DNA of 64,000 nucleotides, taken from Paenibacillus sp. IHBB 10380 (GTDB lineage Bacteria; Bacillota; Bacilli; Paenibacillales; Paenibacillaceae). Location of the stretch: contig NZ_CP010976.1 in NCBI RefSeq assembly GCF_000949425.1, positions 1,922,001-1,986,000 of the forward strand, read 5' to 3'. How positions within the stretch are numbered: position 1 is the first letter of the stretch; the number at the start of each line of letters is the position of its first letter. Below, in pieces: positions 1 to 64,000 of the stretch. Made by a program: the position numbers and the translations under genes. The notes under the pieces were generated by a model. It searched no databases. It saw only the letters and a program-made list of their open reading frames with translations, and had not been told where the DNA came from.

Positions 1-177
1 TTCAGAAGGAGTAATATGGGCAGAAGAAGTAATTGTTGGAACACTGGTGTCAGAAATTTTATTACTACTTGAGCTACTGTCATTATTTAGGTTTAAACTG
101 CTTTTATTGGTGGAACACGCAGTTATTGAAATACTTAACAGAAACATAAGAAGCACACACTTAATTTGTGATTTCAT
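1..177 (-). CDS. Lipoprotein, N-terminal part only
   Basis: The gene runs off the left edge, so only about 59 N-terminal residues are visible. They begin with a lysine, then a hydrophobic stretch ending in the lipobox-like ITAC, so a signal-peptidase II signal and a lipid-anchored cysteine at about residue 21 are expected. The following residues are rich in Ser, Asn and Thr, the usual flexible linker of Gram-positive lipoproteins. The ATG at 177 is preceded by GAGGAGAG at good spacing. No functional domain is visible, so the role is unknown. Confidence 0.7.
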   Translation of the reverse strand, partial: MKSQIKCVLLMFLLSISITACSTNKSSLNLNNDSSSSSNKISDTSVPTITSSAHITPSE

Positions 178-649
178 TTAATCTCTCCTCAACTATTTGC
201 TTCTGTCGCACTTCATATTACAATCCGTCACTTATATAAATGGGATGATATATAGTAATCATTTTATCACAAAGGAATATTATGGATGTATTATTTTAGC
301 GAATAATATATTGATAGCAAGTTTAAATTCTGATAAATACAAAAACCTCGTAGGTCGCGGTCTTATCTATATCATCTCACTGTCGATTTATGAGAAAATA
401 CTCCTCCCAGCTTGTCATTCGTAGAATTTATCGCTGAAGTGATAACAAGCTTGTAATGCCGCCGATAGACCACCTGTGGCTTATATATTTCCTCTACGGT
501 GTCAATTACGGTACGGTCTCCTGTAAGGGGGTGAGACTGACCCTTATGTTTATCGGATTCCCCTCCTCAAACCAGCGAATTGAATTCAGGTTTTTATTTA
601 TCGAATTGCAGATAAAACTGTATTACAAATGTATCGGTCTTGTCTTATT
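178..649. other. Intergenic region, no convincing gene
   Basis: Two short open frames on the plus strand lack ribosome binding sites and family resemblance. I see only AT-rich spacer that should hold the divergent promoters of the lipoprotein and the Xre regulator. Confidence 0.4.
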
Positions 650-664
650 GTTTACACTGTAAAC
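650..664. promoter_or_regulatory. Palindromic operator before xre gene
   Basis: A perfect inverted repeat, GTTTACACTGTAAAC, lies 12 bases before the Xre start codon and just ahead of its ribosome binding site. Xre/SinR-type repressors bind such short palindromes and often repress themselves, so autoregulation is inferred. Confidence 0.5.
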
Positions 665-676
665 AGAGGTGTGGCA

Positions 677-1015
677 ATGAAGACAGTTCTAAAAGCAGTC
701 GGTCAACGAGTCAGAGATTTAAGAAAACAGTTGGGTTTATCTCAAGAAGAGCTTGGAGAAAAGGCTGGCTTTCATTTTTCTTATATTGGTGGGGTTGAAC
801 GTGCCGAGAAAAACATCACGATCGTAAATCTTCAAAAAATTGCAGATGCTCTTGATGTCCCTTTAAATGACTTATTCGTTTATTCAAAATACTCTAAGAC
901 AACAAATAGAAGTAATGATAAAGATATTTTGTTGAATGATATTGTTGGACGATTATCTACTATGAAAAAAAATGAACTAAACAAAGTTCAATTGTTCCTA
1001 AATGAGTTTTTTTAG
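677..1015 (+). CDS. Xre-family helix-turn-helix regulator
   Basis: A 112-residue protein. Residues about 5-62 form a classic HTH_3 domain (VGQRVRDLRKQLGLSQEELG, then an ADALDVPLNDLF closing helix), as in SinR and small chromosomal or phage repressors. The remaining 50 residues are polar with a C-terminal helix that could mediate dimerisation. The start is set at the internal ATG at 677 rather than the frame's first codon at 629 because AGAGGTGTGG stands just before it. A palindrome directly upstream and a strong terminator directly downstream make this a monocistronic, probably self-regulated gene. Its targets cannot be told from the window. Confidence 0.85.
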   Translation: MKTVLKAVGQRVRDLRKQLGLSQEELGEKAGFHFSYIGGVERAEKNITIVNLQKIADALDVPLNDLFVYSKYSKTTNRSNDKDILLNDIVGRLSTMKKNELNKVQLFLNEFF

Positions 1016-1020
1016 CAAAT

Positions 1021-1058
1021 AATAAAAGAAGCAGCTCTCGTGAGCTGCTTCTTTTATT
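1021..1058. terminator. Bidirectional terminator hairpin
   Basis: A 17-bp near-perfect stem (AATAAAAGAAGCAGCTC and its complement) around a TCGT loop with T-rich flanks, directly after the xre stop codon. Confidence 0.85.
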
Positions 1059-1084
1059 ATTTTTATTTTAACAACAACTGGTGT

Positions 1085-1306
1085 TCAAAGAAAATAAAGT
1101 ATTAGACTGAAGTTGTTGATTGGACGCGGTTTATTGGTTACAAAATCGTCAGGTGTAGAAAAATAAGATGTAGACTGAGCTACCGGCAGAGCTCTATAAG
1201 AGACTTGATTCGGAAAATAAAGTATTAGACTGCTTGAATCGTACATACTCGAACCGGCCGCCGCTGTCGGCGCGCCGATTTCAAGCCGGGCCGTATTCGG
1301 AAGCAC
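1085..1306 (-). other. Unidentified remnant with a 20-bp direct repeat
   Basis: An open frame on the minus strand has no ribosome binding site and no family I recognise. The 20-mer GAAAATAAAGTATTAGACTG occurs twice, at 1090-1109 and 1213-1232, so both ends of the frame encode a LILYF-like peptide. From about 1240 to 1400 the base composition turns strongly GC-rich, unlike both sides, which suggests a patch from another source. I cannot assign a function. Confidence 0.35.
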
Positions 1307-1441
1307 CAGGAGCGTGTGAACTGCAGCTGCTCGATCTGGCGTACCAGTCTAGAGCTGGCCACCGCCGGGTGCAACCATCGGGAGCTCAAAGTAATTGAAA
1401 CTGCAACAGGGCCAAGGACTTACTGGCTATTTCGTCGTCTG

Positions 1442-1754
1442 TTATTTATCCAAAAGTGTAGTTTCTGGAGGGTAGAAACTAGATTGTGTAGTATTGTGAT
1501 CTGTCACTGTCCATGGTTTACTTACGAGTGTACCGTCTGAACGCTGTACACTATATTCTGAAACCAATATATATTTAGACCATGCGACATTATAGTTTTT
1601 ATCATTGATGATTGAATGTTCTTGCGTTGTTTCAGTCATTTGTATGGTTGTATGACTTACAGTTGTTTCTAGTTGCTCTGTGTATTGATAAGATAAACTA
1701 GCAGCTACATTAAAACGCCCCTCCTTACCAAATTGAAACCCTGCGTCTACCCCA
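1442..1754 (-). pseudogene. Remnant resembling a beta-pore-forming toxin
   Basis: The minus-strand frame reads without stop from about 1754 down to the stop at 1442, but has no start codon with a ribosome binding site. The peptide is rich in Ser, Thr, Tyr and alternating hydrophobics (segments such as VAASLSYQYTEQLETTVSHT and VAWSKYILVSEYSVQRSDGT), the pattern of an amphipathic beta-hairpin and C-terminal strands in aerolysin/ETX-MTX2-type toxins. That resemblance is by eye and is weak. The upstream part is cut at the junction with the tnpC remnant, so this is a relic. Confidence 0.35.
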
Positions 1755-2015
1755 ATCGATAGCGTATCAGAAGAATCGGGTGTTTCGAAAGCGAGTTTAT
1801 ATAACCATTCAGATATCCGCGAGAGGATCGAATCCTTACGCCGTCAACAATCACAAGCACCCACTCCAAAGCAAATAAAGCGTGAGATAAATGATGCGAA
1901 TAAGGATATACTCATCGAAATGTTAAAACGCAAAATCAAAGCACTGGAGAACGAGAACAAAGAATTACGAGAAGAAATGAAAAAGGCTTATGCTCAGATT
2001 CACGAAAAATTTTAG
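1755..2015 (+). pseudogene. tnpC: TnpC remnant of a Tn554-type transposon (DUF6262)
   Basis: The plus-strand frame ending at the TAG at 2013-2015 encodes VSEESGVSKASLYNHSDIRE, followed by a Lys/Glu-rich coiled coil ending in IHEKF. This is the C-terminal two thirds of the DUF6262/TnpC accessory protein of Tn554-like elements, including the GVSK-xx-LYN helix-turn-helix motif. The N-terminus is missing: an in-frame stop lies just upstream and the sequence passes into the antisense toxin-like relic. The other two genes of such an element, tnpA and tnpB, sit 25 kb away at 25.4-28.6 kb, so the transposon has been scattered or several copies have decayed. Confidence 0.7.
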
Positions 2016-2156
2016 TTACACTTCATTGAGCTAACGAGCAGTTTTGCGACAAAACACTGCATGTACAACATAAAGCAAACACTAGCCCTCAACAGCGCGG
2101 TTTCTCTTAGGCCGCGTCTTTTGCATTTAATCCCTCCATAACAAACGACAAAATAT

Positions 2157-2203
2157 ATTTTACCCGGGTAATATTGACTTTTTATTTTTACCCGGGTAAA
2201 ATT
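2157..2203 (+). promoter_or_regulatory. Promoter with two ACCCGGGT operators
   Basis: TTGACT at 2174-2179 and TAAAAT at 2197-2202, separated by 17 bases, form a near-consensus SigA promoter. The palindrome TTTTACCCGGGTAA occurs twice: at about 2158-2172, immediately upstream of the -35 box, and at 2186-2201, covering the spacer and -10 box. A repressor dimer on the second site would block RNA polymerase. The symmetry and spacing suit a TetR- or MarR-type regulator, but no such gene is adjacent. Confidence 0.75.
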
Positions 2204-2232
2204 AGTGAAGCATTCAGAGGAGGATCTACAGA

Positions 2233-2841
2233 ATGAGAGATGATCAAACGCGCTTTTGCTGCACGGCATTTTTGGGTGTGGGAGTCGTCGCCAGTGGTTC
2301 GTTACAGCACGTTGTTTCTACAGTGAAGGATGCTCTGGATGACAGAGACCTCACACAGCTGCTTATATTTGACGATACCACGGGGAAGCAAATAGATGTT
2401 GATTTCCGTGGGAAGACAGATGACGTGCTCAAACGATTAGGAGAACAGTTTGGCGACTTGCCCGGTACGGAAATGAATCACCAGCATACACGGCGGGTCG
2501 GTCGACCCAAGCTGGGGGTTGTATCCGGTGAGGTTACATTATTGCCCAAAGATTGGGAATGGCTGAAGAGTCAACCTGGAGGGGCGTCGTTAACATTACG
2601 AAAACTCGTTGGTGATGCTCGCCGTGCTGGAGGAAAACAGAGCAAGATACGAGAGTCACAAGAAGCAACATATCACTTTATGACAGCTATGGCCGGGAAC
2701 TTCCATCAATACGAAGAAGCTCTGCGGGCACTGTATGCTGGTGATTTGGATCGTTTTTACCACTGCATCGATGACTGGGCACCTGATATCAGAAACCATA
2801 TCAAAAGATTAGCCGCTAATGCATTCCCTGAAGGGAACTAA
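2233..2841 (+). CDS. DUF2239 family protein
   Basis: A 202-residue soluble protein. The central stretch GRPKLGVVSGEVTLLPKDWE, followed by LKSQPGGASLTLRKLVGDAR, is the hallmark of DUF2239, a family of unknown function common in proteobacteria and some Bacillales. Residues 1-80 form an alpha/beta N-terminal part; the C-terminal 60 residues are helical. The ATG at 2233 has GAGGAGGATC upstream. It is the first gene of a three-gene operon behind the operator-rich promoter. The operon is visibly more GC-rich than its neighbours, which suggests horizontal transfer. Function unknown; a stress or xenobiotic response is only a guess from the operator and partner genes. Confidence 0.85.
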   Translation: MRDDQTRFCCTAFLGVGVVASGSLQHVVSTVKDALDDRDLTQLLIFDDTTGKQIDVDFRGKTDDVLKRLGEQFGDLPGTEMNHQHTRRVGRPKLGVVSGEVTLLPKDWEWLKSQPGGASLTLRKLVGDARRAGGKQSKIRESQEATYHFMTAMAGNFHQYEEALRALYAGDLDRFYHCIDDWAPDIRNHIKRLAANAFPEGN

Positions 2842-2908
2842 TGAACGAAAGAATGTGTAGGCGTAAGGAATTTAGAATAAAAAAAGGAACAACGAAAGGA
2901 GCCACACT

Positions 2909-3349
2909 ATGACAGAATTTGAATTTAATCGTTACATCGAACCATCGCAACGTGCTGGCATGAGGTTCATACAGCGAGGCATCGAGGGCAGCATCGTCAT
3001 GTTGAACCTCATGCGTTTTCGTGATGTTGCCGATTACACAGCCAATCCTGAACTAACACCGGAGGTCCCAATCAGCGGTGCCGAAGCTTTCAACCGCTAT
3101 ATCGAGCACACCCTCCCATTTCTCCGTGAAAGCGGAGGTGAAATCATGTTTCTTGGCGATGGCGGAGAGTTTCTTATCGGACCCGAAGACGAAAGATGGG
3201 ATCTTGTCATGATGATCCGCCAGAGCAGCGCGCAGTCGTTTCTTGCTTTTTCAAGTCATCAAGACTACATGGCCGGTATCGGGCATCGGACTGCAGCGAT
3301 CGAAGATTCACGCCTTCTGCCTATGACAGAACTTACAATACCGAATTAA
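2909..3349 (+). CDS. DUF1330 family protein
   Basis: A 146-residue protein with the dimeric alpha-beta (ferredoxin-like) barrel features of DUF1330: an N-terminal IVMLNLMRF strand, a central AFNRYIEHTLPFLRESGGEI helix and strand, then a conserved ERWDLVMMIRQ strand and ESR-like tail (EDSRLLPMTEL). DUF1330 proteins are small cytoplasmic proteins of unknown catalytic role, often beside hydrolases and oxidoreductases. The ATG follows GAAAGGAGCC at good spacing. It lies 67 bases after the DUF2239 gene and 18 before the hydrolase, so the three are probably co-transcribed. Confidence 0.8.
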   Translation: MTEFEFNRYIEPSQRAGMRFIQRGIEGSIVMLNLMRFRDVADYTANPELTPEVPISGAEAFNRYIEHTLPFLRESGGEIMFLGDGGEFLIGPEDERWDLVMMIRQSSAQSFLAFSSHQDYMAGIGHRTAAIEDSRLLPMTELTIPN

Positions 3350-3367
3350 TTGGAGGAGAACATAATC

Positions 3368-4258
3368 ATGAACATTCTGAAAGTCAAAAGCGTCGAATTG
3401 GCCTATGACAGTTTTGGTAACGAAAATGACGAGGCTATTATCCTAATCGCCGGGCTTGGAACCCAGATGATCCGATGGACGGATTCGTTTTGTCGGATAT
3501 TAGCAGCGCGGGGCTTTCGCGTAATCCGCTTTGACAATCGCGACGTAGGTTGCTCGACGCATTTTAGCCATTATCCGACGCTGGATTTTGACGCACTGGC
3601 GACTGCTCTCATGTCGGGAAAGCGACCGGACATCCCTTACACTCTCGATGACATGTCCAACGACGCTATCGGACTACTCGATGCCCTTTCAATTGACCGG
3701 GCACATTTCGTTGGCAGGTCGATGGGCGGAATGATTGCCCAGATTGCTGCCGGTGAGTACCCTGAACGGGTTTTATCACTCACCTCCATTATGTCCAGTT
3801 CCGGTAATCCCACACTTCCGCAAACTTCCCCGGATGTCATGGCGATGATGACTAAACCAGCGCCGAACCCATTTGAGGATGAAGCAGGATTCTTGGCGCA
3901 CAGCGTCTCTTTTGCCAAACGCATCGCCGGCACCGGCTATCTGTTTGAAGAGGACGCATATCGAGCGCTCATTCTGGAGGAAGTCCAGCGAGCCTACGAT
4001 CCAGGCAGTGTTGGACGACAAATTGCTGCGATCGCTGTCTCCGGTGATCGTCGTCCGCGGCTGGCGACCATAAAAGTACCAACACTTGTCATTCATGGGG
4101 TGGACGATCCCCTGTTCGTCCCGGCGTGTGGCGAGGACACGGCTTCTGCCATTCCGGGCGCTGAGCTAATGTTGGTTGACGGCATGGGACACGACTTACC
4201 GCACCAACTGTACAAAGTAATCGCTGATGGCATAGAGCGAACGGCTCGTCGCAATTGA
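3368..4258 (+). CDS. Alpha/beta-fold hydrolase
   Basis: A 296-residue hydrolase. An oxyanion-hole GLGTQ near residue 31 and an FDNRDVGCS segment typical of the epoxide-hydrolase/esterase branch are followed by the nucleophile elbow GRSMGG with Ser118. The acid lies in VIHGVDDP and the histidine in GMGHD near the C-terminus, so the triad is complete. No signal peptide, so cytoplasmic. The ATG at 3368 is chosen because GGAGGAGAAC precedes it; an upstream TTG at 3350 overlaps that site. Substrate cannot be predicted. It ends the DUF2239-DUF1330 operon. Confidence 0.88.
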   Translation: MNILKVKSVELAYDSFGNENDEAIILIAGLGTQMIRWTDSFCRILAARGFRVIRFDNRDVGCSTHFSHYPTLDFDALATALMSGKRPDIPYTLDDMSNDAIGLLDALSIDRAHFVGRSMGGMIAQIAAGEYPERVLSLTSIMSSSGNPTLPQTSPDVMAMMTKPAPNPFEDEAGFLAHSVSFAKRIAGTGYLFEEDAYRALILEEVQRAYDPGSVGRQIAAIAVSGDRRPRLATIKVPTLVIHGVDDPLFVPACGEDTASAIPGAELMLVDGMGHDLPHQLYKVIADGIERTARRN

Positions 4259-4339
4259 CACGTGCTTCCTGAATAGCAACCAGCTGGAGTCCCGCGGTGC
4301 CCAATAGAGCTGAGTAGGCCCAGGGGCGCAGCGCTTATT

Positions 4340-4364
4340 CATTGAACTAAACGGGACACGATAG
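4340..4364 (-). repeat. Solo IS4-family inverted-repeat end
   Basis: Read on the minus strand this is CTATCGTGTCCCGTTTAGTT followed by CAATG, one of eight copies of the same IS end in the window. The others, all on the plus strand, are near 16490, 22610, 24720, 25290, 37855, 45175 and 53870. Confidence 0.6.
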
Positions 4365-4368
4365 TTAA

Positions 4369-4421
4369 AAATAAAGGGTTCTACATATTAGTTATGCATA
4401 ATATGTAGAACCCTTTATTTT
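4369..4421. terminator. Long terminator hairpin
   Basis: A stem of more than 20 bp (AAATAAAGGGTTCTACATAT and its complement) with a short AT-rich loop and T-run on both strands. It can end the hydrolase operon and overlaps the 3' end of the opposing Fe-S relic. Confidence 0.8.
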
Positions 4422-4680
4422 CTTTCTACAACTGGAACCACCATTATTCACTAATCCAGTACCATCTTCATCTATCACAATATCCAATGTAATCGGAATT
4501 ACCTTATCGTTTACTAGTGGATCATTTGCAATCTTCACATTATTTATGACATCCATAATATCGTTTTCTTGCGGTTCATCCAGCGTCAACCGGAAACTTG
4601 GACCGCAACATCCACGTTCTTTAGATGCAAATCGAAGAGAATCCCCGTGAGCTTAGTCTAGCAAGTTCTATAGAAATAAA
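4392..4680 (-). pseudogene. HesB/IscA-like Fe-S protein, frameshifted
   Basis: The minus strand encodes RFASKERGCCGPSFRLTLDE, then a segment ending DIVIDEDGTGLVNNGGSSC. This is the family of small HesB/IscA-like iron-sulfur biosynthesis proteins, with the GCC and SSC cysteines retained. A stop lies just upstream of GDSLRF in that frame, while the expected N-terminal ISIELARLS continues in another frame, so a frameshift near 4650 breaks the gene. No ATG with a ribosome binding site is visible, and the C-terminus reads through into the terminator hairpin. Confidence 0.6.
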
Positions 4681-4747
4681 GCCAAAAATATATGCCCTTC
4701 CTGAATATTAAGCCTACTCAGAGAGAATCATTAAAAGTCTTATATAC

Positions 4748-4797
4748 AAAATAAAGAGAAGGGACAGTCTTATCACTGTCTCTTCTCTTTATTTAAA
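4748..4797. terminator. Terminator after ku
   Basis: Hairpin AAATAAAGAGAAGGGACAGT with its complement, directly downstream of the ku stop codon and flanked by T/A runs. Confidence 0.8.
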
Positions 4798-4812
4798 TGA
4801 CATTAGCAATAA

Positions 4813-5640
4813 TCATGCTGTCTGTTCTTTTTTTCGTTTTCCCTTTGGTTTTATTGTTTTTTTACTTGTACTATTATTTAAAGCTTCAATACTAGCCTGA
4901 AGTGCAGTCATAAGATCTACTACATTATTCTTCTGTTGAATAACCGTATATTGAATCTGCTCACCTTGAATTTTTTTGTTAATTGCATCGTTTAACTGGT
5001 TCCTATAATCATCCTGATATTTTGTAGGCTCAAACTCAGCTGATAGAAGTTGTACTATGGATTGCGCCATTGCTAACTCTTTAGGATCAACAACAGGATT
5101 AATCAGCACATTAGGTACATCTTGAATCGGCCTGATTTCATCAAAGTAATAAAGGGTTTCTAATACTAGACAGTTATTAACGACCCTAATTGCACCCAAA
5201 CTGCTTTTCGAACGAATTGACACTTTGCATATACCTATCTTGCTAGTCGTCTTTAGGGCTTCCATCAAAAGAGTGTAACTTCTATCAGCTCGATTATCAG
5301 GAGATAGATAATATGTTTTCTGAAAATATATGGGGTCAATTTCATCAATATTTACAAAATCCATAATCTTTATTTCTTTATTTAATTCAGGTAGAAGTTG
5401 GTCTAACTCTTCCTTGTCAAAAAGGATATATTGGTTCTTTTGATACTCGTAGCCCTTTACAAGATCTTGAGTAACGATATCCTGATTACACTGAGTGCAC
5501 GATTTGAGTAAAGATATTGGTGAACCGCATGTTCGATGAATTTGTCTCATCGTGATATCTTTATCCTCAGTTGCAGCGTGCATCTTTATCGGTAGATGTA
5601 CAAGCCCAAAACTTAATGCACCTTTCCATAATGTATGCAT
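4813..5640 (-). CDS. ku: Ku, DNA-end-binding protein for NHEJ
   Basis: A 275-residue bacterial Ku. It opens with LWKGALSFGLVHLPIKMHAA, the diagnostic start of the family, and carries the beta-barrel core through CTQCNQDIV, a PDNRADRSYTLLMEAL region and the conserved C-terminal VVDLMTALQASIE, then a basic tail (KGKRKKEQ) that assists DNA binding. Ku rings thread onto broken DNA ends and recruit the LigD ligase; no ligD is present in this window, so the partner must be elsewhere. The ATG at 5640 is chosen over an earlier codon because family members start MHTLWKG and AAAGGTAG precedes it. It stands alone among relics. Confidence 0.93.
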   Translation of the reverse strand: MHTLWKGALSFGLVHLPIKMHAATEDKDITMRQIHRTCGSPISLLKSCTQCNQDIVTQDLVKGYEYQKNQYILFDKEELDQLLPELNKEIKIMDFVNIDEIDPIYFQKTYYLSPDNRADRSYTLLMEALKTTSKIGICKVSIRSKSSLGAIRVVNNCLVLETLYYFDEIRPIQDVPNVLINPVVDPKELAMAQSIVQLLSAEFEPTKYQDDYRNQLNDAINKKIQGEQIQYTVIQQKNNVVDLMTALQASIEALNNSTSKKTIKPKGKRKKEQTA

Positions 5641-6061
5641 ATTTAATCTACCTTTCAAGTTTTTAGAAACATCCTTTCCATTTTTGATGTGAATTAATCA
5701 ACACTATGAATCAGACATTACGAGGTGCTTTTGGACGGTGTAATTCTCATCGTTTTACAACGATCTGGACGTCCGTTGGGGGATCTTAACGAATACTCAT
5801 CTCACCTTATTAGTGTTCGATGTGCGTAACTCATTCATATCGAAGGAGCGGCTGCTTTTTTTAGTTCGTTGGCAGAAAAAGTAGCTGCCATTGAGGTGTT
5901 ACGTACCCCCTATTGTCACACCGCCATCTCGCTGCGCCGAACTGGACGTGAAGCTATAACAACCAAACTTTAATTTACGCCAACAAAAAGAGATCTGTCG
6001 GGTGACAGGCCTCTTTCATTTCCCATTAAGTTTGTTTGAACTTATATACTTTCGTAGCAAT
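5641..6061. other. Intergenic region with repeats
   Basis: No gene is visible. It holds repeat C1, a GATCTGTC/GTGACAGGCCTC hairpin at about 5984-6018 and leads into a degenerate A element. The Ku promoter should lie near its start. Confidence 0.4.
5865..5910 (+). repeat. Repeat C, copy 1
   Basis: TTCGTTGGCAGAAAAA, then TTGAGGTGTTACGT and a run of C, matched by a second copy at 7358-7405 in the same orientation. Function unknown; probably an end of a decayed mobile element. Confidence 0.55.
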
Positions 6062-6104
6062 GGGACCAAGTTCTTGTCCAGAGCAAAGGACAAGAACTTA
6101 ATCG
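6062..6104. repeat. A-type repeat element, degenerate (A1)
   Basis: GGGACCAAGTTCTTGTCC followed after 8 bases by the inverted GGACAAGAACTT forms the central palindrome of the A element family (see 17191). The downstream hairpin and final site are not recognisable. Confidence 0.55.
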
Positions 6105-6234
6105 CGCAACAGACTCCCCCGAACGAACCTGAGTTTGCATACACGCCTTAAAGATCCCATCACCTATTTATTATCCTTTATTCGTCTCAACTATAAACGA
6201 ATAGACTAACTTGCCTGTTTCTATTAGTTATTCA

Positions 6235-7071
6235 TTAATTGACTTTTCTAAGTTTACTAAGCCCAATAAAACTCTCAAGTGCTATTGGAAATATATCCTC
6301 CCCAAAATCAGATTTATTTTGAACTGCTTTCCAAATACCAGCACTATTTTTATCATTAGAATCATAACCTATAACAGTTTCTAATTTTGGAATATTAAAG
6401 TGTAATTTTTCAAGAGAAGCAGCATTAATTAATCTCCAGTTTGTAGTGATCATACTTCGTTTTGTTTTGTCACTTAGGAGCTCACCCTTTGAATTAAAAA
6501 CATTGATACTCGATACTCCATTCGTATATATTTCACTTTCTTGTAGATCTTCAAGTGAGTCGAAAGATAAATCTAATGCAAAGTTATCTTCAAAATCAAA
6601 ATCATTTATACAAAAAAACTCTATTCCGAGATGTTTGCATAAATTTATTAGAACAGCAGCTGTTATCTTACCATGATGAGGAACAATCGATATATTAAAA
6701 AAACTTAAGTATGTTTCTGCATACTTCTCATCACCAGTAAGAGCTAATACTTTTTTCTTTATGATTTCTTTATATGTCATTAAGTCATTCGGACCTTCTA
6801 CCAGCACAACCTTTTGACTAAAGACAATCTTATTTAAATTCGGCTCTATCAATTTTATATAATTGTTGTAATCATTAATTTCAGACAGGACAAATTCCTT
6901 GTCTTGAATCTCTGTTAATGCTCTGTCGGGTTTATGTATATGCTCATCAGGTAAATCTGAGTGGCTTGGCAAACTGGATGAAATAAGGAAGAACCTAAAG
7001 TCAGGGATGAGGTATACATATCGGGAATAAAAAATCATAGCAGTTACACAGTGAAAACCATTCACTGGCAC
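6235..7071 (-). pseudogene. OLD-family nuclease, C-terminal TOPRIM part
   Basis: The frame encodes a TOPRIM domain: the glutamate motif in KVVLVEGPNDLMTYKEIIKK near residue 90 and an acidic DFDFED motif near residue 155, the metal ligands of OLD/Gabija GajA-like DNA nucleases. These enzymes normally carry an N-terminal ABC-type ATPase of 250-350 residues; here it is absent apart from a possible ATPase tail around residues 25-60. There is no ribosome binding site at the apparent start. So this is a truncated relic of an ATP-dependent nuclease, possibly of a phage-defence system. No UvrD-like GajB partner is seen nearby. Confidence 0.65.
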
Positions 7072-7412
7072 CGTACCAGTGTTCTTACCTACGTTTGTTT
7101 GAAATAAACTCCAACATACCAGGGCAATAGTATTGTTTTTTCTAAAATTATCTGATTACAGTGGTGTTTTTCCTCTTTATCCATTAGTCCTCCAATCAGG
7201 AATAATATTCACATACCATTTATTCCCTGTCGGAGGATAAGAGCATGTACCCATTCCCTCTTAGCACTCTAGGAATGAGTTCTTCAACTTTATTTATTTA
7301 GATCATTATTAATTCTGCTATTTCTTTTGATATGGGAACAATGGAAATTTTTTTTGCTTCGTTGGCAGAAAATAGCAGCGCTTGAGGTGTTACGTCCCCC
7401 CCCCCTCTCTCA
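7072..7412. other. Intergenic region with repeat C2
   Basis: No coding potential is evident. The second copy of repeat C lies at its right side, ending in ten consecutive C residues. Confidence 0.4.
7358..7405 (+). repeat. Repeat C, copy 2
   Basis: TTCGTTGGCAGAAAATAG, then TTGAGGTGTTACGT and a run of ten C. It matches copy 1 at 5865; both flank the TOPRIM nuclease relic. Confidence 0.55.
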
Positions 7413-7865
7413 TCTAAAATTGCTGTTACCAACCTAAAAAGGTATATTCCAGAGGAAAAATTTCAGATAAAGTTATACGACCTTATAATGGTTGAAACAA
7501 AGAATGTATACAGCAGTTTTGTTGACCAAAATGATTTTTCATTGCGAACACCTTTCACAGATGATCAATTGGCCATTCGGTTATTAAAATATGAGACAAG
7601 ACTTGAAGTCGTGCTTCCACTTATGGCAACCGGAGCTTATTGGGGAAAACTAAACCAACATTATTTTTGAGTGAAAAACCTTGAATATTTGGGTGATATA
7701 AAGCAGTATGATGGATTAACCGTTTGGCTAGATCTTCAATTTCACCCAGTCTTATTGCTCTCTTATACTGGTGGGATAGCTTCATTAGCCAATAATCAAT
7801 ATGATTTTCTTAAAACTCTAATGATCAAACCAATATGTCATCGTCAACGTCCTCATATTGCATAA
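7413..7865 (+). pseudogene. Unidentified protein fragment with internal stop
   Basis: One reading frame runs from about 7413 to 7865 with a single TGA at 7668-7670. Before the stop it encodes VTNLKRYIPEEKFQIKLYDL and a RLLKYETRLEVVLPLMATGA segment; after it, EYLGDIKQYDGLTVWLDLQF and a hydrophobic LLLSYTGGIASLANNQYDFL helix. There is no start codon with ribosome binding site at the left side. I do not recognise the family. The intact composition on both sides of the TGA suggests a recent nonsense mutation in a 5'-truncated gene. Confidence 0.45.
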
Positions 7866-7913
7866 TTTCATAAATACCCATATGTTAACTAAAATATCAA
7901 CATTGGGTATTTT

Positions 7914-8531
7914 TCAAATAAAGCTTCTCTTTGTTGAATATCCACAATATCGGCTGAGCGGGTCCCTCAATAGAACGAACTGATGCAGGTACTCATTGAA
8001 TAGCTGAATCAGCGCTGGACCACCAGCAGGACCGATAAGCGTCTTGGCAACCTGAGGAGTCCACAGATGCTGATCACATCGACTTCTCAAAGCCAGGTCA
8101 TCAAGAGCTGCCTCCCAATAATGATTGAGCGCCCATCCCTGTGATTGGAACTCGCGTGCCCAACGTGTTAAAGTCACTCCGATGCTCTGCACTTGAATGG
8201 CTAGCTCGCTTCTCCACTATCCCTAAGAACCAGTGCGCTAAGCAGAAGTATAGCCTCTCTCCCGGCAATTGCCAGACTAGCTTCAAGATTATCGAGCAAC
8301 AACTCCGAAGCGGTGGACTGACCAAGCTGTACCCTGATCGCTGAAAGCAACACCCCTAATTCGCGGACGACCATCCTTCGCTCGGTAAACACCGTCGGGA
8401 AGAGCCCATTCGCCATTGTTCTGTGATTGCTTAATTGACTTATTCGTCTGTTCGCCGATTAGTCCATCAATATCGATGCTCTCTCCCCATTTTATACTAT
8501 GCCTACCCAACGTTAAACGATATTCTAACAT
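7914..8531 (-). pseudogene. Unidentified gene broken by frameshifts
   Basis: A good start at 8531 (AGGAGAGGTG just upstream) begins MLEYRLTLGRHSIKWGESID and continues to RAKDGRPRIRG. The coherent peptide then passes into a second frame (LLSAIRVQLGQSTASELLLD, ending LLLSALVLRDSGE) and a third (TRWAREFQSQGWALNHYWEA to the stop at 7914). At least two frameshifts are needed to restore one protein of about 205 residues. I cannot name the family. Confidence 0.5.
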
Positions 8532-9149
8532 TTTACACCTCTCCTTCTGTTGGTTAGGATAACATCCCTAGATTCTAATTGAACAGAAGGCACTTTATTG
8601 TATTATCGCATCAATTCAGTAAGATAAGAACATTATTGAAACTATAAAAAGACCATTTATAGAAGCATGGTTTTTCCACGTTCCAACCTTCCTATTACCT
8701 GACTCCGCTCATCATCTAACGAGTTCCCATTCAAAGCGAGCAAAATACCTGACTCTTGGAATGCCTTAGCCATATAGATTACATACTCAATACTAGTCAA
8801 AAGACCCCACTTTGTTAAAGTGGAGTCGTACACGATGATCTATTCCAAAAATGCAATTAATTATTATTTAAATACTACTGTTACATTTATCGTTGAGACA
8901 TCGTCACTGAAATTCATCGCGGCGGTCAAGCAAATTGTCGCCTAGCCTCAAATATGTATAGTTATGTTTTTACTAACGTGTTCAGGGTTAAGCCACACTT
9001 CATCCTGTAATGACCATTTTCGCGTAATGTCTGATATTAAAAGAATGCATATCTGTTGTCTAAACTTAATTGATATTCGGAGATGAATATTTAGATTCAT
9101 GTAGGGAAAATATATTAATGTTCAAAATAGATTATGAGGAGAATTGGTG
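8532..9149. other. Gene-free spacer
   Basis: About 600 bases without coding potential that I can support. It should contain the promoter of the downstream spore-type cluster, but no clear consensus box was found by eye. Confidence 0.35.
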
Positions 9150-9470
9150 ATGAAGAAAATCTGGTCATTGTTATTTGCTTTAACAATATTTTCATGCGCG
9201 CTTTCTTTACCTGCTTTCGCGCAACAAACAAGTCGAGATAATATGATGATAACGAATAACACCCGAATGAACAACAACTTCGATACTAACAGCACAACTA
9301 ATACTCAAACGAATGGGTATGAAATTGACAGTAATCGTAACAATTCTAATAACTACCGAACAAATGCGGTAACTGATGATAACGATTTTGATTGGGGATG
9401 GCTAGGCTTACTTGGTTTAACTGGCTTATTCGGATTAAGGAATCGTGATCACGAACGCAACAAAAAATAA
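9150..9470 (+). CDS. Small secreted WGxxG-type protein
   Basis: A 106-residue protein with a clear Sec signal (KKIWSLLFALTIFSCALSLP, cleaved after AFA), an Asn/Thr-rich disordered middle and a C-terminal WGWLGLLGLTGLFGLRNR motif. That Trp-Gly-rich hydrophobic tail followed by basic residues is typical of the WGxxGxxE/MYXO-CTERM-like anchoring tails found in many Bacillales exported proteins. The ATG at 9150 is set by GAGGAG eight bases upstream. It precedes the DUF3231 gene by 40 bases. Role unknown; probably at the cell surface. Confidence 0.75.
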   Translation: MKKIWSLLFALTIFSCALSLPAFAQQTSRDNMMITNNTRMNNNFDTNSTTNTQTNGYEIDSNRNNSNNYRTNAVTDDNDFDWGWLGLLGLTGLFGLRNRDHERNKK

Positions 9471-9510
9471 ATTTGAAAAATTTCAACAAATGAAAAGAGG
9501 TAGAAATGAA

Positions 9511-10020
9511 ATGGGAATTCTAAACGGTAATCCAAAACATGAACCGATGCATTATGGAGAAGTATTTACTGTATGGCAAGGCTCCGCTGTAGCTAAGGGT
9601 GCCGTATCTTGCTACCAAACATACTTAAACCACGCAGGTGACAAAGACCTTAAAAAAGTGCTTGAAGCTTTAATTGATCAAGCAAAATTAGAGATTAAAG
9701 AGCTCGATACTTTACTCACAGATAACGGAATTATTCCTGCACCAGTTATGCCTGAAAGACCACTTGTAAAACTAGAAGATATTCCTGCAGGCGCAAGATT
9801 TAGTGATCCTGAAATAGCAGCTAAAATTGCAGCTGACACTTCTATTGGTTTGGTTGCATGTAGCCAAGCTATGGGCCAATCAGTAAGGGCAGATATTGGA
9901 GCTCTATTTGCTAAATATCATCTTTCTAAAGCAGCCTTAGGTTTTCGGATACTTGAGTTAACAAAAGAAAAAGGTTGGCTTGTCCCTCCTCCTCTTCAAT
10001 TGATACGTCCCGAGGTTTAA
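9511..10020 (+). CDS. DUF3231 family protein, spore-associated type
   Basis: A 169-residue protein matching one DUF3231 unit: GNPKHEPMHYGEVFTVWQGS at the start, helical KKVLEALIDQAKLEIKELDT, then GIIPAPVMPERP and a C-terminal ILELTKEKGWLVPPP. The unit is a four-helix bundle related to CotF/ferritin-like spore-coat proteins; full DUF3231 proteins often have two units, this one has one. The ATG at 9511 is preferred over 9490 because AGAGG sits ten bases before it. It clusters with a Gln-rich protein and a Mn catalase, as in spore-coat gene groups. Confidence 0.82.
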   Translation: MGILNGNPKHEPMHYGEVFTVWQGSAVAKGAVSCYQTYLNHAGDKDLKKVLEALIDQAKLEIKELDTLLTDNGIIPAPVMPERPLVKLEDIPAGARFSDPEIAAKIAADTSIGLVACSQAMGQSVRADIGALFAKYHLSKAALGFRILELTKEKGWLVPPPLQLIRPEV

Positions 10021-10071
10021 TTTACACTCGTTTAACTCATTTCGCTTTCAAAAAACTAGGAGGAATACACA

Positions 10072-10416
10072 ATGATCAACAATCTAAACCAACAACAACA
10101 GCAACTAGCACAAGCAGAACAGCTTATACAGCAATTGGTGTCACAGACACAACAGGCTTCCATCCAATATCAGCACCTATTAGCTCAAGAGCAACAAAAT
10201 GCAAGAACACTAGAGCAACTTTCCCAAAGAGAGCAACAAGCGGCTCAAATCATTCAAACCGCATTACAAGGACATCAAAATGCGATTCAACAATTACAAC
10301 AAGTATCGGGATTATGCAAACAAATAGCTCAATCTACTAACCAATTTACTCCTAATGCGATTTTGTCCAATCAACATTTACATCCAAATACATTTCCCAA
10401 CCATTCCATTCAATAA
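10072..10416 (+). CDS. Gln-rich coiled-coil protein, probable coat-associated
   Basis: A 114-residue protein in which about a third of the residues are glutamine, with heptad-like spacing (LAQAEQLIQQLVSQTQQ) over residues 5-85 and an Asn/Pro/His-rich tail. No transmembrane segment or signal. AGGAGGAATACACA before the ATG is an excellent ribosome binding site. It lies between DUF3231 and Mn-catalase genes with short gaps, so it is probably co-transcribed and structural. No family recognised beyond low-complexity Gln-rich spore proteins. Confidence 0.7.
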   Translation: MINNLNQQQQQLAQAEQLIQQLVSQTQQASIQYQHLLAQEQQNARTLEQLSQREQQAAQIIQTALQGHQNAIQQLQQVSGLCKQIAQSTNQFTPNAILSNQHLHPNTFPNHSIQ

Positions 10417-10430
10417 TAGGAGGATCTCTA

Positions 10431-11285
10431 TTGTATTTCTACAAAGAAGATTTAATTAATATTATTAAAAAGGACAAACCAGACCCAGCAGCAGCTAAGG
10501 TTTTGCAAGAAACGCTTGGTGGACAATTCGGAGAAATGCGTACTATGATGCAATACTTCTTCCAAAGTAGTAATTTCCGGGGTAAAGAGACACAATTCCG
10601 TGATTTAATACGTGGTGTATTTCTTGAGGAGATCAGCCACGTTGAGCTCGTTCAACAAACCATTAATCAACTGCTTAACGACTCTGGTGAAGACTCTCCA
10701 GGAAATGCTGGGGTTGATTCGGCCCCTTTGGATGAAGCCATTAAACATGCCAATCCTCATCATTTCATTGTAGGTGCAAAGAGCTCTTTGCCTGTTGATG
10801 CGGCAGGTAATCCATGGCTGGGCAATTATGTATATAGCCATGGCAATCTAATTAGTGACCTTTTGGACAATCTTGTCCTAGAGTCAACCGGGGTTCTGCA
10901 GAAATCACGAATCTACGAAATGAGCTCCAACCAAACATTTCGTGAGACCCTTGCATTTCTAATCGTTCGTGACAATGCCCATCAGAACGCTTTCGCTAAA
11001 GCGTTGGAAACGCTTGGAGTAGAATGGGGCAAGCTCTTCCCGGTACCCAATTATGATATTAATAAATACCCGGAATGCCGCAAGTATGTAGATTTGGGAT
11101 ACCATAATGCTCAGTTTAATTTCCGTCTGGATCAATCTCGTATTGGTGAAATATTTAATGGTAAGTCTCCTAGCCGTAATGGCGGACAATTAGAGGTTAC
11201 ACCACCACCAGATGGCTTTCCTATCCCCTACTTACCTGAAATGCCAAATGAACATAGCCCAGGTATCTATGATATGAACGCCTAG
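10431..11285 (+). CDS. Manganese catalase family protein
   Basis: A 284-residue ferritin-like protein of the Mn-catalase/CotJC/YdbD family. The metal-binding helices are visible: GGQFGEMRTMMQYFFQSSNF, then FLEEISHVELVQQ with the E-E-x-x-H signature, and a second pair around LVLESTGVL and DNAHQNAF. It should convert hydrogen peroxide to water and oxygen using a dimanganese centre. The start is TTG at 10431, fixed by AGGAGGATCTC. It ends the DUF3231/Gln-rich cluster, followed by a strong terminator. Family members are often spore-coat or spore-germination associated. Confidence 0.9.
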   Translation: MYFYKEDLINIIKKDKPDPAAAKVLQETLGGQFGEMRTMMQYFFQSSNFRGKETQFRDLIRGVFLEEISHVELVQQTINQLLNDSGEDSPGNAGVDSAPLDEAIKHANPHHFIVGAKSSLPVDAAGNPWLGNYVYSHGNLISDLLDNLVLESTGVLQKSRIYEMSSNQTFRETLAFLIVRDNAHQNAFAKALETLGVEWGKLFPVPNYDINKYPECRKYVDLGYHNAQFNFRLDQSRIGEIFNGKSPSRNGGQLEVTPPPDGFPIPYLPEMPNEHSPGIYDMNA

Positions 11286-11287
11286 TA

Positions 11288-11330
11288 GTAATAAAAGCCT
11301 GCTTATTACTATTAAGCAGGCTTTTATTAC
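11288..11330. terminator. Terminator after Mn catalase
   Basis: Stem AATAAAAGCCTGCTTA with its complement around a TTACTAT loop, directly after the stop codon. Confidence 0.88.
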
Positions 11331-11388
11331 ATTTGAAACAATCAGACTTAAGATGGAGATAAAAGTATTTACAAGGTGGCGATCTGAC

Positions 11389-12234
11389 ATGGATAAAGAA
11401 TTATCTTATGGTGATGACTATCACTACTTACCTATAACTTCGATTAAAAGTGGTGTTGGACAAGAAGTAACTTCAGATTTATTTTGTTTAACGATTCAAA
11501 TTGTCAATGTCATTTTCATAGGTCAACCTAATTCCGATAATTGGATATTAGTTGATGCAGGAATGCCTAAATCTGCTGACACCATTATAGCGGCTTCTGA
11601 AGAACGGTTCGGTCCTAAAAGCAAGCCCAAAGCGATAATTCTAACCCACGGACACTTTGACCATGTTGGTGCTATTGTTGAGCTCATAGACCATTGGGGG
11701 GTTCCCGTTTATGCACATGAACTGGAATTACCTTATTTAACAGGCAAGCAAAACTATCCAGATCCTGATCCAACCGTTGAAGGAGGATTGATTGCCAAAA
11801 TGTCTCCTTTATTTCCTAACGAAGCCATTCATCTTGGTCATCATGTAACAAAGCTTCCTTCTGACTATACGATACCATCAATGTCAGAATGGCGATGGAT
11901 CCACACGTCTGGACATACGCCTGGTCATATCTCTTTATTCAGAGAACGTGATCGTTTGCTCATCGCTGGAGATGCATTTGTAACGGTCAAGCAAGAATAT
12001 CTGTATGACGTTATTTCCCAGAAACCAGAAATCAGCGGACCTCCTCGCTATTTAACAACAGATTGGCAAGCCGCATTAGAGTCCGTTAGGTCATTAGAAG
12101 CATTGAAACCGTTGATTGCCATTACGGGACATGGCCTCCCCTTTGCCGGAGAAATTTTGACGCATAGTCTGAAACAATTGGCTGATGAATTTGATCGTAA
12201 AGCTGTACCGCGATATGGAAAGTATGTAAATTGA
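11389..12234 (+). CDS. MBL-fold metallo-hydrolase
   Basis: A 281-residue metallo-beta-lactamase-fold enzyme. The zinc motif HGHFDHVG (HxHxDH) is near residue 95, with further ligands in SGHTPGHIS, LLIAGDAF and the final GHGLPF, so both metal sites look complete. It is closer to glyoxalase II/YobT-like hydrolases than to antibiotic-destroying lactamases; no signal peptide, so cytoplasmic. I prefer the ATG at 11389, with AAGGTGGC upstream, over the ATG at 11353. It follows the spore-type cluster after a terminator and is probably its own unit. Confidence 0.85.
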   Translation: MDKELSYGDDYHYLPITSIKSGVGQEVTSDLFCLTIQIVNVIFIGQPNSDNWILVDAGMPKSADTIIAASEERFGPKSKPKAIILTHGHFDHVGAIVELIDHWGVPVYAHELELPYLTGKQNYPDPDPTVEGGLIAKMSPLFPNEAIHLGHHVTKLPSDYTIPSMSEWRWIHTSGHTPGHISLFRERDRLLIAGDAFVTVKQEYLYDVISQKPEISGPPRYLTTDWQAALESVRSLEALKPLIAITGHGLPFAGEILTHSLKQLADEFDRKAVPRYGKYVN

Positions 12235-12585
12235 CTAATTTTGTTTGAATTTAAAGCTGAGACATAGATCGTTACCCCAAGATCTTTGTGTTGGATTTTC
12301 ATTTCTGTCGGACATGATAGCTAATATTATGGAAATAGCGAAATAAAAATCATCCTAGGGTGATTTTTTTAGTATACAAGTGAAATTAAGTAACAGTTCT
12401 CTACTACGCTAGCTCTATCACTAGCTAATCCTGCCTTCGGTGATGGTGTAAGGTGGTTCATGATAGCCTTCCCTGCTGGATAAATTTCCAGGTGCTCACC
12501 CAACAGTGATACATGTCTTGTTGATTCCTACCCATTCAGCACTAGTAACATGGGATACATTTTATCTTAAAGACGGCTATAATGT
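12235..12585. other. Spacer between convergent genes
   Basis: Contains a short terminator-like hairpin (AAAAATCATCCTAGGGTGAT and a T run, 12345-12370). The rest, 12371-12585, shows no gene that I can support. Confidence 0.45.
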
Positions 12586-13818
12586 TTAATATTTAATGTT
12601 ATCACCTTGATCGCTATTACTGGGAGTAACTGCGAATAACGTTAGTAATCCGCCGACCAACCCTACGGATGCCATAGTGCCAAATGTCAACCAATGCCCT
12701 TTGTTTATTAGAAGCGATATTACCAATGGCCCCAGTGCCACTCCAATGAACCGCATGCTACTATATAAGGAGGTAATCGTACCCCGGTTATCCTTCTCAA
12801 TTCCCTCAGTAATTAATGCATCCATACAAGGTAGTGCTACTCCAATGCCAACTCCACTTAAACTTAAGAATCCCACCATCAGATAAATCCCTTTATTAAA
12901 ACCAGTTAAAACCATAGATATAGTTAACAGTACCATCCCACTAAATCCCAGCCACTTCATCAGTGTTTTATTCTTTCCTATAATCTTTCCACTTCCATAT
13001 GAAGAGAGGCAAAGAAGTGAGAGTGGGATAGCTAGCACAAAACCCTTTGTGGCCCCACGAAGATTATATTTAGATTCCAGTGTCTCTGATAAATAGAATA
13101 ACACTCCAAAAGTTACAAACATGCAGATGCCGCCGATTGCAAAAATAGAATAGAGCCAACGCCCTTTTTCATGCAAAATGTCTCTTATTTCTGATGTGAA
13201 TTGACGTAAACTTGTATTCTCTGGTTTTTCATTTTTCTCTGGTTTTGGATTTTCTACTAAAAGCAAAACCATTAGAAATGAAATCAAACAAAGTATAGGA
13301 ATCGCTATAAAAGGAGCAAACCAAAGTAGTGTGCCTAAATACGCGCCCAATATCGGACTGAGAACCTTTCCGAAAGTGTTGGAGGTTTCAATAAGTCCTA
13401 AATTTTTGCTAACTTCTGTTTCATCTTTAAAAAGGTCACCTATAAAAGGAAGGACGATTGGAAAAGCCCCCGCAGCTCCAATTCCCTGTAGCAAACGTCC
13501 AGTCAGTATAATCCAATAGGCGCTTAACCCCTCCATAAACCAAGAAGCTGCTACACATATCGTCCCGCCTACAGCAGTAATAAGCAAGCTTGGTAGTATA
13601 ATTTTTTTTCGCCCAAAACGATCAGACAAATATCCTGCAATCGGAATCATCGGAATCGCTACGAGCCCGTAAACCGTAATGATCATACTGACTTGAAAAG
13701 CAGTAATTCCTAGCTGGCGTGATATTTGTGGCAGAATAGGTAGTAGCATTGAATTACCGAGTGTCATAATTAATGGAATTGAAGCAAGTGCAACTAACTC
13801 CCATTTTTTGTTCTTCAT
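12586..13818 (-). CDS. MFS transporter, YmfD-like exporter
   Basis: A 410-residue major-facilitator protein with about 12 membrane helices. The motif-A loop GYLSDRFGRKK follows helix 2 and GRLLQGIGAAGAFP sits in helix 4-5, as in drug:H+ antiporters of the DHA1 group. The N-terminus (WELVALASIPLIMTLGNSML) resembles the bacillibactin exporter YmfD of Bacillus, so a siderophore or drug exporter is likely; the substrate is inference. The start at 13818 is chosen because AAAGGTGG stands before it; the frame opens further upstream. It is divergent from the LysE-type gene, so the two share a 160-base promoter region. Confidence 0.85.
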   Translation of the reverse strand: MKNKKWELVALASIPLIMTLGNSMLLPILPQISRQLGITAFQVSMIITVYGLVAIPMIPIAGYLSDRFGRKKIILPSLLITAVGGTICVAASWFMEGLSAYWIILTGRLLQGIGAAGAFPIVLPFIGDLFKDETEVSKNLGLIETSNTFGKVLSPILGAYLGTLLWFAPFIAIPILCLISFLMVLLLVENPKPEKNEKPENTSLRQFTSEIRDILHEKGRWLYSIFAIGGICMFVTFGVLFYLSETLESKYNLRGATKGFVLAIPLSLLCLSSYGSGKIIGKNKTLMKWLGFSGMVLLTISMVLTGFNKGIYLMVGFLSLSGVGIGVALPCMDALITEGIEKDNRGTITSLYSSMRFIGVALGPLVISLLINKGHWLTFGTMASVGLVGGLLTLFAVTPSNSDQGDNIKY

Positions 13819-13981
13819 GAACGAACCACCTTTATCTTTATTTGTAGCATTGTTTACTGTATGTTCAAATTTCTTAGTAATCAAATGTTATTCCAATTAA
13901 AAACTTGTATTAAAAATAGGTTTGTCCGAATAGCCTATTTACGTAGTATGTTATAGAACAAGTTAAAGGGGGAAGAACAAG

Positions 13982-14617
13982 ATCAATACATTTTTTAGTT
14001 ATATTTTTCTTGGTTTGTCACTTTCCGCACCCATTGGACCCATCAATGCTGCACAGCTAAACAAGGGCATTCAAGGAGGATTTTGGCATGCATATGTTAT
14101 CGGGCTTGGTGCTATAAGTGCGGATATTATCTATATGTTGCTAGTGTATTTTGGAGTCATACATCTGCTTGACTCTCCATTTATAAAAGCCTTTCTATGG
14201 ATTTTCGGCTTTTTTGTGTTAGTATATACAGGCATTGAAAGCATCAAAGATGCAGGGAAAATCTCATCTCCTGCTGAGATGCGAAGTAGCGGTTCTTCAT
14301 TGGGTAAAACATTTATATCTGGATTCCTGTTGTCTTTATTGAATCCATTATCTATCCTTTTCTGGCTCGGTATTTACGGATCTATACTGGCAAAAGCTGC
14401 CAACGAATTTCCGATACAGCAACTTTTAATATACAGTGGTGCTATCGTACTCGGCATTCTCCTTTGGGATGTAACCATGGCCGCTGTTTCTAGCATCTTT
14501 CGCGAATTTTTGACACTCCGAGTCTTAAAAGGCATTTCTATGCTGTCTGGACTGTCACTTGTAGGGTTTGGCTCATATTTTGGTGTACAAGCCTTTCAGT
14601 TACTATTTATCCACTAA
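13982..14617 (+). CDS. LysE-family exporter with non-standard start
   Basis: A LysE/RhtB-type amino-acid exporter of about 211 residues with six predicted membrane helices. The family motif SAPIGPINAAQLNKGI lies in helix 1 and the GFLLSLLNPLSILFWLG segment in the middle. Family alignment by eye requires the N-terminal (M)NTFFSYIFLGLSLS, which is present, but its first codon at 13982 is ATC instead of ATG, placed correctly after AAAGGGGGAAG. The next start-like codon, TTG at 14015, has no ribosome binding site and would cut half of helix 1. The gene may therefore be poorly expressed or dead. Confidence 0.75.
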   Translation: MNTFFSYIFLGLSLSAPIGPINAAQLNKGIQGGFWHAYVIGLGAISADIIYMLLVYFGVIHLLDSPFIKAFLWIFGFFVLVYTGIESIKDAGKISSPAEMRSSGSSLGKTFISGFLLSLLNPLSILFWLGIYGSILAKAANEFPIQQLLIYSGAIVLGILLWDVTMAAVSSIFREFLTLRVLKGISMLSGLSLVGFGSYFGVQAFQLLFIH

Positions 14618-14715
14618 AACTTTTTCTTTCGCATTCGTTTGATTCCATTCATTCGAAGCCCTGAGTCTTTTGCTAAAGGATAATGCTCTTTCACTGCTTG
14701 TTCTATTTCAAACAT
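14614..14715 (-). CDS. Possible 33-residue basic peptide
   Basis: An ATG overlapping the stop codon of the upstream permease (ATGTTTGA) starts MFEIEQAVKEHYPLAKDSGL and ends in a strongly basic RMRKKKF. GTGGAAAGA precedes the start. The overlap suggests translational coupling. It overlaps the 3' end of the opposing LysE gene by a few bases. No family is recognised; it may be a real small protein or a chance frame. Confidence 0.35.
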   Translation of the reverse strand: MFEIEQAVKEHYPLAKDSGLRMNGIKRMRKKKF

Positions 14716-16051
14716 TCTTTCCACATGAATTATTTTTCTTTTTGCGAAACCAGTGAACGATTAAGTCACATGCTGCGATCACAGAAACAAGTAGCAGACT
14801 GATATAAAATCCTGGACGGCTGAGAGCGTGAAAAAGGGTGCCGACCACTGCCATACCAATCAACAGAAACCCAATCCATCGTTTTACCCCACTCAACTTT
14901 TTTGCCTTCAGTAGTTTACCTGAAGAGAGCAAAATAAAAGACCAGTTATACAAAAGCATCAATCCGGCTGCAGTAGTGATATATTCATAAACTTTTCCAG
15001 GCATTAGTAGCGACAATACAATCGTTGCTAATAATCCGCCTGATATTAAGAAGAGAGCATAAAGTGGGTATTTATCTTTCCACTTACGCGAGAAAATTCT
15101 GGGAGCATCGCCTTCCTGAGCAAGAGTAATCATCATAGAAGTCACTGCGTAAAGTGATGCTATCATTGTGGAGAATCCAGCTATAATCAACACGGCATTA
15201 AAAACATGTGGAACAAAGATGAGATGGTCACTGCTCAGCGCAAGTACAAAGGGGCTTTCTTTCGGATTAAAAGCTCCTAAAGGCACCATGCATACAGCCA
15301 AACCAATAGAAATCACATACACTGTCGTTAGAAGTAAAAGCATGACCTTGCCTGCCTTTGGTGCTTCCTCCGGCTTTTCAAGACGAAAAGACATAATGCC
15401 AAGGACCTCAATGCCACCATATGCATAAAAGGCAAAAATAAAAGAGGACCATAACCCCATACCCCCGTTTGGAAATATAGCAGAATAGTTAAGTGGGAAC
15501 TTAGGCGAATATTTCCCTCCTCCAATCCATCCAGCTAGGAGAGCGGTTGCAATGATCAGAAACATGAGTATGGCAGCTATCTTGATTACAGCCAACACAT
15601 TTTCAACCCGGTCAAAACCCTTATTACCAAAAAAAACGATAAGGAGACCTAATATTCCGAACCCTGCCGCAAATACCCACATGGGAACTGATGGAAACCA
15701 AAAGCGGGAGAAAATAGACAATGCTGTCAACTGACTTCCCATAATAAGCAGCTCTGAGCACCAATATACCCAACCGCTCCCGAATCCGGCCCAACTCCCG
15801 AAAGCTTTTTTAGCATAGGAACGAAAAGATCCCTGCTCTGCATGATCTGCCGTCATGCTTGATAGAGCATCGAATACAACGTAGGTACCAACGCCCGCCA
15901 GAATGTATGCAATAAGTACTGCTGGCCCTCCGATCGAAATTGTCAGACTGGACCCGAGGAAATAGCCGGTACCAATCGTTCCCGCAACGCCAAGTAAAGA
16001 TAATTGCCACCATTTCAAGTTTTGTTCACCTTGGGCTGGAGTTTTGCTCAT
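14708..16051 (-). CDS. APC-family amino-acid permease
   Basis: A 447-residue permease with about 12 membrane helices. The helix-1 motif GVAGTIGTGYFLGSS and the KPEEAPKAGK loop mark the amino acid-polyamine-organocation superfamily, AAT branch (YtnA/ProY/AnsP-like), which takes up amino acids with protons. The substrate is not predictable by eye. ATG at 16051 follows AAGGAGTG. A 430-base leader lies upstream. Probably transcribed with the tiny overlapping downstream frame. Confidence 0.87.
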   Translation of the reverse strand: MSKTPAQGEQNLKWWQLSLLGVAGTIGTGYFLGSSLTISIGGPAVLIAYILAGVGTYVVFDALSSMTADHAEQGSFRSYAKKAFGSWAGFGSGWVYWCSELLIMGSQLTALSIFSRFWFPSVPMWVFAAGFGILGLLIVFFGNKGFDRVENVLAVIKIAAILMFLIIATALLAGWIGGGKYSPKFPLNYSAIFPNGGMGLWSSFIFAFYAYGGIEVLGIMSFRLEKPEEAPKAGKVMLLLLTTVYVISIGLAVCMVPLGAFNPKESPFVLALSSDHLIFVPHVFNAVLIIAGFSTMIASLYAVTSMMITLAQEGDAPRIFSRKWKDKYPLYALFLISGGLLATIVLSLLMPGKVYEYITTAAGLMLLYNWSFILLSSGKLLKAKKLSGVKRWIGFLLIGMAVVGTLFHALSRPGFYISLLLVSVIAACDLIVHWFRKKKNNSCGKNV

Positions 16052-16480
16052 GATTTCACTCCTTAGAAATTTAGGGGGTAATCTCCTTCAGATTTAACTC
16101 TGATGTTTCAGGATAACCCTCTTGCGAGAATCTCATTCACTATTTTTATAAATGATCACCCTTTGTAAATAGGTGAAAATATGACCGCCTAGAAGAGAGT
16201 GAAATTGTACAAATTGTATATATTTACAAAATAAAACCCCAAACAACAATCTGGGTTGGCATGAGACTTTAGAGACTCACGAATGGATTTGAAAAGAAAT
16301 ACAGCTAACATTAAGTATAATTTCATTTTTCAAACAATCCCAAGTTATTCCTAATAAGTCAGATGCAAATTGAAATCATATGTTGCAACAATCCTGAACA
16401 TTACTTCAATGACTTCAATGACTTCAATGAAAAAAGCAGGCTATCGTAGCGCCTGCTCTTCAATGTGTTGTATCATTCAA
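16052..16480. other. Leader/spacer upstream of permease
   Basis: No gene. The permease leader could fold (ATCCTGAAACATCAGAGTTA region at about 16095-16115) but matches no riboswitch or T-box that I know. ACTTCAATG is repeated three times at about 16405-16431, followed by a short hairpin AGCAGGC/GCGCCTGCT at 16434-16458. Confidence 0.4.
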
Positions 16481-16838
16481 CTAAGTGTTCCGTTAGTTCA
16501 ATATGAGATCACACCTGTTGATTAACCAAATTATGTAACCTCAATAAACCAAAAGTGGTTATATTTCTGAACAATATGTTGAATCCGCACCAGCCATTCA
16601 ATCGGTAATCTACAAAGAGCAAACAGGCGAGAGAATCGTGCAAAAGAAAGGGTTGCATGCCGAGGCAATGTTGGATTAGTGGCATCAAACATCCACTTGA
16701 GCAGCACGTAAACCATCAAAGCTCCAAACAATTGACCATACACAGCATTTTCGGCGGTACCAAACAATGTGGGGGATGTTTAAATGCTGTTTAATCCAAC
16801 GGAAAAAGACCTCGATTTGCCAACGAGCTTTATACATA
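16481..16838 (-). mobile_element. IS4-family element, 3' remnant
   Basis: The minus strand encodes the C-terminal third of an IS4-type DDE transposase. ARWQIEVFFRWIKQHLNIPH contains the YREK signature of the family, then after a one-base frameshift near 16765 the frame continues FGTAENAVYGQLFGALMVYV to the stop at 16531. About 30 bases further is the terminal inverted repeat (GTGTTCCGTTAGTTCAA, 16485-16501). The 5' two thirds are gone: at 16839 the sequence switches abruptly to the duplicated block. The frameshift and truncation make it non-functional. This locus links the eight solo inverted-repeat ends to an IS4-family element. Confidence 0.8.
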
Positions 16839-17335
16839 ATATGGAGTGAATTTGTTGGGGTTATGATATCAGATGGAACCCGAGTGGAAGAGATAATCGC
16901 TATGTCAATAGCTTTGTTGTTCATCTTGTTGCAATCACTTGTCTTATCTCCTCCATTAAAACAATGTTAGAAACAATCTTATTGGCTTTTCCCACTGATT
17001 TGAATGCATTGTCTGAAATTATTAAGTTAACAAAGATGTCCCGTTTAGAAGAAGTTAGATAAGTACAATTAAAGTAAGTCTAAATCGTCTTCAGTAATTC
17101 TATATAGGAGGAAATCACATTTCAAAAGAATGGAATGTAACTTTATTCTCTCGGATTCCAAGATAAAAGAAATAATTATTATCAGCCAAACGGCAATCGG
17201 ACTATATTCTTGGCCTCAAACGGCAATCGGAACAGATTCTTGACAATGCTTAATGACAAGAATCTGTTCCGATAAAACAAAAAAACCGCGATCTACGCGG
17301 ACATTAATCGGACTATATTCTTGTCATCTTACACT
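16839..17335 (+). repeat. Duplicated 0.5-kb block, copy 1
   Basis: Nearly identical to 52181-52657 in the same orientation, with only a few substitutions, one 30-base difference and a small TAATG expansion in copy 2. It holds a partial frame ending SIALLFILLQSLVLSPPLKQ, whose TGT TAG end overlaps the ATG of a 32-codon frame starting MLETILLAFPTDLNALSEII and ending at TAA near 17060. A strong AGGAGG at about 17106 has no ATG at the right distance. The block ends exactly at the right border of the A2 element, so the repeat element probably helped define the copy. Confidence 0.85.
17191..17333. repeat. A-type repeat element, full copy (A2)
   Basis: Sites: 17195-17215 (AATCGGACTATATTCTTGGC), 17225-17245 (AATCGGAACAGATTCTTGAC), 17254-17273 inverted (TGACAAGAATCTGTTCCGAT), then AAAACAAAAAA, the hairpin CCGCGATCTACGCGG at 17286-17300, and a last site 17306-17326 (AATCGGACTATATTCTTGTC) closing with TCATCTTACA. 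The plan right-right-left-hairpin-right recurs in all better-preserved copies. The inner two sites form an 18-bp palindrome. No protein is encoded. It could be a deleted transposon end, a MITE or a structured RNA. Confidence 0.75.
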
Positions 17336-17466
17336 TCTTCTGCCAATTGCAAGGCTTTGGTTTTGAGTCTACCAGCTCTGTCAAGATCGCCTTTTAAAAC
17401 AGCTTGCTTGGATCTCGTCTCCCAAAGACCTGCCCTATTATATAGTTTTCCTGCTTTGCTCACCAT
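17329..17466 (-). CDS. Hypothetical 45-residue protein
   Basis: ATG at 17466 with AAGGTGTGAAC upstream. The product, MVSKAGKLYNRAGLWETRSK then AVLKGDLDRAGRLKTKALQL, is basic and helical, like a short TPR-like hairpin. Its stop codon lies inside the right border of the A2 element. It follows the 72-residue gene by 53 bases, so both may be one small operon. No family recognised. Confidence 0.45.
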   Translation of the reverse strand: MVSKAGKLYNRAGLWETRSKQAVLKGDLDRAGRLKTKALQLAEEV

Positions 17467-17519
17467 GCTTGTTCACACCTTCACCGTATGTGTCTTCCAT
17501 TCATTACACACTGTTATAT

Positions 17520-17738
17520 TCACTGAGGATCCTCCGGATCTAACAGCCTAATAATATCTTTGGCCAACAAGATCAGGCGGTTTTCCTGCTCACCAACCTG
17601 CTTATTCTTCAGTTCTTGTCGTAAATAACGAATTTCATTTTTCAAACTTGTAATTTCAAATAAGTGTTCGAGCATAAGTCTCTTCAAACGCTCGTTCTCT
17701 TCCTCGGTTTTACCGCAGCGTTCGCATTTATCATTCAT
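17520..17738 (-). CDS. Small CxxC coiled-coil protein
   Basis: A 72-residue protein. MNDKCERCGKTEEENERLKR carries one CxxC pair, followed by a coiled-coil FEITSLKNEIRYLRQELKNK and an acidic tail DIIRLLDPEDPQ. It resembles small zinc-knuckle or DNA-associated hypothetical proteins but I cannot name a family. The ribosome binding site (GGGAGCG) is moderate. It sits upstream of the 45-residue gene on the same strand. Confidence 0.5.
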   Translation of the reverse strand: MNDKCERCGKTEEENERLKRLMLEHLFEITSLKNEIRYLRQELKNKQVGEQENRLILLAKDIIRLLDPEDPQ

Positions 17739-17819
17739 GTTTTAATGCACGCTCCCTATCATTTGCTATACACTAAGCTATTCACTTTGTTTCATACTTA
17801 CCAGGAAACATGATTTTCT

Positions 17820-18767
17820 CTAATTCAAGTTCCGCGATGCGCTTGCCTGTGTTAATTCCGTAGAGGAATTGACTAGACGACGAAGCGGTGTATATAGCCT
17901 TTCCAGGTATGCAAAGAATGCAACAAGTGAACCTATCGTCAAGTTCCCGTAGATTACCTGATAACCGCCGTAAGCAATAACCAACAATGGAGCAATATCC
18001 GTTAATGTGTTAATAATTCCGTTGGTCAATGCGTTCCATCTGGTATGTGCTACTGCTCGGTTAAGAAAATGTTCGTTTTTATGTGCAAACAAGTCTTTCT
18101 CGTGCTGTTCAAGAGTGAAGCTCTTAATGATCGGTATGCCGTTAACACGTTCATATAGGTATCCTTGCATCTCCGCTAGCGATTGTGAACGCGATTTCGT
18201 TAAGTCTTTCAACCTACGATATAGAATTTTGATGGCTATGGCGTAAAAAGGCAAAATGGCAATTGCTACGACCGTAAGCGAAGTATTCATATAACTCATA
18301 ATGCCTAAAGCTATTGATAACGTGATAAGATCCAGCCAAATATTCATCATGCCGGTTTCCACGAGACTTTTCGTTTGTCCAACATCGTTCATGATGCGGG
18401 AGATGACTTCCCCCACTTTATGATTCTGGTAATAGCGTAAGGATAATTACTGGGCATGATCGTATAGACGATTCCGAATATCAAATAAGATGCGGTTGGT
18501 CACCAATTGCGCGAAATATTGGCGGTAGTACTCGATAGGGTAACGTATGACGACGAACAAGATAAAAGCTCCCCCCATGAGCCACATGAGTTGTGAGATC
18601 TTCTCATCAACGGACAATGAGCTTAGTAACAAATCATCGACCACATACTTCATGACTAATGGCAATGCTAAAGGGATCCCAAATTTGATAATCCCGATTA
18701 GTACGGTAATCAACAAAATAGGCCAATAAGGCTTTACGAATTTAAAATAAGTTTTCAGGTTTATCAA
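17820..18767 (-). pseudogene. ABC exporter, membrane half only, broken
   Basis: The frame starting at 18767 gives the membrane domain of a half-size type I ABC exporter (YfiB/YknU/BmrA-like): NLKTYFKFVKPYWPILLITV to DIRNRLYDHAQ, then an in-frame TAA at about 18447-18449, then LSLRYYQNHKVGEVISRIMN and the remaining helices up to ELTQASASRNLN. The family needs a lysine or similar at the TAA. The whole nucleotide-binding domain that should follow is missing: the gene is cut near 17830. It cannot export anything. The start has GTGATCC-type spacing rather than a clear AGGAGG. Confidence 0.85.
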
Positions 18768-18869
18768 CGCTGGATCACCTCTTATCTGGCAATGTTTAAC
18801 TATCGGTCATTATATCCCCCGTGGGGGGATGTGTCAAAGTGAAAAAAGCAGCTCATAAGAGCTGCCGGA

Positions 18870-19505
18870 TTATACTTCCACATTCTCAATTCTAGATTTC
18901 TTAATGATGTAAAAATTCTGGATTTTCTTGTAAATCAACACAAGTACTAAGTAAAGCACGGTGACGACTACGATCGTTCCACCAGAGGCAAGGTCAAATA
19001 CATAGGCAATAAATAAACCGCTCAATACGGACAGCTCACCGAATAGGATCGCGTAAATTAAGGTCTGACGAAAACTATTGGCTAAGCGAAGGGCGATTGC
19101 GACAGGTAGCGTGATCATGGCCGACACGAGCAAGATGCCAACGACCTGCATCGAAACACTAATGACAAGTGCGACTAAGATGCTAAATATAAGATTGATG
19201 AATCGGTGCGGAATGCCCGATATGCGAGCACTCTCCTCATCAAACGAGAGATATAGCAATTCTTTATAGAACACCCAAATCACGGATACGATGACAGCAC
19301 TGGCAATCGTGATCGTAATCAGGTTATTCCGAGTAACAGAGAGCAAGCTTCCGAATAGATACCCGAACAAATCCACATTAAAACCATTGGCTAAGCTAAT
19401 CAGCACGACGCCCAGACCAATGCCGGTAGACAAGATAATGGGTATCGCGAGTTCTTGGTAAGAACGATAGATTTGGATAAAAAACGGATGATGATCAAAG
19501 GCACT
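18870..19505 (-). pseudogene. Zn/Mn ABC permease (ZnuB-like), 5'-truncated
   Basis: The frame encodes QELAIPIILSTGIGLGVVLI, five hydrophobic segments and the conserved DEESARISGIP and SMQVVGILLVSAMITLPVAI stretches of ABC-3 metal permeases (AdcB/ZnuB/MntB type), ending cleanly at 18870. The first half (about 90 residues, helices 1-3) is missing; the frame opens near 19505 inside an unrelated plus-strand frame with no ribosome binding site. No ATP-binding or solute-binding partner is adjacent. A second broken permease of this family lies at 57.7-58.3 kb. Confidence 0.75.
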
Positions 19506-19916
19506 TTTTTTACGATCATATTTGTCATCATTGCCCCATTCTTGTTATCCTCCATCTGGACAATCATACTTACCCCAATCCAATTTACTATATCATTTAC
19601 CCTCATTCTAATCATGATGCTATACCGCTTAATTAAAACAGGTGTCAATATGATACATATTCCGCCGATCGTAAATTATTGGTTATTGTCACTCTTTTAT
19701 TTCCTAGTTATTCGCAATTTTGTCTACATGATTTTGAGAGTTCATCTATTGGTAAAGCACCTGGTAGAAACGACTCATAACATCAATATATTACTTTTTA
19801 CGAATCATTTGATATGGCGTGATACCCTTCTCATTGTAATAATCTTGGGATTATTAACACCTTGTATGATTTATAAGAGTTTCAATAGAAAAGTAAGAAA
19901 GATGAACTTAGAATAA
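19488..19916 (+). CDS. Hypothetical membrane protein
   Basis: About 142 residues with four likely membrane helices (FFTIIFVIIAPFLLSSIWTI, FTISFTLILIMMLYRLI, YWLLSLFYFLVIRNFVYMIL and TLLIVIILGLLTPCMIY) and a basic tail. The start is uncertain: ATG at 19488 or 19491, both with a poor ribosome binding site. It overlaps the truncated end of the opposing metal permease. No family recognised. It may be intact but could also be truncated at its 5' end. Confidence 0.45.
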   Translation: MMIKGTFFTIIFVIIAPFLLSSIWTIILTPIQFTISFTLILIMMLYRLIKTGVNMIHIPPIVNYWLLSLFYFLVIRNFVYMILRVHLLVKHLVETTHNINILLFTNHLIWRDTLLIVIILGLLTPCMIYKSFNRKVRKMNLE

Positions 19917-20063
19917 AATGTAGTTCCGAAATGTACAGGGTCAAAGCTTATTTCTAAAGTAACGTCAGTGATATCTGGTTCCTGAAGGAGTTTATTAATA
20001 TCATCTGTAACAGCATAAATATCACATTCTTAATTCAGTACCACAAACACCCTTTAAAGGTAA

Positions 20064-21459
20064 TTAGCCGTTATTCAGGTATTGATTTTTTAGTTTCATT
20101 GCAATAAAAAGGAAGGTTAAGAGACCGTGAACAGCTAATATCGCGATCAGACATTGTATGAGAAATTCGATGTCTGGAAGGAAAAGACCCACTGTCCTCC
20201 ATGAGATACCCATACTATATGTGAATAATGGAATCAGTCCGACAGCGAATATGACGGAGATGAGCCCCGTAGATACCCATAACGTTTTATTTATCATGGT
20301 TTTGCGTCGTAAACGGATTAAGCTTAGTATGGATATAATAACCATTAATAATGCAACCCCAAGCGTAATCCATTGCGTGCTCACTTTCATTTCTGCCAAT
20401 TTCGGGCTTTGGCCATTCATAATAGATCGAATTCCCTCCATTATACTTAAGTACGAAACAGCTTCTAATTCATGATACTTATTCATCAAAAGAACGGCGC
20501 CCAGATCTTTTTCGGGAATAAAGAATACTTCCGATTTATATTCAGGCGTTGCACCCGTATGATAAGGATACTTATCGCCCGATCTGGGGAAGTGCCAGCC
20601 CAAGCCGTATCGTCTATCATTTTCTGGGGGTGTTTGTAAATGTTTTAGACTTTGTTCGGTTAATAAATCCCCGCCGTATAGCATGAATTTTATAAATTTG
20701 GCGAGATCACTAGAGCTTGAAGACATATAACCATAAGGTGCTCCCGATTGATCATACAACCCACCGCCTTTAACAGGCTTGCCGAACCATGAATGAAAAC
20801 CGGGTACAAATCCTTTGTCAATCGCTCTTTCATAATCGGCAGTAGTGTCATTCATGCCAAGAGGAGAGAATATATATTTATCCATAAATACTGAGAATGA
20901 CTGGTTGGAGACCGACTCAATTATAGCTCCTAAAAGTAAATAGTTAGCTGAATTATTTTCATATACCTCACCCGGAACATGGTTTAACTTTACTCCACTG
21001 AGTTCTGTAACGGCTTGAGTAATGCCTTTCTCCTTATCACGATCTTGCTGATCTGTCACTTTCATTCCGTCATATGCGCTAATTCCGCTCGTCTGTTCTA
21101 ATAGATTACGTACAGTTATTGATTTTGTACTGTCTGTTTGATAGGTAAACCAAGGGATATAAGTCTTCTACCAATGTCATAATAGCAAGTGATGTCAATG
21201 GTTTGCTTACCGAACCTATTAGAAAAGTCGTATCTTCCGTTACGGCTGATCCATCACTCATTGTCCCCCAGCTATTTTGAAAGACGGTCTGACCGTTATG
21301 TATCACTGCCAGCGAAGCACCCGGAATATGATATTCCTCCAGCGCTTCTTTCATAAATGTTTCGATTTGTTGAGTCGTATCGCGACCTTCAGCAGCTAGA
21401 GAAAGAGAAGGAGCAACGAGCAGGAAGATGAATAAACTGGTTAGTAGTATTTTTTTCAT
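20064..21459 (-). pseudogene. Beta-lactamase-fold serine hydrolase, frameshifted
   Basis: The first part (start at 21459, TTCACCT/AAAGGTG before it) has a signal peptide ending SLSLAAEG and the active-site FLIGSVSKPLTSLAIMTLVE (SxxK). The frame is then lost: the next ten codons or so expected after LVED are missing and the coherent peptide YIPWFTYQTDSTKSITVRNL continues in another frame, reaching a second long frame from 21065 that carries the Y-x-N equivalent YENNSANYLLLGAI, the HTG box and a C-terminal membrane domain of four helices. A deletion of about 30 bases with frameshift therefore breaks an FmtA/YfeW-type class C-like hydrolase near 21160. Confidence 0.85.
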
Positions 21460-21514
21460 CTGATTTCACCTTTCGTATGAGTTTAGTTATGTGTTCAAGT
21501 GAAAATGTATTAAC

Positions 21515-22020
21515 TTAAACAGAATGGGATTTACTTATATATAGCTCAAGAAGCTCGATCAATAATCTATACGATTGGTCAATATCAAATTCATCGTCGA
21601 CAATTTTCTGAAGCGCTAGTCCGTCGAAGCAAGCTAATAGTATACCGGCAAGCGCAGAGGCCTTTTGGGAATCGCCAACAAAGTGCTGCAACGGCATGGA
21701 AAGACTATCTCTCCCACTCTTGAGAATAGACGCTACGTGCTGTTCAAGATGCCCGCTTTCGCTTTTTATCCCTAGAGAAAAAATCTCATATCGCCAACGA
21801 TACCAGTCGGGATTGTCTACCGCTCTGGATTTGATTTCAAGTAGAACTGATTCGAAGTTTACACCGTCATCCGGCTGTCCGTCATATTGACTTTGGTAAT
21901 GCTTTTGGATTTCATTCTGTACGGAAAGTAACAGTTCTTCTTTATTTTTAAAATAATAATGAACAAGTCCCGAAGTGATATCGGCTTCGCTTGCAATATC
22001 TTTAATCGTAGCGTCGTCTT
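21515..22020 (-). pseudogene. TetR-family regulator, N-terminus replaced
   Basis: From about 22020 the frame encodes DATIKDIASEADITSGLVHY then YFKNKEELLL, the second half of a TetR DNA-binding domain, followed by a ligand-binding domain ending SKSHSV at 21515. The first helices of the HTH and the start codon are missing. At 22022 the sequence turns into a fragment of a Tn554-type recombinase gene, sharing only a few bases at the seam. The regulator cannot be made in normal form. It lies just upstream of the broken serine hydrolase, which it may have controlled. Confidence 0.75.
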
Positions 22021-22085
22021 ATAGAAGGATTTTATTGCCGCTAAAAAATGTTTTATTGTTTGAGAACTTTTCTTTGTCAATATAA
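22021..22085 (-). pseudogene. Short TnpA-like recombinase fragment
   Basis: TKKSSQTIKHFLAAIKSFYK is the same segment as KSSKTVQLFLSAIKSFYKT in the recombinases at 46.4 kb and KSPKTVKLFLSSIKSFYRSM at 28 kb. Only about 20 codons remain, fused directly to the TetR fragment. Confidence 0.65.
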
Positions 22086-22184
22086 CTAATTGAAACTCAT
22101 CTCGAGGTCTTAACTTGTAGCTCCAGTTATATTGTTTCTCTGTCTAATAAATCACTGAATTATAGACGTTAGGATCATTTTGCG

Positions 22185-22346
22185 AAAGTACCGCCACAAT
22201 GTAGGTAACCTTATGTCAAAATCCCACAATGTGGGCAGATTAGTGCATTTTGGCGTGACATCAATTTGCCAACATAAAAATAAAAAAGCCTGATTCGGCA
22301 GGCTTTGCTGATACTGCTTATGTAGGCACTTTAGTGTCACTGGACA
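22185..22346. repeat. B-type repeat element, copy 1 (B1)
   Basis: Sites ACAATGTAGGTAACCTTATG (22197), ACAATGTGGGCAGATTAGTG (22226), inverted GCGTGACATCAATTTGCCAA (22253), then the terminator-like AAAGCCTG/CAGGCTTT hairpin (22285-22306), then TTATGTAGGCACTTTAGTGT (22318) and a border GGACA. Consensus ATGTNGGYANNTTNRTGYCA. The order right-right-left-hairpin-right equals that of the A family. It interrupts the end of a DUF4177 gene. Confidence 0.75.
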
Positions 22347-22470
22347 GTAATGAGTCGGCAAAACCTGCACTAATCTCCAACCGTCTCGCATGCTCATCTA
22401 TTGTGTCTCTATGTGTTGCGGATGAGAAAAATCCACCTAACGAAGTCTCTACATATTTGTACTCATACAT
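22347..22470 (-). pseudogene. DUF4177 protein, truncated by B1
   Basis: ATG at 22470 (GGGTGGGG upstream) starts MYEYKYVETSLGGFFSSATH, the opening of DUF4177, a small beta-alpha domain. After DEHA the frame shifts: GWRLVQVLPTHY, the conserved second motif, is in another frame. The gene then runs into the border of repeat B1 and no 3' part is recognisable beyond it. Confidence 0.65.
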
Positions 22471-22504
22471 GATTACCCCACCCTTCACTCAGTATGTTTT
22501 TTAA

Positions 22505-22605
22505 TTACGAGTTCTGGTCAATTAACGTTTCAATTGCCCTACCAGTTAGTGTAAACGGCGGCAGCTTATCGTTCTGGTCGGCTACCGTTGTTTTATCATT
22601 AAGCT
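22505..22605 (-). pseudogene. C-terminal fragment of an unknown protein
   Basis: About 33 codons ending at 22505: NDKTTVADQNDKLPPFTLTG then RAIETLIDQNS. The 5' side is cut exactly at the solo IS4 end. Perhaps phage-derived; no family assigned. Confidence 0.3.
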
Positions 22606-22627
22606 ATAGTGTCCCGTTAGTTGAATG
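22606..22627 (+). repeat. Solo IS4-family inverted-repeat end
   Basis: TATAGTGTCCCGTTAGTTGA; same end sequence as at 16485, with no transposase next to it. Confidence 0.6.
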
Positions 22628-22628
22628 T

Positions 22629-22738
22629 TCACCTATTGGAATGAATCAAGGCACTTTTTATGGATGTTTTTAGTTCATCCAACTTTTCTTGAGGAATCTT
22701 CTTTCTTATACGCAGGACTATATCTTGGCCTGTTATGA
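22629..22738 (-). pseudogene. C-terminal fragment of an unknown protein
   Basis: Encodes FITGQDIVLRIRKKIPQEKL then DELKTSIKSALIHSNR and a stop. Strongly charged and helical; no start codon. It lies between the IS4 end and the serine hydrolase relic. Family unknown. Confidence 0.3.
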
Positions 22739-22754
22739 AATGCCTATTGCGACG

Positions 22755-24562
22755 TTATTGCGCTGAAATCTCGAACTTCGTGCCGGCATCTCCGGCAAAA
22801 ACAATAGATCCTCCCGCGGGTAGTTCAACCTGTTCCTTGCCTCCGATGATACTAAAGTAGGTGCATGATCCCATTGCATCATAAACGGCGAAGGAAGCGT
22901 TCGAGGGCATGTTCACCTTAATGGCCTTACTCCCGTCTTTGTCGCTTATCGTATACCATTGCGCGTATCCGTCGGGCGGAATCGTAACGATTGATTTTTT
23001 AGCGAAGTTAAAAGGCTTCACGGCGTCCTCGTTCACTAAGATGATCCCACCAAGATTCAAGTACTCAACGCCTTCCTGTGTAAAGAACGTATAACTTGAG
23101 AGATCCCGCCCGTTTATTCCCGGAATTTGCAATTCGGAGATGGCTGAATTCGGGCCGGTTATTCGCTTATCCAACACGTACCCTGGAAATTGTTTCGACA
23201 CATTCAAGTGGATGGTTATCGACGTCAAATAAGAAATCGACGTGTACTTCTCATTCAGCAGATAATACTTCTTTCCATCGCGCTTAATCCATGCCTCTAT
23301 TGTCCCTGCCGGAAGATCTTGGGGCTGGAGCTTCTCGGCGCTGTACATTGATATAGCTATCTGCCCAAGACCCGGGAAAGAATGGTATCGACGAAGCCAT
23401 AAGTAGGTGCGTCCGTTCTCCTCAGTCACGAAGCTGATCATCCTATTCCCATCCGCACTCCGGAACGTGCCGTCTGCCGAATAATAGTAGATCTCGTCTG
23501 GATTAACTGGCGATTGCTCCGAAGTGATGGACATGACGCCACCTTCGGTAATATCTATATTTGCCGTTGTACGTGATGAGCCATAGATTCCTGAATACAT
23601 GCGTGATAGAGAACCGTGTCCCCGCCTTTGGTCAGCGCCTTTATCCCATATTCGCTGAAGGGATACAGATTGACGCTGTCCCAGCCAAGACCGTATTCGA
23701 ATGAGTTGTCCGCATCGTCAGGCCACAACGGCGTCTTATACTCGTCTTGCGCCATGGCCGCAGCCGATTTACCGGACAAGACTTCTTCCGCTTCCCCCGT
23801 GAAAACTTGCGAGAATCGAGTTAAATCTTCCGCCGTGGAATAAATGCCTCCCGATCCGATTGCGTTGAGCGTCTCGTTGGGAAGTTGTCCTGCATAGGTA
23901 GGATAATAGAGTCCCGCCATCTTCGCTGTGTCCAGAGAATCAAGTGGCGTCTTTGTATTGGTCATACCCAGAGGTTCCGTAATATATCGATGGATAAAAG
24001 AGGTAAAGTTCATGCCACTAACTCGCTCGGCCACAATCTCGGCTAGCGTAAATCCGTCATTGCAGTAAACCGAAAAAGCGCCCGGGTTCGCCTTCAAGGT
24101 CTGATCGGCCAGTTCCTTCAGCAGTGTATCGTGGGCGTACGTATCGTTATCTTCAAATAAAAAGGCGTTCGTCTGCGACGATCCATTCAAACCGGAAGAG
24201 TGATTCAGCAGCATGCGCGGCGTAATCTGTTTGTAGCGTTCGTCCTTCATCGCAAACTCGGGTATATACTGGACGACCGGCTTATCGAGGTCGATCTTCC
24301 CTTGATCAATAAGGGCGTATTGCACGCTGTTCGTATCGTAAGCTTTCGTGAGGAGATCTGCCTTCTCCTTTGCATAATTCCGGGTTACTTCGTAGGTGAT
24401 TAAAGCCTTGCTCGAAGGCGAGTCCATTGCCGCCGTTGGCTCAGATGTATTCAGCGCCCCTGCTATGTTCTGCGTCTCTGCCGGTGCTTTGTTGTCGTCG
24501 CAGGAGGCTAGCAGCAGACACGAAGATAGCACAACTCCCATTATCCATCGACTTTTCATCAT
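22755..24562 (-). pseudogene. Lipoprotein serine hydrolase with two deletions
   Basis: The start at 24562 (GGAAGGAGAG before it) encodes a lipoprotein signal with lipobox LASC. In this beta-lactamase-fold family the SxxK nucleophile follows about 40 residues after the YALIDQG segment, but here YALIDQG joins directly to [15 protein letters not shown], so the catalytic serine region is deleted in frame, apparently between two similar DQG-K/E-I sequences. The YCND motif is kept. A second deletion joins GGDTVLYHA to the C-terminal [16 protein letters not shown] domain out of frame near 23600. The C-terminal beta-rich domain runs to 22755. The protein would be inactive and truncated. Confidence 0.85.
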
Positions 24563-24712
24563 TCGAACTCTCCTTCCGGAGTTTTAGTAGATATGAACAA
24601 AAATTGGTATATTTAAATATTAATAAAAAAATTAGTATTTATGCAAAACTGCCCGTTACTTCAATGCGAAAGGGAGCAGCTGCCCATAACGGTTTGCTCC
24701 CTGGTTATTTGC

Positions 24713-24738
24713 ACTATCGTGTCCCGTTAGCTTAATGA
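24713..24738 (+). repeat. Solo IS4-family inverted-repeat end
   Basis: CTATCGTGTCCCGTTAGCTT then AATG. A GGGAGCAGCTGCCC-type hairpin (about 24671-24702) lies just before it, as expected near an IS terminus. Confidence 0.6.
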
Positions 24739-24863
24739 AAAACTGACTTAAATCCTCGAAATGCTATGGGAGAATCCAATGAACAGAAGCGTAAATATGG
24801 TGTTATACGAAGTTTAACACTCCTTGAAATACGGTCAAAGCTTCTTGATATGATAATTTCTTG

Positions 24864-25136
24864 TTAGAATAAAAATAGTAAGTGTTTGTTTTCTTTCATC
24901 TTCTTTATAAATTTAACGATTCCTCGAATAATAATTATTGATAAAATGATAATAATGACTGGAGCAATTTCTAAAATAAAAACAGGTGCTAATGCTGATA
25001 ATGAAACGAAAATCTCGTAAATAAAAAAATAATCAACTATTCCAGCAACTACAAAAGACATTACAATAAATTGAAATTTCTGATAATAATAACTAAGCTT
25101 ATAATAGGCTCTTCTTAAGTAATCAAAAGCTTTCAT
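24864..25136 (-). CDS. Small hypothetical membrane protein
   Basis: A 90-residue protein with two or three membrane segments (FIVMSFVVAGIVDYFFIYEI and LAPVFILEIAPVIIIILSII) and basic ends. GAGGTG stands four bases before the ATG, so it is likely translated. No family recognised. It lies between two solo IS4 ends, so it may be cargo of, or hemmed in by, former elements. Confidence 0.55.
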   Translation of the reverse strand: MKAFDYLRRAYYKLSYYYQKFQFIVMSFVVAGIVDYFFIYEIFVSLSALAPVFILEIAPVIIIILSIIIIRGIVKFIKKMKENKHLLFLF

Positions 25137-25278
25137 ACTTCACCTCAATGCAATTTATTTACAATATGCTACGATTATGTTTAGAAATGGTTTCAGGTGT
25201 TTGTGTAATTGTGTATATCGATTAATTTGCGAACTTCGCAATTAATTCCATACTTGGAGTTATTCGCGAAGCGTTTAA

Positions 25279-25303
25279 ACTATCCTGCCCGTTAGCTTAA
25301 CAG
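25279..25303 (+). repeat. Solo IS4-family inverted-repeat end
   Basis: ACTATCCTGCCCGTTAGCTT then AACAGC, followed at about 25324-25350 by an AAGGAGCC/GGCTCC hairpin. Confidence 0.6.
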
Positions 25304-25443
25304 CGCCAAGTCAATAGCTCAGAAAAGGAGCCATTAATCGGCTCCGTGTTCATTCAGCGGCGACTCTTGAAACAATCCAAATTGACTTTTAAGCCAAATT
25401 TGATTTTGTACTGCAACATGTGGCCTAATTCCCCCTCGTTACC

Positions 25444-27233
25444 TCATATGCTTCTCCAAAAATCCATATCCCCAATATATTTTGCAGCATCAACAATAGT
25501 ATTAAATAGCAAAAAGGAGATCTAATTGAGGCTACACTCTCAATTGGTTCTGTAACGGCTATATCTTTTTGGTGTAGCAACTCCTTAACTATATCAAGTG
25601 GTAATTTTTCATTCTGAGCAGCATGTGTAGCAAAGGCATGTCTCAGTAAATGCGACTTTACAATCACTTGCCTACCGTCAGAAGCTTGGATGATGATACC
25701 GTGAAGCAAAAACCTCAATATGGCATTTAATGTAGCTGCATTGATATGGCGATTTTCATATTGAAAGATATATTTTTTTACTGTCATTAAATGTTTTCTA
25801 CTCTCAACATCGTATTCAACGCTAGGCAGGCTATCACTGCTATAGGATTCCTTTAATTCTTTGATTATTTCGGTCATAAACTTATATAGGTCTTCGGGAA
25901 CATAGTAATTTTCAACTTCCTCTCTTCCCTTTGGGATCAATCGATAAATAAAGTTTTTTCGAGGAGGTTGTATGTTTGAATCCGTCGTGATTACACAACA
26001 ATCTTTGTCATAACTTATTTGCAACAACTCGTTAATACGTGCCCCCGATGAGGTAATTATATCTAGAGAAAATCGGGCAAACATACTGGCTATATAGAAC
26101 GGTTCCAAGTTAATCAATATACTTTTTGAGAATCGTTGTCTTCTGGTTACTTGAAATCCTTGAGTTAATAAACCAGGATTTCGCGAGAAGAATGGCGTTG
26201 CTTTTTTTCCTTCTGAATCAACATCGTATCCCCAATGGGTAAGATAGTCTTGAACTTCCTTTTTTTGATCAGAAGAATAGTGATTTCCTTCCCATTTACC
26301 CAGCAAACGATAACGCAATATATCAATGAACCAAGGTCCGTCGCCCTCGGTATGATCATCTAATCTTTCAGCTTTAGTAAACTCCAAAAAGACAAATTCG
26401 CTTTCATCATTATATAATTTATGATGCTTCGCCTTTCCCTCATACTCCAGATCAAAACTTTCATAATCCCATATCGTAAAGAACCATCTCTCGTTTGCAT
26501 ATTCTGATTCATCGTATGAAAACTCAACTGGAAAACTTAGATTCTCGCTCTTAATTTGTCTGACGGCTCGTTTAACGGCTTTTCTAAGTCGTTTGATCTG
26601 ATTCCATCTGAAATGACCTTCAGCTCTTATTTCGGGCAGCAGAGGTGTTATCGCCGAAGTATCTTCTTTCCGCTTCGTTTTTGCATTAGTGATTGCTCTG
26701 GTTCTCACATTGAAATCTCGATTGTCAAACGGAATGTCTTTTAAAACATACGTATACAATGACTTCTGTTGTTCGACACTGAACTGTGTACCAATCCATT
26801 TTTTTAAGTTGAACTGAAAAGTATTATAGCCTGTCACTATTGACTGACGTTGACGATCGGTATGTTCAGAAAGTATTAAACCAACTACGTAATCTTGGAT
26901 GTGGCTGGCTTGTAACTGATCTATATGAGTAAGTCTATAATAATCAAAAATATTTCTGAACCTTGCATTTAGCACACTTACAATATTCATTATTGACTGA
27001 GGGGTTAAGCTTCGATCTGTCAAACATATAAGTGCGAGGGCAAACTGATTTGTCCAAGGCACATCCAGACATTGTCGATAAAAATACTTCAGATTTTTTT
27101 CGTCAACCTTATCCCAGTAGAACAAACCGTTTGGGTCGCTTAGAAATAACAAATCGTCAGGCAAACGATTATAAAGTAATTTGACCCACAGTTTATCTTC
27201 AAGCTTATTTACAATGTCCGAATAATTAATCAT
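25444..27233 (-). pseudogene. tnpB: TnpB-type tyrosine recombinase, nucleophile lost
   Basis: A 602-residue frame of the Tn554 TnpB type. The catalytic arginine is in SSGARINELLQISYD near residue 400, the HxxR pair in SHLLRHAFATHA near residue 530, and the last histidine in ELLHQKDIAVTE. Nine residues after that histidine, where the family has tyrosine, there is proline (VTEPIESVAS), consistent with an in-frame loss of a YYS-like triplet. One T is also missing in a run near 25511-25515: with it restored the protein would end FNTIVDAAKYIGDMDFWRSI at 25444, whereas the actual frame ends at 25425. The ATG overlaps the tnpA stop by one base (TAATG), so the two were co-translated. Strand transfer should be impossible. 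Confidence 0.8.
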
Positions 27234-28585
27234 TAATCTTCCATCCCCTCATAAAAATCAAGCAACCAATCCTCTGGTGTTTGAGGCTCATTAAGATGTA
27301 ATGAAGTATCTTTCTTCATTTTATTATCGCTATTTAATGATCTCTTGGTGTTGAAAAATTCTTGTTCTCGTTTCAAATAGTTTTCTTGCATTTGCTCATG
27401 TAAGTCTCTGAATTTCTGTTCATCATAATAATGCTCATACACAGAAAGCGTATCGGGATCTCGCCATTTCATATACTCAACGAGCTGTTTTTTCTTGTCT
27501 TCAATTTGGGGTAGTGATTCCGATTCATCATAGATGCTCCGTAACATTGAAGTTACAAACCAGTGTCGAGCTTTATGGGGATTTAATTTAATTCCAGCAT
27601 TATTAATGATTTTGTTCCAATTTGAATAAAACGCAGAATATTTATAGGAATCCCCTTTGATCGTAATAAATAATGGAGCTTGATCATCTAGTTCATTAAA
27701 TGTGGCTGGCGAGGAAGCATGCTCATACCGCTCCGTGTTGACGTATTTAATCAGCAGTTTTAGCGTATCTGAAGATATACGAATGAACTTTACACGCCGC
27801 TTATAACTTCCTTTATTTGAGGCAGCCAACTCATGGATATTCGATCGTTTCCGATAATCACCCAGTGTCAACTCAAGAATCTCCGAAATTCTTGCACCTG
27901 TTTCGAATAGAAATCTTATGATTACTTCATCTCGCAATGACCAGTGAATATTACTACCAGCTTGATAGATTCGATAAGGTAAGTCCCAATCACCAATAAT
28001 CTCAGGAACCCATTTCTCGTTAATAATTTTGAAATAAGAATCCGTTTGTCTACGGTATACAACTGGTTCTTCTGTTCCAGCATCCTTCGGCATCTTAGGT
28101 CTATTCTGTCTGACACCCTTAATGTCATTTACTTGATAATCAAATGCTGAATCAGCAAGTGGATTAGAATATTCATACATCTTTAAACGAATCATTGAAC
28201 GATAAAAGCTTTTAATCGATGAAAGGAACAACTTGACCGTTTTAGGACTCTTACCTGTCAAATATATTCCTTCATGCTGCTCTCTACCTCGTACTTTACA
28301 CATCATCTGTGTAACTAAATATTGCCTTACGACTTCTTTAATAGCATCTGGTTCATCGTTCCATACAACACTTCTTCTTTGATAAGATCCATTGTGTTTA
28401 AACCAGTTAAAGAATGGTTCCAACGTATTTAGATAGGAGATTACAGAAGACTCCCCTATTCTTTTCACTTGATCATGATAGTATTCTGTTAACGGAATGA
28501 AAGGCTTCTTTTCGTCATCAAAGACTATTAATTTGTATTTGCTATCAAAGTCAGCAGGACAATATGCATGAAAAAATTTGCCCAT
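27233..28585 (-). CDS. tnpA: TnpA-type tyrosine recombinase
   Basis: A 450-residue integrase/recombinase of the Tn554 TnpA type. The N-terminal SAM-like DNA-binding domain spans residues 30-170 (with KSPKTVKLFLSSIKSFYRSM). The catalytic domain keeps the arginine in TGARISEILELTLGD, the HxxR-type NPHKARHWF and the nucleophilic tyrosine in LSVYEHYYDEQ; the second histidine position appears to be Trp (MKWRDP), as in other TnpA proteins. It looks complete. I choose the ATG at 28585, which has TAAGG nine bases before it. In Tn554 TnpA, TnpB and TnpC act together to insert at a fixed site; here TnpB is damaged and TnpC is only a relic elsewhere. Confidence 0.85.
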   Translation of the reverse strand: MGKFFHAYCPADFDSKYKLIVFDDEKKPFIPLTEYYHDQVKRIGESSVISYLNTLEPFFNWFKHNGSYQRRSVVWNDEPDAIKEVVRQYLVTQMMCKVRGREQHEGIYLTGKSPKTVKLFLSSIKSFYRSMIRLKMYEYSNPLADSAFDYQVNDIKGVRQNRPKMPKDAGTEEPVVYRRQTDSYFKIINEKWVPEIIGDWDLPYRIYQAGSNIHWSLRDEVIIRFLFETGARISEILELTLGDYRKRSNIHELAASNKGSYKRRVKFIRISSDTLKLLIKYVNTERYEHASSPATFNELDDQAPLFITIKGDSYKYSAFYSNWNKIINNAGIKLNPHKARHWFVTSMLRSIYDESESLPQIEDKKKQLVEYMKWRDPDTLSVYEHYYDEQKFRDLHEQMQENYLKREQEFFNTKRSLNSDNKMKKDTSLHLNEPQTPEDWLLDFYEGMED

Positions 28586-28805
28586 AAGCAGCATCCTTAC
28601 CCGTTAAGTTTCACAAAAAATAGAAGCATTCTATTAAGTCCAAAGAGTGCTCCATCTTTAATGTCTAACATCAAATGAAGATACTAATAATTAAACATTT
28701 AGTCAATTAAAATATACAATTGTATTTACATAGTATTTTATACATATGTCAGTGTTCTCTTGCTTCTTCATTAATATTATCAAAATACGTCTTTGTTGTT
28801 TTCGA

Positions 28806-28822
28806 GATGTGTCACATTTCGT
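28806..28822. promoter_or_regulatory. GTGTCACA palindrome upstream of recombinase genes
   Basis: GATGTGTCACATTTCGTA here and AATGTGTCACATTTCGTA at 30466-30483, each upstream of a TnpA-type gene. It may be a regulatory site or part of the transposon end. Confidence 0.4.
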
Positions 28823-28839
28823 AAATCGTGATAATTACA

Positions 28840-28870
28840 AACAAAAGGAGCCTCACTGGCTCCTTTTGTT
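28840..28870. terminator. Terminator hairpin
   Basis: AACAAAAGGAGCC with its complement around TCACT; ends the small membrane-protein gene's transcript. Confidence 0.75.
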
Positions 28871-28990
28871 CTACGAACATTAAAAAATCCCCGTTTGGGG
28901 ATTATAATAATTTTTTGCGGTCTTCAATACCTTGGTTATAAATGTTCAATATTGTAGCAAGATCAATTGTTGTGCTCTCTATCCTTTCAA

Positions 28991-29215
28991 TTATTTATTC
29001 TTCTGCTTTGCAACTTGCATACCGCCGATGATAAGCATGATAATCCCAATTACTGCTAGAATAATCCGAACTAAGAATGGACTCAATGAAAACACAGTTT
29101 CACCTTGCCAGTGCAATCCGAACAACCTTTCATTCAGCCCCACAATCGCCAATAATGGCTTAAGAAACAAACTCAGCGCTAATAATACTATCCCCCAAAT
29201 AATATTGCTATTCAT
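28991..29215 (-). CDS. Small two-helix membrane protein
   Basis: A 74-residue protein with an N-terminal hydrophobic helix (IIWGIVLLALSLFLKPLLAI), a polar loop with HWQGE, and a second helix (LVRIILAVIGIIMLIIGGMQ) ending in KQKNK. AAGAGG precedes the ATG at ten bases. A typical uncharacterised Bacillales membrane peptide. It sits between two recombinase genes, so it may be cargo. Confidence 0.6.
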   Translation of the reverse strand: MNSNIIWGIVLLALSLFLKPLLAIVGLNERLFGLHWQGETVFSLSPFLVRIILAVIGIIMLIIGGMQVAKQKNK

Positions 29216-29276
29216 TGATTCAAAACCTCTTTTCCAATTAAGATAAATGAAGATTAGTTCACAATAAAACGATCTA

Positions 29277-30410
29277 TCATTGCCTTTCTAGAATTTTATC
29301 CGATATTGTCAATGTTTGCTTGATAATATCCACAACAGGTCCATAATTCTCTGTAATAAAAAAGTGTCCACCATCTACCGTATGAAAAGTCGCTGCCCCA
29401 CCTGCATAATATCTCCACTCGCACATGTCATACATTATAGCACTGTGGTCGTTGCGACCATTAATGATTGTAATATCACAAGCGATCTTATCTTTTTTCT
29501 CTTGGTGACAATATGTTTCTGATATCTTAAAATCAGCGTGCAATATCGGTAAGAATAAATCAAGCAACTCTGCGTTTACATATCGAATGAGCAGCTTCAA
29601 CGTCTTAATTCTTCGTTTATAGCTGCCTTTATTAGTTGCAGCAAATTCATGTTGGTCGGATCGTGAACGATAATCACCCATCGTTAATTCTAATATTTCA
29701 GAGATTCTTGCCCCCGTTTCAAACATGAACCTTGTTATGACTTCGTCTCTCAAACACCAATTCTGGGACTGACCAGCACGGTATATCCGATACGGTAAAT
29801 CACTATCGCCGATGATTTCAGGTATCCACTCTTCATTTATAATTTTAAAGTAAGAGTCCGTTTGATTGCGATATTCCATCGACTCCTCTGTTCCAGCTGC
29901 TTGAAACACTCTTGTTTTGTTTGGTCGGACCCCTTGCCTATCTGATAAGTTATTTTCAAACTCTAAATCGGTTAACGGATTCCCTTGTGCATACATTCCC
30001 ATTCGATTCATTGTCTTGTAGAAGTTCTTAAGTGCTGATAAGAACAACTGCACTGACTTCGAACTCTTATTCGTTAGATAAATGCCCTCATGATTATCAC
30101 GCCCACGTACCTTACAATGCATAACTTGAATCAGATATTGCCTTACTGCTTCTTGAACATCATTCAGATTGTCACTCCACGCAACAACTCTTCCTTTGGA
30201 ACGACTATTATGTTTCATCCAATAGAAGAAAGGTTCTAATGTATGTAAGTAAGCAATAACGGAACTTTCACTAATTCTATTTACATGTTCATGATAAAAA
30301 TAAATCAATGGAAGGAATGGCTCGTTATCATCATCAAACACTAGCAATTGATATTTGCTCTCGACATCCTTTGGACAAAAAACGTGATAAAACGTAGTAA
30401 ACTCCTCCAT
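29277..30410 (-). CDS. Chimera: TnpA recombinase N-part + type II thioesterase tail
   Basis: One open frame of 377 residues. Residues 1-279 match the neighbouring TnpA (shared ESSVIAYLHTLEPFFYWMKH and TGARISEILELTMGDYRSRS), with a small deletion after SYKRR. At about residue 280 (near 29575) it switches in frame to the C-terminal half of an NRPS-type editing thioesterase: LFLPILHADFKISETYCHQE, a GRNDHS acid region and the catalytic-histidine segment VDGGHFFI. The recombinase lacks its HxxR and tyrosine; the thioesterase lacks its Ser domain. Neither activity is expected. Transcription and translation are possible but the ribosome binding site is weak. Confidence 0.8.
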   Translation of the reverse strand: MEEFTTFYHVFCPKDVESKYQLLVFDDDNEPFLPLIYFYHEHVNRISESSVIAYLHTLEPFFYWMKHNSRSKGRVVAWSDNLNDVQEAVRQYLIQVMHCKVRGRDNHEGIYLTNKSSKSVQLFLSALKNFYKTMNRMGMYAQGNPLTDLEFENNLSDRQGVRPNKTRVFQAAGTEESMEYRNQTDSYFKIINEEWIPEIIGDSDLPYRIYRAGQSQNWCLRDEVITRFMFETGARISEILELTMGDYRSRSDQHEFAATNKGSYKRRIKTLKLLIRYVNAELLDLFLPILHADFKISETYCHQEKKDKIACDITIINGRNDHSAIMYDMCEWRYYAGGAATFHTVDGGHFFITENYGPVVDIIKQTLTISDKILERQ

Positions 30411-30635
30411 TTAAAAACAATAAAAATAAGGCATACTTTTCTGCTATAAAAATTGTGTCCTCCCAAAATGTGTCACATTTCGTAGAATAGCAGGAAAATA
30501 ATACCTTAGTCAATAGATTTAGTGATTCTATATTATATAGTATTTTGTACATATGTCGCGTCTCGCTACTTACTCGGGTTGGACTTTCACCAACTAGCAA
30601 TTAACGGCTTGCTGGGCACGCAAAAAATATAAAAA

Positions 30636-30681
30636 AGGCTCCAAAAAGTCAGCTTTCACCGACTTTTTGGGCAGCCTCTTG
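30636..30681. terminator. Terminator after serine deaminase
   Basis: Stem CCAAAAAGTC and complement, extended by AGGCT/AGCCT outer pairs, with T-rich flank, just after the sda stop. Confidence 0.8.
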
Positions 30682-30695
30682 TCTAAGTTATTCGC

Positions 30696-32258
30696 TTACA
30701 CAGTTTGAACCAGAAGAATCTCATCTATAATCGGAATCTCTCTTTTTAGCATAGCTAAGAGACTCTCGTCAACGGTATTATCAACTTCGCAAACCGTAAT
30801 CGCAGGACCATTGATTTTTGAACGTTCATTTCCCATGCGGGCGATGTTGCATCCTTTTTCCTGAATTATCCATGATAGATCTGCAATGACTCCATTTCGA
30901 TCAGTATGGCGGATCACTAGGGTTGGCCGTTCACCGCTAAATTTTAACGGATAACCATCAAATTCTTGGACTTCCACTTTACCCCCACCTAAAGAGCTTG
31001 CTAATACCTTTATCTTATGCGATTCTCCCTCTAATTCAATCAAAACGGTGTTCGGATTGTAGCTTCCAAGAACTCGTTTTGTAAATTCATACTTTAATCC
31101 ATTTTTTTCGGCTAATTCTTTCGCATTCGGAATGTCATCATCCATCATTGTTAACCCGAGAACACCTGCTAAGAGAGCTAAATCTGTCCCGTGTCCCTGG
31201 TAAGTTTCAGCAAAAGAGCCCATCAGGGTGAACTTTGCAAATAGAGGTTTTTCGTTTAAAAGCTGGTAAGCAATATTACCAATCCGAACAGCCCCGGCTG
31301 TATGAGAACTCGAAGGTTCCACCATTACAGGACCAATGATCTCATAAGCTCTTTGGTATTTAACCGGCCCACTGGCATTAGATTTGCCCCCTAGAATCTT
31401 CTCTTTTATTTGTTGCCCTGCTGGAGTTCCAGCCAAACCTCCCATTCCCGTTTCTCTTAACGATTCGGGCATTTGCTGTCCGACCTCATGCATTATTTGA
31501 ATGACTTCATCCGGAGGAATCATGCTACTCACCCCAGCTAACACCATATCTGCCGCAGCTAGAGCGGTAATGGCATGTAAACCGTTGCGATAGATGCACG
31601 GAATTCCCACCAGCCCGGCAACAGAATCACAAACCAATCCCAATGAATTTTTTAACGCAATCCCAACCGCATTTCCCACCTGCTTTGGTGTTCCGCCAGC
31701 AAGTTCTACTAATGTACCTGCAGCCATTGCAGTGGCTGACCCAATTCCAGCCTGGCAGCCGGCTTCAACCTCTAATATCGAAGCTTTATTGGCAATCACT
31801 AAGCCAAGTGCAGCAGCAGTAAAAGTCGACTGTACAACTTGGTCACGGGTAAATCTTCCGCTGTCTAGAGCATGAACGAGTACAGCTGGCAAAACCCCAG
31901 CCGAACCGGCTGTTGGTGTCGCTACAATTCTCCCCATTGCCGCATTAACCTCTGATACTGCAAGTGCATTGGCTGCGGCCTGTAAGGTTGTAGAATTGAC
32001 AAAGGAGTTCCCACTTTTAGTATACTCATAAAGACGGTTTCCATCTCCCCCAGTTAAACCAGTACGAGACATTACCGGACTCTCAGTTCCTCTGCGAACA
32101 GCCTCCTCCATAACCGTAAATTGTTCTGACATTTTTTCAATAATCGTCTCTCTCGATAAACCTTTCTGTACCTCTTCTGTTTTTATCATTAATTCTGCAA
32201 TAGTTATATTCTCCCGCTCTGCCATTCCCAATAATTCCTGCAAATTTGTAAAAGACAT
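30696..32258 (-). CDS. L-serine ammonia-lyase, fused alpha-beta form
   Basis: A 520-residue iron-sulfur L-serine deaminase (serine to pyruvate and ammonia). Residues 1-295 are the alpha domain, with SRTGLTGGDG, the ATPTAGSAGVLP loop and the cysteines EAGCQAGIGSA and VCDSVAGLVGIPC that ligate the 4Fe-4S cluster. Residues 300-520 are the beta domain (GPVMVEPSSSHTAGAVRIGN) followed by an ACT domain (PTLVIRHTDRNGVIADLSWI). In E. coli-type single-chain enzymes the order is beta then alpha; here alpha comes first. RBS AAAGGAGTGAC precedes the ATG. It is the last gene of the serine locus and duplicates the split enzyme 2 kb upstream. Confidence 0.93.
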   Translation of the reverse strand: MSFTNLQELLGMAERENITIAELMIKTEEVQKGLSRETIIEKMSEQFTVMEEAVRRGTESPVMSRTGLTGGDGNRLYEYTKSGNSFVNSTTLQAAANALAVSEVNAAMGRIVATPTAGSAGVLPAVLVHALDSGRFTRDQVVQSTFTAAALGLVIANKASILEVEAGCQAGIGSATAMAAGTLVELAGGTPKQVGNAVGIALKNSLGLVCDSVAGLVGIPCIYRNGLHAITALAAADMVLAGVSSMIPPDEVIQIMHEVGQQMPESLRETGMGGLAGTPAGQQIKEKILGGKSNASGPVKYQRAYEIIGPVMVEPSSSHTAGAVRIGNIAYQLLNEKPLFAKFTLMGSFAETYQGHGTDLALLAGVLGLTMMDDDIPNAKELAEKNGLKYEFTKRVLGSYNPNTVLIELEGESHKIKVLASSLGGGKVEVQEFDGYPLKFSGERPTLVIRHTDRNGVIADLSWIIQEKGCNIARMGNERSKINGPAITVCEVDNTVDESLLAMLKREIPIIDEILLVQTV

Positions 32259-32449
32259 GTTGTCACTCCTTTAAGCTAATCGATGCTGTTGCAAAAAGAT
32301 TATTCCACCGCAGATAAATAATCAAGAACTTTTATCACACCATACTTCGTAATATAAGAAGGAATCGACTAATCAATAAAAGAGAGCTTGATCAGATGCC
32401 AATGACAAGTCACCTGACAAGCTCAAAAGTTATAGATTTAATTATTTAA

Positions 32450-33769
32450 TTAGAAGAATGATTTCAAACTTGCTAGGACAGTGAGAACGCCCACAACAAT
32501 GACAAATACATTGCTAGGTTTTCCTCTGTATTTAGCTAATACAGGAACTTTACGGATCGCATACATTGGTAAAACACATAAAATAGCAGCAACTAAAGGT
32601 CCGCTGAGAGTATCGATAATTCCAAGAATGCTTGGATTTGCATAAGCAGTATACCAGCATGTTAATACTACAAAAACAAGGATACCTCTCTTAACTGTTT
32701 TTTCTTTTAGGTCTTTTCCGCGCGCTTTACCAGACGAGATAACCATGTCACGCATTACCTCGTATACTCCTACATAATGGCCAAGAAAGGACTTTGTTAC
32801 GGCCACAAACGCAATAATAGGAGCTGCAATAGCGATTACAGGCGAATCAAGCCGATTGGCAAGATATGAAAGTATTGATAAATTCTGTTCTTTTGCCATT
32901 GCAAGATCATTTGGAGTCAAACACAAGACACTGCTCCAAACAAAGAACATAACTACACCGAATGTCATTATATAACAAAATTTTTGTATTTGAGCACATT
33001 TGGCGTCAGCAGCTATTCCATAAGTTTGTTTCTGTTTCACAACAAATGACGATATCATAGGAGAATGATTAAACGAGAATACTATGATTGGCAAAATCAA
33101 CCATATCATACTGAAGTATCCTCCTACTCCTGTTGAAGCAGTAGTAATACTTGAAAAACTAAGCATCGACGTATTCCAATTTGGAATTAAAGATATTGAG
33201 ATAAAAAGCAGCGAAGCTATGAAAGGATAAACTAGCATGCTCATTACCTTTACAGTAATATCTTGACCAAAATTCAGTATAGCTATAAGACCGAGTACTA
33301 ATACAAGCGATAAAATGGCTCTTGGTGGCTCATTCATGTGCAATTGATTCACGATAAAACTACTTGCAGTATTTGTTAGTGCAACCGAATACATCAGCAC
33401 GATAGTATAAATTGAGAAGAAATATACTATGTTAAAAATTACACTTGCCTTATTACCGAAATACTTTCTTATCGTACCTGTAATCCCCTCTTCAGCAGAA
33501 TCGGAAGCGCATATCATTTTAGCCATCGCCCTATGCGAGTAATACATGACAGGAAATGCAAGTATTGTAATTAACAATAATGATAATAAACCTCCTGCTC
33601 CCGCATTAATAGGTAAAAAAAGTACGCCTGCTCCAATTGCAGTTCCAAAAAGGCTCAATGCCCAGGTGGTATCTTGTTTATGCCATTTTTTGGGATTTAG
33701 ATGTTTTTCATTATTTACTGTAGTATTTTCCGCTGTAAATTCTAGTTTTTCCGCTGTATTCCCATTCAT
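32450..33769 (-). CDS. sdaC: Serine transporter, SdaC/HAAAP family
   Basis: A 439-residue transporter with about 11 membrane helices. Residues 40-80 (TTWALSLFGTAIGAGVLFLP) match the start of the hydroxy/aromatic amino-acid permease family (SdaC, TdcC), which imports serine or threonine with protons. The ATG at 33769 is chosen for GGGAGGAATTATA; the frame opens earlier at 33817. It lies between the two serine deaminases in the same orientation, so serine import for deamination is the natural role. Confidence 0.88.
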   Translation of the reverse strand: MNGNTAEKLEFTAENTTVNNEKHLNPKKWHKQDTTWALSLFGTAIGAGVLFLPINAGAGGLLSLLLITILAFPVMYYSHRAMAKMICASDSAEEGITGTIRKYFGNKASVIFNIVYFFSIYTIVLMYSVALTNTASSFIVNQLHMNEPPRAILSLVLVLGLIAILNFGQDITVKVMSMLVYPFIASLLFISISLIPNWNTSMLSFSSITTASTGVGGYFSMIWLILPIIVFSFNHSPMISSFVVKQKQTYGIAADAKCAQIQKFCYIMTFGVVMFFVWSSVLCLTPNDLAMAKEQNLSILSYLANRLDSPVIAIAAPIIAFVAVTKSFLGHYVGVYEVMRDMVISSGKARGKDLKEKTVKRGILVFVVLTCWYTAYANPSILGIIDTLSGPLVAAILCVLPMYAIRKVPVLAKYRGKPSNVFVIVVGVLTVLASLKSFF

Positions 33770-33868
33770 ATTATAATTCCTCCCTGTATACTGTTTCAAA
33801 ACCACTTTTATTGACACAAAAATAATTCTAAGACCCTACACCTTACACGGGATAGCTCTGTCTAGTTT

Positions 33869-34765
33869 TTATCTTTCTTTTCTAGTAACCTTTTCTCCAA
33901 AAATTTTGTTTTTAATAGCAATTCCTGTGGGTGTGGCTGCAACTCCGCCTAAACCTGTCTCTCTTAATTCGCGAGGCATCTGTCTTCCTACTATAAACAT
34001 CGCTTCAATTACTTCGTCAGCATTGATGATGTTGATTACGCCCGCTAATGCAATGTCCGCTGCTACTAAGGCATTAGCCATTCCAATAGCATTTCTCTTT
34101 ACACAAGGAATTTCTACCAAACCTGCAACCGGATCACAAACTAAACCGAGTAAGTTTTGTAGTGCAGTTGAGAAAGCTTCAGAAGATTGCTGAGGTGTTC
34201 CTCCGGCAGCTTCTACTGCTGCTGCTGCAGCCATTGCTGAGGCACTACCTACTTCAGCTTGACATCCTCCGAAGGCTCCGGAAATACAAGCGTTATTTGC
34301 AACTATCATTCCAAATAGAGCTGAAGTGAATAGAAAATGGATCTTTTCTTCATGACTTAACTGTAATCTATCTTGAATACTAAACAGTACTCCCGGGATC
34401 GTCCCACTTGCGCCTGCTGTTGGAGTTGCACAAATAACCCCCATCGATGCATTTACTTCATTAACTCCCATAGCGTTTTGGACCCCGAACATCATCAAAT
34501 CTCCAGAAAGGGTTTTCCCACTTTCACGATATTGTTTTATTTTAACAGCGTCCCCTCCGGATAAACCGGTCGGAGAAAATACTCCGTTGCCCTCAGTACT
34601 TTTCTTAGCAGAATTTTCCATAGTCACTAAATTTTTTTCCATTTTACTCCAAATTTTTTCATAAGAAGTTTTAGTTTGCTCGATTTCCTGCTCAATTGCT
34701 AATTCATAAATTGGCTTTTGTTTTTGATTAGCCGCATCGATAATTTCCTTTATAGTCATGTACAT
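33869..34765 (-). CDS. sdaAA: L-serine ammonia-lyase alpha subunit
   Basis: A 298-residue alpha chain. It has the family blocks FSPTGLSGGDAV, CATPTAGASGTIPG, GACIS/GGCQAEVG and the Fe-S region LLGLVCDPVAGLVEIPCVKR with its cysteines. Paired with the beta chain encoded 23 bases upstream it forms the split-type iron-sulfur serine deaminase of Bacillales (SdaAA-SdaAB). Start: ATG at 34765 with GGGGTG nine bases before; ATG 34759 is an alternative. It is followed by the transporter at 100 bases. Confidence 0.92.
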   Translation of the reverse strand: MYMTIKEIIDAANQKQKPIYELAIEQEIEQTKTSYEKIWSKMEKNLVTMENSAKKSTEGNGVFSPTGLSGGDAVKIKQYRESGKTLSGDLMMFGVQNAMGVNEVNASMGVICATPTAGASGTIPGVLFSIQDRLQLSHEEKIHFLFTSALFGMIVANNACISGAFGGCQAEVGSASAMAAAAAVEAAGGTPQQSSEAFSTALQNLLGLVCDPVAGLVEIPCVKRNAIGMANALVAADIALAGVINIINADEVIEAMFIVGRQMPRELRETGLGGVAATPTGIAIKNKIFGEKVTRKER

Positions 34766-34788
34766 AAAATGTTTCACCCCTAATCTAA

Positions 34789-35487
34789 TTAAAAAATAAT
34801 GATATTAGCTGTACTGCTAAAAGTCCTCAATTTCTTCTGAACATCACTAGGTAATTGAGAATCCAAATCAAATTCATATAAATATTTTCCTGACTTTTCC
34901 AAACTATTAAAATTGTTAATTTTCACATTATATTGTTTAAAGATCCTGCGTAATATAAATTCAAGGTCATCTCTTTCGGAAATCGCTATAATAACCGGCA
35001 ATGGCCCTTGAAGATTTAAGCTAAACCCGTCAATTTCTATATGTTTGATTTCAATTAATCCGCCACCGACTGAAATACCCATTGTTCTAATACTTCGATT
35101 TTCATCCTCCAGATAAATATCTGCAGTATTCGGATGACCGGTAGGACTATCACCTGCTTCTTCTAAAAAGGTAATGTCAATTCCTTTAGATTCTGCTATT
35201 TCAATAGCACCGGGCACTCTACTATCATCGGTAGCAAATCCTAATATACCGGAAATAATTGCAAAATCAGTTCCGTGTCCTTTATGGGTTTCAGCAAATG
35301 ATTCATAATACCTTACCACAACTTTTTTTGGAAGACCTTGAAATAATTTATTGGCAACTGTTCCAATAGCTAAGGCACCTGCAGTATGTGAACTGGAGGG
35401 GCCGATCATAACCGGTCCAATCACATCAAAACAACTTTTGTAATTAACAACCTTTTTTTCTTTAATAGGTACTACCTTCATGTTCAT
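34789..35487 (-). CDS. sdaAB: L-serine ammonia-lyase beta subunit
   Basis: A 232-residue beta chain with the diagnostic DVIGPVMIGPSSSHTAGALA, FAETHKGHGTDFAI and ISVGGGLIEI motifs and a C-terminal ACT domain (PLPVIIAISERDDLEFILRR), which in this family senses serine. GGGGAGGAAAC precedes the ATG. First gene of the serine operon, read away from the YheO-type regulator 750 bases upstream. Confidence 0.92.
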   Translation of the reverse strand: MNMKVVPIKEKKVVNYKSCFDVIGPVMIGPSSSHTAGALAIGTVANKLFQGLPKKVVVRYYESFAETHKGHGTDFAIISGILGFATDDSRVPGAIEIAESKGIDITFLEEAGDSPTGHPNTADIYLEDENRSIRTMGISVGGGLIEIKHIEIDGFSLNLQGPLPVIIAISERDDLEFILRRIFKQYNVKINNFNSLEKSGKYLYEFDLDSQLPSDVQKKLRTFSSTANIIIF

Positions 35488-36233
35488 ATAAGTTTCCTCC
35501 CCATAGTTGCCATACTAGTTACTAGAATTACCAATCTAAATAAGAGACCGGACTACGATAATGTCAGCTTGAGTAAGAGGTTCAATAGCAACAGAAACTG
35601 TACCTAACAGTTATTACCTAATTTCATTTTCCGGTGTCATTCCAACTAAAGGAATAATAGCGCCTATCATGTAAGGGCTTTCAAGAGTAACAGTAGGAAT
35701 CGAACCCCTTTCTTAGTACTAATTGTTCTCTTGGATAAATTATCGTTGCAATAATACTCGTTGCAATAATACTCGTTGCAATCAATGCTATCAAAACAAC
35801 GATCATTTTAATCTGATCCTTCTTAACCAATTTAGAATAATTTATTACAGTAACTATTTTTTATTACTACATATATAGAATACTACATAAGTGATCATGA
35901 TGTCAAAAAAATAATAATAAATTATTTTTATAGAAGTTTATTATTGCAATATTTGGGTGTTACCAAAGTCTTTTATAATTTCAGTATTATAAATAACCTG
36001 AATCCGTGACGATACATTTAATTTTTCTCCCTGTAAAGTTCCAAAAACCTTGTTATAATAGGTTATCTATCTATTTTGAATTGGCTATAGCTAAAAAAAA
36101 GAAGAATGCATCCAAGAACGTGAAGGAAAGCGCGTCTTTTATGGATCCGTAATGGTCAAACCGAAGCGAGCAATTTCATAGTGAATGAAAAATTCAGGAA
36201 TAACTGATTGCTCTTATAAGGAGGAATACTTAA
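35488..36233. other. Divergent control region of the serine locus
   Basis: No gene. Near 35640-35720 the minus strand can encode IPTVTLESPYMIGAIIPLVG, a possible short relic. A 15-bp unit is tandemly repeated at 35743-35781. The right half is very AT-rich and should hold the promoters of sdaAB and the regulator. Confidence 0.4.
35743..35781. repeat. Tandem 15-bp repeat
   Basis: TCGTTGCAATAATAC occurs twice in direct tandem plus a 9-base third part, inside the serine control region. It could be a regulator binding array or replication slippage. Confidence 0.7.
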
Positions 36234-36923
36234 TTGGATAATGAACTATTTCGACACTATCAAAATATAATGAATTATTTCGGGGGAGTTTTGGGATCTA
36301 ATTATGAATTTGTTTTACATGTTTTAAATCCTAATGAAGGTTTTCATATCGGTCACATAGTCAATGGAGACTTAAGTGAAAGATCTTTAAATGCCCCATT
36401 AACTAACTATGCAAAAAAATTAATCAACGAAAAAGTATATTTAGATAAGGATTATGTTTTAGATTATGTTGGAGAAGGACCAAGAGGTAAAAAATATCGT
36501 TCATCAACTTTATTTATAAAAGATCGTGAAGGTCAATTGCAAGGTCTTTTATGTATAAATTTTGATGCGGATGTCTATAGGAAAGTCGCAAAGGATATAT
36601 TAAAATTGGCCAATCTAAGCTTAGATATAGAAGTTATCGAAAAGGAAACTGATCAGGAACAACCTGTTGAAAAACTTACCGGTAATATTCGTAATATCAT
36701 TTATTCAGTAATAGATAAAGATATATTAGAATCCGGTGCTCAATTATCACCTGAACAAAAGAGACTTGCTATTTCTAAATTAAAAGAATACGGGGTATTT
36801 GAAATTAAAGGTAAAATAAATGAAGTTGCTGATATAATGGGAATGTCGGAATCAAGTGTTTATCGTTATCATCAAATGATATCGCGCAACGACAAGTATC
36901 TCCAATCGAACCAGAACAATTGA
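36234..36923 (+). CDS. YheO/DauR-type PAS-HTH regulator
   Basis: A 229-residue regulator. The N-terminal YheO-like PAS domain spans residues 1-120 (VLGSNYEFVLHVLNPNEGFH, then SSTLFIKDREGQLQGLLCIN), and residues 170-220 form the C-terminal HTH of the DauR group (FEIKGKINEVADIMGMSESS). DauR-type proteins sense amino acids or derivatives. The TTG start at 36234 is fixed by AAGGAGG. Divergent from the serine operon, so it probably controls sdaAB-sdaAA-sdaC; that is inference from position. Confidence 0.87.
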   Translation: MDNELFRHYQNIMNYFGGVLGSNYEFVLHVLNPNEGFHIGHIVNGDLSERSLNAPLTNYAKKLINEKVYLDKDYVLDYVGEGPRGKKYRSSTLFIKDREGQLQGLLCINFDADVYRKVAKDILKLANLSLDIEVIEKETDQEQPVEKLTGNIRNIIYSVIDKDILESGAQLSPEQKRLAISKLKEYGVFEIKGKINEVADIMGMSESSVYRYHQMISRNDKYLQSNQNN

Positions 36924-37069
36924 GCAATATCAAAAGGATGTTATTTATGAAGAGTTTCTGGCTCAAATACTGCAAAAGGAATAGGATTATCGACAGCTGG
37001 AGAGGTCAAGCCTGGTTATTTCAGCAGAGCTCAGAACATAATAAATACAACCGATTAACAGCAAAATTA

Positions 37070-37112
37070 AAGAGGCATTACGTAATTTCAATTTTATTAC
37101 GCGATGCCTCTT
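37070..37112. terminator. Terminator hairpin
   Basis: AAGAGGCATTACGTAAT and its near-complement, followed by T-rich sequence, downstream of the regulator gene. A C-rich tract follows at about 37126-37140. Confidence 0.75.
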
Positions 37113-37338
37113 CTTATATTACTACTCCCCTCCCCCCCCCAACCTCTTCTCTCGATGCCTACCAACTCGTACAATTTTCGCGCGCGATTGAACAATCAAT
37201 CCGTTACCTCGGACTTTGTTCATATCCTCTTGACGATGTGCACGACAAATCTTTAATTATGTTTCAAAACATTTTTGTTGAATATGCACTATCCTCACCT
37301 GATACGTCAATCTCTGGTGTTTTCCTCAATCCAAAATA

Positions 37339-37640
37339 TTACACATTAGCCTTTGCAATCAGCTGCGTCTTATTTACTTTTGCCTTTTTCACAGTAACTG
37401 CATATTTATTTTCATGGGAGCTTAATGCCATTACTTCACTATCAACAACAACCTGTCCCATATTATTAATTTGAAATTTTATTCTATCCTTACCTACATC
37501 AAGATGAGGACCGACATATGGAATTACCGTAACGACCACATCAATATGTGATAGTATTTGAACTCCAGTGTAGTACCACCAAGGAATGGAGCAAATGTTG
37601 GGTGGATAGGATAGCTTGTTTCTATAATCAATAAAATACT
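37339..37640 (-). pseudogene. Unidentified protein fragment, frameshifted
   Basis: The minus strand encodes YPIHPTFAPFLGGTTLEFKY in one frame, then, after a one-base shift near 37550, HIDVVVTVIPYVGPHLDVGK and KFQINNMGQVVVDSE to the stop at 37339. The peptide is coherent across the shift, so this is the C-terminal part of a real but broken gene. I do not recognise the family. Confidence 0.4.
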
Positions 37641-37664
37641 CTTATTTCATGATTTAAACCAAAG

Positions 37665-37703
37665 TAAAAATCACCTCAAAGAATAATTAGAGAGGTGATT
37701 TTT
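37665..37703. terminator. Terminator hairpin
   Basis: AAAAATCACCTC and GAGGTGATTTTT flank an AT-rich loop; isolated from any intact gene. Confidence 0.65.
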
Positions 37704-37850
37704 ATCAAACTTTATTACAAATAATCAATCTTTAATATAAACGATCAATCTTTTTTACAAAGCTAGACTTTCAATCAGATATGTAGAACCCTTTCTAGCA
37801 TGTCCCATTTGAATTACACGTTATTCAAACGTCCTGTGTAACTATACTGC

Positions 37851-37863
37851 CCGTTAGCTTAAC
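37851..37863 (+). repeat. Solo IS4-family inverted-repeat end
   Basis: ACTATACTGCCCGTTAGCTT then AACG, beginning at 37841; one of the eight copies. Confidence 0.6.
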
Positions 37864-37978
37864 GCCACTGCTTAGTCTGTATCATTTATTCATGAGATAG
37901 TTACCCTGTCTGTTCAGGTATGGCTCAAGAAAAGTGCACGAAATTAAGATCTAATTGATAACCGTTCACATTTACGTA

Positions 37979-38116
37979 GAACAATATATGTTCTTGTCCT
38001 CAATCGGCAAAGGATACATGTTCTTGTCATTGCTTTTTGACAAGAACATATATCGTTAAAACAAAAAAAGCCGCAACTACGCGACTTTTATGTATGTATG
38101 TTCTTGTCACCCGACA
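37979..38116. repeat. A-type repeat element, full copy (A3)
   Basis: Sites 37979-37999 (ACAATATATGTTCTTGTCC), 38009-38029 (AAAGGATACATGTTCTTGTC), inverted 38038-38058 (TGACAAGAACATATATCG), then AAAACAAAAAAA, a GCCGC-AACTA-GCG hairpin at 38066-38089, and the last site ending TTCTTGTCACCCGACA. Same plan as A2 although the outer halves of the sites differ. Confidence 0.75.
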
Positions 38117-38439
38117 CCTTCGTATAATCTTTTTTTATAGTAACCCCATAGTCAAGAATCAATTGTTTTGTATTTGGTCTAATTCCACAGCTCTTTAGCA
38201 ACTAGTTTTCCATTATTACGGAGTAATAATCATTCAGGTTGCTTTTTTCCGATACTCTAAGTGGCTTGCTGACTGTCGAGAAGGCTGCCCATCCCGAATA
38301 CAAGGATAAACCTTTAGTTGTATCAAGAGATCCTGCCCGCGATCGAGAATTATTCTGGCAGCTTGTCCGCTCAAAATTGGTACCTGGGCATTGCTAAAGC
38401 CCCGGTTCTGAAACCATGGAGCCTGGAGTATACCGTACA
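38117..38439. other. Spacer with unidentified minus-strand frame
   Basis: A minus-strand frame (stop at 38234) reads through most of this stretch but overlaps the RHS tail in a different frame and has no ribosome binding site. It may be debris of an RHS-linked toxin or immunity gene; I cannot support it as a gene. Confidence 0.3.
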
Positions 38440-38637
38440 TTACTGTTGCGGCGGTTTGGGTTTCGGATTGCAGTTCGTAGCCCCTCCACATTCTGCATGT
38501 CCACTTGGATCAATATATTTCAGCGGATTATTCTGCACATACGTATACCGATTCAAACTCAGCGGGTTTGTCAGTTCCCCTTCATACGTATCCTCCGATA
38601 TAAACCGCTTTTCCTCCGGCGAGTAGAAATTAGTATG
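38440..38637 (-). pseudogene. RHS-repeat core domain fragment
   Basis: The minus strand encodes FYSPEEKRFISEDTYEGELT, then NPLSLNRYTYVQNNPLKYID and PSGHAE, the invariant end of RHS-core domains in polymorphic toxins, followed by a short unique tail rich in Pro and Lys and a stop at 38440. Everything upstream of the core (RHS repeats, thousands of bases) is missing, and the fragment starts a few bases after the eutQ stop codon. Confidence 0.8.
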
Positions 38638-39096
38638 TTACGCTTGTTCTGCCCAGTTAGCCGGATATGTTACATAGATAAATCGTGCATATTCTGGCAC
38701 AGAAAATTGAATCTTACTTCCTTTTGGAATCAGGATCACTTCTCCTGGACCAGCTGACACCTTTGTACCATCAATGATAACATCCAGATGTCCCTCAATC
38801 ACATAATCAATTTCATCATAGTTAAGTGTCCAGTCAAAGGTTGTTTCTTTCATCTCCATGATACCGCAGCCAAGTCTTGGACTTTCCTTTAGCGAAAAAA
38901 GATCTTTACAATAGACGATATCATTAGGGTTGCCTGTATCGAGACGATCCTCTTCTGTTACTTTCATATTTGGCACTTTAACAGAAGTAATCCCTCCAGG
39001 ACCTCTATGAACGTTCTGTTCAAGAGCATCAGCCCCTACTTTTTCCATGATGATTTTACGAACCATCTCTTCAATCATCTTTTCATCGATACTCAT
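38638..39096 (-). CDS. eutQ: EutQ-like ethanolamine-utilisation cupin
   Basis: A 152-residue protein. A helical N-terminus (MSIDEKMIEEMVRKIIMEKV, the type of targeting peptide seen in microcompartment proteins) is followed by a cupin barrel: TLNYDEIDYVIEGHLDVIID, GPGEVILIPKGSKIQFSVPE and a final FIYVTYPANW. EutQ supports ethanolamine breakdown, possibly as an acetate kinase-like or accessory factor. GAGGAGGATACCC precedes the ATG. The rest of a eut operon is absent; only tail fragments of EutH- and EutW-like genes lie upstream, so its pathway is lost here. Confidence 0.85.
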   Translation of the reverse strand: MSIDEKMIEEMVRKIIMEKVGADALEQNVHRGPGGITSVKVPNMKVTEEDRLDTGNPNDIVYCKDLFSLKESPRLGCGIMEMKETTFDWTLNYDEIDYVIEGHLDVIIDGTKVSAGPGEVILIPKGSKIQFSVPEYARFIYVTYPANWAEQA

Positions 39097-39115
39097 GGGT
39101 ATCCTCCTCTACTTC

Positions 39116-39230
39116 TTAGGTGCAGTTTTTTGGAACCATTTTACTTGCAATGAGCATAGCAACCATTACAGCTGTGATACACTTTTGAACATCGATTCTG
39201 TTCTCGGCTAAAAGGAGGTGTGAAACAAAT
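39116..39230 (-). pseudogene. Membrane-protein tail, perhaps EutH
   Basis: About 34 codons, LAENRIDVQKCITAVMVAML then IASKMVPKNCT and a stop, directly upstream of eutQ. One hydrophobic helix and a short tail fit the C-terminus of the ethanolamine transporter EutH, which often precedes eutQ. The assignment rests mainly on position. Confidence 0.4.
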
Positions 39231-39234
39231 TTCA

Positions 39235-39783
39235 CTACGGTATATGACTTCTTTCTCCGTAATCAAAATACGCGGAACGGAAAACGATGACGCCATACTC
39301 TGGATTCTTCTGCCATTTCCTCATCTCCCATACCAGAGAATAAACACAAAGAGGCCTAAAGTTATACCGCTTCCTATCAAGTAGGAATTCTATAACCTTA
39401 AGCCACTTTGCTTTAGTAAGACTACGCCTTTGTAGTCCTCTATTCATTTTAAACGTGAATGAAACTGTTGTTCCACACGCTGTAGATTCAAATTGCATGC
39501 TCCCTTTTAGTTTATCCTCTACATAGCTATTTACAATAGATAAATCTAATCTTTTTTGTGAATATTCTTCAAAGTTGAATCCTTTGCCATCATCTATTAC
39601 TCCAATCGTGCAAAAGCCGTTGTTGGAACTCATAGAAATAACGATGTGTCCATGCTCACAATCTTGAAAAGCATGTTCAAAACAATTTTGCAACAATTCA
39701 TTAACCTGAATTTCGAAAGTAATTTTTATATGTGAATCTTTATGCATATTTACAAGGTTTTTGCTAACTGAGAACGACCTCAT
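39235..39783 (-). pseudogene. Chimera: EutW-like kinase ATPase part + unknown tail
   Basis: Residues 20-115 are a histidine-kinase ATPase domain of the short EutW/LytS type: NELLQNCFEHAFQDC (N box), VIDDGKGFNFEE (G1 box) and STACGTTVSFTF (G2 box). After FKMNRG the sequence becomes an unrelated basic peptide (KAKWLKVIEFLLDRKRYNFR ending SAYFDYGERSHIP) that I cannot place. The sensor part and phospho-acceptor histidine are missing; the first ten residues come from one arm of the palindrome at 39758-39809. A fusion relic of an ethanolamine-responsive kinase. Confidence 0.65.
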
Positions 39784-39809
39784 TTGAGATCGTTCTCAGT
39801 TAGCAAAAA
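39758..39809. repeat. 24-bp inverted repeat with 4-base loop
   Basis: Arms 39758-39781 and 39786-39809 differ at one position (TTTTTGCTAACTGAGAACGA begins the left arm), loop ATTT. It overlaps the stop codon of a phage-type gene and the start codon of the chimeric kinase frame. It appears to be an inverted duplication made at a rearrangement seam. Confidence 0.85.
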
Positions 39810-39950
39810 CGGCTTGAAGGGTTCATCTAAAACCTCAAACTGTTTTTTGTATTCTTCACACTCTTTTTTAAGCTCAGGCGGAGCATCTTTGGAAAGCCTT
39901 CCGCCTACGTAATATTTACTTTTCATAAACTCCGGCTTTTTGATATTCAA
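39780..39950 (-). CDS. Small phage-type hypothetical protein
   Basis: A 56-residue protein starting at TTG 39950 (AGGAAGGGG before it): NIKKPEFMKSKYYVGGRLSK, a charged helix EYKKQFEVLDEPFKPF, and a stop overlapping the next ATG as TGATG-like ATGA. It follows the minor-capsid relic, as small head-morphogenesis genes do in prophages. Function unknown; last codons lie in the palindrome arm. Confidence 0.45.
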   Translation of the reverse strand: MNIKKPEFMKSKYYVGGRLSKDAPPELKKECEEYKKQFEVLDEPFKPFLLTENDLK

Positions 39951-39952
39951 TT

Positions 39953-40140
39953 TTATTTCCCCTTCCTGTATTTTTCGAGAGCCTGCTCGATTGCTTCTCC
40001 TATTCTCCGAGCAACTTCACGCGGCTGCGGATTATGGTTATATTCAGCGAATGCCTCCGCGACAACTTCACGAGAATTAATTGAATGATTATCGTTAGAT
40101 ACTGCATACTCGCTTAGGTTATCGATTACCCATTTTTTAG
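39953..40140 (-). pseudogene. Phage minor capsid protein, C-terminal fragment
   Basis: The frame encodes KKWVIDNLSEYAVSNDNHSI, then EVVAEAFAEYNHNPQPREVA and a basic end. The EAxAEY...NPxPRxxA pattern is the conserved tail of phage minor head proteins with an ADP-ribosyltransferase/Mu F-like body. The body is gone; at about 40140 the sequence changes to a MATE transporter start. Confidence 0.55.
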
Positions 40141-40292
40141 GCTGCAACAGGACCACTTCCGAGCCGGCCAACCCACATCATATCGACAAGTCCATAAGTC
40201 GTGGAGATGAAGTTGGTTGCTATGATCGGAAGGGATAGTTTCATCAAAGCCGGCATAATCTTACCTTTGGTTAAATCAGTTGCGCCTTTCAT
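40141..40292 (-). pseudogene. MATE efflux transporter, N-terminal fragment
   Basis: ATG at 40292 with AAGGAGTACAGC before it starts MKGATDLTKGKIMPALMKLS, then LPIIATNFISTTYGLVDMMW and VGRLGSGPVAA. This is the first helix and a half of a MATE-family multidrug exporter. It is cut at GTTGCAGCC, where a TAA and phage sequence follow. About 400 residues are missing. Confidence 0.75.
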
Positions 40293-40317
40293 GCTGTACT
40301 CCTTCATGCCCTAAGTA

Positions 40318-40340
40318 AAAACCGACCACAAGGGTCGGTT
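40318..40340. terminator. Terminator after arsC
   Basis: AACCGACC-ACAA-GGGTCGGTT hairpin 12 bases after the arsC stop. Confidence 0.7.
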
Positions 40341-40351
40341 CAAAGCGCTGA

Positions 40352-40775
40352 TTATTTTCCTTCTGCTAGGAAATATTCGATTCTGGCTTTGATTGTATCG
40401 CGCACCTCACGGAACTGAGCCATGATTTCCTCTTCGGTTCCAACGGCTTTCGCGGTGTCATCAAATCCCCAATGCCATTTCACCACTCGAGGATTCGAGA
40501 TCACAGGACAGTGCTCATCCGCATGCCCGCAGAGGGTTACGACATAATCTGCACGATTGAGAATCTCAGGATCGATCACATCAGAGGTGTGGTTCGATAT
40601 ATCAATTCCAGCTTCCCTCATCACTTGAACCGCTCTTGGATTCAAACCATGCGCCTCTAACCCTGCACTCTTGACTTCGTATTGATCGTTACCTAACTCT
40701 TTCAACCATCCATCTGCTATCTGGCTCCGACAAGAGTTTCCTGGTGCATAGGAAATACATCAATGGTTAACTCAT
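40352..40775 (-). pseudogene. arsC: Arsenate reductase, two 1-base insertions
   Basis: The long frame gives most of a thioredoxin-coupled arsenate reductase of the low-molecular-weight phosphatase fold: [31 protein letters not shown] (the second and third catalytic cysteines) and [12 protein letters not shown]. The natural start at 40775 (GGAGAGATTAAGG before it) reads ATG AGT TAA; removing one T gives [11 protein letters not shown], and removing one A after ACC joins this to GNSCRS, rebuilding the CTGNSCR P-loop. So two single-base insertions disable the 5' end. It follows arsR; no arsB is visible. Confidence 0.85.
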
Positions 40776-40820
40776 CCTTAATCTCTCCTAGTTCTTACTT
40801 ATTTAGTGCATCCACACTCC

Positions 40821-41147
40821 TTATTCACACATCATCGCGTTGATTTTTTCTTGCTCTTCTTCCCCTACCTTCGGCAAATATTCAATTGCTTCTTTTAAAT
40901 GAGGTTTACCCTCAATCGAAAAAGAATAAAAAATCCACTGTCCTCTTCGCTCCTCTACCACTAAACCTGCGTCCTTTAATTTACGAAGATGCTGGCTAAT
41001 ATTCGGTTGAGTCGATTGCAATAGCTCAACTAAATGACAAACGTACATTTGTTGTTGGGATAAAAGTGAGACAATTTTAAGTCGAGTTTTATCACCTAAC
41101 AACTTAAATTGCTCCGCCATTTCCTCTATTGAGATCAATATTGTCAA
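40821..41147 (-). CDS. arsR: ArsR-family metalloregulator
   Basis: A winged-helix repressor of about 108 residues: EQFKLLGDKTRLKIVSLLSQ, MYVCHLVELLQSTQPNISQH (recognition helix SQPNISQHL type) and the wing GLVVEERRGQWIFYSF. The metal-site region has VCHLV in place of the common ELCVCDL, and a second Cys occurs near the C-terminus (MMCE). Start uncertain: TTG at 41147 or ATG at 41120. Placed before arsC, so arsenic-responsive control is likely. The regulator looks intact while its target gene is broken. Confidence 0.85.
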   Translation of the reverse strand: MTILISIEEMAEQFKLLGDKTRLKIVSLLSQQQMYVCHLVELLQSTQPNISQHLRKLKDAGLVVEERRGQWIFYSFSIEGKPHLKEAIEYLPKVGEEEQEKINAMMCE

Positions 41148-41160
41148 TCAACCCTAAAAC

Positions 41161-41190
41161 TAAAGAGAGGGAATAACCCCTCTCTTTTTG
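41161..41190. terminator. Terminator after M60 protease gene
   Basis: AAAGAGAGGG-AATAA-CCCCTCTCTTTTT, 20 bases after the protease stop codon. Confidence 0.8.
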
Positions 41191-41210
41191 ACGTACTTTA
41201 ATCTACAATA

Positions 41211-43424
41211 CTATTTAATAAGACGAGCATTTACCCAATCGGCATGATCGCTATTTATACCATCTCCACCATCTGTTACAATCAGCTTTAGCTCATTCTT
41301 TCCAGAAAGATTAACGTTTACCTCTTTTGGCTCTACATCATTATGCATAACACCACTAGAGAATACAACTTGATTGTCTACAACAACTTGGAACTCCACA
41401 GAACCTACAGTACCTACCTCATTATCTACCCCAACTAGCGCGGCAAAGGATGTGTACTGCCCATCCAGTTTGTAGACAATTTCACTGTTAGCATGTGTGC
41501 CCAAACCTTTTGTATAGGTATTGTTATTTAACTTAAGTGTATTTCCTTCAACACTAAGATCTTTATGGATTGTTCCCCAACCTGTTGTGGCAGAAAACCA
41601 ATCAATATCGCTGAGATACGTTGTAACAGGTTGTGGTGTTACTGGATCGGTTTCAAAGATTTTAATCTCACTTGCAGATGCATAACCATTTGTTCCACCA
41701 CCTTGAGGTACTTCAAGTCGAACATATTTAGCAAGAGTAGGTGTGAAAGTTACTGTCTTTTCTGTGTTGTCCTTTACCCAAGTGCCTGTTGCAATCTCAG
41801 TGAATGTTACCCCATCAAGACTAGTTAGGATTTTATAATTTGTAATAATACCATTTTCTTCGCTTTGACGTGGTAAATATGTCAGCTTGTTGAAAGTTAG
41901 CGGATTTACATACTTTGCTGTAATATGGTAAGGAAACTGATTTGGTTTATTCCATTCACTGTGCCACATACTATTTGTATTTCCGTCAAATGCATATGCT
42001 GCGGCATTATTACTACTTGAAGTCTCTTGGCTATTTGTTGTTGCTGCAATGATACCCCCAATACCTTTTACCTTATCCATTCCATCAGTCGGTTTAATGA
42101 TGTTGTACTCTGACCCAAACCAAATTGGTGCAGTTAGAAGAGGTAAATTCAATGAATTAATCTTGTTTCGTGTTTCATTTGTTGCAGACAAACCCCATTT
42201 ATCAAAGAATGGCGTCAAGTCATAGTGAGCTACTTTTGAAGTGTTTAGAATAAATGCCTGTTTTTTCTGATCATCTGTAGTTGGCAGATCAGCATTTGCC
42301 ATCTCACGATATAATCGATGTAACTCTGGGTAGAAGTTATCCCCAAAAGCAAGATTAAGTTGCCACAACATTTCTAATTTTGAATTAGAGTCTGAAAAAT
42401 TCTTGGTTGGCTGATCAACAAACGTGAAAGCAGCTAAGTACTCGCCTTGTGATCTTGCAGGCTCAGTAGGTTTAAGAACCTTCTTAGCAGCTAGAGAATA
42501 TAGATTTACATTCACCTCAGTCATCCCATCCCAATTCCAAGGCCCTTGTTGTCTCAAATGACCTGCCTCATGATACTGCCCCCAACCCGTTCTTGTAAGG
42601 TTTAAAGCATCGGCACTTGCTCCAGTTTCTTTAGGCATAATTGCCCCATCATACCAAGCATATGCATATGCTCCTGGCATGGTTTTTTCTGATTCAACAA
42701 AGCCAATCAAATGCCTATCTAACCGATGCCTAGGATCAGAATCAGAATTAGATAGTCCAGATATTTGATCCTGTGCTGTAATAAACTTATCATAAGTCTG
42801 TAAAACAGCAATTGGGTCTTGATTCAAGATATGATCTTTAGCTGTAGCATAATAGAAGACAAAGAGAGCTCTTTCTGATTGAAGAACAACAGAAGGTGCA
42901 TTAGGATAAGCATTCATCATTGCCTGCCAATCCGCATTTGTATTCTTGCCTAATACAAAGAATGGAACAGGACTCCCCCCACTCACTACATTTACATTAA
43001 TACTACCTTCATTGTTGCTGTTATCAAATGACAACAAACCGCCATTTGGTGAGGAAATTGTGTTTATGCCTGGTTGTAATGGATAAAAAAGCGCCCATTC
43101 TTTATCATGACGATGTACCCCAATAACCGCTGTAATTGGTTTGTCACCTGAAACTTCAATCTTAATTTGTTCATTGGGTTGTGCATATAAACCTGTCGGC
43201 TGATATATTTTTCGAGCATTTATGAGTCTACGCTCTCGCTCGCCTTCCGCCCATATATCTCCAAGGGCTTTTACTTCAAAATTTCGCTGAACAACAAGAT
43301 TACTTTGCTGTGTGATGGCTGCCTCTGAGGTTTGGGCTAGTGCCCCAATTGGCGAGACAGGGACTACAACGGCTGTTACCACCAATAGGGATAAAATCTG
43401 AAGTGACTTCTTAAGTTTTCTCAT
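41211..43424 (-). CDS. Secreted M60/enhancin-like mucinase
   Basis: A 737-residue exported metalloprotease. A signal peptide (KKSLQILSLLVVTAVVVPVS, cleaved near ALAQ) is followed by an N-terminal beta domain, the M60 catalytic domain with the zinc motif HEAGH at about residue 285-289 and a downstream glutamate (WNWDGMTEVNVN), then an F5/8-type discoidin domain (residues about 470-590, WHSEWNKPNQFPYHITAKYV) and a C-terminal NPCBM domain (residues 600-737). M60 enzymes cut mucin-type glycoproteins; enhancins open the insect peritrophic matrix. Start ATG 43424 with AGGAGG. Likely a colonisation or virulence factor. Confidence 0.9.
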   Translation of the reverse strand: MRKLKKSLQILSLLVVTAVVVPVSPIGALAQTSEAAITQQSNLVVQRNFEVKALGDIWAEGERERRLINARKIYQPTGLYAQPNEQIKIEVSGDKPITAVIGVHRHDKEWALFYPLQPGINTISSPNGGLLSFDNSNNEGSINVNVVSGGSPVPFFVLGKNTNADWQAMMNAYPNAPSVVLQSERALFVFYYATAKDHILNQDPIAVLQTYDKFITAQDQISGLSNSDSDPRHRLDRHLIGFVESEKTMPGAYAYAWYDGAIMPKETGASADALNLTRTGWGQYHEAGHLRQQGPWNWDGMTEVNVNLYSLAAKKVLKPTEPARSQGEYLAAFTFVDQPTKNFSDSNSKLEMLWQLNLAFGDNFYPELHRLYREMANADLPTTDDQKKQAFILNTSKVAHYDLTPFFDKWGLSATNETRNKINSLNLPLLTAPIWFGSEYNIIKPTDGMDKVKGIGGIIAATTNSQETSSSNNAAAYAFDGNTNSMWHSEWNKPNQFPYHITAKYVNPLTFNKLTYLPRQSEENGIITNYKILTSLDGVTFTEIATGTWVKDNTEKTVTFTPTLAKYVRLEVPQGGGTNGYASASEIKIFETDPVTPQPVTTYLSDIDWFSATTGWGTIHKDLSVEGNTLKLNNNTYTKGLGTHANSEIVYKLDGQYTSFAALVGVDNEVGTVGSVEFQVVVDNQVVFSSGVMHNDVEPKEVNVNLSGKNELKLIVTDGGDGINSDHADWVNARLIK

Positions 43425-43754
43425 CAAATCCTCCTAAAATAAATTAAATTTATGCATAGCTAGCATTTAAATGCTGGCATATCCATCTTGGTATGTATTA
43501 AATAAATTTCAGACTAATATGACACTATTTAATGCCATTCTTTGCCATATAATAAATATCACCATCTATCTCTATTGCTTGAATACCATCTTTATTCTTC
43601 TTTTAATAATAAAAAAACTCACAACATAAGCTGTGGGTTTCTTTCAGAAGTATTCAAGAATAAAAATTAAATAATTACTAAACATACTGTGTTTACCTTT
43701 ACCGGATATATAATCACTTTAGATACTTTGTTAGTATCATTAATTAAAGCACCG
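43425..43754. other. Upstream region of the M60 gene
   Basis: AT-rich; holds an ACTCACAACATAAGCTGTGG-type hairpin at about 43617-43645 and presumably the protease promoter. No gene. Confidence 0.4.
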
Positions 43755-43907
43755 CAACAATGTAGGTGAATTTATGTCAAAATCTCATAATGTAGGCAGA
43801 TTAGTGCATTTTAGCGTGACATCAATTTGCCTACATAAAAATAAAAAAGCCTGATTTATCAGGCTTTACAGATACTGCTTATGTAGGAACTTTAGTGTCA
43901 TTGGACA
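43755..43907. repeat. B-type repeat element, copy 2 (B2)
   Basis: Sites at 43757 (CAACAATGTAGGTGAATTTA), 43788 (ATAATGTAGGCAGATTAGTG), inverted 43814 (GCGTGACATCAATTTGCCTA), hairpin AAAGCCTG/CAGGCTTT, then 43879 (TTATGTAGGAACTTTAGTGT), border GGACA. About 85% identical to B1 over its full length. Confidence 0.75.
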
Positions 43908-43940
43908 TCCAAATCGAGTTAGAGCTGTTTGATCCTCATC
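43908..43940 (+). repeat. 33-bp direct repeat, copy 1
   Basis: Starts TCCAAATCGAGTTAGAGCTG at the right border of B2; identical 33 bases occur at 45082-45114. It encodes IELELFDPH in both places. Confidence 0.8.
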
Positions 43941-44098
43941 TAACGGAGTATGGTCGCTCACTTACGCATATTGCTGCAGCACTTTGTGCTTGGGGAGAGC
44001 GACACATTGAGAATAATTACCCTGATAAATCAGCTGTATTATTGAGCTCAGATGAATTAGATTATAAGATAAGCCAAATGTACCCGGTTAGGATTTAG
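43941..44098 (+). pseudogene. HxlR-type regulator, C-terminal fragment
   Basis: LTEYGRSLTHIAAALCAWGE then RHIENNYPDK is the conserved end of HxlR winged-helix regulators (wing, LTxxG, and C-terminal dimerisation helix). The DNA-recognition part is missing; the left side is the 33-bp repeat and element B2. It ends at 44098, overlapping the end of the opposing epimerase gene by 11 bases. Confidence 0.65.
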
Positions 44099-44750
44099 CC
44101 AAATTAATGATATCCTTGCTCTCCAGAATAGATTTATCATATCCTTTTGTAACAGTATGAATCATTGCAATACCAAGCTCCTTTAAAGACACTGTAACGT
44201 TTGGAAATAGTCTTCTTAGAATAGGAAATAGCCACATAAATGCATAATAAGATTTATGCGTATTTTTTAATCCCTTTATTGGATTGATGTAGGCAGGGCG
44301 AAACATGTATGCTTTTTTGAAAGGCAGCTGCATGAGGTGATTTTCTGTCTTGCCCTTCACTCTTGCCCACATCCTTTTTCCTAGCTCTGTACTATCCGTC
44401 CCCATTCCGGAAACATAGCAGAACACCATATCTGGGTTCAAGCCTGCGAGCATTTCTGCCATATGCACAGTAAGGTCAAACGATAATCGTGAGTACTCCT
44501 CCTCCTTCAAACCAACAGAGCTTACACCCAAACAAAAGTAGCATGCATTATAGTTGCTTAATTGAGACTTGATTGCAGATAAATCAAAAAAATCCTTGTG
44601 GATGATTTCAGTTAATTTGGGATGTGAAACGCCGCATGGTTTGCGGTTAATTACTAATACATGTTCCACATCAGGATGCTGCAGGCATTCATGTAACACA
44701 CCCTCGCCAACCATCCCCGTAACACCTGTAATTATCGCTCTTATTTTCAC
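44088..44750 (-). CDS. NAD(P)-binding epimerase-like protein
   Basis: A 220-residue Rossmann protein. The nucleotide-binding GVTGMVGEGVLHECL (GxxGxxG) is at residues 9-20, with INRKPCG after strand 2 and the YVSGMGTDS segment in strand 5. It belongs to the atypical SDR/HTATIP2-like group (YybM/NAD-dependent epimerase annotation), usually 215-225 residues, so it looks full length. Start at 44750 with AAGGAGGGATCC before it. Substrate unknown. Confidence 0.8.
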   Translation of the reverse strand: MKIRAIITGVTGMVGEGVLHECLQHPDVEHVLVINRKPCGVSHPKLTEIIHKDFFDLSAIKSQLSNYNACYFCLGVSSVGLKEEEYSRLSFDLTVHMAEMLAGLNPDMVFCYVSGMGTDSTELGKRMWARVKGKTENHLMQLPFKKAYMFRPAYINPIKGLKNTHKSYYAFMWLFPILRRLFPNVTVSLKELGIAMIHTVTKGYDKSILESKDIINLAKS

Positions 44751-45081
44751 GATGGATCCCTCCTTTTTCTCAATTAAATGTTATTAACTATTCGTCTGTC
44801 CATAGTGAAGCTTGGCTCCCGCTGCCATTAGCCTAGACGCGACGAGTATAGCCTGTGCTCTATGTCTAGGTTATAGCGATCAATCTGACGCTTGGATTGT
44901 ACAAGCGAGGGAATAGCGTCAATGTCATTTATTATTTTATTATTGTTGTTCATATATATAGTATGGCTCCTAATTACTTTTGTGTCAACACATTGTTATA
45001 ACACATCAATACCCCGCCTTTCTTCGTATCTGGAACTATATTCCTCCTCGGCCACTGCAAAAGGCTCGATCTCTCTTTTAT

Positions 45082-45114
45082 TCCAAATCGAGTTAGAGCT
45101 GTTTGATCCTCATC
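45082..45114 (+). repeat. 33-bp direct repeat, copy 2
   Basis: Identical to 43908-43940; here it is not followed by HxlR coding sequence. Confidence 0.8.
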
Positions 45115-45167
45115 AACCGAAGATTTTACCAAATATAATGGAGTTATATAGTTGTATTTGATTATGT

Positions 45168-45190
45168 TATCCTGCCCGTTAGCGTAGCGA
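45168..45190 (+). repeat. Solo IS4-family inverted-repeat end
   Basis: TTATCCTGCCCGTTAGCGTA then GCG; one of eight copies. Confidence 0.55.
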
Positions 45191-45238
45191 GGCTGTCGAT
45201 CCTTAGGATCTCATGAATATTATCATTATTTGTGCCTT

Positions 45239-45273
45239 CGTCGGCAATCGGATTATGTTCTTGTCACCCGACA
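45239..45273 (+). repeat. A-type repeat, single terminal site (A6)
   Basis: CAATCGGATTATGTTCTTGT then CACCCGACA, matching the right border of A3; the rest of the element is absent. Confidence 0.6.
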
Positions 45274-45364
45274 ATGATGTAGATGTGTTACATTATATAC
45301 CTCCCACTTTCCCAGTAAAAAAATAAGATATGATGTGACACATCACTTTTCTGATTCTGTAATT

Positions 45365-45401
45365 AGAAAAGCCACTGTCTTATACAGACAATGGCTTTTC
45401 T
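45365..45401. terminator. Terminator after methyltransferase
   Basis: AGAAAAGCCACTGTCT with its complement around TATAC, overlapping the 3' end of the methyltransferase unit. Confidence 0.85.
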
Positions 45402-45404
45402 ACC

Positions 45405-46166
45405 TTATTGCTTTCGAATGGCTTCAAAAGTAATCACTTGACCCGCGTTAGTTGGTTGCTTGTTGTAAACATAATCAGCAGAACATGTAATATCAGTGAA
45501 ACCGATACTCTCTAAAATAAGTTTGAACTCATCTATTCCATACCAACGCATTGCAAAGCGTTGCAACTCGGATTGACTCAACTTTCCTTGGTGCCATTTT
45601 TCATATTTTAAATAGGATACTGTATATTGATTGAGCCAATCTATTTCAAACGATTTGCTTTCCATCGTAATCCCTTCCCCATTAGGTAGAGAAAAAGTTG
45701 ACGTAGAAATCTCTCCTGTTTTCCAACCATGAGGTAATTCAAGATCAACAATCAAGCGTCCCCCTGGAACAAGGTGCTTATAAAAGCATGTTAATGCGTT
45801 TAGAGAATCTTCTCGCTTCTCGATCAAACAAAAGGAACCCGTAGGAATAATAACCGCCTCATACTTAAATGGCAATGAAAATCCCTGTAATTCACCTTCA
45901 TATAAGTTTGGATTCAGTCCTCTTTCTTTACACCGTTTACGACACGAGTCCAACATTTCAGGAGAGTAATCAATTCCATCGACAGTATATCCAGCCTCAA
46001 GCAACGGAATCATAACTCGTCCTGAACCAACTGCTGCTTCAAGAATACGTCCCTGACAAGTTTTTAACCGTTCTTGGTAATACTCAATATCACCGTCTAA
46101 AGAATACCCCACAGGTTTGGTGAAATCATAGATTTCGGTACAAAGTGAACTGTAATAACTAAACAT
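45405..46166 (-). CDS. Class I SAM-dependent methyltransferase
   Basis: A 253-residue enzyme. SAM motif I is GRILEAAVGSGRVMIPLLEA near residue 40, with the acidic residue in DGIDYSPEMLDSCRKR, and GGRLIVDLELPHGW marks motif IV region. This is the stand-alone methyltransferase_25/11 type; its substrate is not predictable. ACGGAGGAAAAAAC precedes the ATG. Monocistronic, closed by a terminator. Intact. Confidence 0.87.
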   Translation of the reverse strand: MFSYYSSLCTEIYDFTKPVGYSLDGDIEYYQERLKTCQGRILEAAVGSGRVMIPLLEAGYTVDGIDYSPEMLDSCRKRCKERGLNPNLYEGELQGFSLPFKYEAVIIPTGSFCLIEKREDSLNALTCFYKHLVPGGRLIVDLELPHGWKTGEISTSTFSLPNGEGITMESKSFEIDWLNQYTVSYLKYEKWHQGKLSQSELQRFAMRWYGIDEFKLILESIGFTDITCSADYVYNKQPTNAGQVITFEAIRKQ

Positions 46167-46385
46167 GTTTTTTCCTCCGTTTTTATGTACGGAAGATTAT
46201 TAATAAAAGAATTTTCTAATATTAAAACTTCCGTACCTCGATTTTAATAGATGAATGAACAGATCTGACTATCATAAAAGATCACTCGCTTTCCGTAATA
46301 TATAAGAATATTGTACGAAGTTTATTCTTTTAAAGCAACAGTGGCTATAGATTTAATAAATACATTTTCGATGTTATTTTTAAAA

Positions 46386-46825
46386 TTACGTGTATTTTTC
46401 AAACTCATTCTTTAGCCAAATTTGATTCTGTTCGGCAATATATATCTTAATATCAAATTCAATATCTAATAAAGGATTATTGTGTTTATACATTTCTAGT
46501 AAAATCATCGTCTTGTAGAAACTCTTAATAGCTGATAAAAACAATTGAACAGTTTTGGAACTCTTGCTAGTTAAGTAGATCCCTTCATGCCTTTCTCGAC
46601 CACGTATCTTACAATGCATCTCTTGAATCAGATATTGTCTGATAGTTTGATTGCATTTGATTCATCATTCCAAGATACTTTCAGGCCCTTATAGTGACTT
46701 TTATACTTTAACCAGTGAAAGAATCGTTCTAAGGTACTTAAGTAGGCAATTACAGAGCTTTCGCTAATTCTATTAATCTGTTCATGATAAAATTCTGTCA
46801 ATGGAATAAATGGTTCTTTCTCACG
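46386..46825 (-). pseudogene. TnpA-type recombinase fragment, frameshifted
   Basis: From about 46825 the minus strand encodes PFIPLTEFYHEQINRISESS then VIAYLSTLERFFHWLKYKSH, the N-terminal domain of the Tn554-type TnpA. Near 46650 a frameshift occurs and IRQYLIQEMHCKIRGRERHE and KSSKTVQLFLSAIKSFYKTM continue to 46470. The rest is replaced by YIAEQNQIWLKNEFEKYT and a stop at 46386. The whole catalytic domain is missing. Third TnpA copy in the window. Confidence 0.75.
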
Positions 46826-47106
46826 ATATATAGATCGATACGGTGCATAATCTCCGCTGCATTCACATAACCATTCAAATTCCGCACAACTTACTCACGA
46901 ATCATAGAAAACAGATGATTTTGCTAGTGTGTACTGTGTTGTTATACCCTTCGACTATGTTAACTAAACCTCTCCAGAGCGCAAGTATGTCGATGATTAA
47001 TTTGTATGGTGTTACTTTCTTATTATTTGCACGATTCTTTAGAAATCTTGGCGAGAGCAGATTTCCGGTTCTGGATCATTTCATTTCAGCGTATTTGTAA
47101 AAGCAG
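46826..47106. other. Spacer without supported gene
   Basis: A plus-strand frame of 85 codons lacks a ribosome binding site and starts inside recombinase debris. I do not support a gene here. Confidence 0.35.
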
Positions 47107-47133
47107 AAAATCAGACCATACGGTCTGATTTTT
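47107..47133. terminator. Terminator after glycosyltransferase
   Basis: AAAATCAGACC-ATAC-GGTCTGATTTTT; perfect stem with T-run. Confidence 0.85.
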
Positions 47134-47208
47134 CCAATTAGTGCGGTAATCCCAAAACCTCTGTCGCTGGAGTCCAAAAGATGTGTATTCGATTATGGAA
47201 TATGAAGA

Positions 47209-48426
47209 TTAAACCTTAGCAAAATGACTCATAATCATTTCGGCGGCCCACTTATAACCGCCGGCTTGCCGTAAAGATTCACCGATGAGGTAAGCCTGCT
47301 GTTTATAAAACGGATTGCTTAGGACTTCTGCTAATGCCTCTCTCAAATCAGTTGCACTGAGGTTATGTTTATTTAAAGTGATACCCGCTCCCAACTCCTG
47401 TACCCGATTGGCGACAAGAGGCTGATCCGACGTTAATGGAATCATCACCAACGGAACGTTGTAATAAAGCGCCTCACTCGTACTGTTCATTCCGGCATGT
47501 GTAATAAAAACATCCGTATGCTGCAGCATATCCAACTGTGCAATGTATGGCTTGACGATAAAATTATGAGGAATTCGATCAGCCAGCGGCTCCATATCCG
47601 TGTATCTTCCTGAAGATAGAACCACATTCACCAGCAAATCCCCAAATGCTTCAAAGCAAAGCTGATAGAAATCCAAGTTTTTATTTAAAATGGTTCCCAT
47701 GGCAATGTATACGGTTTGCGGGTAACGTTCACGAAGCAGCTCGAACGAGAAGGTCGGAGCATCTTGACGCGGTATGATTGAAGGACCAGTGAAAATAAAA
47801 CTATTGTCCAGCTTTTCTGCCTGCGGCTGAAAATAACGGCTTGTATACACGAGCTTTAACCGACCTGCATGTGCCGGAATCTCTTCCATGGCTGGAATAC
47901 TCACTTGAAACTCTTGGGCTAACTCACGCGTTATCTTCATCGTAGCCTCATACAGTTCCTTCGTATTCGTATCCATCTCCTTCTCATTCAAGCCTTGGCC
48001 AGCCCCTAAAGGATCTACGAAAGCAAAGGAGGCAATCGAACACACCGCGGGAATTCCCAGTTTTTCTGCAAGAATAGTCCCTCCCCAGCCCATCAGGGAA
48101 TCAAAGATCAAATAATCGAACTTTTGATTTTCTATCACTCGAAGCACTTCGGGTATCATCCTCCGAATGATACCGCCTACCATCATATAAATGAACTGAT
48201 AAGAATGCGTGTACTCCTGCGGTTTCAACACCGGATCATGAGAGAAGGCATCTTGCGGAAATGGATAGGTAATTAACTGGGCTCCGGTTTGTTCAATTCG
48301 GGAACGGTACTCCTCCGTGCACACATAGACAACTTCCTCTCCACTGTCAATCAACTGAGTAACTAATCCTAATGACGGATTCACATGGCCCTCAGCCGGA
48401 GTAATGACAACTAATACACGTGCCAT
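47209..48426 (-). CDS. Macrolide-type glycosyltransferase (YjiC/MGT)
   Basis: A 405-residue GT-B family 1 enzyme. The acceptor domain opens with RVLVVITPAEGHVNPSLGLV; the donor domain has AMGTILNKNLDFYQLC, the signature VKPYIAQLDMLQHTDVFITH and AGMNSTSEALYYNVPLVMIP followed by TSDQPLVANRVQELGAG. Such enzymes add glucose to macrolides, flavonoids or lipids. Start at 48426 with GGGAGGTGG before it. It lies 70 bases after an MFS exporter gene on the same strand; modification plus export of the same compound is likely. Confidence 0.9.
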   Translation of the reverse strand: MARVLVVITPAEGHVNPSLGLVTQLIDSGEEVVYVCTEEYRSRIEQTGAQLITYPFPQDAFSHDPVLKPQEYTHSYQFIYMMVGGIIRRMIPEVLRVIENQKFDYLIFDSLMGWGGTILAEKLGIPAVCSIASFAFVDPLGAGQGLNEKEMDTNTKELYEATMKITRELAQEFQVSIPAMEEIPAHAGRLKLVYTSRYFQPQAEKLDNSFIFTGPSIIPRQDAPTFSFELLRERYPQTVYIAMGTILNKNLDFYQLCFEAFGDLLVNVVLSSGRYTDMEPLADRIPHNFIVKPYIAQLDMLQHTDVFITHAGMNSTSEALYYNVPLVMIPLTSDQPLVANRVQELGAGITLNKHNLSATDLREALAEVLSNPFYKQQAYLIGESLRQAGGYKWAAEMIMSHFAKV

Positions 48427-48496
48427 CTTGTCCACCTCCCAATGCAATTTTTTTCCCCGTTCTTCGTGATGTATTTAACGACGCGACCCTCATCCG

Positions 48497-49876
48497 TTAC
48501 ATGGGAATGTTCTCCTTCACCTGGCTGATCGGATGATGTTCTTGATGAACGAGTTCGGTGATTCGTAAGGATGCCAAGAAACTTAATAAGACTAATAATA
48601 ATTGGAGTGTTAACACCATCAAAACTCCTGTCGATATGCCCCACTGTAAAGTTTCGGACAAGGCGATTAGAGCACCGCCAACTCCAATGCTTACTCCCAT
48701 ATAGAAGGAATCCACGAATTGGAGATTCGCGGACATTTCTCCCTCTTTCCTAGGCGCGGCATGTTGTAAAGCAATAGCCGCAGTTGTAGGGTTGGCCAAT
48801 CCAACACCGAAGCCGGTAATCATTTGCGAGAGCAGGATGAGTATAATTCCACCGTCCGACAACATAAGGGCTAGGATCACAAGTACAGTCCCAGCGATCA
48901 TAATCCCAATGCCCACCATGACTCTGCGCTTTCGGCCACGACCTCGATCTCGTACATCAAGCTTGGCTTGCAACCACGCTGCGGCGGACCAGCTCAAAGA
49001 ACCTGCTGCTACAAGGAGGCCAGCAAGGTCTGCCGATAACCCCTTTACTTCGGTTAGTGCCAAGATCACAAAACTTTCCGTTGTAAAATAACAAGCAACA
49101 TACAACCCTCTGGAAACCAATGTAGCAGGCAATCCTTTTTTTACCGAAAAAGTGCCCCTAGGCAGCAGTTTGCGCATTTGTGGGATCATGACGAATAAAC
49201 CACCCAAAGTGAGTACTATTCCTTTCCAATCGGTTATCATACCGAGTCCTGTGAGTAACAGCCCTGTTCCAATGGCAAGTAGAATCGCATGAATAGTCTT
49301 CGAGTCGGCTGTTTGGGCTGGACCTGTCAGAACTTGCCGAAGCTGCAGATCACGGAAAGAGCGGAATGTGAGACTCAATGCCAATCCAATCAGGGGTAAA
49401 ACGATCCAGAAAACAAACCGCCATGACATATAGGAGGCAATAAGGCCTGCCACATAAGGCCCAATTAAGGAAGGCAGGACAAATGCCATGGAGAATGCCG
49501 CTAAAATTTGAGTACGAAGAGCATCCGAATAATGCAACGTTACACAGGTATAAACACATGTGATCAGGGCTCCCGCCCCAAAACCTTGAAGGGCTCTTCC
49601 TGCAATAAGCATGTGCATATCAAAAGAAACAGCCGCAACCACGGTACCTAGCACAAAAACACTAAAAGACACAAGCATGGATGTAAAAACGCCGCGCTTG
49701 TCAACCTGCTGACCCATGACCAAGGTCCCTACAAGCTGAGATAACAAAAATGCGCTGAAGATCCAACCGTATAAATGAATACCCTGCAAGCTTTGTGCCA
49801 TTTTCGCGGCAATTGTCGTAATAGCCAGCCCCTCGAAAGCTACGGTTGTCAGAACCAGCATAATACCAATCGTCAA
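48497..49876 (-). CDS. MFS drug exporter
   Basis: About 459 residues with 12-14 membrane helices (DHA2/EmrB-like or SMVT type). Motif A is GQQVDKRGVFTSM and motif C lies in MAFVLPSLIGPYVAGLIAS. The start is uncertain: TTG at 49876 has no ribosome binding site, while the family N-terminus (NNNHNGIFDTQHRALTIGIM) reads openly upstream to about 49921 after GGAGGTGTAGGAG but contains no ATG, GTG or TTG at the right place. Either an unusual start or a lost start codon. Forms a two-gene unit with the glycosyltransferase. Confidence 0.8.
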   Translation of the reverse strand: MTIGIMLVLTTVAFEGLAITTIAAKMAQSLQGIHLYGWIFSAFLLSQLVGTLVMGQQVDKRGVFTSMLVSFSVFVLGTVVAAVSFDMHMLIAGRALQGFGAGALITCVYTCVTLHYSDALRTQILAAFSMAFVLPSLIGPYVAGLIASYMSWRFVFWIVLPLIGLALSLTFRSFRDLQLRQVLTGPAQTADSKTIHAILLAIGTGLLLTGLGMITDWKGIVLTLGGLFVMIPQMRKLLPRGTFSVKKGLPATLVSRGLYVACYFTTESFVILALTEVKGLSADLAGLLVAAGSLSWSAAAWLQAKLDVRDRGRGRKRRVMVGIGIMIAGTVLVILALMLSDGGIILILLSQMITGFGVGLANPTTAAIALQHAAPRKEGEMSANLQFVDSFYMGVSIGVGGALIALSETLQWGISTGVLMVLTLQLLLVLLSFLASLRITELVHQEHHPISQVKENIPM

Positions 49877-49921
49877 CGCCCTGTGCTGAGTATCAAAAAT
49901 CCCATTATGATTGTTGTTTGT

Positions 49922-50246
49922 CTCCTACACCTCCATAATAGATGAGTTTTATGGTAAAATTCACCTTTTTTATGATCTAAATATACAACAAACACCATAC
50001 TTTGTAAATAAAAATGTTTAATAAGTAGAAGTGATAGAAAGCAAGCTGAGTACTTCAACTGATTATCATACCGTACATAACGGCAATCGAAGACGGCACA
50101 GCCAGGTTGATATCCCTGTAAGGCTGAGGGTTGCCTCTGTCTTTATTCAGTTTTAAGGGTAAATGGTCCTTCTCTGTCGCTCGGTAATCATTGCTCCAGA
50201 GAAGCTTCGCCGTGCGATCCCCTGAAATGACCTGCTTTCTGAAAAT
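49922..50246. other. Upstream region of the MFS gene
   Basis: AT-rich promoter region, then a CGGCAATCG scrap of an A site at about 50091. No gene supported. Confidence 0.35.
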
Positions 50247-50301
50247 AAAAAGTCGCTAATTTTAGCGATTTCGGATGGTGCAATATTCTAGTCCCCCGAC
50301 A
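50247..50301 (+). repeat. A-type repeat, right part (A4b)
   Basis: AAAAGTCGCTAATTTTAGCGA hairpin followed by GCAATATTCTAGTCCCCCGA and CAT, i.e. the hairpin plus last site of an A element with substitutions. Confidence 0.5.
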
Positions 50302-50376
50302 TTCCTCCTTCCTTGGGAGTTCTCATCGTTTTTAATCTATGCGTAAAACTATTTAGATCAACATCAAATCGGAAAA

Positions 50377-50480
50377 GGAACCAAGTTCTTGTCCTCAGCT
50401 CGGGACAAGAACTTGGCTCCCTAAAACAAAAAAGCCGCTAATATAGCGACTTTGTATGGTAATGTCTTACCCCCACATAG
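50377..50480. repeat. A-type repeat element, partial (A4)
   Basis: GGAACCAAGTTCTTGTCC, inverted GGGACAAGAACTTGGCTCC (50402), AAAACAAAA, then the AAAGCCGCTAATATAGCGAC hairpin at 50431-50453. The last site is degraded (GGTAATGTCTTACCCCC). Confidence 0.65.
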
Positions 50481-50689
50481 TACAACGCTTGATCTATTGA
50501 TTGTATTGTTCCAAACCCATAACTTCTTTTTCAATGGTGATTTAATAATTCATCGATGGCTGCTTTACCAAGTTCAAAAGTTCTGTTTTTCCGTAAAGTG
50601 TAAAGTTTATCCAACCAAGGTTTTTTAATTTTTTTCTAGAATTGAATGTTCGGCTCATCTCACCGCCCTTCCCTGTTCACCCGCACCAA
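50481..50689. other. Spacer
   Basis: No coding potential supported. Confidence 0.3.
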
Positions 50690-50990
50690 CACCGGGTGCT
50701 TCATGCCTATGGAAGGAATGGAATTCACCGTACTCCGACCGGTTACCTATGGGCAGTGGATCCGGAAGCCAGGCGATGCGGCCCGAGTCCGTCGGCGGAC
50801 GTGCCACCGATGACAAAGAGATGCTCTTCGAACAGCCCCTTGTGGTCCTCAACATACTTTCTGTTTCACCGAATTGGCACTGTCCTGCAGTTGGTCGTAC
50901 ATCGACCGCGCCGCCTATTACAAAGATTCCCGCCCGCTGCGACGCCAGCGCCCGCTTGCCGTTGTGCCCACCCCGGCTCAGATGAAAAGC
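50690..50990 (-). pseudogene. GC-rich kelch-like remnant
   Basis: On the minus strand, one frame reads GHNGKRALASQRAGIFVIGG near 50985-50920 and another EEHLFVIGGTSADGLGPHRL near 50830-50775. The repeated FVIGG with a following charged loop resembles kelch-repeat blades, split by a frameshift. The segment is far more GC-rich than its surroundings. No start or complete domain remains. Confidence 0.35.
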
Positions 50991-51007
50991 TACAATCTGT
51001 GTCTGTC

Positions 51008-51823
51008 CTACTCTCTTTCAAACAATTGCTTATGCTTATTGAAAAATCGATAAAAAAATTGTACATTGTCTAGTTCAAACCATTCTGCTGTTTGAAGAGG
51101 CTTGGCATCCAGATTATAAATTTTTGCATGTAACGTGCCTAAAACAAAGGGAGAATGAGTGGCAATAATAAATTGACTATCAAAATATCGTGCCAGCTCA
51201 TTTATTTGTTCTGCCATTCTTATTTGATTAGCAGGAGAAAGTGACGTTTCCGGCTCGTCCAATAAATACAATTGCCCTGGTAGCAGATATTCCTCAAAAA
51301 ACTGCATGGACGTTTCTCCATTTGAGTATTTTTCTTGTGAAAATTGAATGTTCTCCAGCTTCTTCTTAAACGCATACGTAGCTTCATATTGTGCTGCCTG
51401 AGCCTTGCTCATCCCTTTGTTAATCTGTTCATACATTATTCCCTCACGCAGCACGGAAGATTGCTGTATCTTCTTGATCTCATATAAAATATCCTCTGAT
51501 TTCATATATCGACTTCCTTCTGGAAGTTGCCTGATTTCATGCTCTTGCTCATCATGCCCAAGCTGATAGCTACTCAAATCAAGGAATCGCTGAGCATAAA
51601 TACTATGCCCATAGCTTGTCATTCTTTCAGCCCCCGAGATTCCTAGCTTGTTGGAAATTACATTGAGTAAAGTGGATTTTCCGCTACCGTTATTGCCATA
51701 CAACACAGTAATTCGATCAAACAAAAGCACCTCTCCAGCCACGTGCTTAAATACATAATCAGGGTATATGTTGGGATTTCGATCCGTATAATCAGAAAGC
51801 TTAAAGCTTCTTAAATAAATCAT
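51008..51823 (-). CDS. AAA/ABC-type ATPase (AAA_21, RecF-like)
   Basis: A 271-residue cytoplasmic ATPase. Walker A is LYGNNGSGKSTLLNVI near residue 42; the signature region is YSNGETSMQFFEEYL; Walker B with catalytic glutamate is LYLLDEPETSLSP near residue 190; the H-loop is FIIATHSPFVLG. This single-domain SMC/OLD-like form without a nuclease is common in Firmicutes, both as an orphan and as part of defence loci. GAAGGAGTGCGG precedes the ATG. No partner gene is adjacent, so its role is open. Confidence 0.87.
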   Translation of the reverse strand: MIYLRSFKLSDYTDRNPNIYPDYVFKHVAGEVLLFDRITVLYGNNGSGKSTLLNVISNKLGISGAERMTSYGHSIYAQRFLDLSSYQLGHDEQEHEIRQLPEGSRYMKSEDILYEIKKIQQSSVLREGIMYEQINKGMSKAQAAQYEATYAFKKKLENIQFSQEKYSNGETSMQFFEEYLLPGQLYLLDEPETSLSPANQIRMAEQINELARYFDSQFIIATHSPFVLGTLHAKIYNLDAKPLQTAEWFELDNVQFFYRFFNKHKQLFERE

Positions 51824-52008
51824 TGCCGCACTCCTTCTACCTGTCTTATAGTTTGAATTCTATTTTACCAGAAAAAAGACAATGTATTCTTAGGATTGCA
51901 GCCGTATTTCTCCCACCTTCCCAACTACTAATAATCTATTCCATTCCCCCTTCATGTTTACATTCATCTGGACGAGAGGGTCTTCTCGCCGCGCAGCCTG
52001 GATAGCCG

Positions 52009-52134
52009 ATGCAGTTGCCCTCCCTGGTTCATCATTATCCAAATGCAACACTAGCCTTTCCGCTCATCGTGGTTATTATCGCCTTGCTTGGAGTCAGTGC
52101 TGCAGCTGTTAGCGCGGACGGCGATTCTACTTAA
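52009..52134 (+). CDS. Possible 41-residue membrane peptide or fragment
   Basis: ATG at 52009 encodes MQLPSLVHHYPNATLAFPLI then VVIIALLGVSAAAVSADGDS and a stop. One membrane helix. No ribosome binding site is evident, so it is more likely the tail of a lost gene. Confidence 0.25.
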   Translation: MQLPSLVHHYPNATLAFPLIVVIIALLGVSAAAVSADGDST

Positions 52135-52180
52135 AAGAAGAGGGGGACCTATTACATTGGCTACTATTATATCTTTTCCT

Positions 52181-52657
52181 ATATGGAGTGAATTTGTTGG
52201 GGTTATGATATCAGATGGAACCCGAGTGGAAGAGAAAATCGCTATGTCAATAGCTTTGCTGTTCATCTCGTTGCAATCACTTGTCTTATCTCCTCCATTA
52301 AAACAATGTTAGAAACAATCTTATTGGTTTTTCCCACTGATTTGAATGAATTGTCTGAAATTATTAAGTTAACAAAGATGTCCCGTTTAGAAGAAGTTAG
52401 ATAAGTACAATTAAAGTAAGTTTAAATCGTCTTCAGTATCATTTTATTAGGAGGAAATCACATTCAAAATAATGTAATGTAATGTAATGTAACTTTATTC
52501 TCTCGGATTCCAAGATAAAAGAAATAATTATTATCAGCCAAACGGCAATCGGAACAGATTCTTGACAATGCTTAATGTCAAGAATCTGTTCCGATAAAAC
52601 AAAAAAAACGCGATCTACGCGGACATTAATCGGACTATATTCTTTGTCATCTTACAC
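52181..52657 (+). repeat. Duplicated 0.5-kb block, copy 2
   Basis: Copy of 16839-17335. The left border is the shared ATATGGAGTGAATTTGTTGG; upstream here the frame extends as GGPITLATIISFPIWSEFVG, so copy 2 keeps more of the gene (frame stop at 52310-52312), coupled by ATGTTAG overlap to a 32-codon frame. TAATG is repeated about four times near 52477-52496. Lacks 30 bases corresponding to one A site. Confidence 0.85.
52541..52657. repeat. A-type repeat element, one site fewer (A5)
   Basis: AATCGGAACAGATTCTTGAC (52547), inverted TGTCAAGAATCTGTTCCGAT (52576-52595), AAAACAAAAAAAA, ACGCGATCTACGCGG hairpin, last site AATCGGACTATATTCTTTGT and border TCATCTTACAC. Compared with A2 one 30-base unit between two CGGCAATCGG repeats is absent. 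Confidence 0.75.
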
Positions 52658-52915
52658 CAGTGGAATTTTTGCGAAATCTATTATCAGCAATTTTAGGGGT
52701 CGGGGGTGATTAGACCCTTGCCCCGCCTACCCTTTTATCGTTTCGAAATTTTCATTTCACTAGTTAAAATTGTTTGCTCAAGTGATGGTGCGCTCGTACA
52801 TGACCGAAATTGCTAGACCCGATGCTCTTCAAAAACAATAACCCTACTCCTACCAATTTATCATGAAGAGGACAAGGCCTTATAGGCATTATAAGCTTTC
52901 ATTGCTTAAAATATA
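52658..52915. other. Spacer
   Basis: No gene supported; contains a GGGGTCGGGGG G-rich tract near 52697 with a C-rich counterpart at 52720. Confidence 0.35.
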
Positions 52916-53041
52916 GCTGTAACTGCTTTGCCACACAGCTTACTTCATCTTCCGGTAACTACAGAGCGTGAGACTAAACTCACATCCGAACTGAAGAATT
53001 CTCTCGCATTTGCAGATGAAAAGCTGGACGCATTATCTTAA
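52916..53041 (+). pseudogene. MetE methionine synthase fragment
   Basis: Encodes ALPHSLLHLPVTTERETKLT then SELKNSLAFADEKLDALS and a stop. In cobalamin-independent methionine synthase the N-terminal half has SCSLLHxxVxxxxETKL followed by a WLAFAxxK helix, which this matches. Only about 40 of 750 codons remain. Confidence 0.55.
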
Positions 53042-53069
53042 AAAAATGCCGAGATTTACTCTTTGTGGC

Positions 53070-53098
53070 AAGAGGACAATGTTCTTGTCCTCTTACAC
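53070..53098 (+). repeat. A-type repeat, single site (A7)
   Basis: AGGACAATGTTCTTGTCC with border TCTTACAC, the same border as A2 and A5. It abuts and cuts the IS256 relic. Confidence 0.55.
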
Positions 53099-53287
53099 TA
53101 AATACTTGTTCTTAACGTCATGTTTTTCGTAGCCTAAAATGCGCGTCCATTTCCGCTTTAAGCATCTCTTGAAGTGTCTCTGCGAATAGTCCTGAGCTGT
53201 TACCAGATTGTTCTCCTTAATGAATCGACGACGTTCTTCCTTTGACCATAGCGCCATGTATTCTCCCAACCTTACTTCTATTTCCAT
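53093..53287 (-). mobile_element. IS256-family transposase N-terminal remnant
   Basis: The frame reads RFIKENNLVTAQD, then a shifted part, then GYEKHDVKNK. In the neighbouring frame the middle reads LFAETLQEMLKAEMDAH, the mutator-type motif that should precede LGYEKHD. So two compensating frameshifts or a small deletion scramble about 20 codons. After KNK the sequence meets the A7 border. About 340 residues of transposase are missing. Confidence 0.7.
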
Positions 53288-53397
53288 TTTAATGGATTTG
53301 GGATTTTACACAATATAGTTACAGACTCTGTTTCAGTCCTTTCTTTAAAATGAGAAAGAGCAATCTGTTTTAGACAAGTCACTCTTTAAATTATAAA

Positions 53398-53742
53398 TTA
53401 ATCTATCTTGTTGTTTGTTAAATTAGTTCTCCACTCATTCGTTGGTGTAAGATAACTAATCATTCTTTCATCGATTAAATCCACAAGTTTATTCTCATAT
53501 CTTTTTCTATAAGGTTTAGGAAGTTCTTCTTTTAGCCAACTTTCCTTTGTTCCTTTCCAGATTTCAAAAAGAGTAACCTCATTTGAATTATCAATATCAT
53601 CTGAAAGAACGGCACTTACAAAAGCTGGTTCATGTTCCATCGCTCTCATATTAGCAGATAATAATTCTCTGAATTCTTCCTTTTTTCCACTTTTAATTTT
53701 AAATCTTATATAAAGTATTACGTTTTCTCTATTATTACTCAT
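53398..53742 (-). CDS. ABM-domain (quinol) monooxygenase-like protein
   Basis: A 114-residue protein with the antibiotic biosynthesis monooxygenase fold: VILYIRFKIKSGKKEEFREL, HEPAFVSAVLSDDI and EVTLFEIWKGTKESWLKEEL. YgiN-like members oxidise quinols or act in stress response without a cofactor; they form dimers. ATG 53742 has AGTAGGAGG before it; the frame opens earlier. Monocistronic as far as visible. Confidence 0.8.
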   Translation of the reverse strand: MSNNRENVILYIRFKIKSGKKEEFRELLSANMRAMEHEPAFVSAVLSDDIDNSNEVTLFEIWKGTKESWLKEELPKPYRKRYENKLVDLIDERMISYLTPTNEWRTNLTNNKID

Positions 53743-53864
53743 AAATATCCTCCTACTTAATAAGTTTAGACTTATCATCTAAGTAATCATATCATGTCAC
53801 TCAAAGTTATAACCGGCAGCCTTCCTAGTACCGTCTTATGAATACATAAGCTAATTCCATTCAA

Positions 53865-53886
53865 AACTGCCCGTTAGCTCAATGAA
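53865..53886 (+). repeat. Solo IS4-family inverted-repeat end
   Basis: AAAACTGCCCGTTAGCTCAA then TG; one of eight copies. Confidence 0.6.
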
Positions 53887-53936
53887 GTGCGACTAGAATT
53901 TTGCATAACATGATTGCTTTTACATAAACCAACATC

Positions 53937-53964
53937 GCCACAATGTAGGTAACTTTGTGTCAAA
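53937..53964 (+). repeat. B-type repeat, left end only (B3)
   Basis: CGCCACAATGTAGGTAACTT then TGTGTCAAA, matching the first site of B1; the remaining sites are absent. Confidence 0.6.
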
Positions 53965-53967
53965 TAA

Positions 53968-54140
53968 CACACCAATGACATGCGATGCCCCCAATCTTTG
54001 GGATCCTGTTTGTTTTGCGAAAGAAATTCCCGCTTCAAACAGCTTGTCTACGCCTGCGGCACAGCCGTCTATTCCAATACCAGCATTCCGGACCGTTCCA
54101 TGGCCATATCCAGTTTTGCAAATGAAAAGCCAAGTCCGTT
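53968..54140 (-). pseudogene. Unidentified protein fragment
   Basis: The minus strand reads FICKTGYGHGTVRNAGIGID then GCAAGVDKLFEAGISFAKQT and GSQRLGASHVIGV without a start codon, stopping being open near repeat B3. A glycine-rich nucleotide- or cofactor-binding look, but no family assigned. Confidence 0.3.
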
Positions 54141-54187
54141 ATCGCTTCTTCGGGGTCGTGTTTCATTTCTGTCAAAATTCATTGCCG

Positions 54188-54820
54188 TCATTCTACACGG
54201 ATCGACCCAATCGTACGGATAATGATAGAAGGAATAACCAGCAGCAGCAGGATGGAGCCGTAAACACCAAGAGTGTAGCTGGTAACGTAAGCGTACCCGA
54301 ATCCCTGATGTAACAGGGAGGAAATGAGATGAATCAGCATGTTTGTATAACAAAAGGCGTAACTTCGGATCATCCAGTTCCGGTGACGGGTTATCCGTCT
54401 CTTTTTGATCTGGACAAGCGCCGTTATGGTGATAAACAGCCATACGATATTTAGCGTATTTAATCCTATGCTGGTTATTTTCCCTCCGGTGGCATAAGGC
54501 GCCATGTATCCGGAAGTCAACACGACGAGAAATACGGACACTAAATAAACATATCCGTTTATGCGATGAAATTTGCGGCTTTTTTCAAAAATACGATTGG
54601 AAAAATTGAGCAGCCCTGCCGCCATGGCGATGCAGGCAAATGCGACATGAATATACATAATGTTCAGCCAAACCGGAAGATTAAGCTCTCGCTTAAGTCC
54701 CGTTTTATGGCTTAAAAACCCCTCGGCTCCAGGATGAATCAAATAATTTCCTACCAAAGTGTACAGGATAAATAGAATAGTGACACAAGCCAAAAGCGCA
54801 TATAATGTTTTCCGTTTTAC
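54188..54820 (-). CDS. DUF2306 membrane protein
   Basis: A 210-residue protein with about six membrane helices, including LYALLACVTILFILYTLVGN and a histidine-bearing KFHRINGYVYLVSVFLVVLT; RHRNWMIRSYAF is characteristic of DUF2306. Conserved histidines suggest haem or metal binding, unproven. The ATG at 54820 has GGAGGTATTG before it, although the frame is open earlier and overlaps the end of the upstream bpsA relic. Confidence 0.8.
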   Translation of the reverse strand, partial: VKRKTLYALLACVTILFILYTLVGNYLIHPGAEGFLSHKTGLKRELNLPVWLNIMYIHVAFACIAMAAGLLNFSNRIFEKSRKFHRINGYVYLVSVFLVVLTSGYMAPYATGGKITSIGLNTLNIVWLFITITALVQIKKRRITRHRNWMIRSYAFCYTNMLIHLISSLLHQGFGYAYVTSYTLGVYGSILLLLVIPSIIIRTIGSIRVE

Positions 54821-54876
54821 CATATGATCCAATACCTCCGCGACTTCATAAGTAATTTTTTTATGCGTCACGCACT

Positions 54877-55445
54877 TCAACTTGCCGCATGATCACTTTT
54901 GTCATTCCCTTCTTTTGATACTCGTTTTTTGGCAATCATCTCAAACGTATCATTGCCACAGCCCATGCATCCTTCATTCTTAAGCTCCTCGATGGTCGCA
55001 AACTCACCATTGATGCCGACATACACTTCTCTTAAACACTGCTTGCAGCGGTAGGTGCGCAGTGTTTGTTTCACTTCGCCTGTATACAAAGTGTCCGTGA
55101 ATTTCTCTGAATATTCCGGCTTCGTCTGATCCGTTGTCCGCAGAATGAACATCTGGCACCGGTTAGCGCTAATTTCCGCGCCTTCGTAGGCGTTGAATTG
55201 CGGGAAATTAGCGCTGACCGTCAGCCCCATGCGGAGAAATTCGCGCTGCATGGAAAGCATAAAAGCAGGCGATTTATGGGCAAAGGACAGAAAAATAGGC
55301 AGTCCCTTCTCCCTCTTCAATGCCTGGCTGCCGCGCGATACGAACAGGCTCAGGCCCATCCCGGAAGCGTATAGGGGGATCCGTAAAGAAACAATCATAC
55401 TGCCCGTGCAGGTTTTCCGGCAGCGGCCTTAAATCCAACCCGCGT
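54877..55445 (-). pseudogene. BpsA-like aminopropyltransferase, C-terminal relic
   Basis: The frame encodes LFVSRGSQALKREKGLPIFL, LSFAHKSPAFMLSMQREFLR, NFPQFNAYEGAEISANRCQM and a zinc-ribbon end YRCKQCLREVYVGINGEFAT with a second CxxC (GCMGCGNDT). This matches the catalytic C-terminal half of N4-bis(aminopropyl)spermidine synthase, which makes branched polyamines. Just upstream DLRPLPENLHGQYDCFFTDP continues in another frame; the TDPPYTLPG motif needs two single-base losses repaired (one in a C run near 55378). The first half of the gene is gone, replaced by IS21 debris. Confidence 0.65.
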
Positions 55446-55449
55446 CATT

Positions 55450-55660
55450 GAATCGGCAGTCCTCACTCCTTCGCGCAATCGTTTCACCTTACGGACACGT
55501 GCAGGAACAATGGCCATATTGTAGTGCTCGGCCATCTCGTGATAGATCTTATTGATAACAGCGGAGTGCTCGGATGCTTTCTCTATTCAGATCTTCAAGT
55601 TGTCCGGAATGAGTACACGAGTCGTGCCGCCCAACAATTGATATATGTGGATATAGTTGA
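55450..55660 (-). mobile_element. IS21-family IstA remnant
   Basis: The minus strand reads YQLLGGTTRVLIPDNLKI, a stop, then KASEHSAVINKIYHEMAEHY and NMAIVPARVRKVK. This is the DDE core region of IS21 transposase IstA (GG-P-R-LVPDNLK ... YxEMAxHYxxAIxPARxRxPKDK). One in-frame stop, and both ends missing. Confidence 0.75.
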
Positions 55661-55768
55661 CTGTTGTTTCACAAAAAATTCTTTATTCCCTAATTTTTCA
55701 AAGGAGCAATCGTCACCCAATATACAGCCCCAATACTGCTATCAAGAACGTGCTGATTTATTTGTGAT

Positions 55769-56425
55769 TTATAAATTGGGCTCCCGTTTTGCAAACTCTT
55801 GTAACATCCCTCTTATTTGTTCTACCAATAAAGCAGGCGCTTTCTTTGGGGAACCCGTGTCAAACGGAGGCTGAGGATCGTATTCCAAAATCAGCTGGAC
55901 TCCTTTACTCATATCTTCTCCCAATTCCCATGCTATTAATTGAAGTGCCATATCGATACCAGAGGAGACACCGGCTGCTGTAACGATTTTGCCCTGACGA
56001 ACCACTCTTTCATCTGTTGGAATTGTTCCAAGAGATTGAAGCAGGTCGAAGGATCCCCAATGACTGGTGGCTACGATTCCATTTAACAAGCCTGCGGCGC
56101 TCAAAATCAGAGATCCGTTACAAACCGACGTGGTCCATTTCGTAGTTTCATGTATTTGGCGAATCCAATTTAACGTTTCTTCGTCATTCATTGGAGTTTT
56201 ATAATTTGGCGGACTGCAACCTGGAACAACAAGAATATCAGCTGAAGTAACTTCAGAAAAACTGTAATCGGCATGCAAATAGCCCATATTTGAGTCCAAT
56301 TTAATTAACCCCTTTTTCTTAGCGACAAACTTCACTTCACATTTCATTGTAGCAGCAAATACCTCGTATGGACCAATTGCATCCAATGCTGTGATTCCAT
56401 CGAAAAGCATGATTGAGATTTTCAA
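55769..56425 (-). CDS. DJ-1/PfpI family protein, isonitrile hydratase-like
   Basis: A 218-residue glutamine-amidotransferase-fold protein. The nucleophile elbow is TSVCNGSLILSAAGLLNG with Cys near residue 102; the acidic partner lies in MLFDGITALDAIGPYEVFAA and ILVVPGC; TSHWGSFDLLQSLG follows. This is the GATase1_AraC_1/isonitrile-hydratase branch, stand-alone without an HTH tail. GGAGAGATCATC precedes the ATG. It is divergent from a TetR gene with a palindromic operator between them, so it is probably repressed by that regulator. Intact. Confidence 0.87.
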   Translation of the reverse strand: MKISIMLFDGITALDAIGPYEVFAATMKCEVKFVAKKKGLIKLDSNMGYLHADYSFSEVTSADILVVPGCSPPNYKTPMNDEETLNWIRQIHETTKWTTSVCNGSLILSAAGLLNGIVATSHWGSFDLLQSLGTIPTDERVVRQGKIVTAAGVSSGIDMALQLIAWELGEDMSKGVQLILEYDPQPPFDTGSPKKAPALLVEQIRGMLQEFAKREPNL

Positions 56426-56562
56426 GATGATCTCTCCTTAATTTAACTAAAATTTCTTTTCAAAATAATTACATGATGGGTATCAATGATATGGTAAGAA
56501 TGTTAAATGCCAATCAAATAGTATTCCTCATACCAGCTCCTTTTAGTAAATCTCCTAAAAAA

Positions 56563-56576
56563 AGACCGTTCGGTCT
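56563..56576. promoter_or_regulatory. TetR operator, divergent promoter region
   Basis: Perfect palindrome AGACCGTTCGGTCT, extended by A/T arms, 82 bases before the TetR start and 138 before the DJ-1 gene. This is the classic ACCG-N2-CGGT form bound by TetR/QacR-type repressors. Confidence 0.85.
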
Positions 56577-56658
56577 CTTTTAAGATAACATACTATATGT
56601 TAATGTACAGCTAAAACATGTTACACTTTCTTAACAATAATAAATAATGGAGGATATT

Positions 56659-57261
56659 ATGCGAAAAGGTGAACAGACACGAAGGCACATCGTCCTAAAA
56701 TCGGCAGAATTATTTAATCAGAAAGGGTATGCTGGCTGTTCAATGAATGACATTATGGAGGCTACAGGACTGCAAAAGGGGGCAATTTACCGGAATTTCA
56801 AAAGTAAAGATGAGATTGCTTTAGAGGCGTTTGATTACGCTATTGATACTGTCTCTCAACATTATTCTGAAGAGATATTCCATGCTAATACAGTATTAGA
56901 AAAAATCGGTGCATTTTTTAATGTATATGAAGATGTAATAAATAACCCCCCAATAAAAGGGGGATGTCCGTTGCTGAATACTGCTGTAGACAGTGATGAT
57001 ACCAATTCGCTGTTAAGGGAAAAGGCACTTCGAGTTTTCCATACATTTCTCAACATGATTGAAGAGATTATCGAAGAAGGTATTCAAAACGGAGAGTTAA
57101 AACCTAATATCGATACAAAGGCGGTGGCCTCCTTTATTGTTGCAATTTTTGAAGGGAGTATTATGGCTAGCAAACTAGAAAGAGATAATAAACACATTGC
57201 CTACAGTAAGCAGCAGATACTGCATTATTTATTTATGCTACAAACTGATGCATATATATAG
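56659..57261 (+). CDS. TetR/AcrR-family repressor
   Basis: A 200-residue regulator. Residues 1-50 form the TetR HTH: RKGEQTRRHIVLKSAELFNQ, KGYAGCSMNDIMEATGLQKG and AIYRNFKSKDEIALEAFDYA. The ligand domain has the TetR_C_33-like PIKGGCPLLNTAVDSDD segment, as in YxaF/LmrA-type regulators. ATG 56659 has GGAGGATATT. It should bind the palindrome upstream, control itself and the divergent DJ-1 gene. Confidence 0.88.
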   Translation: MRKGEQTRRHIVLKSAELFNQKGYAGCSMNDIMEATGLQKGAIYRNFKSKDEIALEAFDYAIDTVSQHYSEEIFHANTVLEKIGAFFNVYEDVINNPPIKGGCPLLNTAVDSDDTNSLLREKALRVFHTFLNMIEEIIEEGIQNGELKPNIDTKAVASFIVAIFEGSIMASKLERDNKHIAYSKQQILHYLFMLQTDAYI

Positions 57262-57350
57262 ATTTTGATTTGTTTTTCAGAGCTGGACTGATAGGAATAA
57301 AATCCAATCTATAACCTAAACTACATGTATCTCGGCTGTCACCCTTAAAA

Positions 57351-57390
57351 AAAAGTCGATTCCTTAATGAACAGGAAATCGGCTTTTTAT
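57351..57390. terminator. Terminator after tetR
   Basis: AAAAAGTCGATTCC and GGAAATCGGCTTTTT around a ten-base loop, about 90 bases after the stop. Confidence 0.75.
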
Positions 57391-57626
57391 GTGAAAAAAT
57401 CCGTTAACGTACAGGTAGCTGGTTTAATTATGTCCAAATTGATTCTAAGTGTACAACTTTCCCGAAATGATACGTTGACCCCTTTTACTGTCCCCTTTTC
57501 AAGCACTACTTTTTGTGGGCAACAACTAACATCATAGATGCGATCATGTTTTCCTTTGTCCGCCGCGCCGGTGAACTCCTATCATGAGACCGAAGCCGAT
57601 ATCGGCGGAACGAATCGATCGGTCAG
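57391..57626. other. Spacer
   Basis: No gene supported. The right half becomes GC-rich like the following zinc-transporter relic. Confidence 0.35.
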
Positions 57627-57734
57627 CTATTCGCCTCCCTTCAATACCGTAAGCGCTTGTTCCGCCGCTGCGCCTTCATGCACGATCGACATTAACGCAG
57701 CCATCATGCCGGCAGGATTCGGATGCTGAATCAC
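57627..57734 (-). CDS. 35-residue frame coupled to the permease relic
   Basis: GTG at 57734 overlaps the permease stop (GTGA) and encodes IQHPNPAGMMAALMSIVHEG then AAAEQALTVLKGGE. It looks like the start or end of a real protein, perhaps a third gene of the metal-transport operon, but is too short to assign. Confidence 0.3.
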   Translation of the reverse strand: MIQHPNPAGMMAALMSIVHEGAAAEQALTVLKGGE

Positions 57735-58297
57735 ATTGCGTCCGTATACGATTCCTGCAGCGTGATGCTCGCACCGGTTGGAAAGTCAAACTGCAAGGAA
57801 AGCAGTAGTCCACCGTAAGTCGTGAGCAACCCAAAGACGGACATCCACACGATCAATTGTCCAAAGCTTCGTCCTATCCTTAATGCGGCCATTGCGGGCA
57901 ACAATATAATCGCGTCAATCATAAGTGCTCCTACGATTTTCATAATAAGCCCAATCGAAAGTCCGGTTAGAAACAGCAACACGCTCTTCAGCGTATCCGT
58001 AGGTACTCCCAGCCACTTCGCTTGATCTTCGTCGTAAAAAAGAAATTGCAACTCTCTGTAAAAAATAACCAGTACATTCCAACCACGACCAGTGACAGGA
58101 CAGTAAGAAAAATGATATCCAGCGTAGTCAATGTCAAAATACTTCCGACAAACAGTCCGAATACATCCATTGCCGGAATGCCTGCGATGTGAAAAATAAG
58201 AAAGGGAAGGGCAATAGCTCCGGTCATGAAAAAAGGTCCCGATTAATCCCGTATCCAGATTGAGCTTGCTCGACAGTGGCCCTAGAAACAATTCCAC
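57731..58297 (-). pseudogene. Metal ABC permease (ZnuB-like), frameshifted
   Basis: Three frames carry one permease: SSKLNLDTGLIGTFF from 58297, GAIALPFLIFHIAGIPAMDV and VFGLFVGSILTLTTLDIIFL in a second frame, then YRELQFLFYDEDQAKWLGVP and IGLIMKIVGALMIDAIILLP to the stop at 57731. These are ABC-3 family landmarks (DEDQAKWLGVP, the ILLPAMAALRIGRSF loop). At least two frameshifts are needed, and the first helices are missing. Confidence 0.75.
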
Positions 58298-58405
58298 TCA
58301 TTGCTTCCTAGCACGGCATCTTCTCCCACTACAGCAACTGATTCTCCCTCCTTTAGTTGAAAGCTCAAATCCTTCAATATCGGTATTCGGCCGTACCCTC
58401 TTTAA
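58298..58405 (-). pseudogene. Metal ABC ATPase (ZnuC-like), N-terminal scrap
   Basis: GRIPILKDLSFQLKEGESVA then VVGEDAVLGSNEW resembles the first strand region of an ABC ATPase up to the point where the P-loop should begin. The rest of the ATPase is deleted and the scrap runs straight into the permease relic. Confidence 0.5.
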
Positions 58406-58539
58406 GAGCTATATTCATTTCAATCGCCACTTTCATGCGTATAGCACTTATATTTTCATGAATTACCCATCAGTGTGAAAAAAACGATATCATTGATATA
58501 ACTCGAAAGAGCTAATTCATTTCAGGTTCAGACTAAACG

Positions 58540-58580
58540 ACGAACAACCCGGAAAGTCGACGGCCTCGCGGGTTGTTCGT
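58540..58580. terminator. Terminator of the cyd operon
   Basis: ACGAACAACCCG and CGGGTTGTTCGT flank a GC-rich loop; strong hairpin downstream of cydC. Confidence 0.8.
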
Positions 58581-58623
58581 ATGTTCATGCTATGAAATTA
58601 ATACTTCATATTCCGCGAAACGG

Positions 58624-58722
58624 TTATGGCATCAGATACAACTCGCTCATCTCGTTCCGGATCCAGCTCATGAGCCCCATGATTACGAGCAGAACGACAG
58701 CGGACGAAATGAGCAGCGCTCT
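58624..58722 (-). pseudogene. Membrane-protein tail after cydC
   Basis: Immediately after the cydC stop the strand reads ALLISSAVVLLVIMGLMSWI then RNEMSELYLMP and a stop, one membrane helix with an amphipathic end. No ATG start is present, so it is probably the 3' remnant of a further operon gene; it could also be a small subunit starting at an unusual codon. Confidence 0.3.
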
Positions 58723-60450
58723 TTACATTTCAGCTTCTCCGATCATTTGCCGCTCGATTTTCTTCATCTCATAAAAATAACCTTTTTGCTTCATCAACGC
58801 TGAATAGGAACCCGTTTCTACTATCCTGCCTTGGTCCAAGACTACAATCCGATCCATCTCTTCCAATCCGGTAAGTCGATGACAGATCAAGAGAAGCGTA
58901 TCTTCAGCCGCCTGTGCAAAGAGATGCTGCATTACTCGTTGCTCTGTCACGTAATCCAGTGAGGATGTTGGTTCGTCCAGAAGCCATAACCGTCCTTTAC
59001 GAAGCATGGCCCGCGCCAGAGCCAGGCGCTGCTTCTCGCCATCCGATAGGTTCTCCCCTTTTTCATACACCATATCGGTCAACGATGTATTCGGCAGTTG
59101 CACTTTGGCAAGTACGCCCGACAATTGTTCATCAGAATGTTCTTCTTCATTTAACAGCAGGTTGTCCCGGATCGTTCCCCGAAAGAAGTGACTTTGCTGC
59201 AAGACTACATTCGACGTTTGCCAAATGCTCGCCTCATCCAGTTTCTTCACCGAAACGTCGTTTAATCGTATATCGCCAGCCGTTGGTGTACGCAGCTTGA
59301 GCAGCAATTCGATAATCGTTGATTTTCCTGATCCACTCGGCCCGACAATCGCTGTTTTGGAGCCAGGTAAAATGTGCAGGGACAACTCCCTGAGCGCCGG
59401 TCTCCACTCCCCTTCATATTGAAAGGTAACACGGGATAGCTCCATCGAAACGGCCTGATCGGCAGACAACGCACCGTTTGGCTGCGCAGACTGCACATCG
59501 GAGGTCTGTATCGTTTCCGTCAGTCGTTTGGCTGCGTGTTCGCTATCCTCTTTATACGCGGGTAATGTGGCCATAGCCGACGCTTCTTCAAATACGGTTA
59601 GCGAAGCCATGACCAGCATGGCAAGAAATACGCCTGCAAGCGCTCCTTCCATAATTAAATAGGCGCCAAGCGCCAGCACTCCCCAGGAAATGAGAAACGT
59701 AACAAAAGCATGCATTGATTGCCCGCGCAGCAAGTGCCCTGCTGCTCGTTGCTGCTCAGCTGCCAATACAGCGGAAGCATTCTGAAGCTGCTCCTCCCGC
59801 TGTGCCAATTGCCCGTATACTTTCAAATCACGGAAACCATACAACACTTCGGTGACTTCCGTGGACAGCTGCGCCCTCTGCTCGCGAACGCGTCCATGTA
59901 TTCTCCGCTGCCCGAGTAACACAATTCCAGGTACAACGAATGCTGTTGCCAACATACCTAGCACAAACAGAACGGCAATCCAGAACGAAAAGGTAGAAGT
60001 AAACAACACCGTAGCCAAAAACACCATGACGACCATAATCGGGGGATAAGCGACTCGCAAAAAATAATTTTGCAAACTTTCCACATCCCCAACGATCCGC
60101 GCAAGCAGATCCCCGCTTCGATTTTTGTTCAATATACCTGGCGTTAAAGGAATAAGCTTGGCAAAAAAGGATGTACGCAAACGGCTAAGCATGGAGAACG
60201 TCGCCCGGTGAGAATACAAGCGTTCTCCATAACGACTTGCCGCCCGAAGCAAACCAAGCAGTTTGACCATCGAGGTGAGTACAATTAAAGTATAAAGCGG
60301 TGGCGCAAACACCGTTTGCGAAATCAGATACCCGCTCGCGGAAAAGAGTGCCACACCGGCTATGCCGGCGATAAATCCACACAAAATGGAAAGAATGATA
60401 TCCTTGCGCTCCTGAAACATCGCCTTTGACAGGACAGCCAGCTCATTCAT
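58723..60450 (-). CDS. cydC: ABC exporter subunit CydC
   Basis: A 575-residue half-transporter: six membrane helices in residues 1-310 and an ATPase domain with Walker A GPSGSGKSTIIELLL, signature LSDGEKQRLALARAML and Walker B LWLLDEPTSSLD. With CydD it exports cysteine or glutathione (thiol reductant) to the outside, which is needed to assemble cytochrome bd. The ATG overlaps the cydD stop by eight bases, so the pair is translationally coupled. Full length. Confidence 0.92.
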   Translation of the reverse strand: MNELAVLSKAMFQERKDIILSILCGFIAGIAGVALFSASGYLISQTVFAPPLYTLIVLTSMVKLLGLLRAASRYGERLYSHRATFSMLSRLRTSFFAKLIPLTPGILNKNRSGDLLARIVGDVESLQNYFLRVAYPPIMVVMVFLATVLFTSTFSFWIAVLFVLGMLATAFVVPGIVLLGQRRIHGRVREQRAQLSTEVTEVLYGFRDLKVYGQLAQREEQLQNASAVLAAEQQRAAGHLLRGQSMHAFVTFLISWGVLALGAYLIMEGALAGVFLAMLVMASLTVFEEASAMATLPAYKEDSEHAAKRLTETIQTSDVQSAQPNGALSADQAVSMELSRVTFQYEGEWRPALRELSLHILPGSKTAIVGPSGSGKSTIIELLLKLRTPTAGDIRLNDVSVKKLDEASIWQTSNVVLQQSHFFRGTIRDNLLLNEEEHSDEQLSGVLAKVQLPNTSLTDMVYEKGENLSDGEKQRLALARAMLRKGRLWLLDEPTSSLDYVTEQRVMQHLFAQAAEDTLLLICHRLTGLEEMDRIVVLDQGRIVETGSYSALMKQKGYFYEMKKIERQMIGEAEM

Positions 60451-62260
60451 GATGATACCCCCCTTTCCGCTCTACATCTACCATCTCGGCATACTGAGGC
60501 AGGCGCTCCATAAGCTCGTCATGCCGCCCTGAGTCCACCAACACTCCAGTATCCATAAACAAAATCTTGTCGGCTTGTTGAATCGTATATAATCGGTGAG
60601 CCACCGTAATCATCGTCGCCGTTTTGGCCAGTGACGCAATGGAGCGTTGCAATACCCGCTCGGTGTGCAAATCCAGTCCCACTGTGGGTTCATCAAACAA
60701 AATGATGGCAGGTCGCTTCAAAAAAGCGCGTGCCAAGGCAAGGCGTTGCTTTTCCCCACCAGACAGTCCCCTGCCTCCTTCACCAACAAAGGTATTCAAT
60801 CCTTGCTCCAATTGAGCGGCAACCGCAGCTAGTCCAGCTTCCTCCACAGCCTGTTCAATTTCAGCCATGGAGACGTTCCGCCCCGCACCAATCGCAATAT
60901 TTTCAGCAAAAGTGCCTGCAAAAATATACGGATGCTGTGTAATGTAGCTAACACGTTCGAACCATGCGGCCTCAACGTATTGCGAGAGTGGGCTTCCATT
61001 CACCAGAATCGTTCCTGATGCTGGTTTCAGCAAACCCGCAATGAGATGGAGTAAAGTTGTTTTCCCTGAGCCACTTTTTCCAACAATGGCAATATGTTCT
61101 CCCGGTCCAAGCGAAATCCGGCCTGCCTCAAGTTCAAATGAATCAGGTGCATACCGGAACCGGAGATGGTCCAGTTCAATGGATGGTGGCATTGGAATCA
61201 TCTCTGCAGGGGCTGTCCGGAACCCGTCCGTCTGTGCCACCACATCGTTCCTATCGCTTGTGTACATTCCCTCTTCACCCTCGGTTGGGGTGCTTCTGTT
61301 GCTCGTTTCTACAAGCATCTGTTCCACTTTACGAACTGCTCCCATACTTGTTCGACCGCTGTGAAAAGCCGTTCCCGTATTCTTTAATAGGCTGTAAAAC
61401 TCGGGAACGAGCAACAAAACGAGAAAGGCGGTGTGGAACGTCATCGATTTGAAAACGAGCAACTGAATGGCCAGTTCGAGAGCGACAATGCCGATGCTTA
61501 ACATCACGATCGATTCCAGCATGAAGGTATTCGTAAACGCAATCTTCAAAATGCCCATCGTGGCATCACGGTAACTCAGGCTACTGCGTTCAATCTTCTG
61601 TTGCTGACGGTGAGCCCGTCCGAATATTTTCAACGTAACTAGCCCTTGAAGAGAATCCAGAAACGTACCGGAAAACTCGGCCAGTTGCGCATATTTTTCT
61701 TCTGATTTGTTCTTCGTTTTCAGCCCAACCAAAATCATGAACAGGGGGATAAACGGAGCCGTAAACAGCATAATGAAGCCTGTGTTGACATGTTGGATAA
61801 ACGTAACGACCAAAATCAGAAGCGGGATCATAGCAGCTTCCATCATACGAGGCATGTACTGACTGAAATAGCTGTCAGCCTCATCCACAGCATCCAGAGC
61901 AACACTGACCTTTCCTCCCGTCTGTCCACGAAGGGTTGAAGGCATGGAAGCATGGGTCAGGTTTTGCAGCACGGCTGCTCGCATATTCGTCTTGGCACGG
62001 GCAGCCATATGCAAGCCAACTTTCCCGTTCCCATACGACAACAGTGTGCGTACAGCCATAACAGCCAGCAGTATGCCGAGCAATATGACAACCGATGAAA
62101 AGGAAGCTCTCTCCACAAAAATCCGCTGGACTGCTTCAGCAAGCAATGCGGCCTGGCTTATAATAGCTACACCAAGCGCCAGCGAAAGGATAGCAAGAAG
62201 AATCATATTTTTCCTTTGTAAAGACATTTGCTGAGAGATCAGACTGGATTTCCTCTTCAC
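60443..62260 (-). CDS. cydD: ABC exporter subunit CydD
   Basis: A 605-residue half-transporter with six membrane helices (residues 15-320) and an ATPase domain carrying GKSGSGKTTLLHLIAGLL, LSGGEKQRLALARAF and IILFDEPTVGLD. Partner of CydC in the thiol exporter required for cytochrome bd. The start is GTG at 62260, placed after GGAGGAGAGTTCT; the frame itself opens 54 bases earlier without a ribosome binding site. A Ser/Thr-rich linker of about 40 residues separates the two domains. Confidence 0.92.
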   Translation of the reverse strand: MKRKSSLISQQMSLQRKNMILLAILSLALGVAIISQAALLAEAVQRIFVERASFSSVVILLGILLAVMAVRTLLSYGNGKVGLHMAARAKTNMRAAVLQNLTHASMPSTLRGQTGGKVSVALDAVDEADSYFSQYMPRMMEAAMIPLLILVVTFIQHVNTGFIMLFTAPFIPLFMILVGLKTKNKSEEKYAQLAEFSGTFLDSLQGLVTLKIFGRAHRQQQKIERSSLSYRDATMGILKIAFTNTFMLESIVMLSIGIVALELAIQLLVFKSMTFHTAFLVLLLVPEFYSLLKNTGTAFHSGRTSMGAVRKVEQMLVETSNRSTPTEGEEGMYTSDRNDVVAQTDGFRTAPAEMIPMPPSIELDHLRFRYAPDSFELEAGRISLGPGEHIAIVGKSGSGKTTLLHLIAGLLKPASGTILVNGSPLSQYVEAAWFERVSYITQHPYIFAGTFAENIAIGAGRNVSMAEIEQAVEEAGLAAVAAQLEQGLNTFVGEGGRGLSGGEKQRLALARAFLKRPAIILFDEPTVGLDLHTERVLQRSIASLAKTATMITVAHRLYTIQQADKILFMDTGVLVDSGRHDELMERLPQYAEMVDVERKGGYHHE

Positions 62261-62330
62261 AGAACTCTCCTCCTTTATATATAAAGGCCTGCAAGGGAAC
62301 CCCTCACATGACATAATGGATCAATCCACT

Positions 62331-63347
62331 TTATTTCTTTCCTTTTACATAATCCGCATCAAATAGGAAAAGTCTGAACACTAGAATCAGTGAAGGGATC
62401 AACAAGCACAGACCACCGATAAACACAACCACTAGCGCGAAGCCCATCGATGGTGAAGTGGCGCTGCTTTGAATCGTGATATACGGATCAAGAATATAAG
62501 GGTATTGCCCAATCCCATACGCGAAAAAGGCACAGAAAAATTGCAGCATGATGCATATGAAAGCTAATCCGTAACGGCGTCCGTTATATAACAGCCACAT
62601 CGCGATCATGAAGAAAGCAACGGAAAGTGCCAGCAACCACCATAAATCCATCATATTTTGAAAATGCCGCTCATTGTGTTGACCCAAATAGATAAATGCT
62701 GTCAGTGCGAGAATTATCGTTGGTGTGCTCCAAAACAGAGCGTAGTTCCGCATCAGCTTCAACGCCGAATGATCCTCTGCCCGAGAAGCGTAAAATGTCA
62801 GAAATGAGCCGCTAATGAACAAAACGGACACGATTGCCAGTCCAACGATGCTCCACGATAACGGATTGGTAAACAACGCCCAGTAATCAAGAGAAACCGT
62901 CTCACCCTGCTTCACGATAAAGCCGCCTTCAGACAAAGTAAGTGCCACTGACAACGAAGCCGGAATAAGCAAACCTGTAGCTCCGTACAAAAAAAGATAT
63001 ACTATGTTTTTCTTGGAACCATAATTTTCAAAAGCATAGAACGAACCGCGAATCGCAAGAAGAATAACTGCAATACTTCCCGGAACAAGCAGCGCGGAGC
63101 CATAATAATAGGCCGTGTCCGGAAAAAATCCGACGATGCCAATGTAGAAAAAGATAAAAAATACATTTGTGATCTCCCAAACGGGTGATAAATAACGGGA
63201 AATCAGACGATTAATGAGATGATCCTGCTTCGTCAAACGGGCATAAAAGGCGAAGAATCCCGCTCCGAAATCAATGGAAGCTATAATTAAATAGCCGTAC
63301 AAGAACAGCCAGAGCACCGAGATGCCAATTAATTCGTAACTCATCAT
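62331..63347 (-). CDS. cydB: Cytochrome bd ubiquinol oxidase subunit II
   Basis: A 338-residue membrane protein with eight or nine helices. It opens with LIGISVLWLFLYGYLIIASI and GAGFFAFYARLT, and SRYLSPVWEITNVFFIFFYI carries the conserved WE/NVF residues of CydB. It pairs with CydA to form the high-affinity terminal oxidase that reduces oxygen with quinol electrons. AAGGGGGGC precedes the ATG, which overlaps the cydA stop (ATGA). Full length. Confidence 0.92.
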   Translation of the reverse strand: MMSYELIGISVLWLFLYGYLIIASIDFGAGFFAFYARLTKQDHLINRLISRYLSPVWEITNVFFIFFYIGIVGFFPDTAYYYGSALLVPGSIAVILLAIRGSFYAFENYGSKKNIVYLFLYGATGLLIPASLSVALTLSEGGFIVKQGETVSLDYWALFTNPLSWSIVGLAIVSVLFISGSFLTFYASRAEDHSALKLMRNYALFWSTPTIILALTAFIYLGQHNERHFQNMMDLWWLLALSVAFFMIAMWLLYNGRRYGLAFICIMLQFFCAFFAYGIGQYPYILDPYITIQSSATSPSMGFALVVVFIGGLCLLIPSLILVFRLFLFDADYVKGKK

Positions 63348-64000
63348 TCAGTGCCCCCCTTTTCCGTAAATTGATTAGGATGTTCCTTCATCCATTTCTC
63401 CATCTCAACTTCTGCCGGATTATTGTTGAACAAGCGTCTTAGCACGATTACACACATACTGCCGAGTACGATGTACAAGAGTAATAAGGCGAAAAATATA
63501 ATTCTTACATTCGGTGAAGACGTGGCAGCCTCCTCAACACGCATATATCCACGGATAATCCACGGCTGTCTCCCAACTTCTGCATAAAACCATCCTAGCT
63601 CTACAGCTAGAAAAGCGAGCGGTGCGATCAGTGCGATGATGCCAAGCATCCACTTGTTAAGCGCATTGCGTTTTTTCCAGAACACCAACAGGAAATACAG
63701 GACCGAAATCGCGAGCAGAGCAAATCCGATTCCGGCCATTAAATCAAACAGGTAATGAACGAGAAGCGGTGGCCATTCATCCTTGGGGAATTCCTCCAGC
63801 CCCGTTACCTCTGCATTAAAGTCTCCAAAGGCCAGAAAGCTGAGCACTTTCGGCAGATGAAGAGCCCCTAGAACTTCATGCTCTGCGTTCAGCCATCCCA
63901 TTAGAACCAAATCCACACCGCTACCTGTCTCAAAATGCCACTCTGCTGCTGCAAGCTTCTCTGGCTGATGCTCGGCCAAAAACTTGGCGGACACATCTCC
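63344..64000 (-). CDS. cydA: Cytochrome bd subunit I, C-terminal part
   Basis: The gene runs off the right edge; the last 218 residues are visible. They include the Q-loop end, four membrane helices and the diagnostic GRQPWIIRGYMRVEEAATSS of CydA, then a cytoplasmic tail ending FTEKGGTE. Subunit I binds haems b558, b595 and d. It is the first gene of the cydABCD operon; its promoter lies outside the window. Confidence 0.93.
   Translation of the reverse strand, partial: GDVSAKFLAEHQPEKLAAAEWHFETGSGVDLVLMGWLNAEHEVLGALHLPKVLSFLAFGDFNAEVTGLEEFPKDEWPPLLVHYLFDLMAGIGFALLAISVLYFLLVFWKKRNALNKWMLGIIALIAPLAFLAVELGWFYAEVGRQPWIIRGYMRVEEAATSSPNVRIIFFALLLLYIVLGSMCVIVLRRLFNNNPAEVEMEKWMKEHPNQFTEKGGTE

Follow-up and report, generated by a model that had tools for sequence, protein, structure and literature searches.

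A structured repeat family of Paenibacillus as the probable right end of Tn7-like transposons with a putative dif-like target

Layout and copies of the repeat

What is a repeat whose copies carry several short sites in a set order, and how did copies of it come to be scattered along one stretch of a bacterial chromosome? The question is raised by family A, found in a stretch of 64,000 nucleotides (the window; G000:C1:1922001-1986000, where G000 is the genome of Paenibacillus sp. IHBB 10380) on a chromosome of 5.77 Mb. The family comprises four TTCTTGTC-type sites, of which three run in one direction and the other, inverted, builds a palindrome together with the second; it further includes an A-rich tract, a GC hairpin and a border of the form TGT...ACA. 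We regard it as very probable that a Tn7-like transposon has family A as its right end, that the elements are aimed at a dif-like site, and that later loss has given rise to solo ends. On this reading, a repeat family that lacked an explanation records how Tn7-like elements landed time and again at a single site on the chromosome.

Inspection of the sequence confirmed the repeat at all eight places in the window where the original prediction had put it. Four of these had been called full or near-full, and two of them are full. The first is the copy at 17191..17333 (minus strand), which reads leftwards from a tip, TGTAAG, at 17333, with sites at 9>, 72<, 90> and 120> from the tip, a palindrome at about 17226-17273, and a terminator-like hairpin at 17286-17300 with its terminator sense on the minus strand. 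The second, at 37979..38116 (minus strand, tip TGTCGG at 38116), has its sites one base tighter (9, 71, 89 and 119) and is conserved, along with the adjoining gene, in another genome (G010, 3223318). The other two are incomplete: that at 52541..52656 (minus strand), a near-duplicate of the 17191 copy including about 350 bp upstream, is without the innermost (first) site and carries an additional base in its terminal site, and that at 50371..50467 (minus strand) consists of palindrome and hairpin, with a decayed terminal site and no border. The remaining places are fragments: hairpin, terminal site and border at 50242..50301 (minus strand), the palindrome alone at 6058..6100 (no strand assigned), and terminal site plus border at 45239..45273 (minus strand, joined to a half-core of a second family, X, at about 45172) and at 53070..53097 (minus strand, border TGTAAG). 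A profile made with 16 copies from a different genome recovered six of the eight places at E<=1e-3, missing the two shortest. Matches to a generic single-site pattern exceed chance weakly in the window (13 against an expected 7.0, with as many in 3 of 100 shuffles), so the evidence for family A lies in the whole layout. Another repeat, CACAATGTAGG...TGTCAAA, has three copies in the window (22185-22346, 43746-43907 and 53933-53964), and similar repeats, GACACAAA, occur near the dif-like site in several genomes.

The minus strand of 17191-17333, folded as single-stranded DNA, reaches -26.4 kcal/mol versus -10.4 (sd 2.4) kcal/mol for shuffles (z -6.7); folded as RNA, the same stretch gives z values of -5.4 and -8.0. 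The original prediction also held that the two arms of the palindrome covary, and took this as a sign of pairing or of a dimeric protein. The arms do covary: in 58 distinct arm pairs, obtained from the 95 of 155 copies that could be parsed and uncorrected for relatedness of copies, the fraction of identical positions (12 compared) is 0.779 within a copy versus 0.596 (sd 0.014) when shuffled. The interpretation has to be widened, as covariation extends to site 1 versus site 3 (0.669 identical versus 0.572 shuffled), site 2 versus site 1 (0.686 versus 0.590) and site 2 versus site 3 (0.627 versus 0.548), the excess for the palindrome being larger. Since covariation spans all sites, shared recognition by a transposase can explain most of it, and joint change of this kind is as expected for putative sites of one co-evolving protein. 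The additional excess in the palindrome could reflect a hairpin function or gene conversion.

With 17185-17340 as the query, BLAST detects family A in 20 of 39 other genomes and gives, in the genome itself, 13 matches at E<=1e-3, two of which are the palindrome read on the other strand. The terminus pattern TGTCGRNKGACAAGAAY is present in 65 of 100 genomes of the genus (six matches in all for the backward control). Across 84,980 species genomes a terminus pattern occurs in 88 stretches, and all 80 among the matches listed are from Paenibacillus. A plasmid search returned partial matches in five Paenibacillus records, and a phage search returned no match. Literature searches on Paenibacillus repeats yielded, among the matches listed, work on bee disease and bee mites that is of no use here.

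Tn7-like elements that carry the same end

An early reading, that family A has no autonomous parent, was overturned by a search for TniQ, which matches in 31 of 100 genomes of the genus and leads, close to the termini of family A, to proteins about 490-530 aa long. The suggestion in the original prediction that the sites are of TnsB type, and that an autonomous parent sharing the ends should be sought, was well founded: a parent with TnsA, TnsB, TnsC and TniQ, bearing the same end as family A, is present in other Paenibacillus genomes. At one locus (L174, on contig 14 of G005) four co-directional genes of 211, 671, 324 and 523 aa match TnsA (46.0 bits), the C-terminal Mu-transposase family (Mu-transpos_C, 21.9 bits, its cut-off being 21.7), AAA/TniB (TniB 22.7 bits) and TniQ (28.5 bits). 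All are over their Pfam cut-offs (PF08722, PF09299, PF13401/PF05621 and PF06527), some of the matches to tns genes barely so. Homologous operons are found in eight further genomes (G009, G118, G098, G120, G022, G094, G050 and G085), and all of these core genes lie outside the window. The TnsB of L174 has no match to an rve/DDE domain, and at a further locus, L089, a TnsB fragment has no Pfam match and the TniQ falls below its cut-off. A PDB sequence search gave no match for TnsB, a further PDB search gave two weak TnsD/TniQ matches (E 0.03-0.05), and an NCBIfam search gave no match for any of the four Tns proteins.

The genome from which the window comes has no TnsB match and no TniQ match, so the parent is not seen there; a search with PF09299 gave no match in it, though neither did it give one in any control genome. 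Among ORF clusters within 3 kb of 111 family A loci, none was recognised by eye as a transposase. TnsB is matched in 12 of 100 genomes; a family A terminus is present in 11 of these 12, and 54 of the 65 terminus-bearing genomes are without a TnsB match; the association between TnsB and terminus is not significant (Fisher p 0.052).

It is the arrangement of these elements that identifies family A. The tns operons stand between a four-site family A end and a two-site end, which makes family A, on sequence grounds, a Tn7-like right end of Paenibacillus with putative TnsB-type sites. The names right and left follow the four-site right end of Tn7 (PMC8649781, in part). The short end, downstream of tniQ, has two sites at 9> and 32> from the tip in all seven cases read. 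The right end has the map 9>, 72<, 90>, 120> in five of seven read, identical to that of the window copy at 17191; the two others are a right end with two sites (G050) and a degenerate one (G005 contig 14), and for G022 the far end was not found. Far ends, each of them family A or a variant of it, lie at 127874 in G120, 2688681 in G009 and 3109302 in G118, those of G009 and G118 being identical in sequence. The element at 127874-168590 in G120 has a 5-bp duplication, GCCGA, on both sides, the one such case among five elements with both ends read; matching flanks are absent in G050, G009, G118 and G005 contig 14. Tandem arrangements, with one element directly after another, occur in G118 and G009, and in G094 a gap of 18 bp separates a left end from the right end behind it. 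At several places (L182, L199, L208, L218 and G004 2025383-2028199) tips stand face to face, 2-5 bp apart, or family A tips are fused to an inner site, the latter being internal deletions.

How do these elements compare with Tn7 itself? They share with it homologues of TnsA, TnsB, TnsC and TniQ in one operon, TGT...ACA tips, arrays of ~20-bp sites with four at one end, a 5-bp duplication (seen in one element here), and a fixed orientation beside one chromosomal site. They differ from it in that one of the four right-end sites is inverted to form the palindrome, that a terminator-like hairpin lies between sites, that the other end has two sites, that the target is dif-like, and that solo right ends are many. 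In the part of PMC8649781 drawn on here, Tn7 is described with three left and four right TnsB sites, site arrays are given as a general feature, and Tn7-like ends of about 20-bp TnsB sites are reported also from Firmicutes. The statement in the original prediction that no family of this layout has been described thus needs qualification: arrays of TnsB sites are on record there, and what was not found in that part of the source is an inverted site with an embedded terminator.

In contrast to the intact elements, most copies are one-ended. With strict end patterns, for which the reversed control gave no match, 67 array regions have 98 right-type versus 6 left-type ends and nine tns-bearing regions have 9 right and 7 left (one contig is common to both sets). 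The idea that the copies are MITEs does not survive this comparison, each copy having one TGT tip. Neither target-site duplications nor a second TGT end, both looked for, were seen at the window copies, and no second tip was found in 16 aligned copies. Judged by their sequence, the copies in the window are most plausibly transposon remnants with a single end. Rather than belonging to Tn7-like elements, the copies could in principle form an independent family of structured small RNAs or MITEs, and the strong folding and covarying arms would suit such a family. We consider this highly improbable: there is no Rfam match in the window, the layout recurs as the end of intact tns-bearing elements, and the copies are one-ended, so that the small-RNA idea is left unsupported.

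What can be said of the route to solo right ends? In the preferred reading, that of Tn7-like right ends, later deletion and recombination would remove left ends and tns genes. Simple insertion of family A into genes was rejected, as in four cases the continuation past the copy was not clearly found within 8 kb (in three there was either no match or a 29-bp one, in the fourth there were only matches of 28-94 bp at 71-89%). Among 108 tip flanks tested, five part, 0-3 bases from the tip, from a relative that runs on without family A; one of these breaks is inside a gene, with the continuation beyond family A not clearly found. One orthologous pair keeps family A. The idea that family A is an attC or rolling-circle end, suggested by arrays in one orientation, was dropped once the tns operons and their ends had been found.

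A probable dif-like target and the orientation of the copies

The right flank of the G120 element contains, on the other strand, a 27-base site, CACAAAACCCGTATTTTGTACATATGT. Allowing up to two mismatches, this site is present in 95 of 100 Paenibacillus genomes, with exactly one copy in 90; among 34 one-contig genomes, 23 have it 45-57% of the way along the sequence (sizes partly rounded). A gene for a XerS-like protein (356 aa, L148:5758-6825; 390 bits, cut-off 267) is found in 24 of the 100 genomes in addition to a more distant paralogue that is present in nearly all. The site is often directly 3-prime of this gene, whose stop is within 160 bp of it at 20 of 24 loci (at 22 if up to five mismatches are allowed). 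We infer that the 27-bp site is dif-like, and the target is probably the Xer dif site. The XerS-like gene had itself been considered as the integrase of family A. This was dropped, and as the sequence 3-prime of the gene is a conserved, mostly single-copy site, the gene was re-read as the neighbourhood of the target. No literature was found for XerS, Paenibacillus and dif in combination.

The tips of short ends lie 38-50 bp from the 27-bp site at 8 of 21 site occurrences examined (G120, G022, G050, G009, G043, G084, G070 with the tip only, and G012 with a variant site). The orientation of family A flips at the site: among 79 termini in the matches listed that are on contigs with the site, 69 in right-end orientation agree with their side and 3 do not, while the other 7 have left-end orientation and lie within 1.3 kb of the site. 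Short ends at eight loci and 69 of 72 right ends thus show insertion in fixed orientation beside one att site. In the genome itself the site is at C1:1913388-1913414, 8.6 kb before the first base of the window. Minus-strand copies lie to its left at about 1892131-1892136 (25.9 bits) and 1903697-1903703 (38.8 bits), and from the start of the window on the copies are plus; one far away, at 1492889, is oriented contrary to what its side would require. The position of the window to the right of the dif-like site accounts for its family A copies all pointing one way. TniQ, or a partner, would recognise the dif-like site, and elements would keep landing on either side of it, with their orientation fixed. 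Ends, genes and target are thereby supplied for a testable targeting route.

Alternatively, insertion could occur anywhere with a strand bias, orientation being set by the direction of replication and flipping at the terminus. Replication direction also flips at the terminus site and could bias orientation, and a few copies more than 1 Mb away agree as well. Moreover, X copies, which belong to another system, are oriented as family A is in all 29 fetched regions (145 family A and 110 X copies, sharing orientation within each region). These regions were chosen for holding matches (at least two of family A, or both A and X), with thresholds of at least 40 bits for A and 25 bits for X and with overlapping weaker matches removed; below the thresholds there are other-strand X matches, five in G005 and one in G010, and the two minus-strand family A copies to the left of the dif-like site in the genome itself, while many other opposite-strand A matches are the palindrome read backwards. 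The fixed spacing of 38-50 bp at eight loci and the elements in tandem argue that strand bias alone is insufficient, and we consider this explanation distinctly unlikely.

Settling of a TniQ element beside a recombination site has a parallel in the Tn5053/Tn402 family, the 'res site hunters'. The elements described here differ in carrying TnsA, and in that their site is chromosomal and dif-like and not a plasmid res site. A link between a Tn7-like element and tyrosine-recombinase biology is likewise seen in Tn6022, in which TnsF, an inactive tyrosine-recombinase-like protein, selects the target comM (PMC10293859, in part); here the selector would be TniQ alone and the target is beside a XerS-like gene in many genomes, not comM. 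The word Paenibacillus is absent from the main text of PMC8649781 and PMC10293859. A TnsABC element aimed at a dif-like site was not found in the part of the literature searched, which takes in few subscription papers, and a search for Tn7-like elements, Paenibacillus and TniQ returned a general review only.

Right ends within an integron-like array

Interspersed with family A is family X, with cores TTAAGCTAAC-GGGCAG-GATAGTTCAA around a hairpin. X elements, integron-like sites of a separate system, lie in the window at 22540..22620 and 24650..24730 (both plus strand), with half-cores near 25285, 37847, 45172 and 53867. X sites in one orientation, together with a gene for a 280-aa XerC/D-like tyrosine recombinase that X cores bound in five contexts, make up an integron-like array, which is also represented at L150:7562-8407, L144, L145, L147 and L081. 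This recombinase has matches at E<=1e-30 in 34 of 100 genomes, including fragments and relatives of 29-43%. Of 611 endpoints of segments shared between regions, 27 lie no more than 10 bp from an X core, where 2.2 would be expected, and 4 lie equally close to a family A tip, where 0.5 would be expected. A 1.2-kb cassette stands on one side of the recombinase element in one genome and on the other side in a second, with its joints at cores. The cassettes of the X array are thus joined at the recombination site.

The X array resembles integrons (IntI/attC) in its cassettes of the same orientation, its structured site, its joints at core sites and its tyrosine recombinase. It differs in the sequence of its core and in that recombinase, which scores 87.8 bits against the IntI-type integrase model (TIGR02249) with its cut-off of 265, a cut-off exceeded in none of 25 genomes. 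The part of a 2022 survey used here reports a single complete integron in Firmicutes (PMC9024848).

Could the X system have taken over the transposon ends? In such a scenario the Tn7-like right end and the adjoining X core would have been domesticated as an interchangeable 3-prime module, a terminator plus a recombination signal, that makes genes mobile cassettes near the terminus, with the 280-aa recombinase moving them without TnsB. Of 104 left-complete copies, 51 have an X core within 200 bp inside family A and in the same orientation, and none has one on the opposite strand (background 1.4%). Twice, a cassette with X after it in one genome has a module bearing family A in that position in another, and both the 27 segment endpoints at X cores and the 54 genomes with a terminus and no TnsB match would also fit. 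By the pattern used, 53 of the 104 copies are without an X core, however, and the right ends of intact elements share the layout. An X-like core is present inside the right ends of G009 and G118, whose ends are identical, so the linkage of A and X could be ancestral; and G005, G078 and G104, rich in family A, have no close match to the recombinase. We judge such domestication unlikely, and the takeover of right ends as cassette modules no more than a tentative proposal. If it were true, it would offer a concrete route by which cassettes gain a recombination site, and the ends would have outlived the transposase in most carrier genomes.

Under the preferred reading as Tn7-like right ends, recombination at X cores probably contributes to the loss of left ends and tns genes; that it removed the interiors of the transposons is a guess that fits. 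Orphan transposon ends are linked here with an integron-like array in Bacillota, which bears on the origin of cassette arrays and their sites. Set against the parts consulted of PMC8649781, PMC10293859, PMC11406308, PMC9024848 and PMC8618304, arrays of TnsB sites at Tn7-like ends are familiar, and what is new is the inverted site together with its terminator, a target that is dif-like, the large number of right ends standing alone, and the setting of these ends within an integron-like array.

The window itself contains, at 25425-30410, tyrosine recombinase genes of 602 and 453 aa and a 377-aa paralogue, the second half of which matches a thioesterase domain (Pfam), with relics at 46365-46823. 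These recombinases were considered as movers of family A and rejected. Full-length relatives occur in G012, G019, G032 and G058; in the 17-20 kb around those of G019, G032 and G058 there is no match to A or X, so the recombinases are not an evident partner of family A. In the same genome, an equal integrase score is obtained at G000:C1:355696-356232 and at G000:C2:9413-9949, on a second contig of 17 kb, and these two places are possibly one mobile element present twice.
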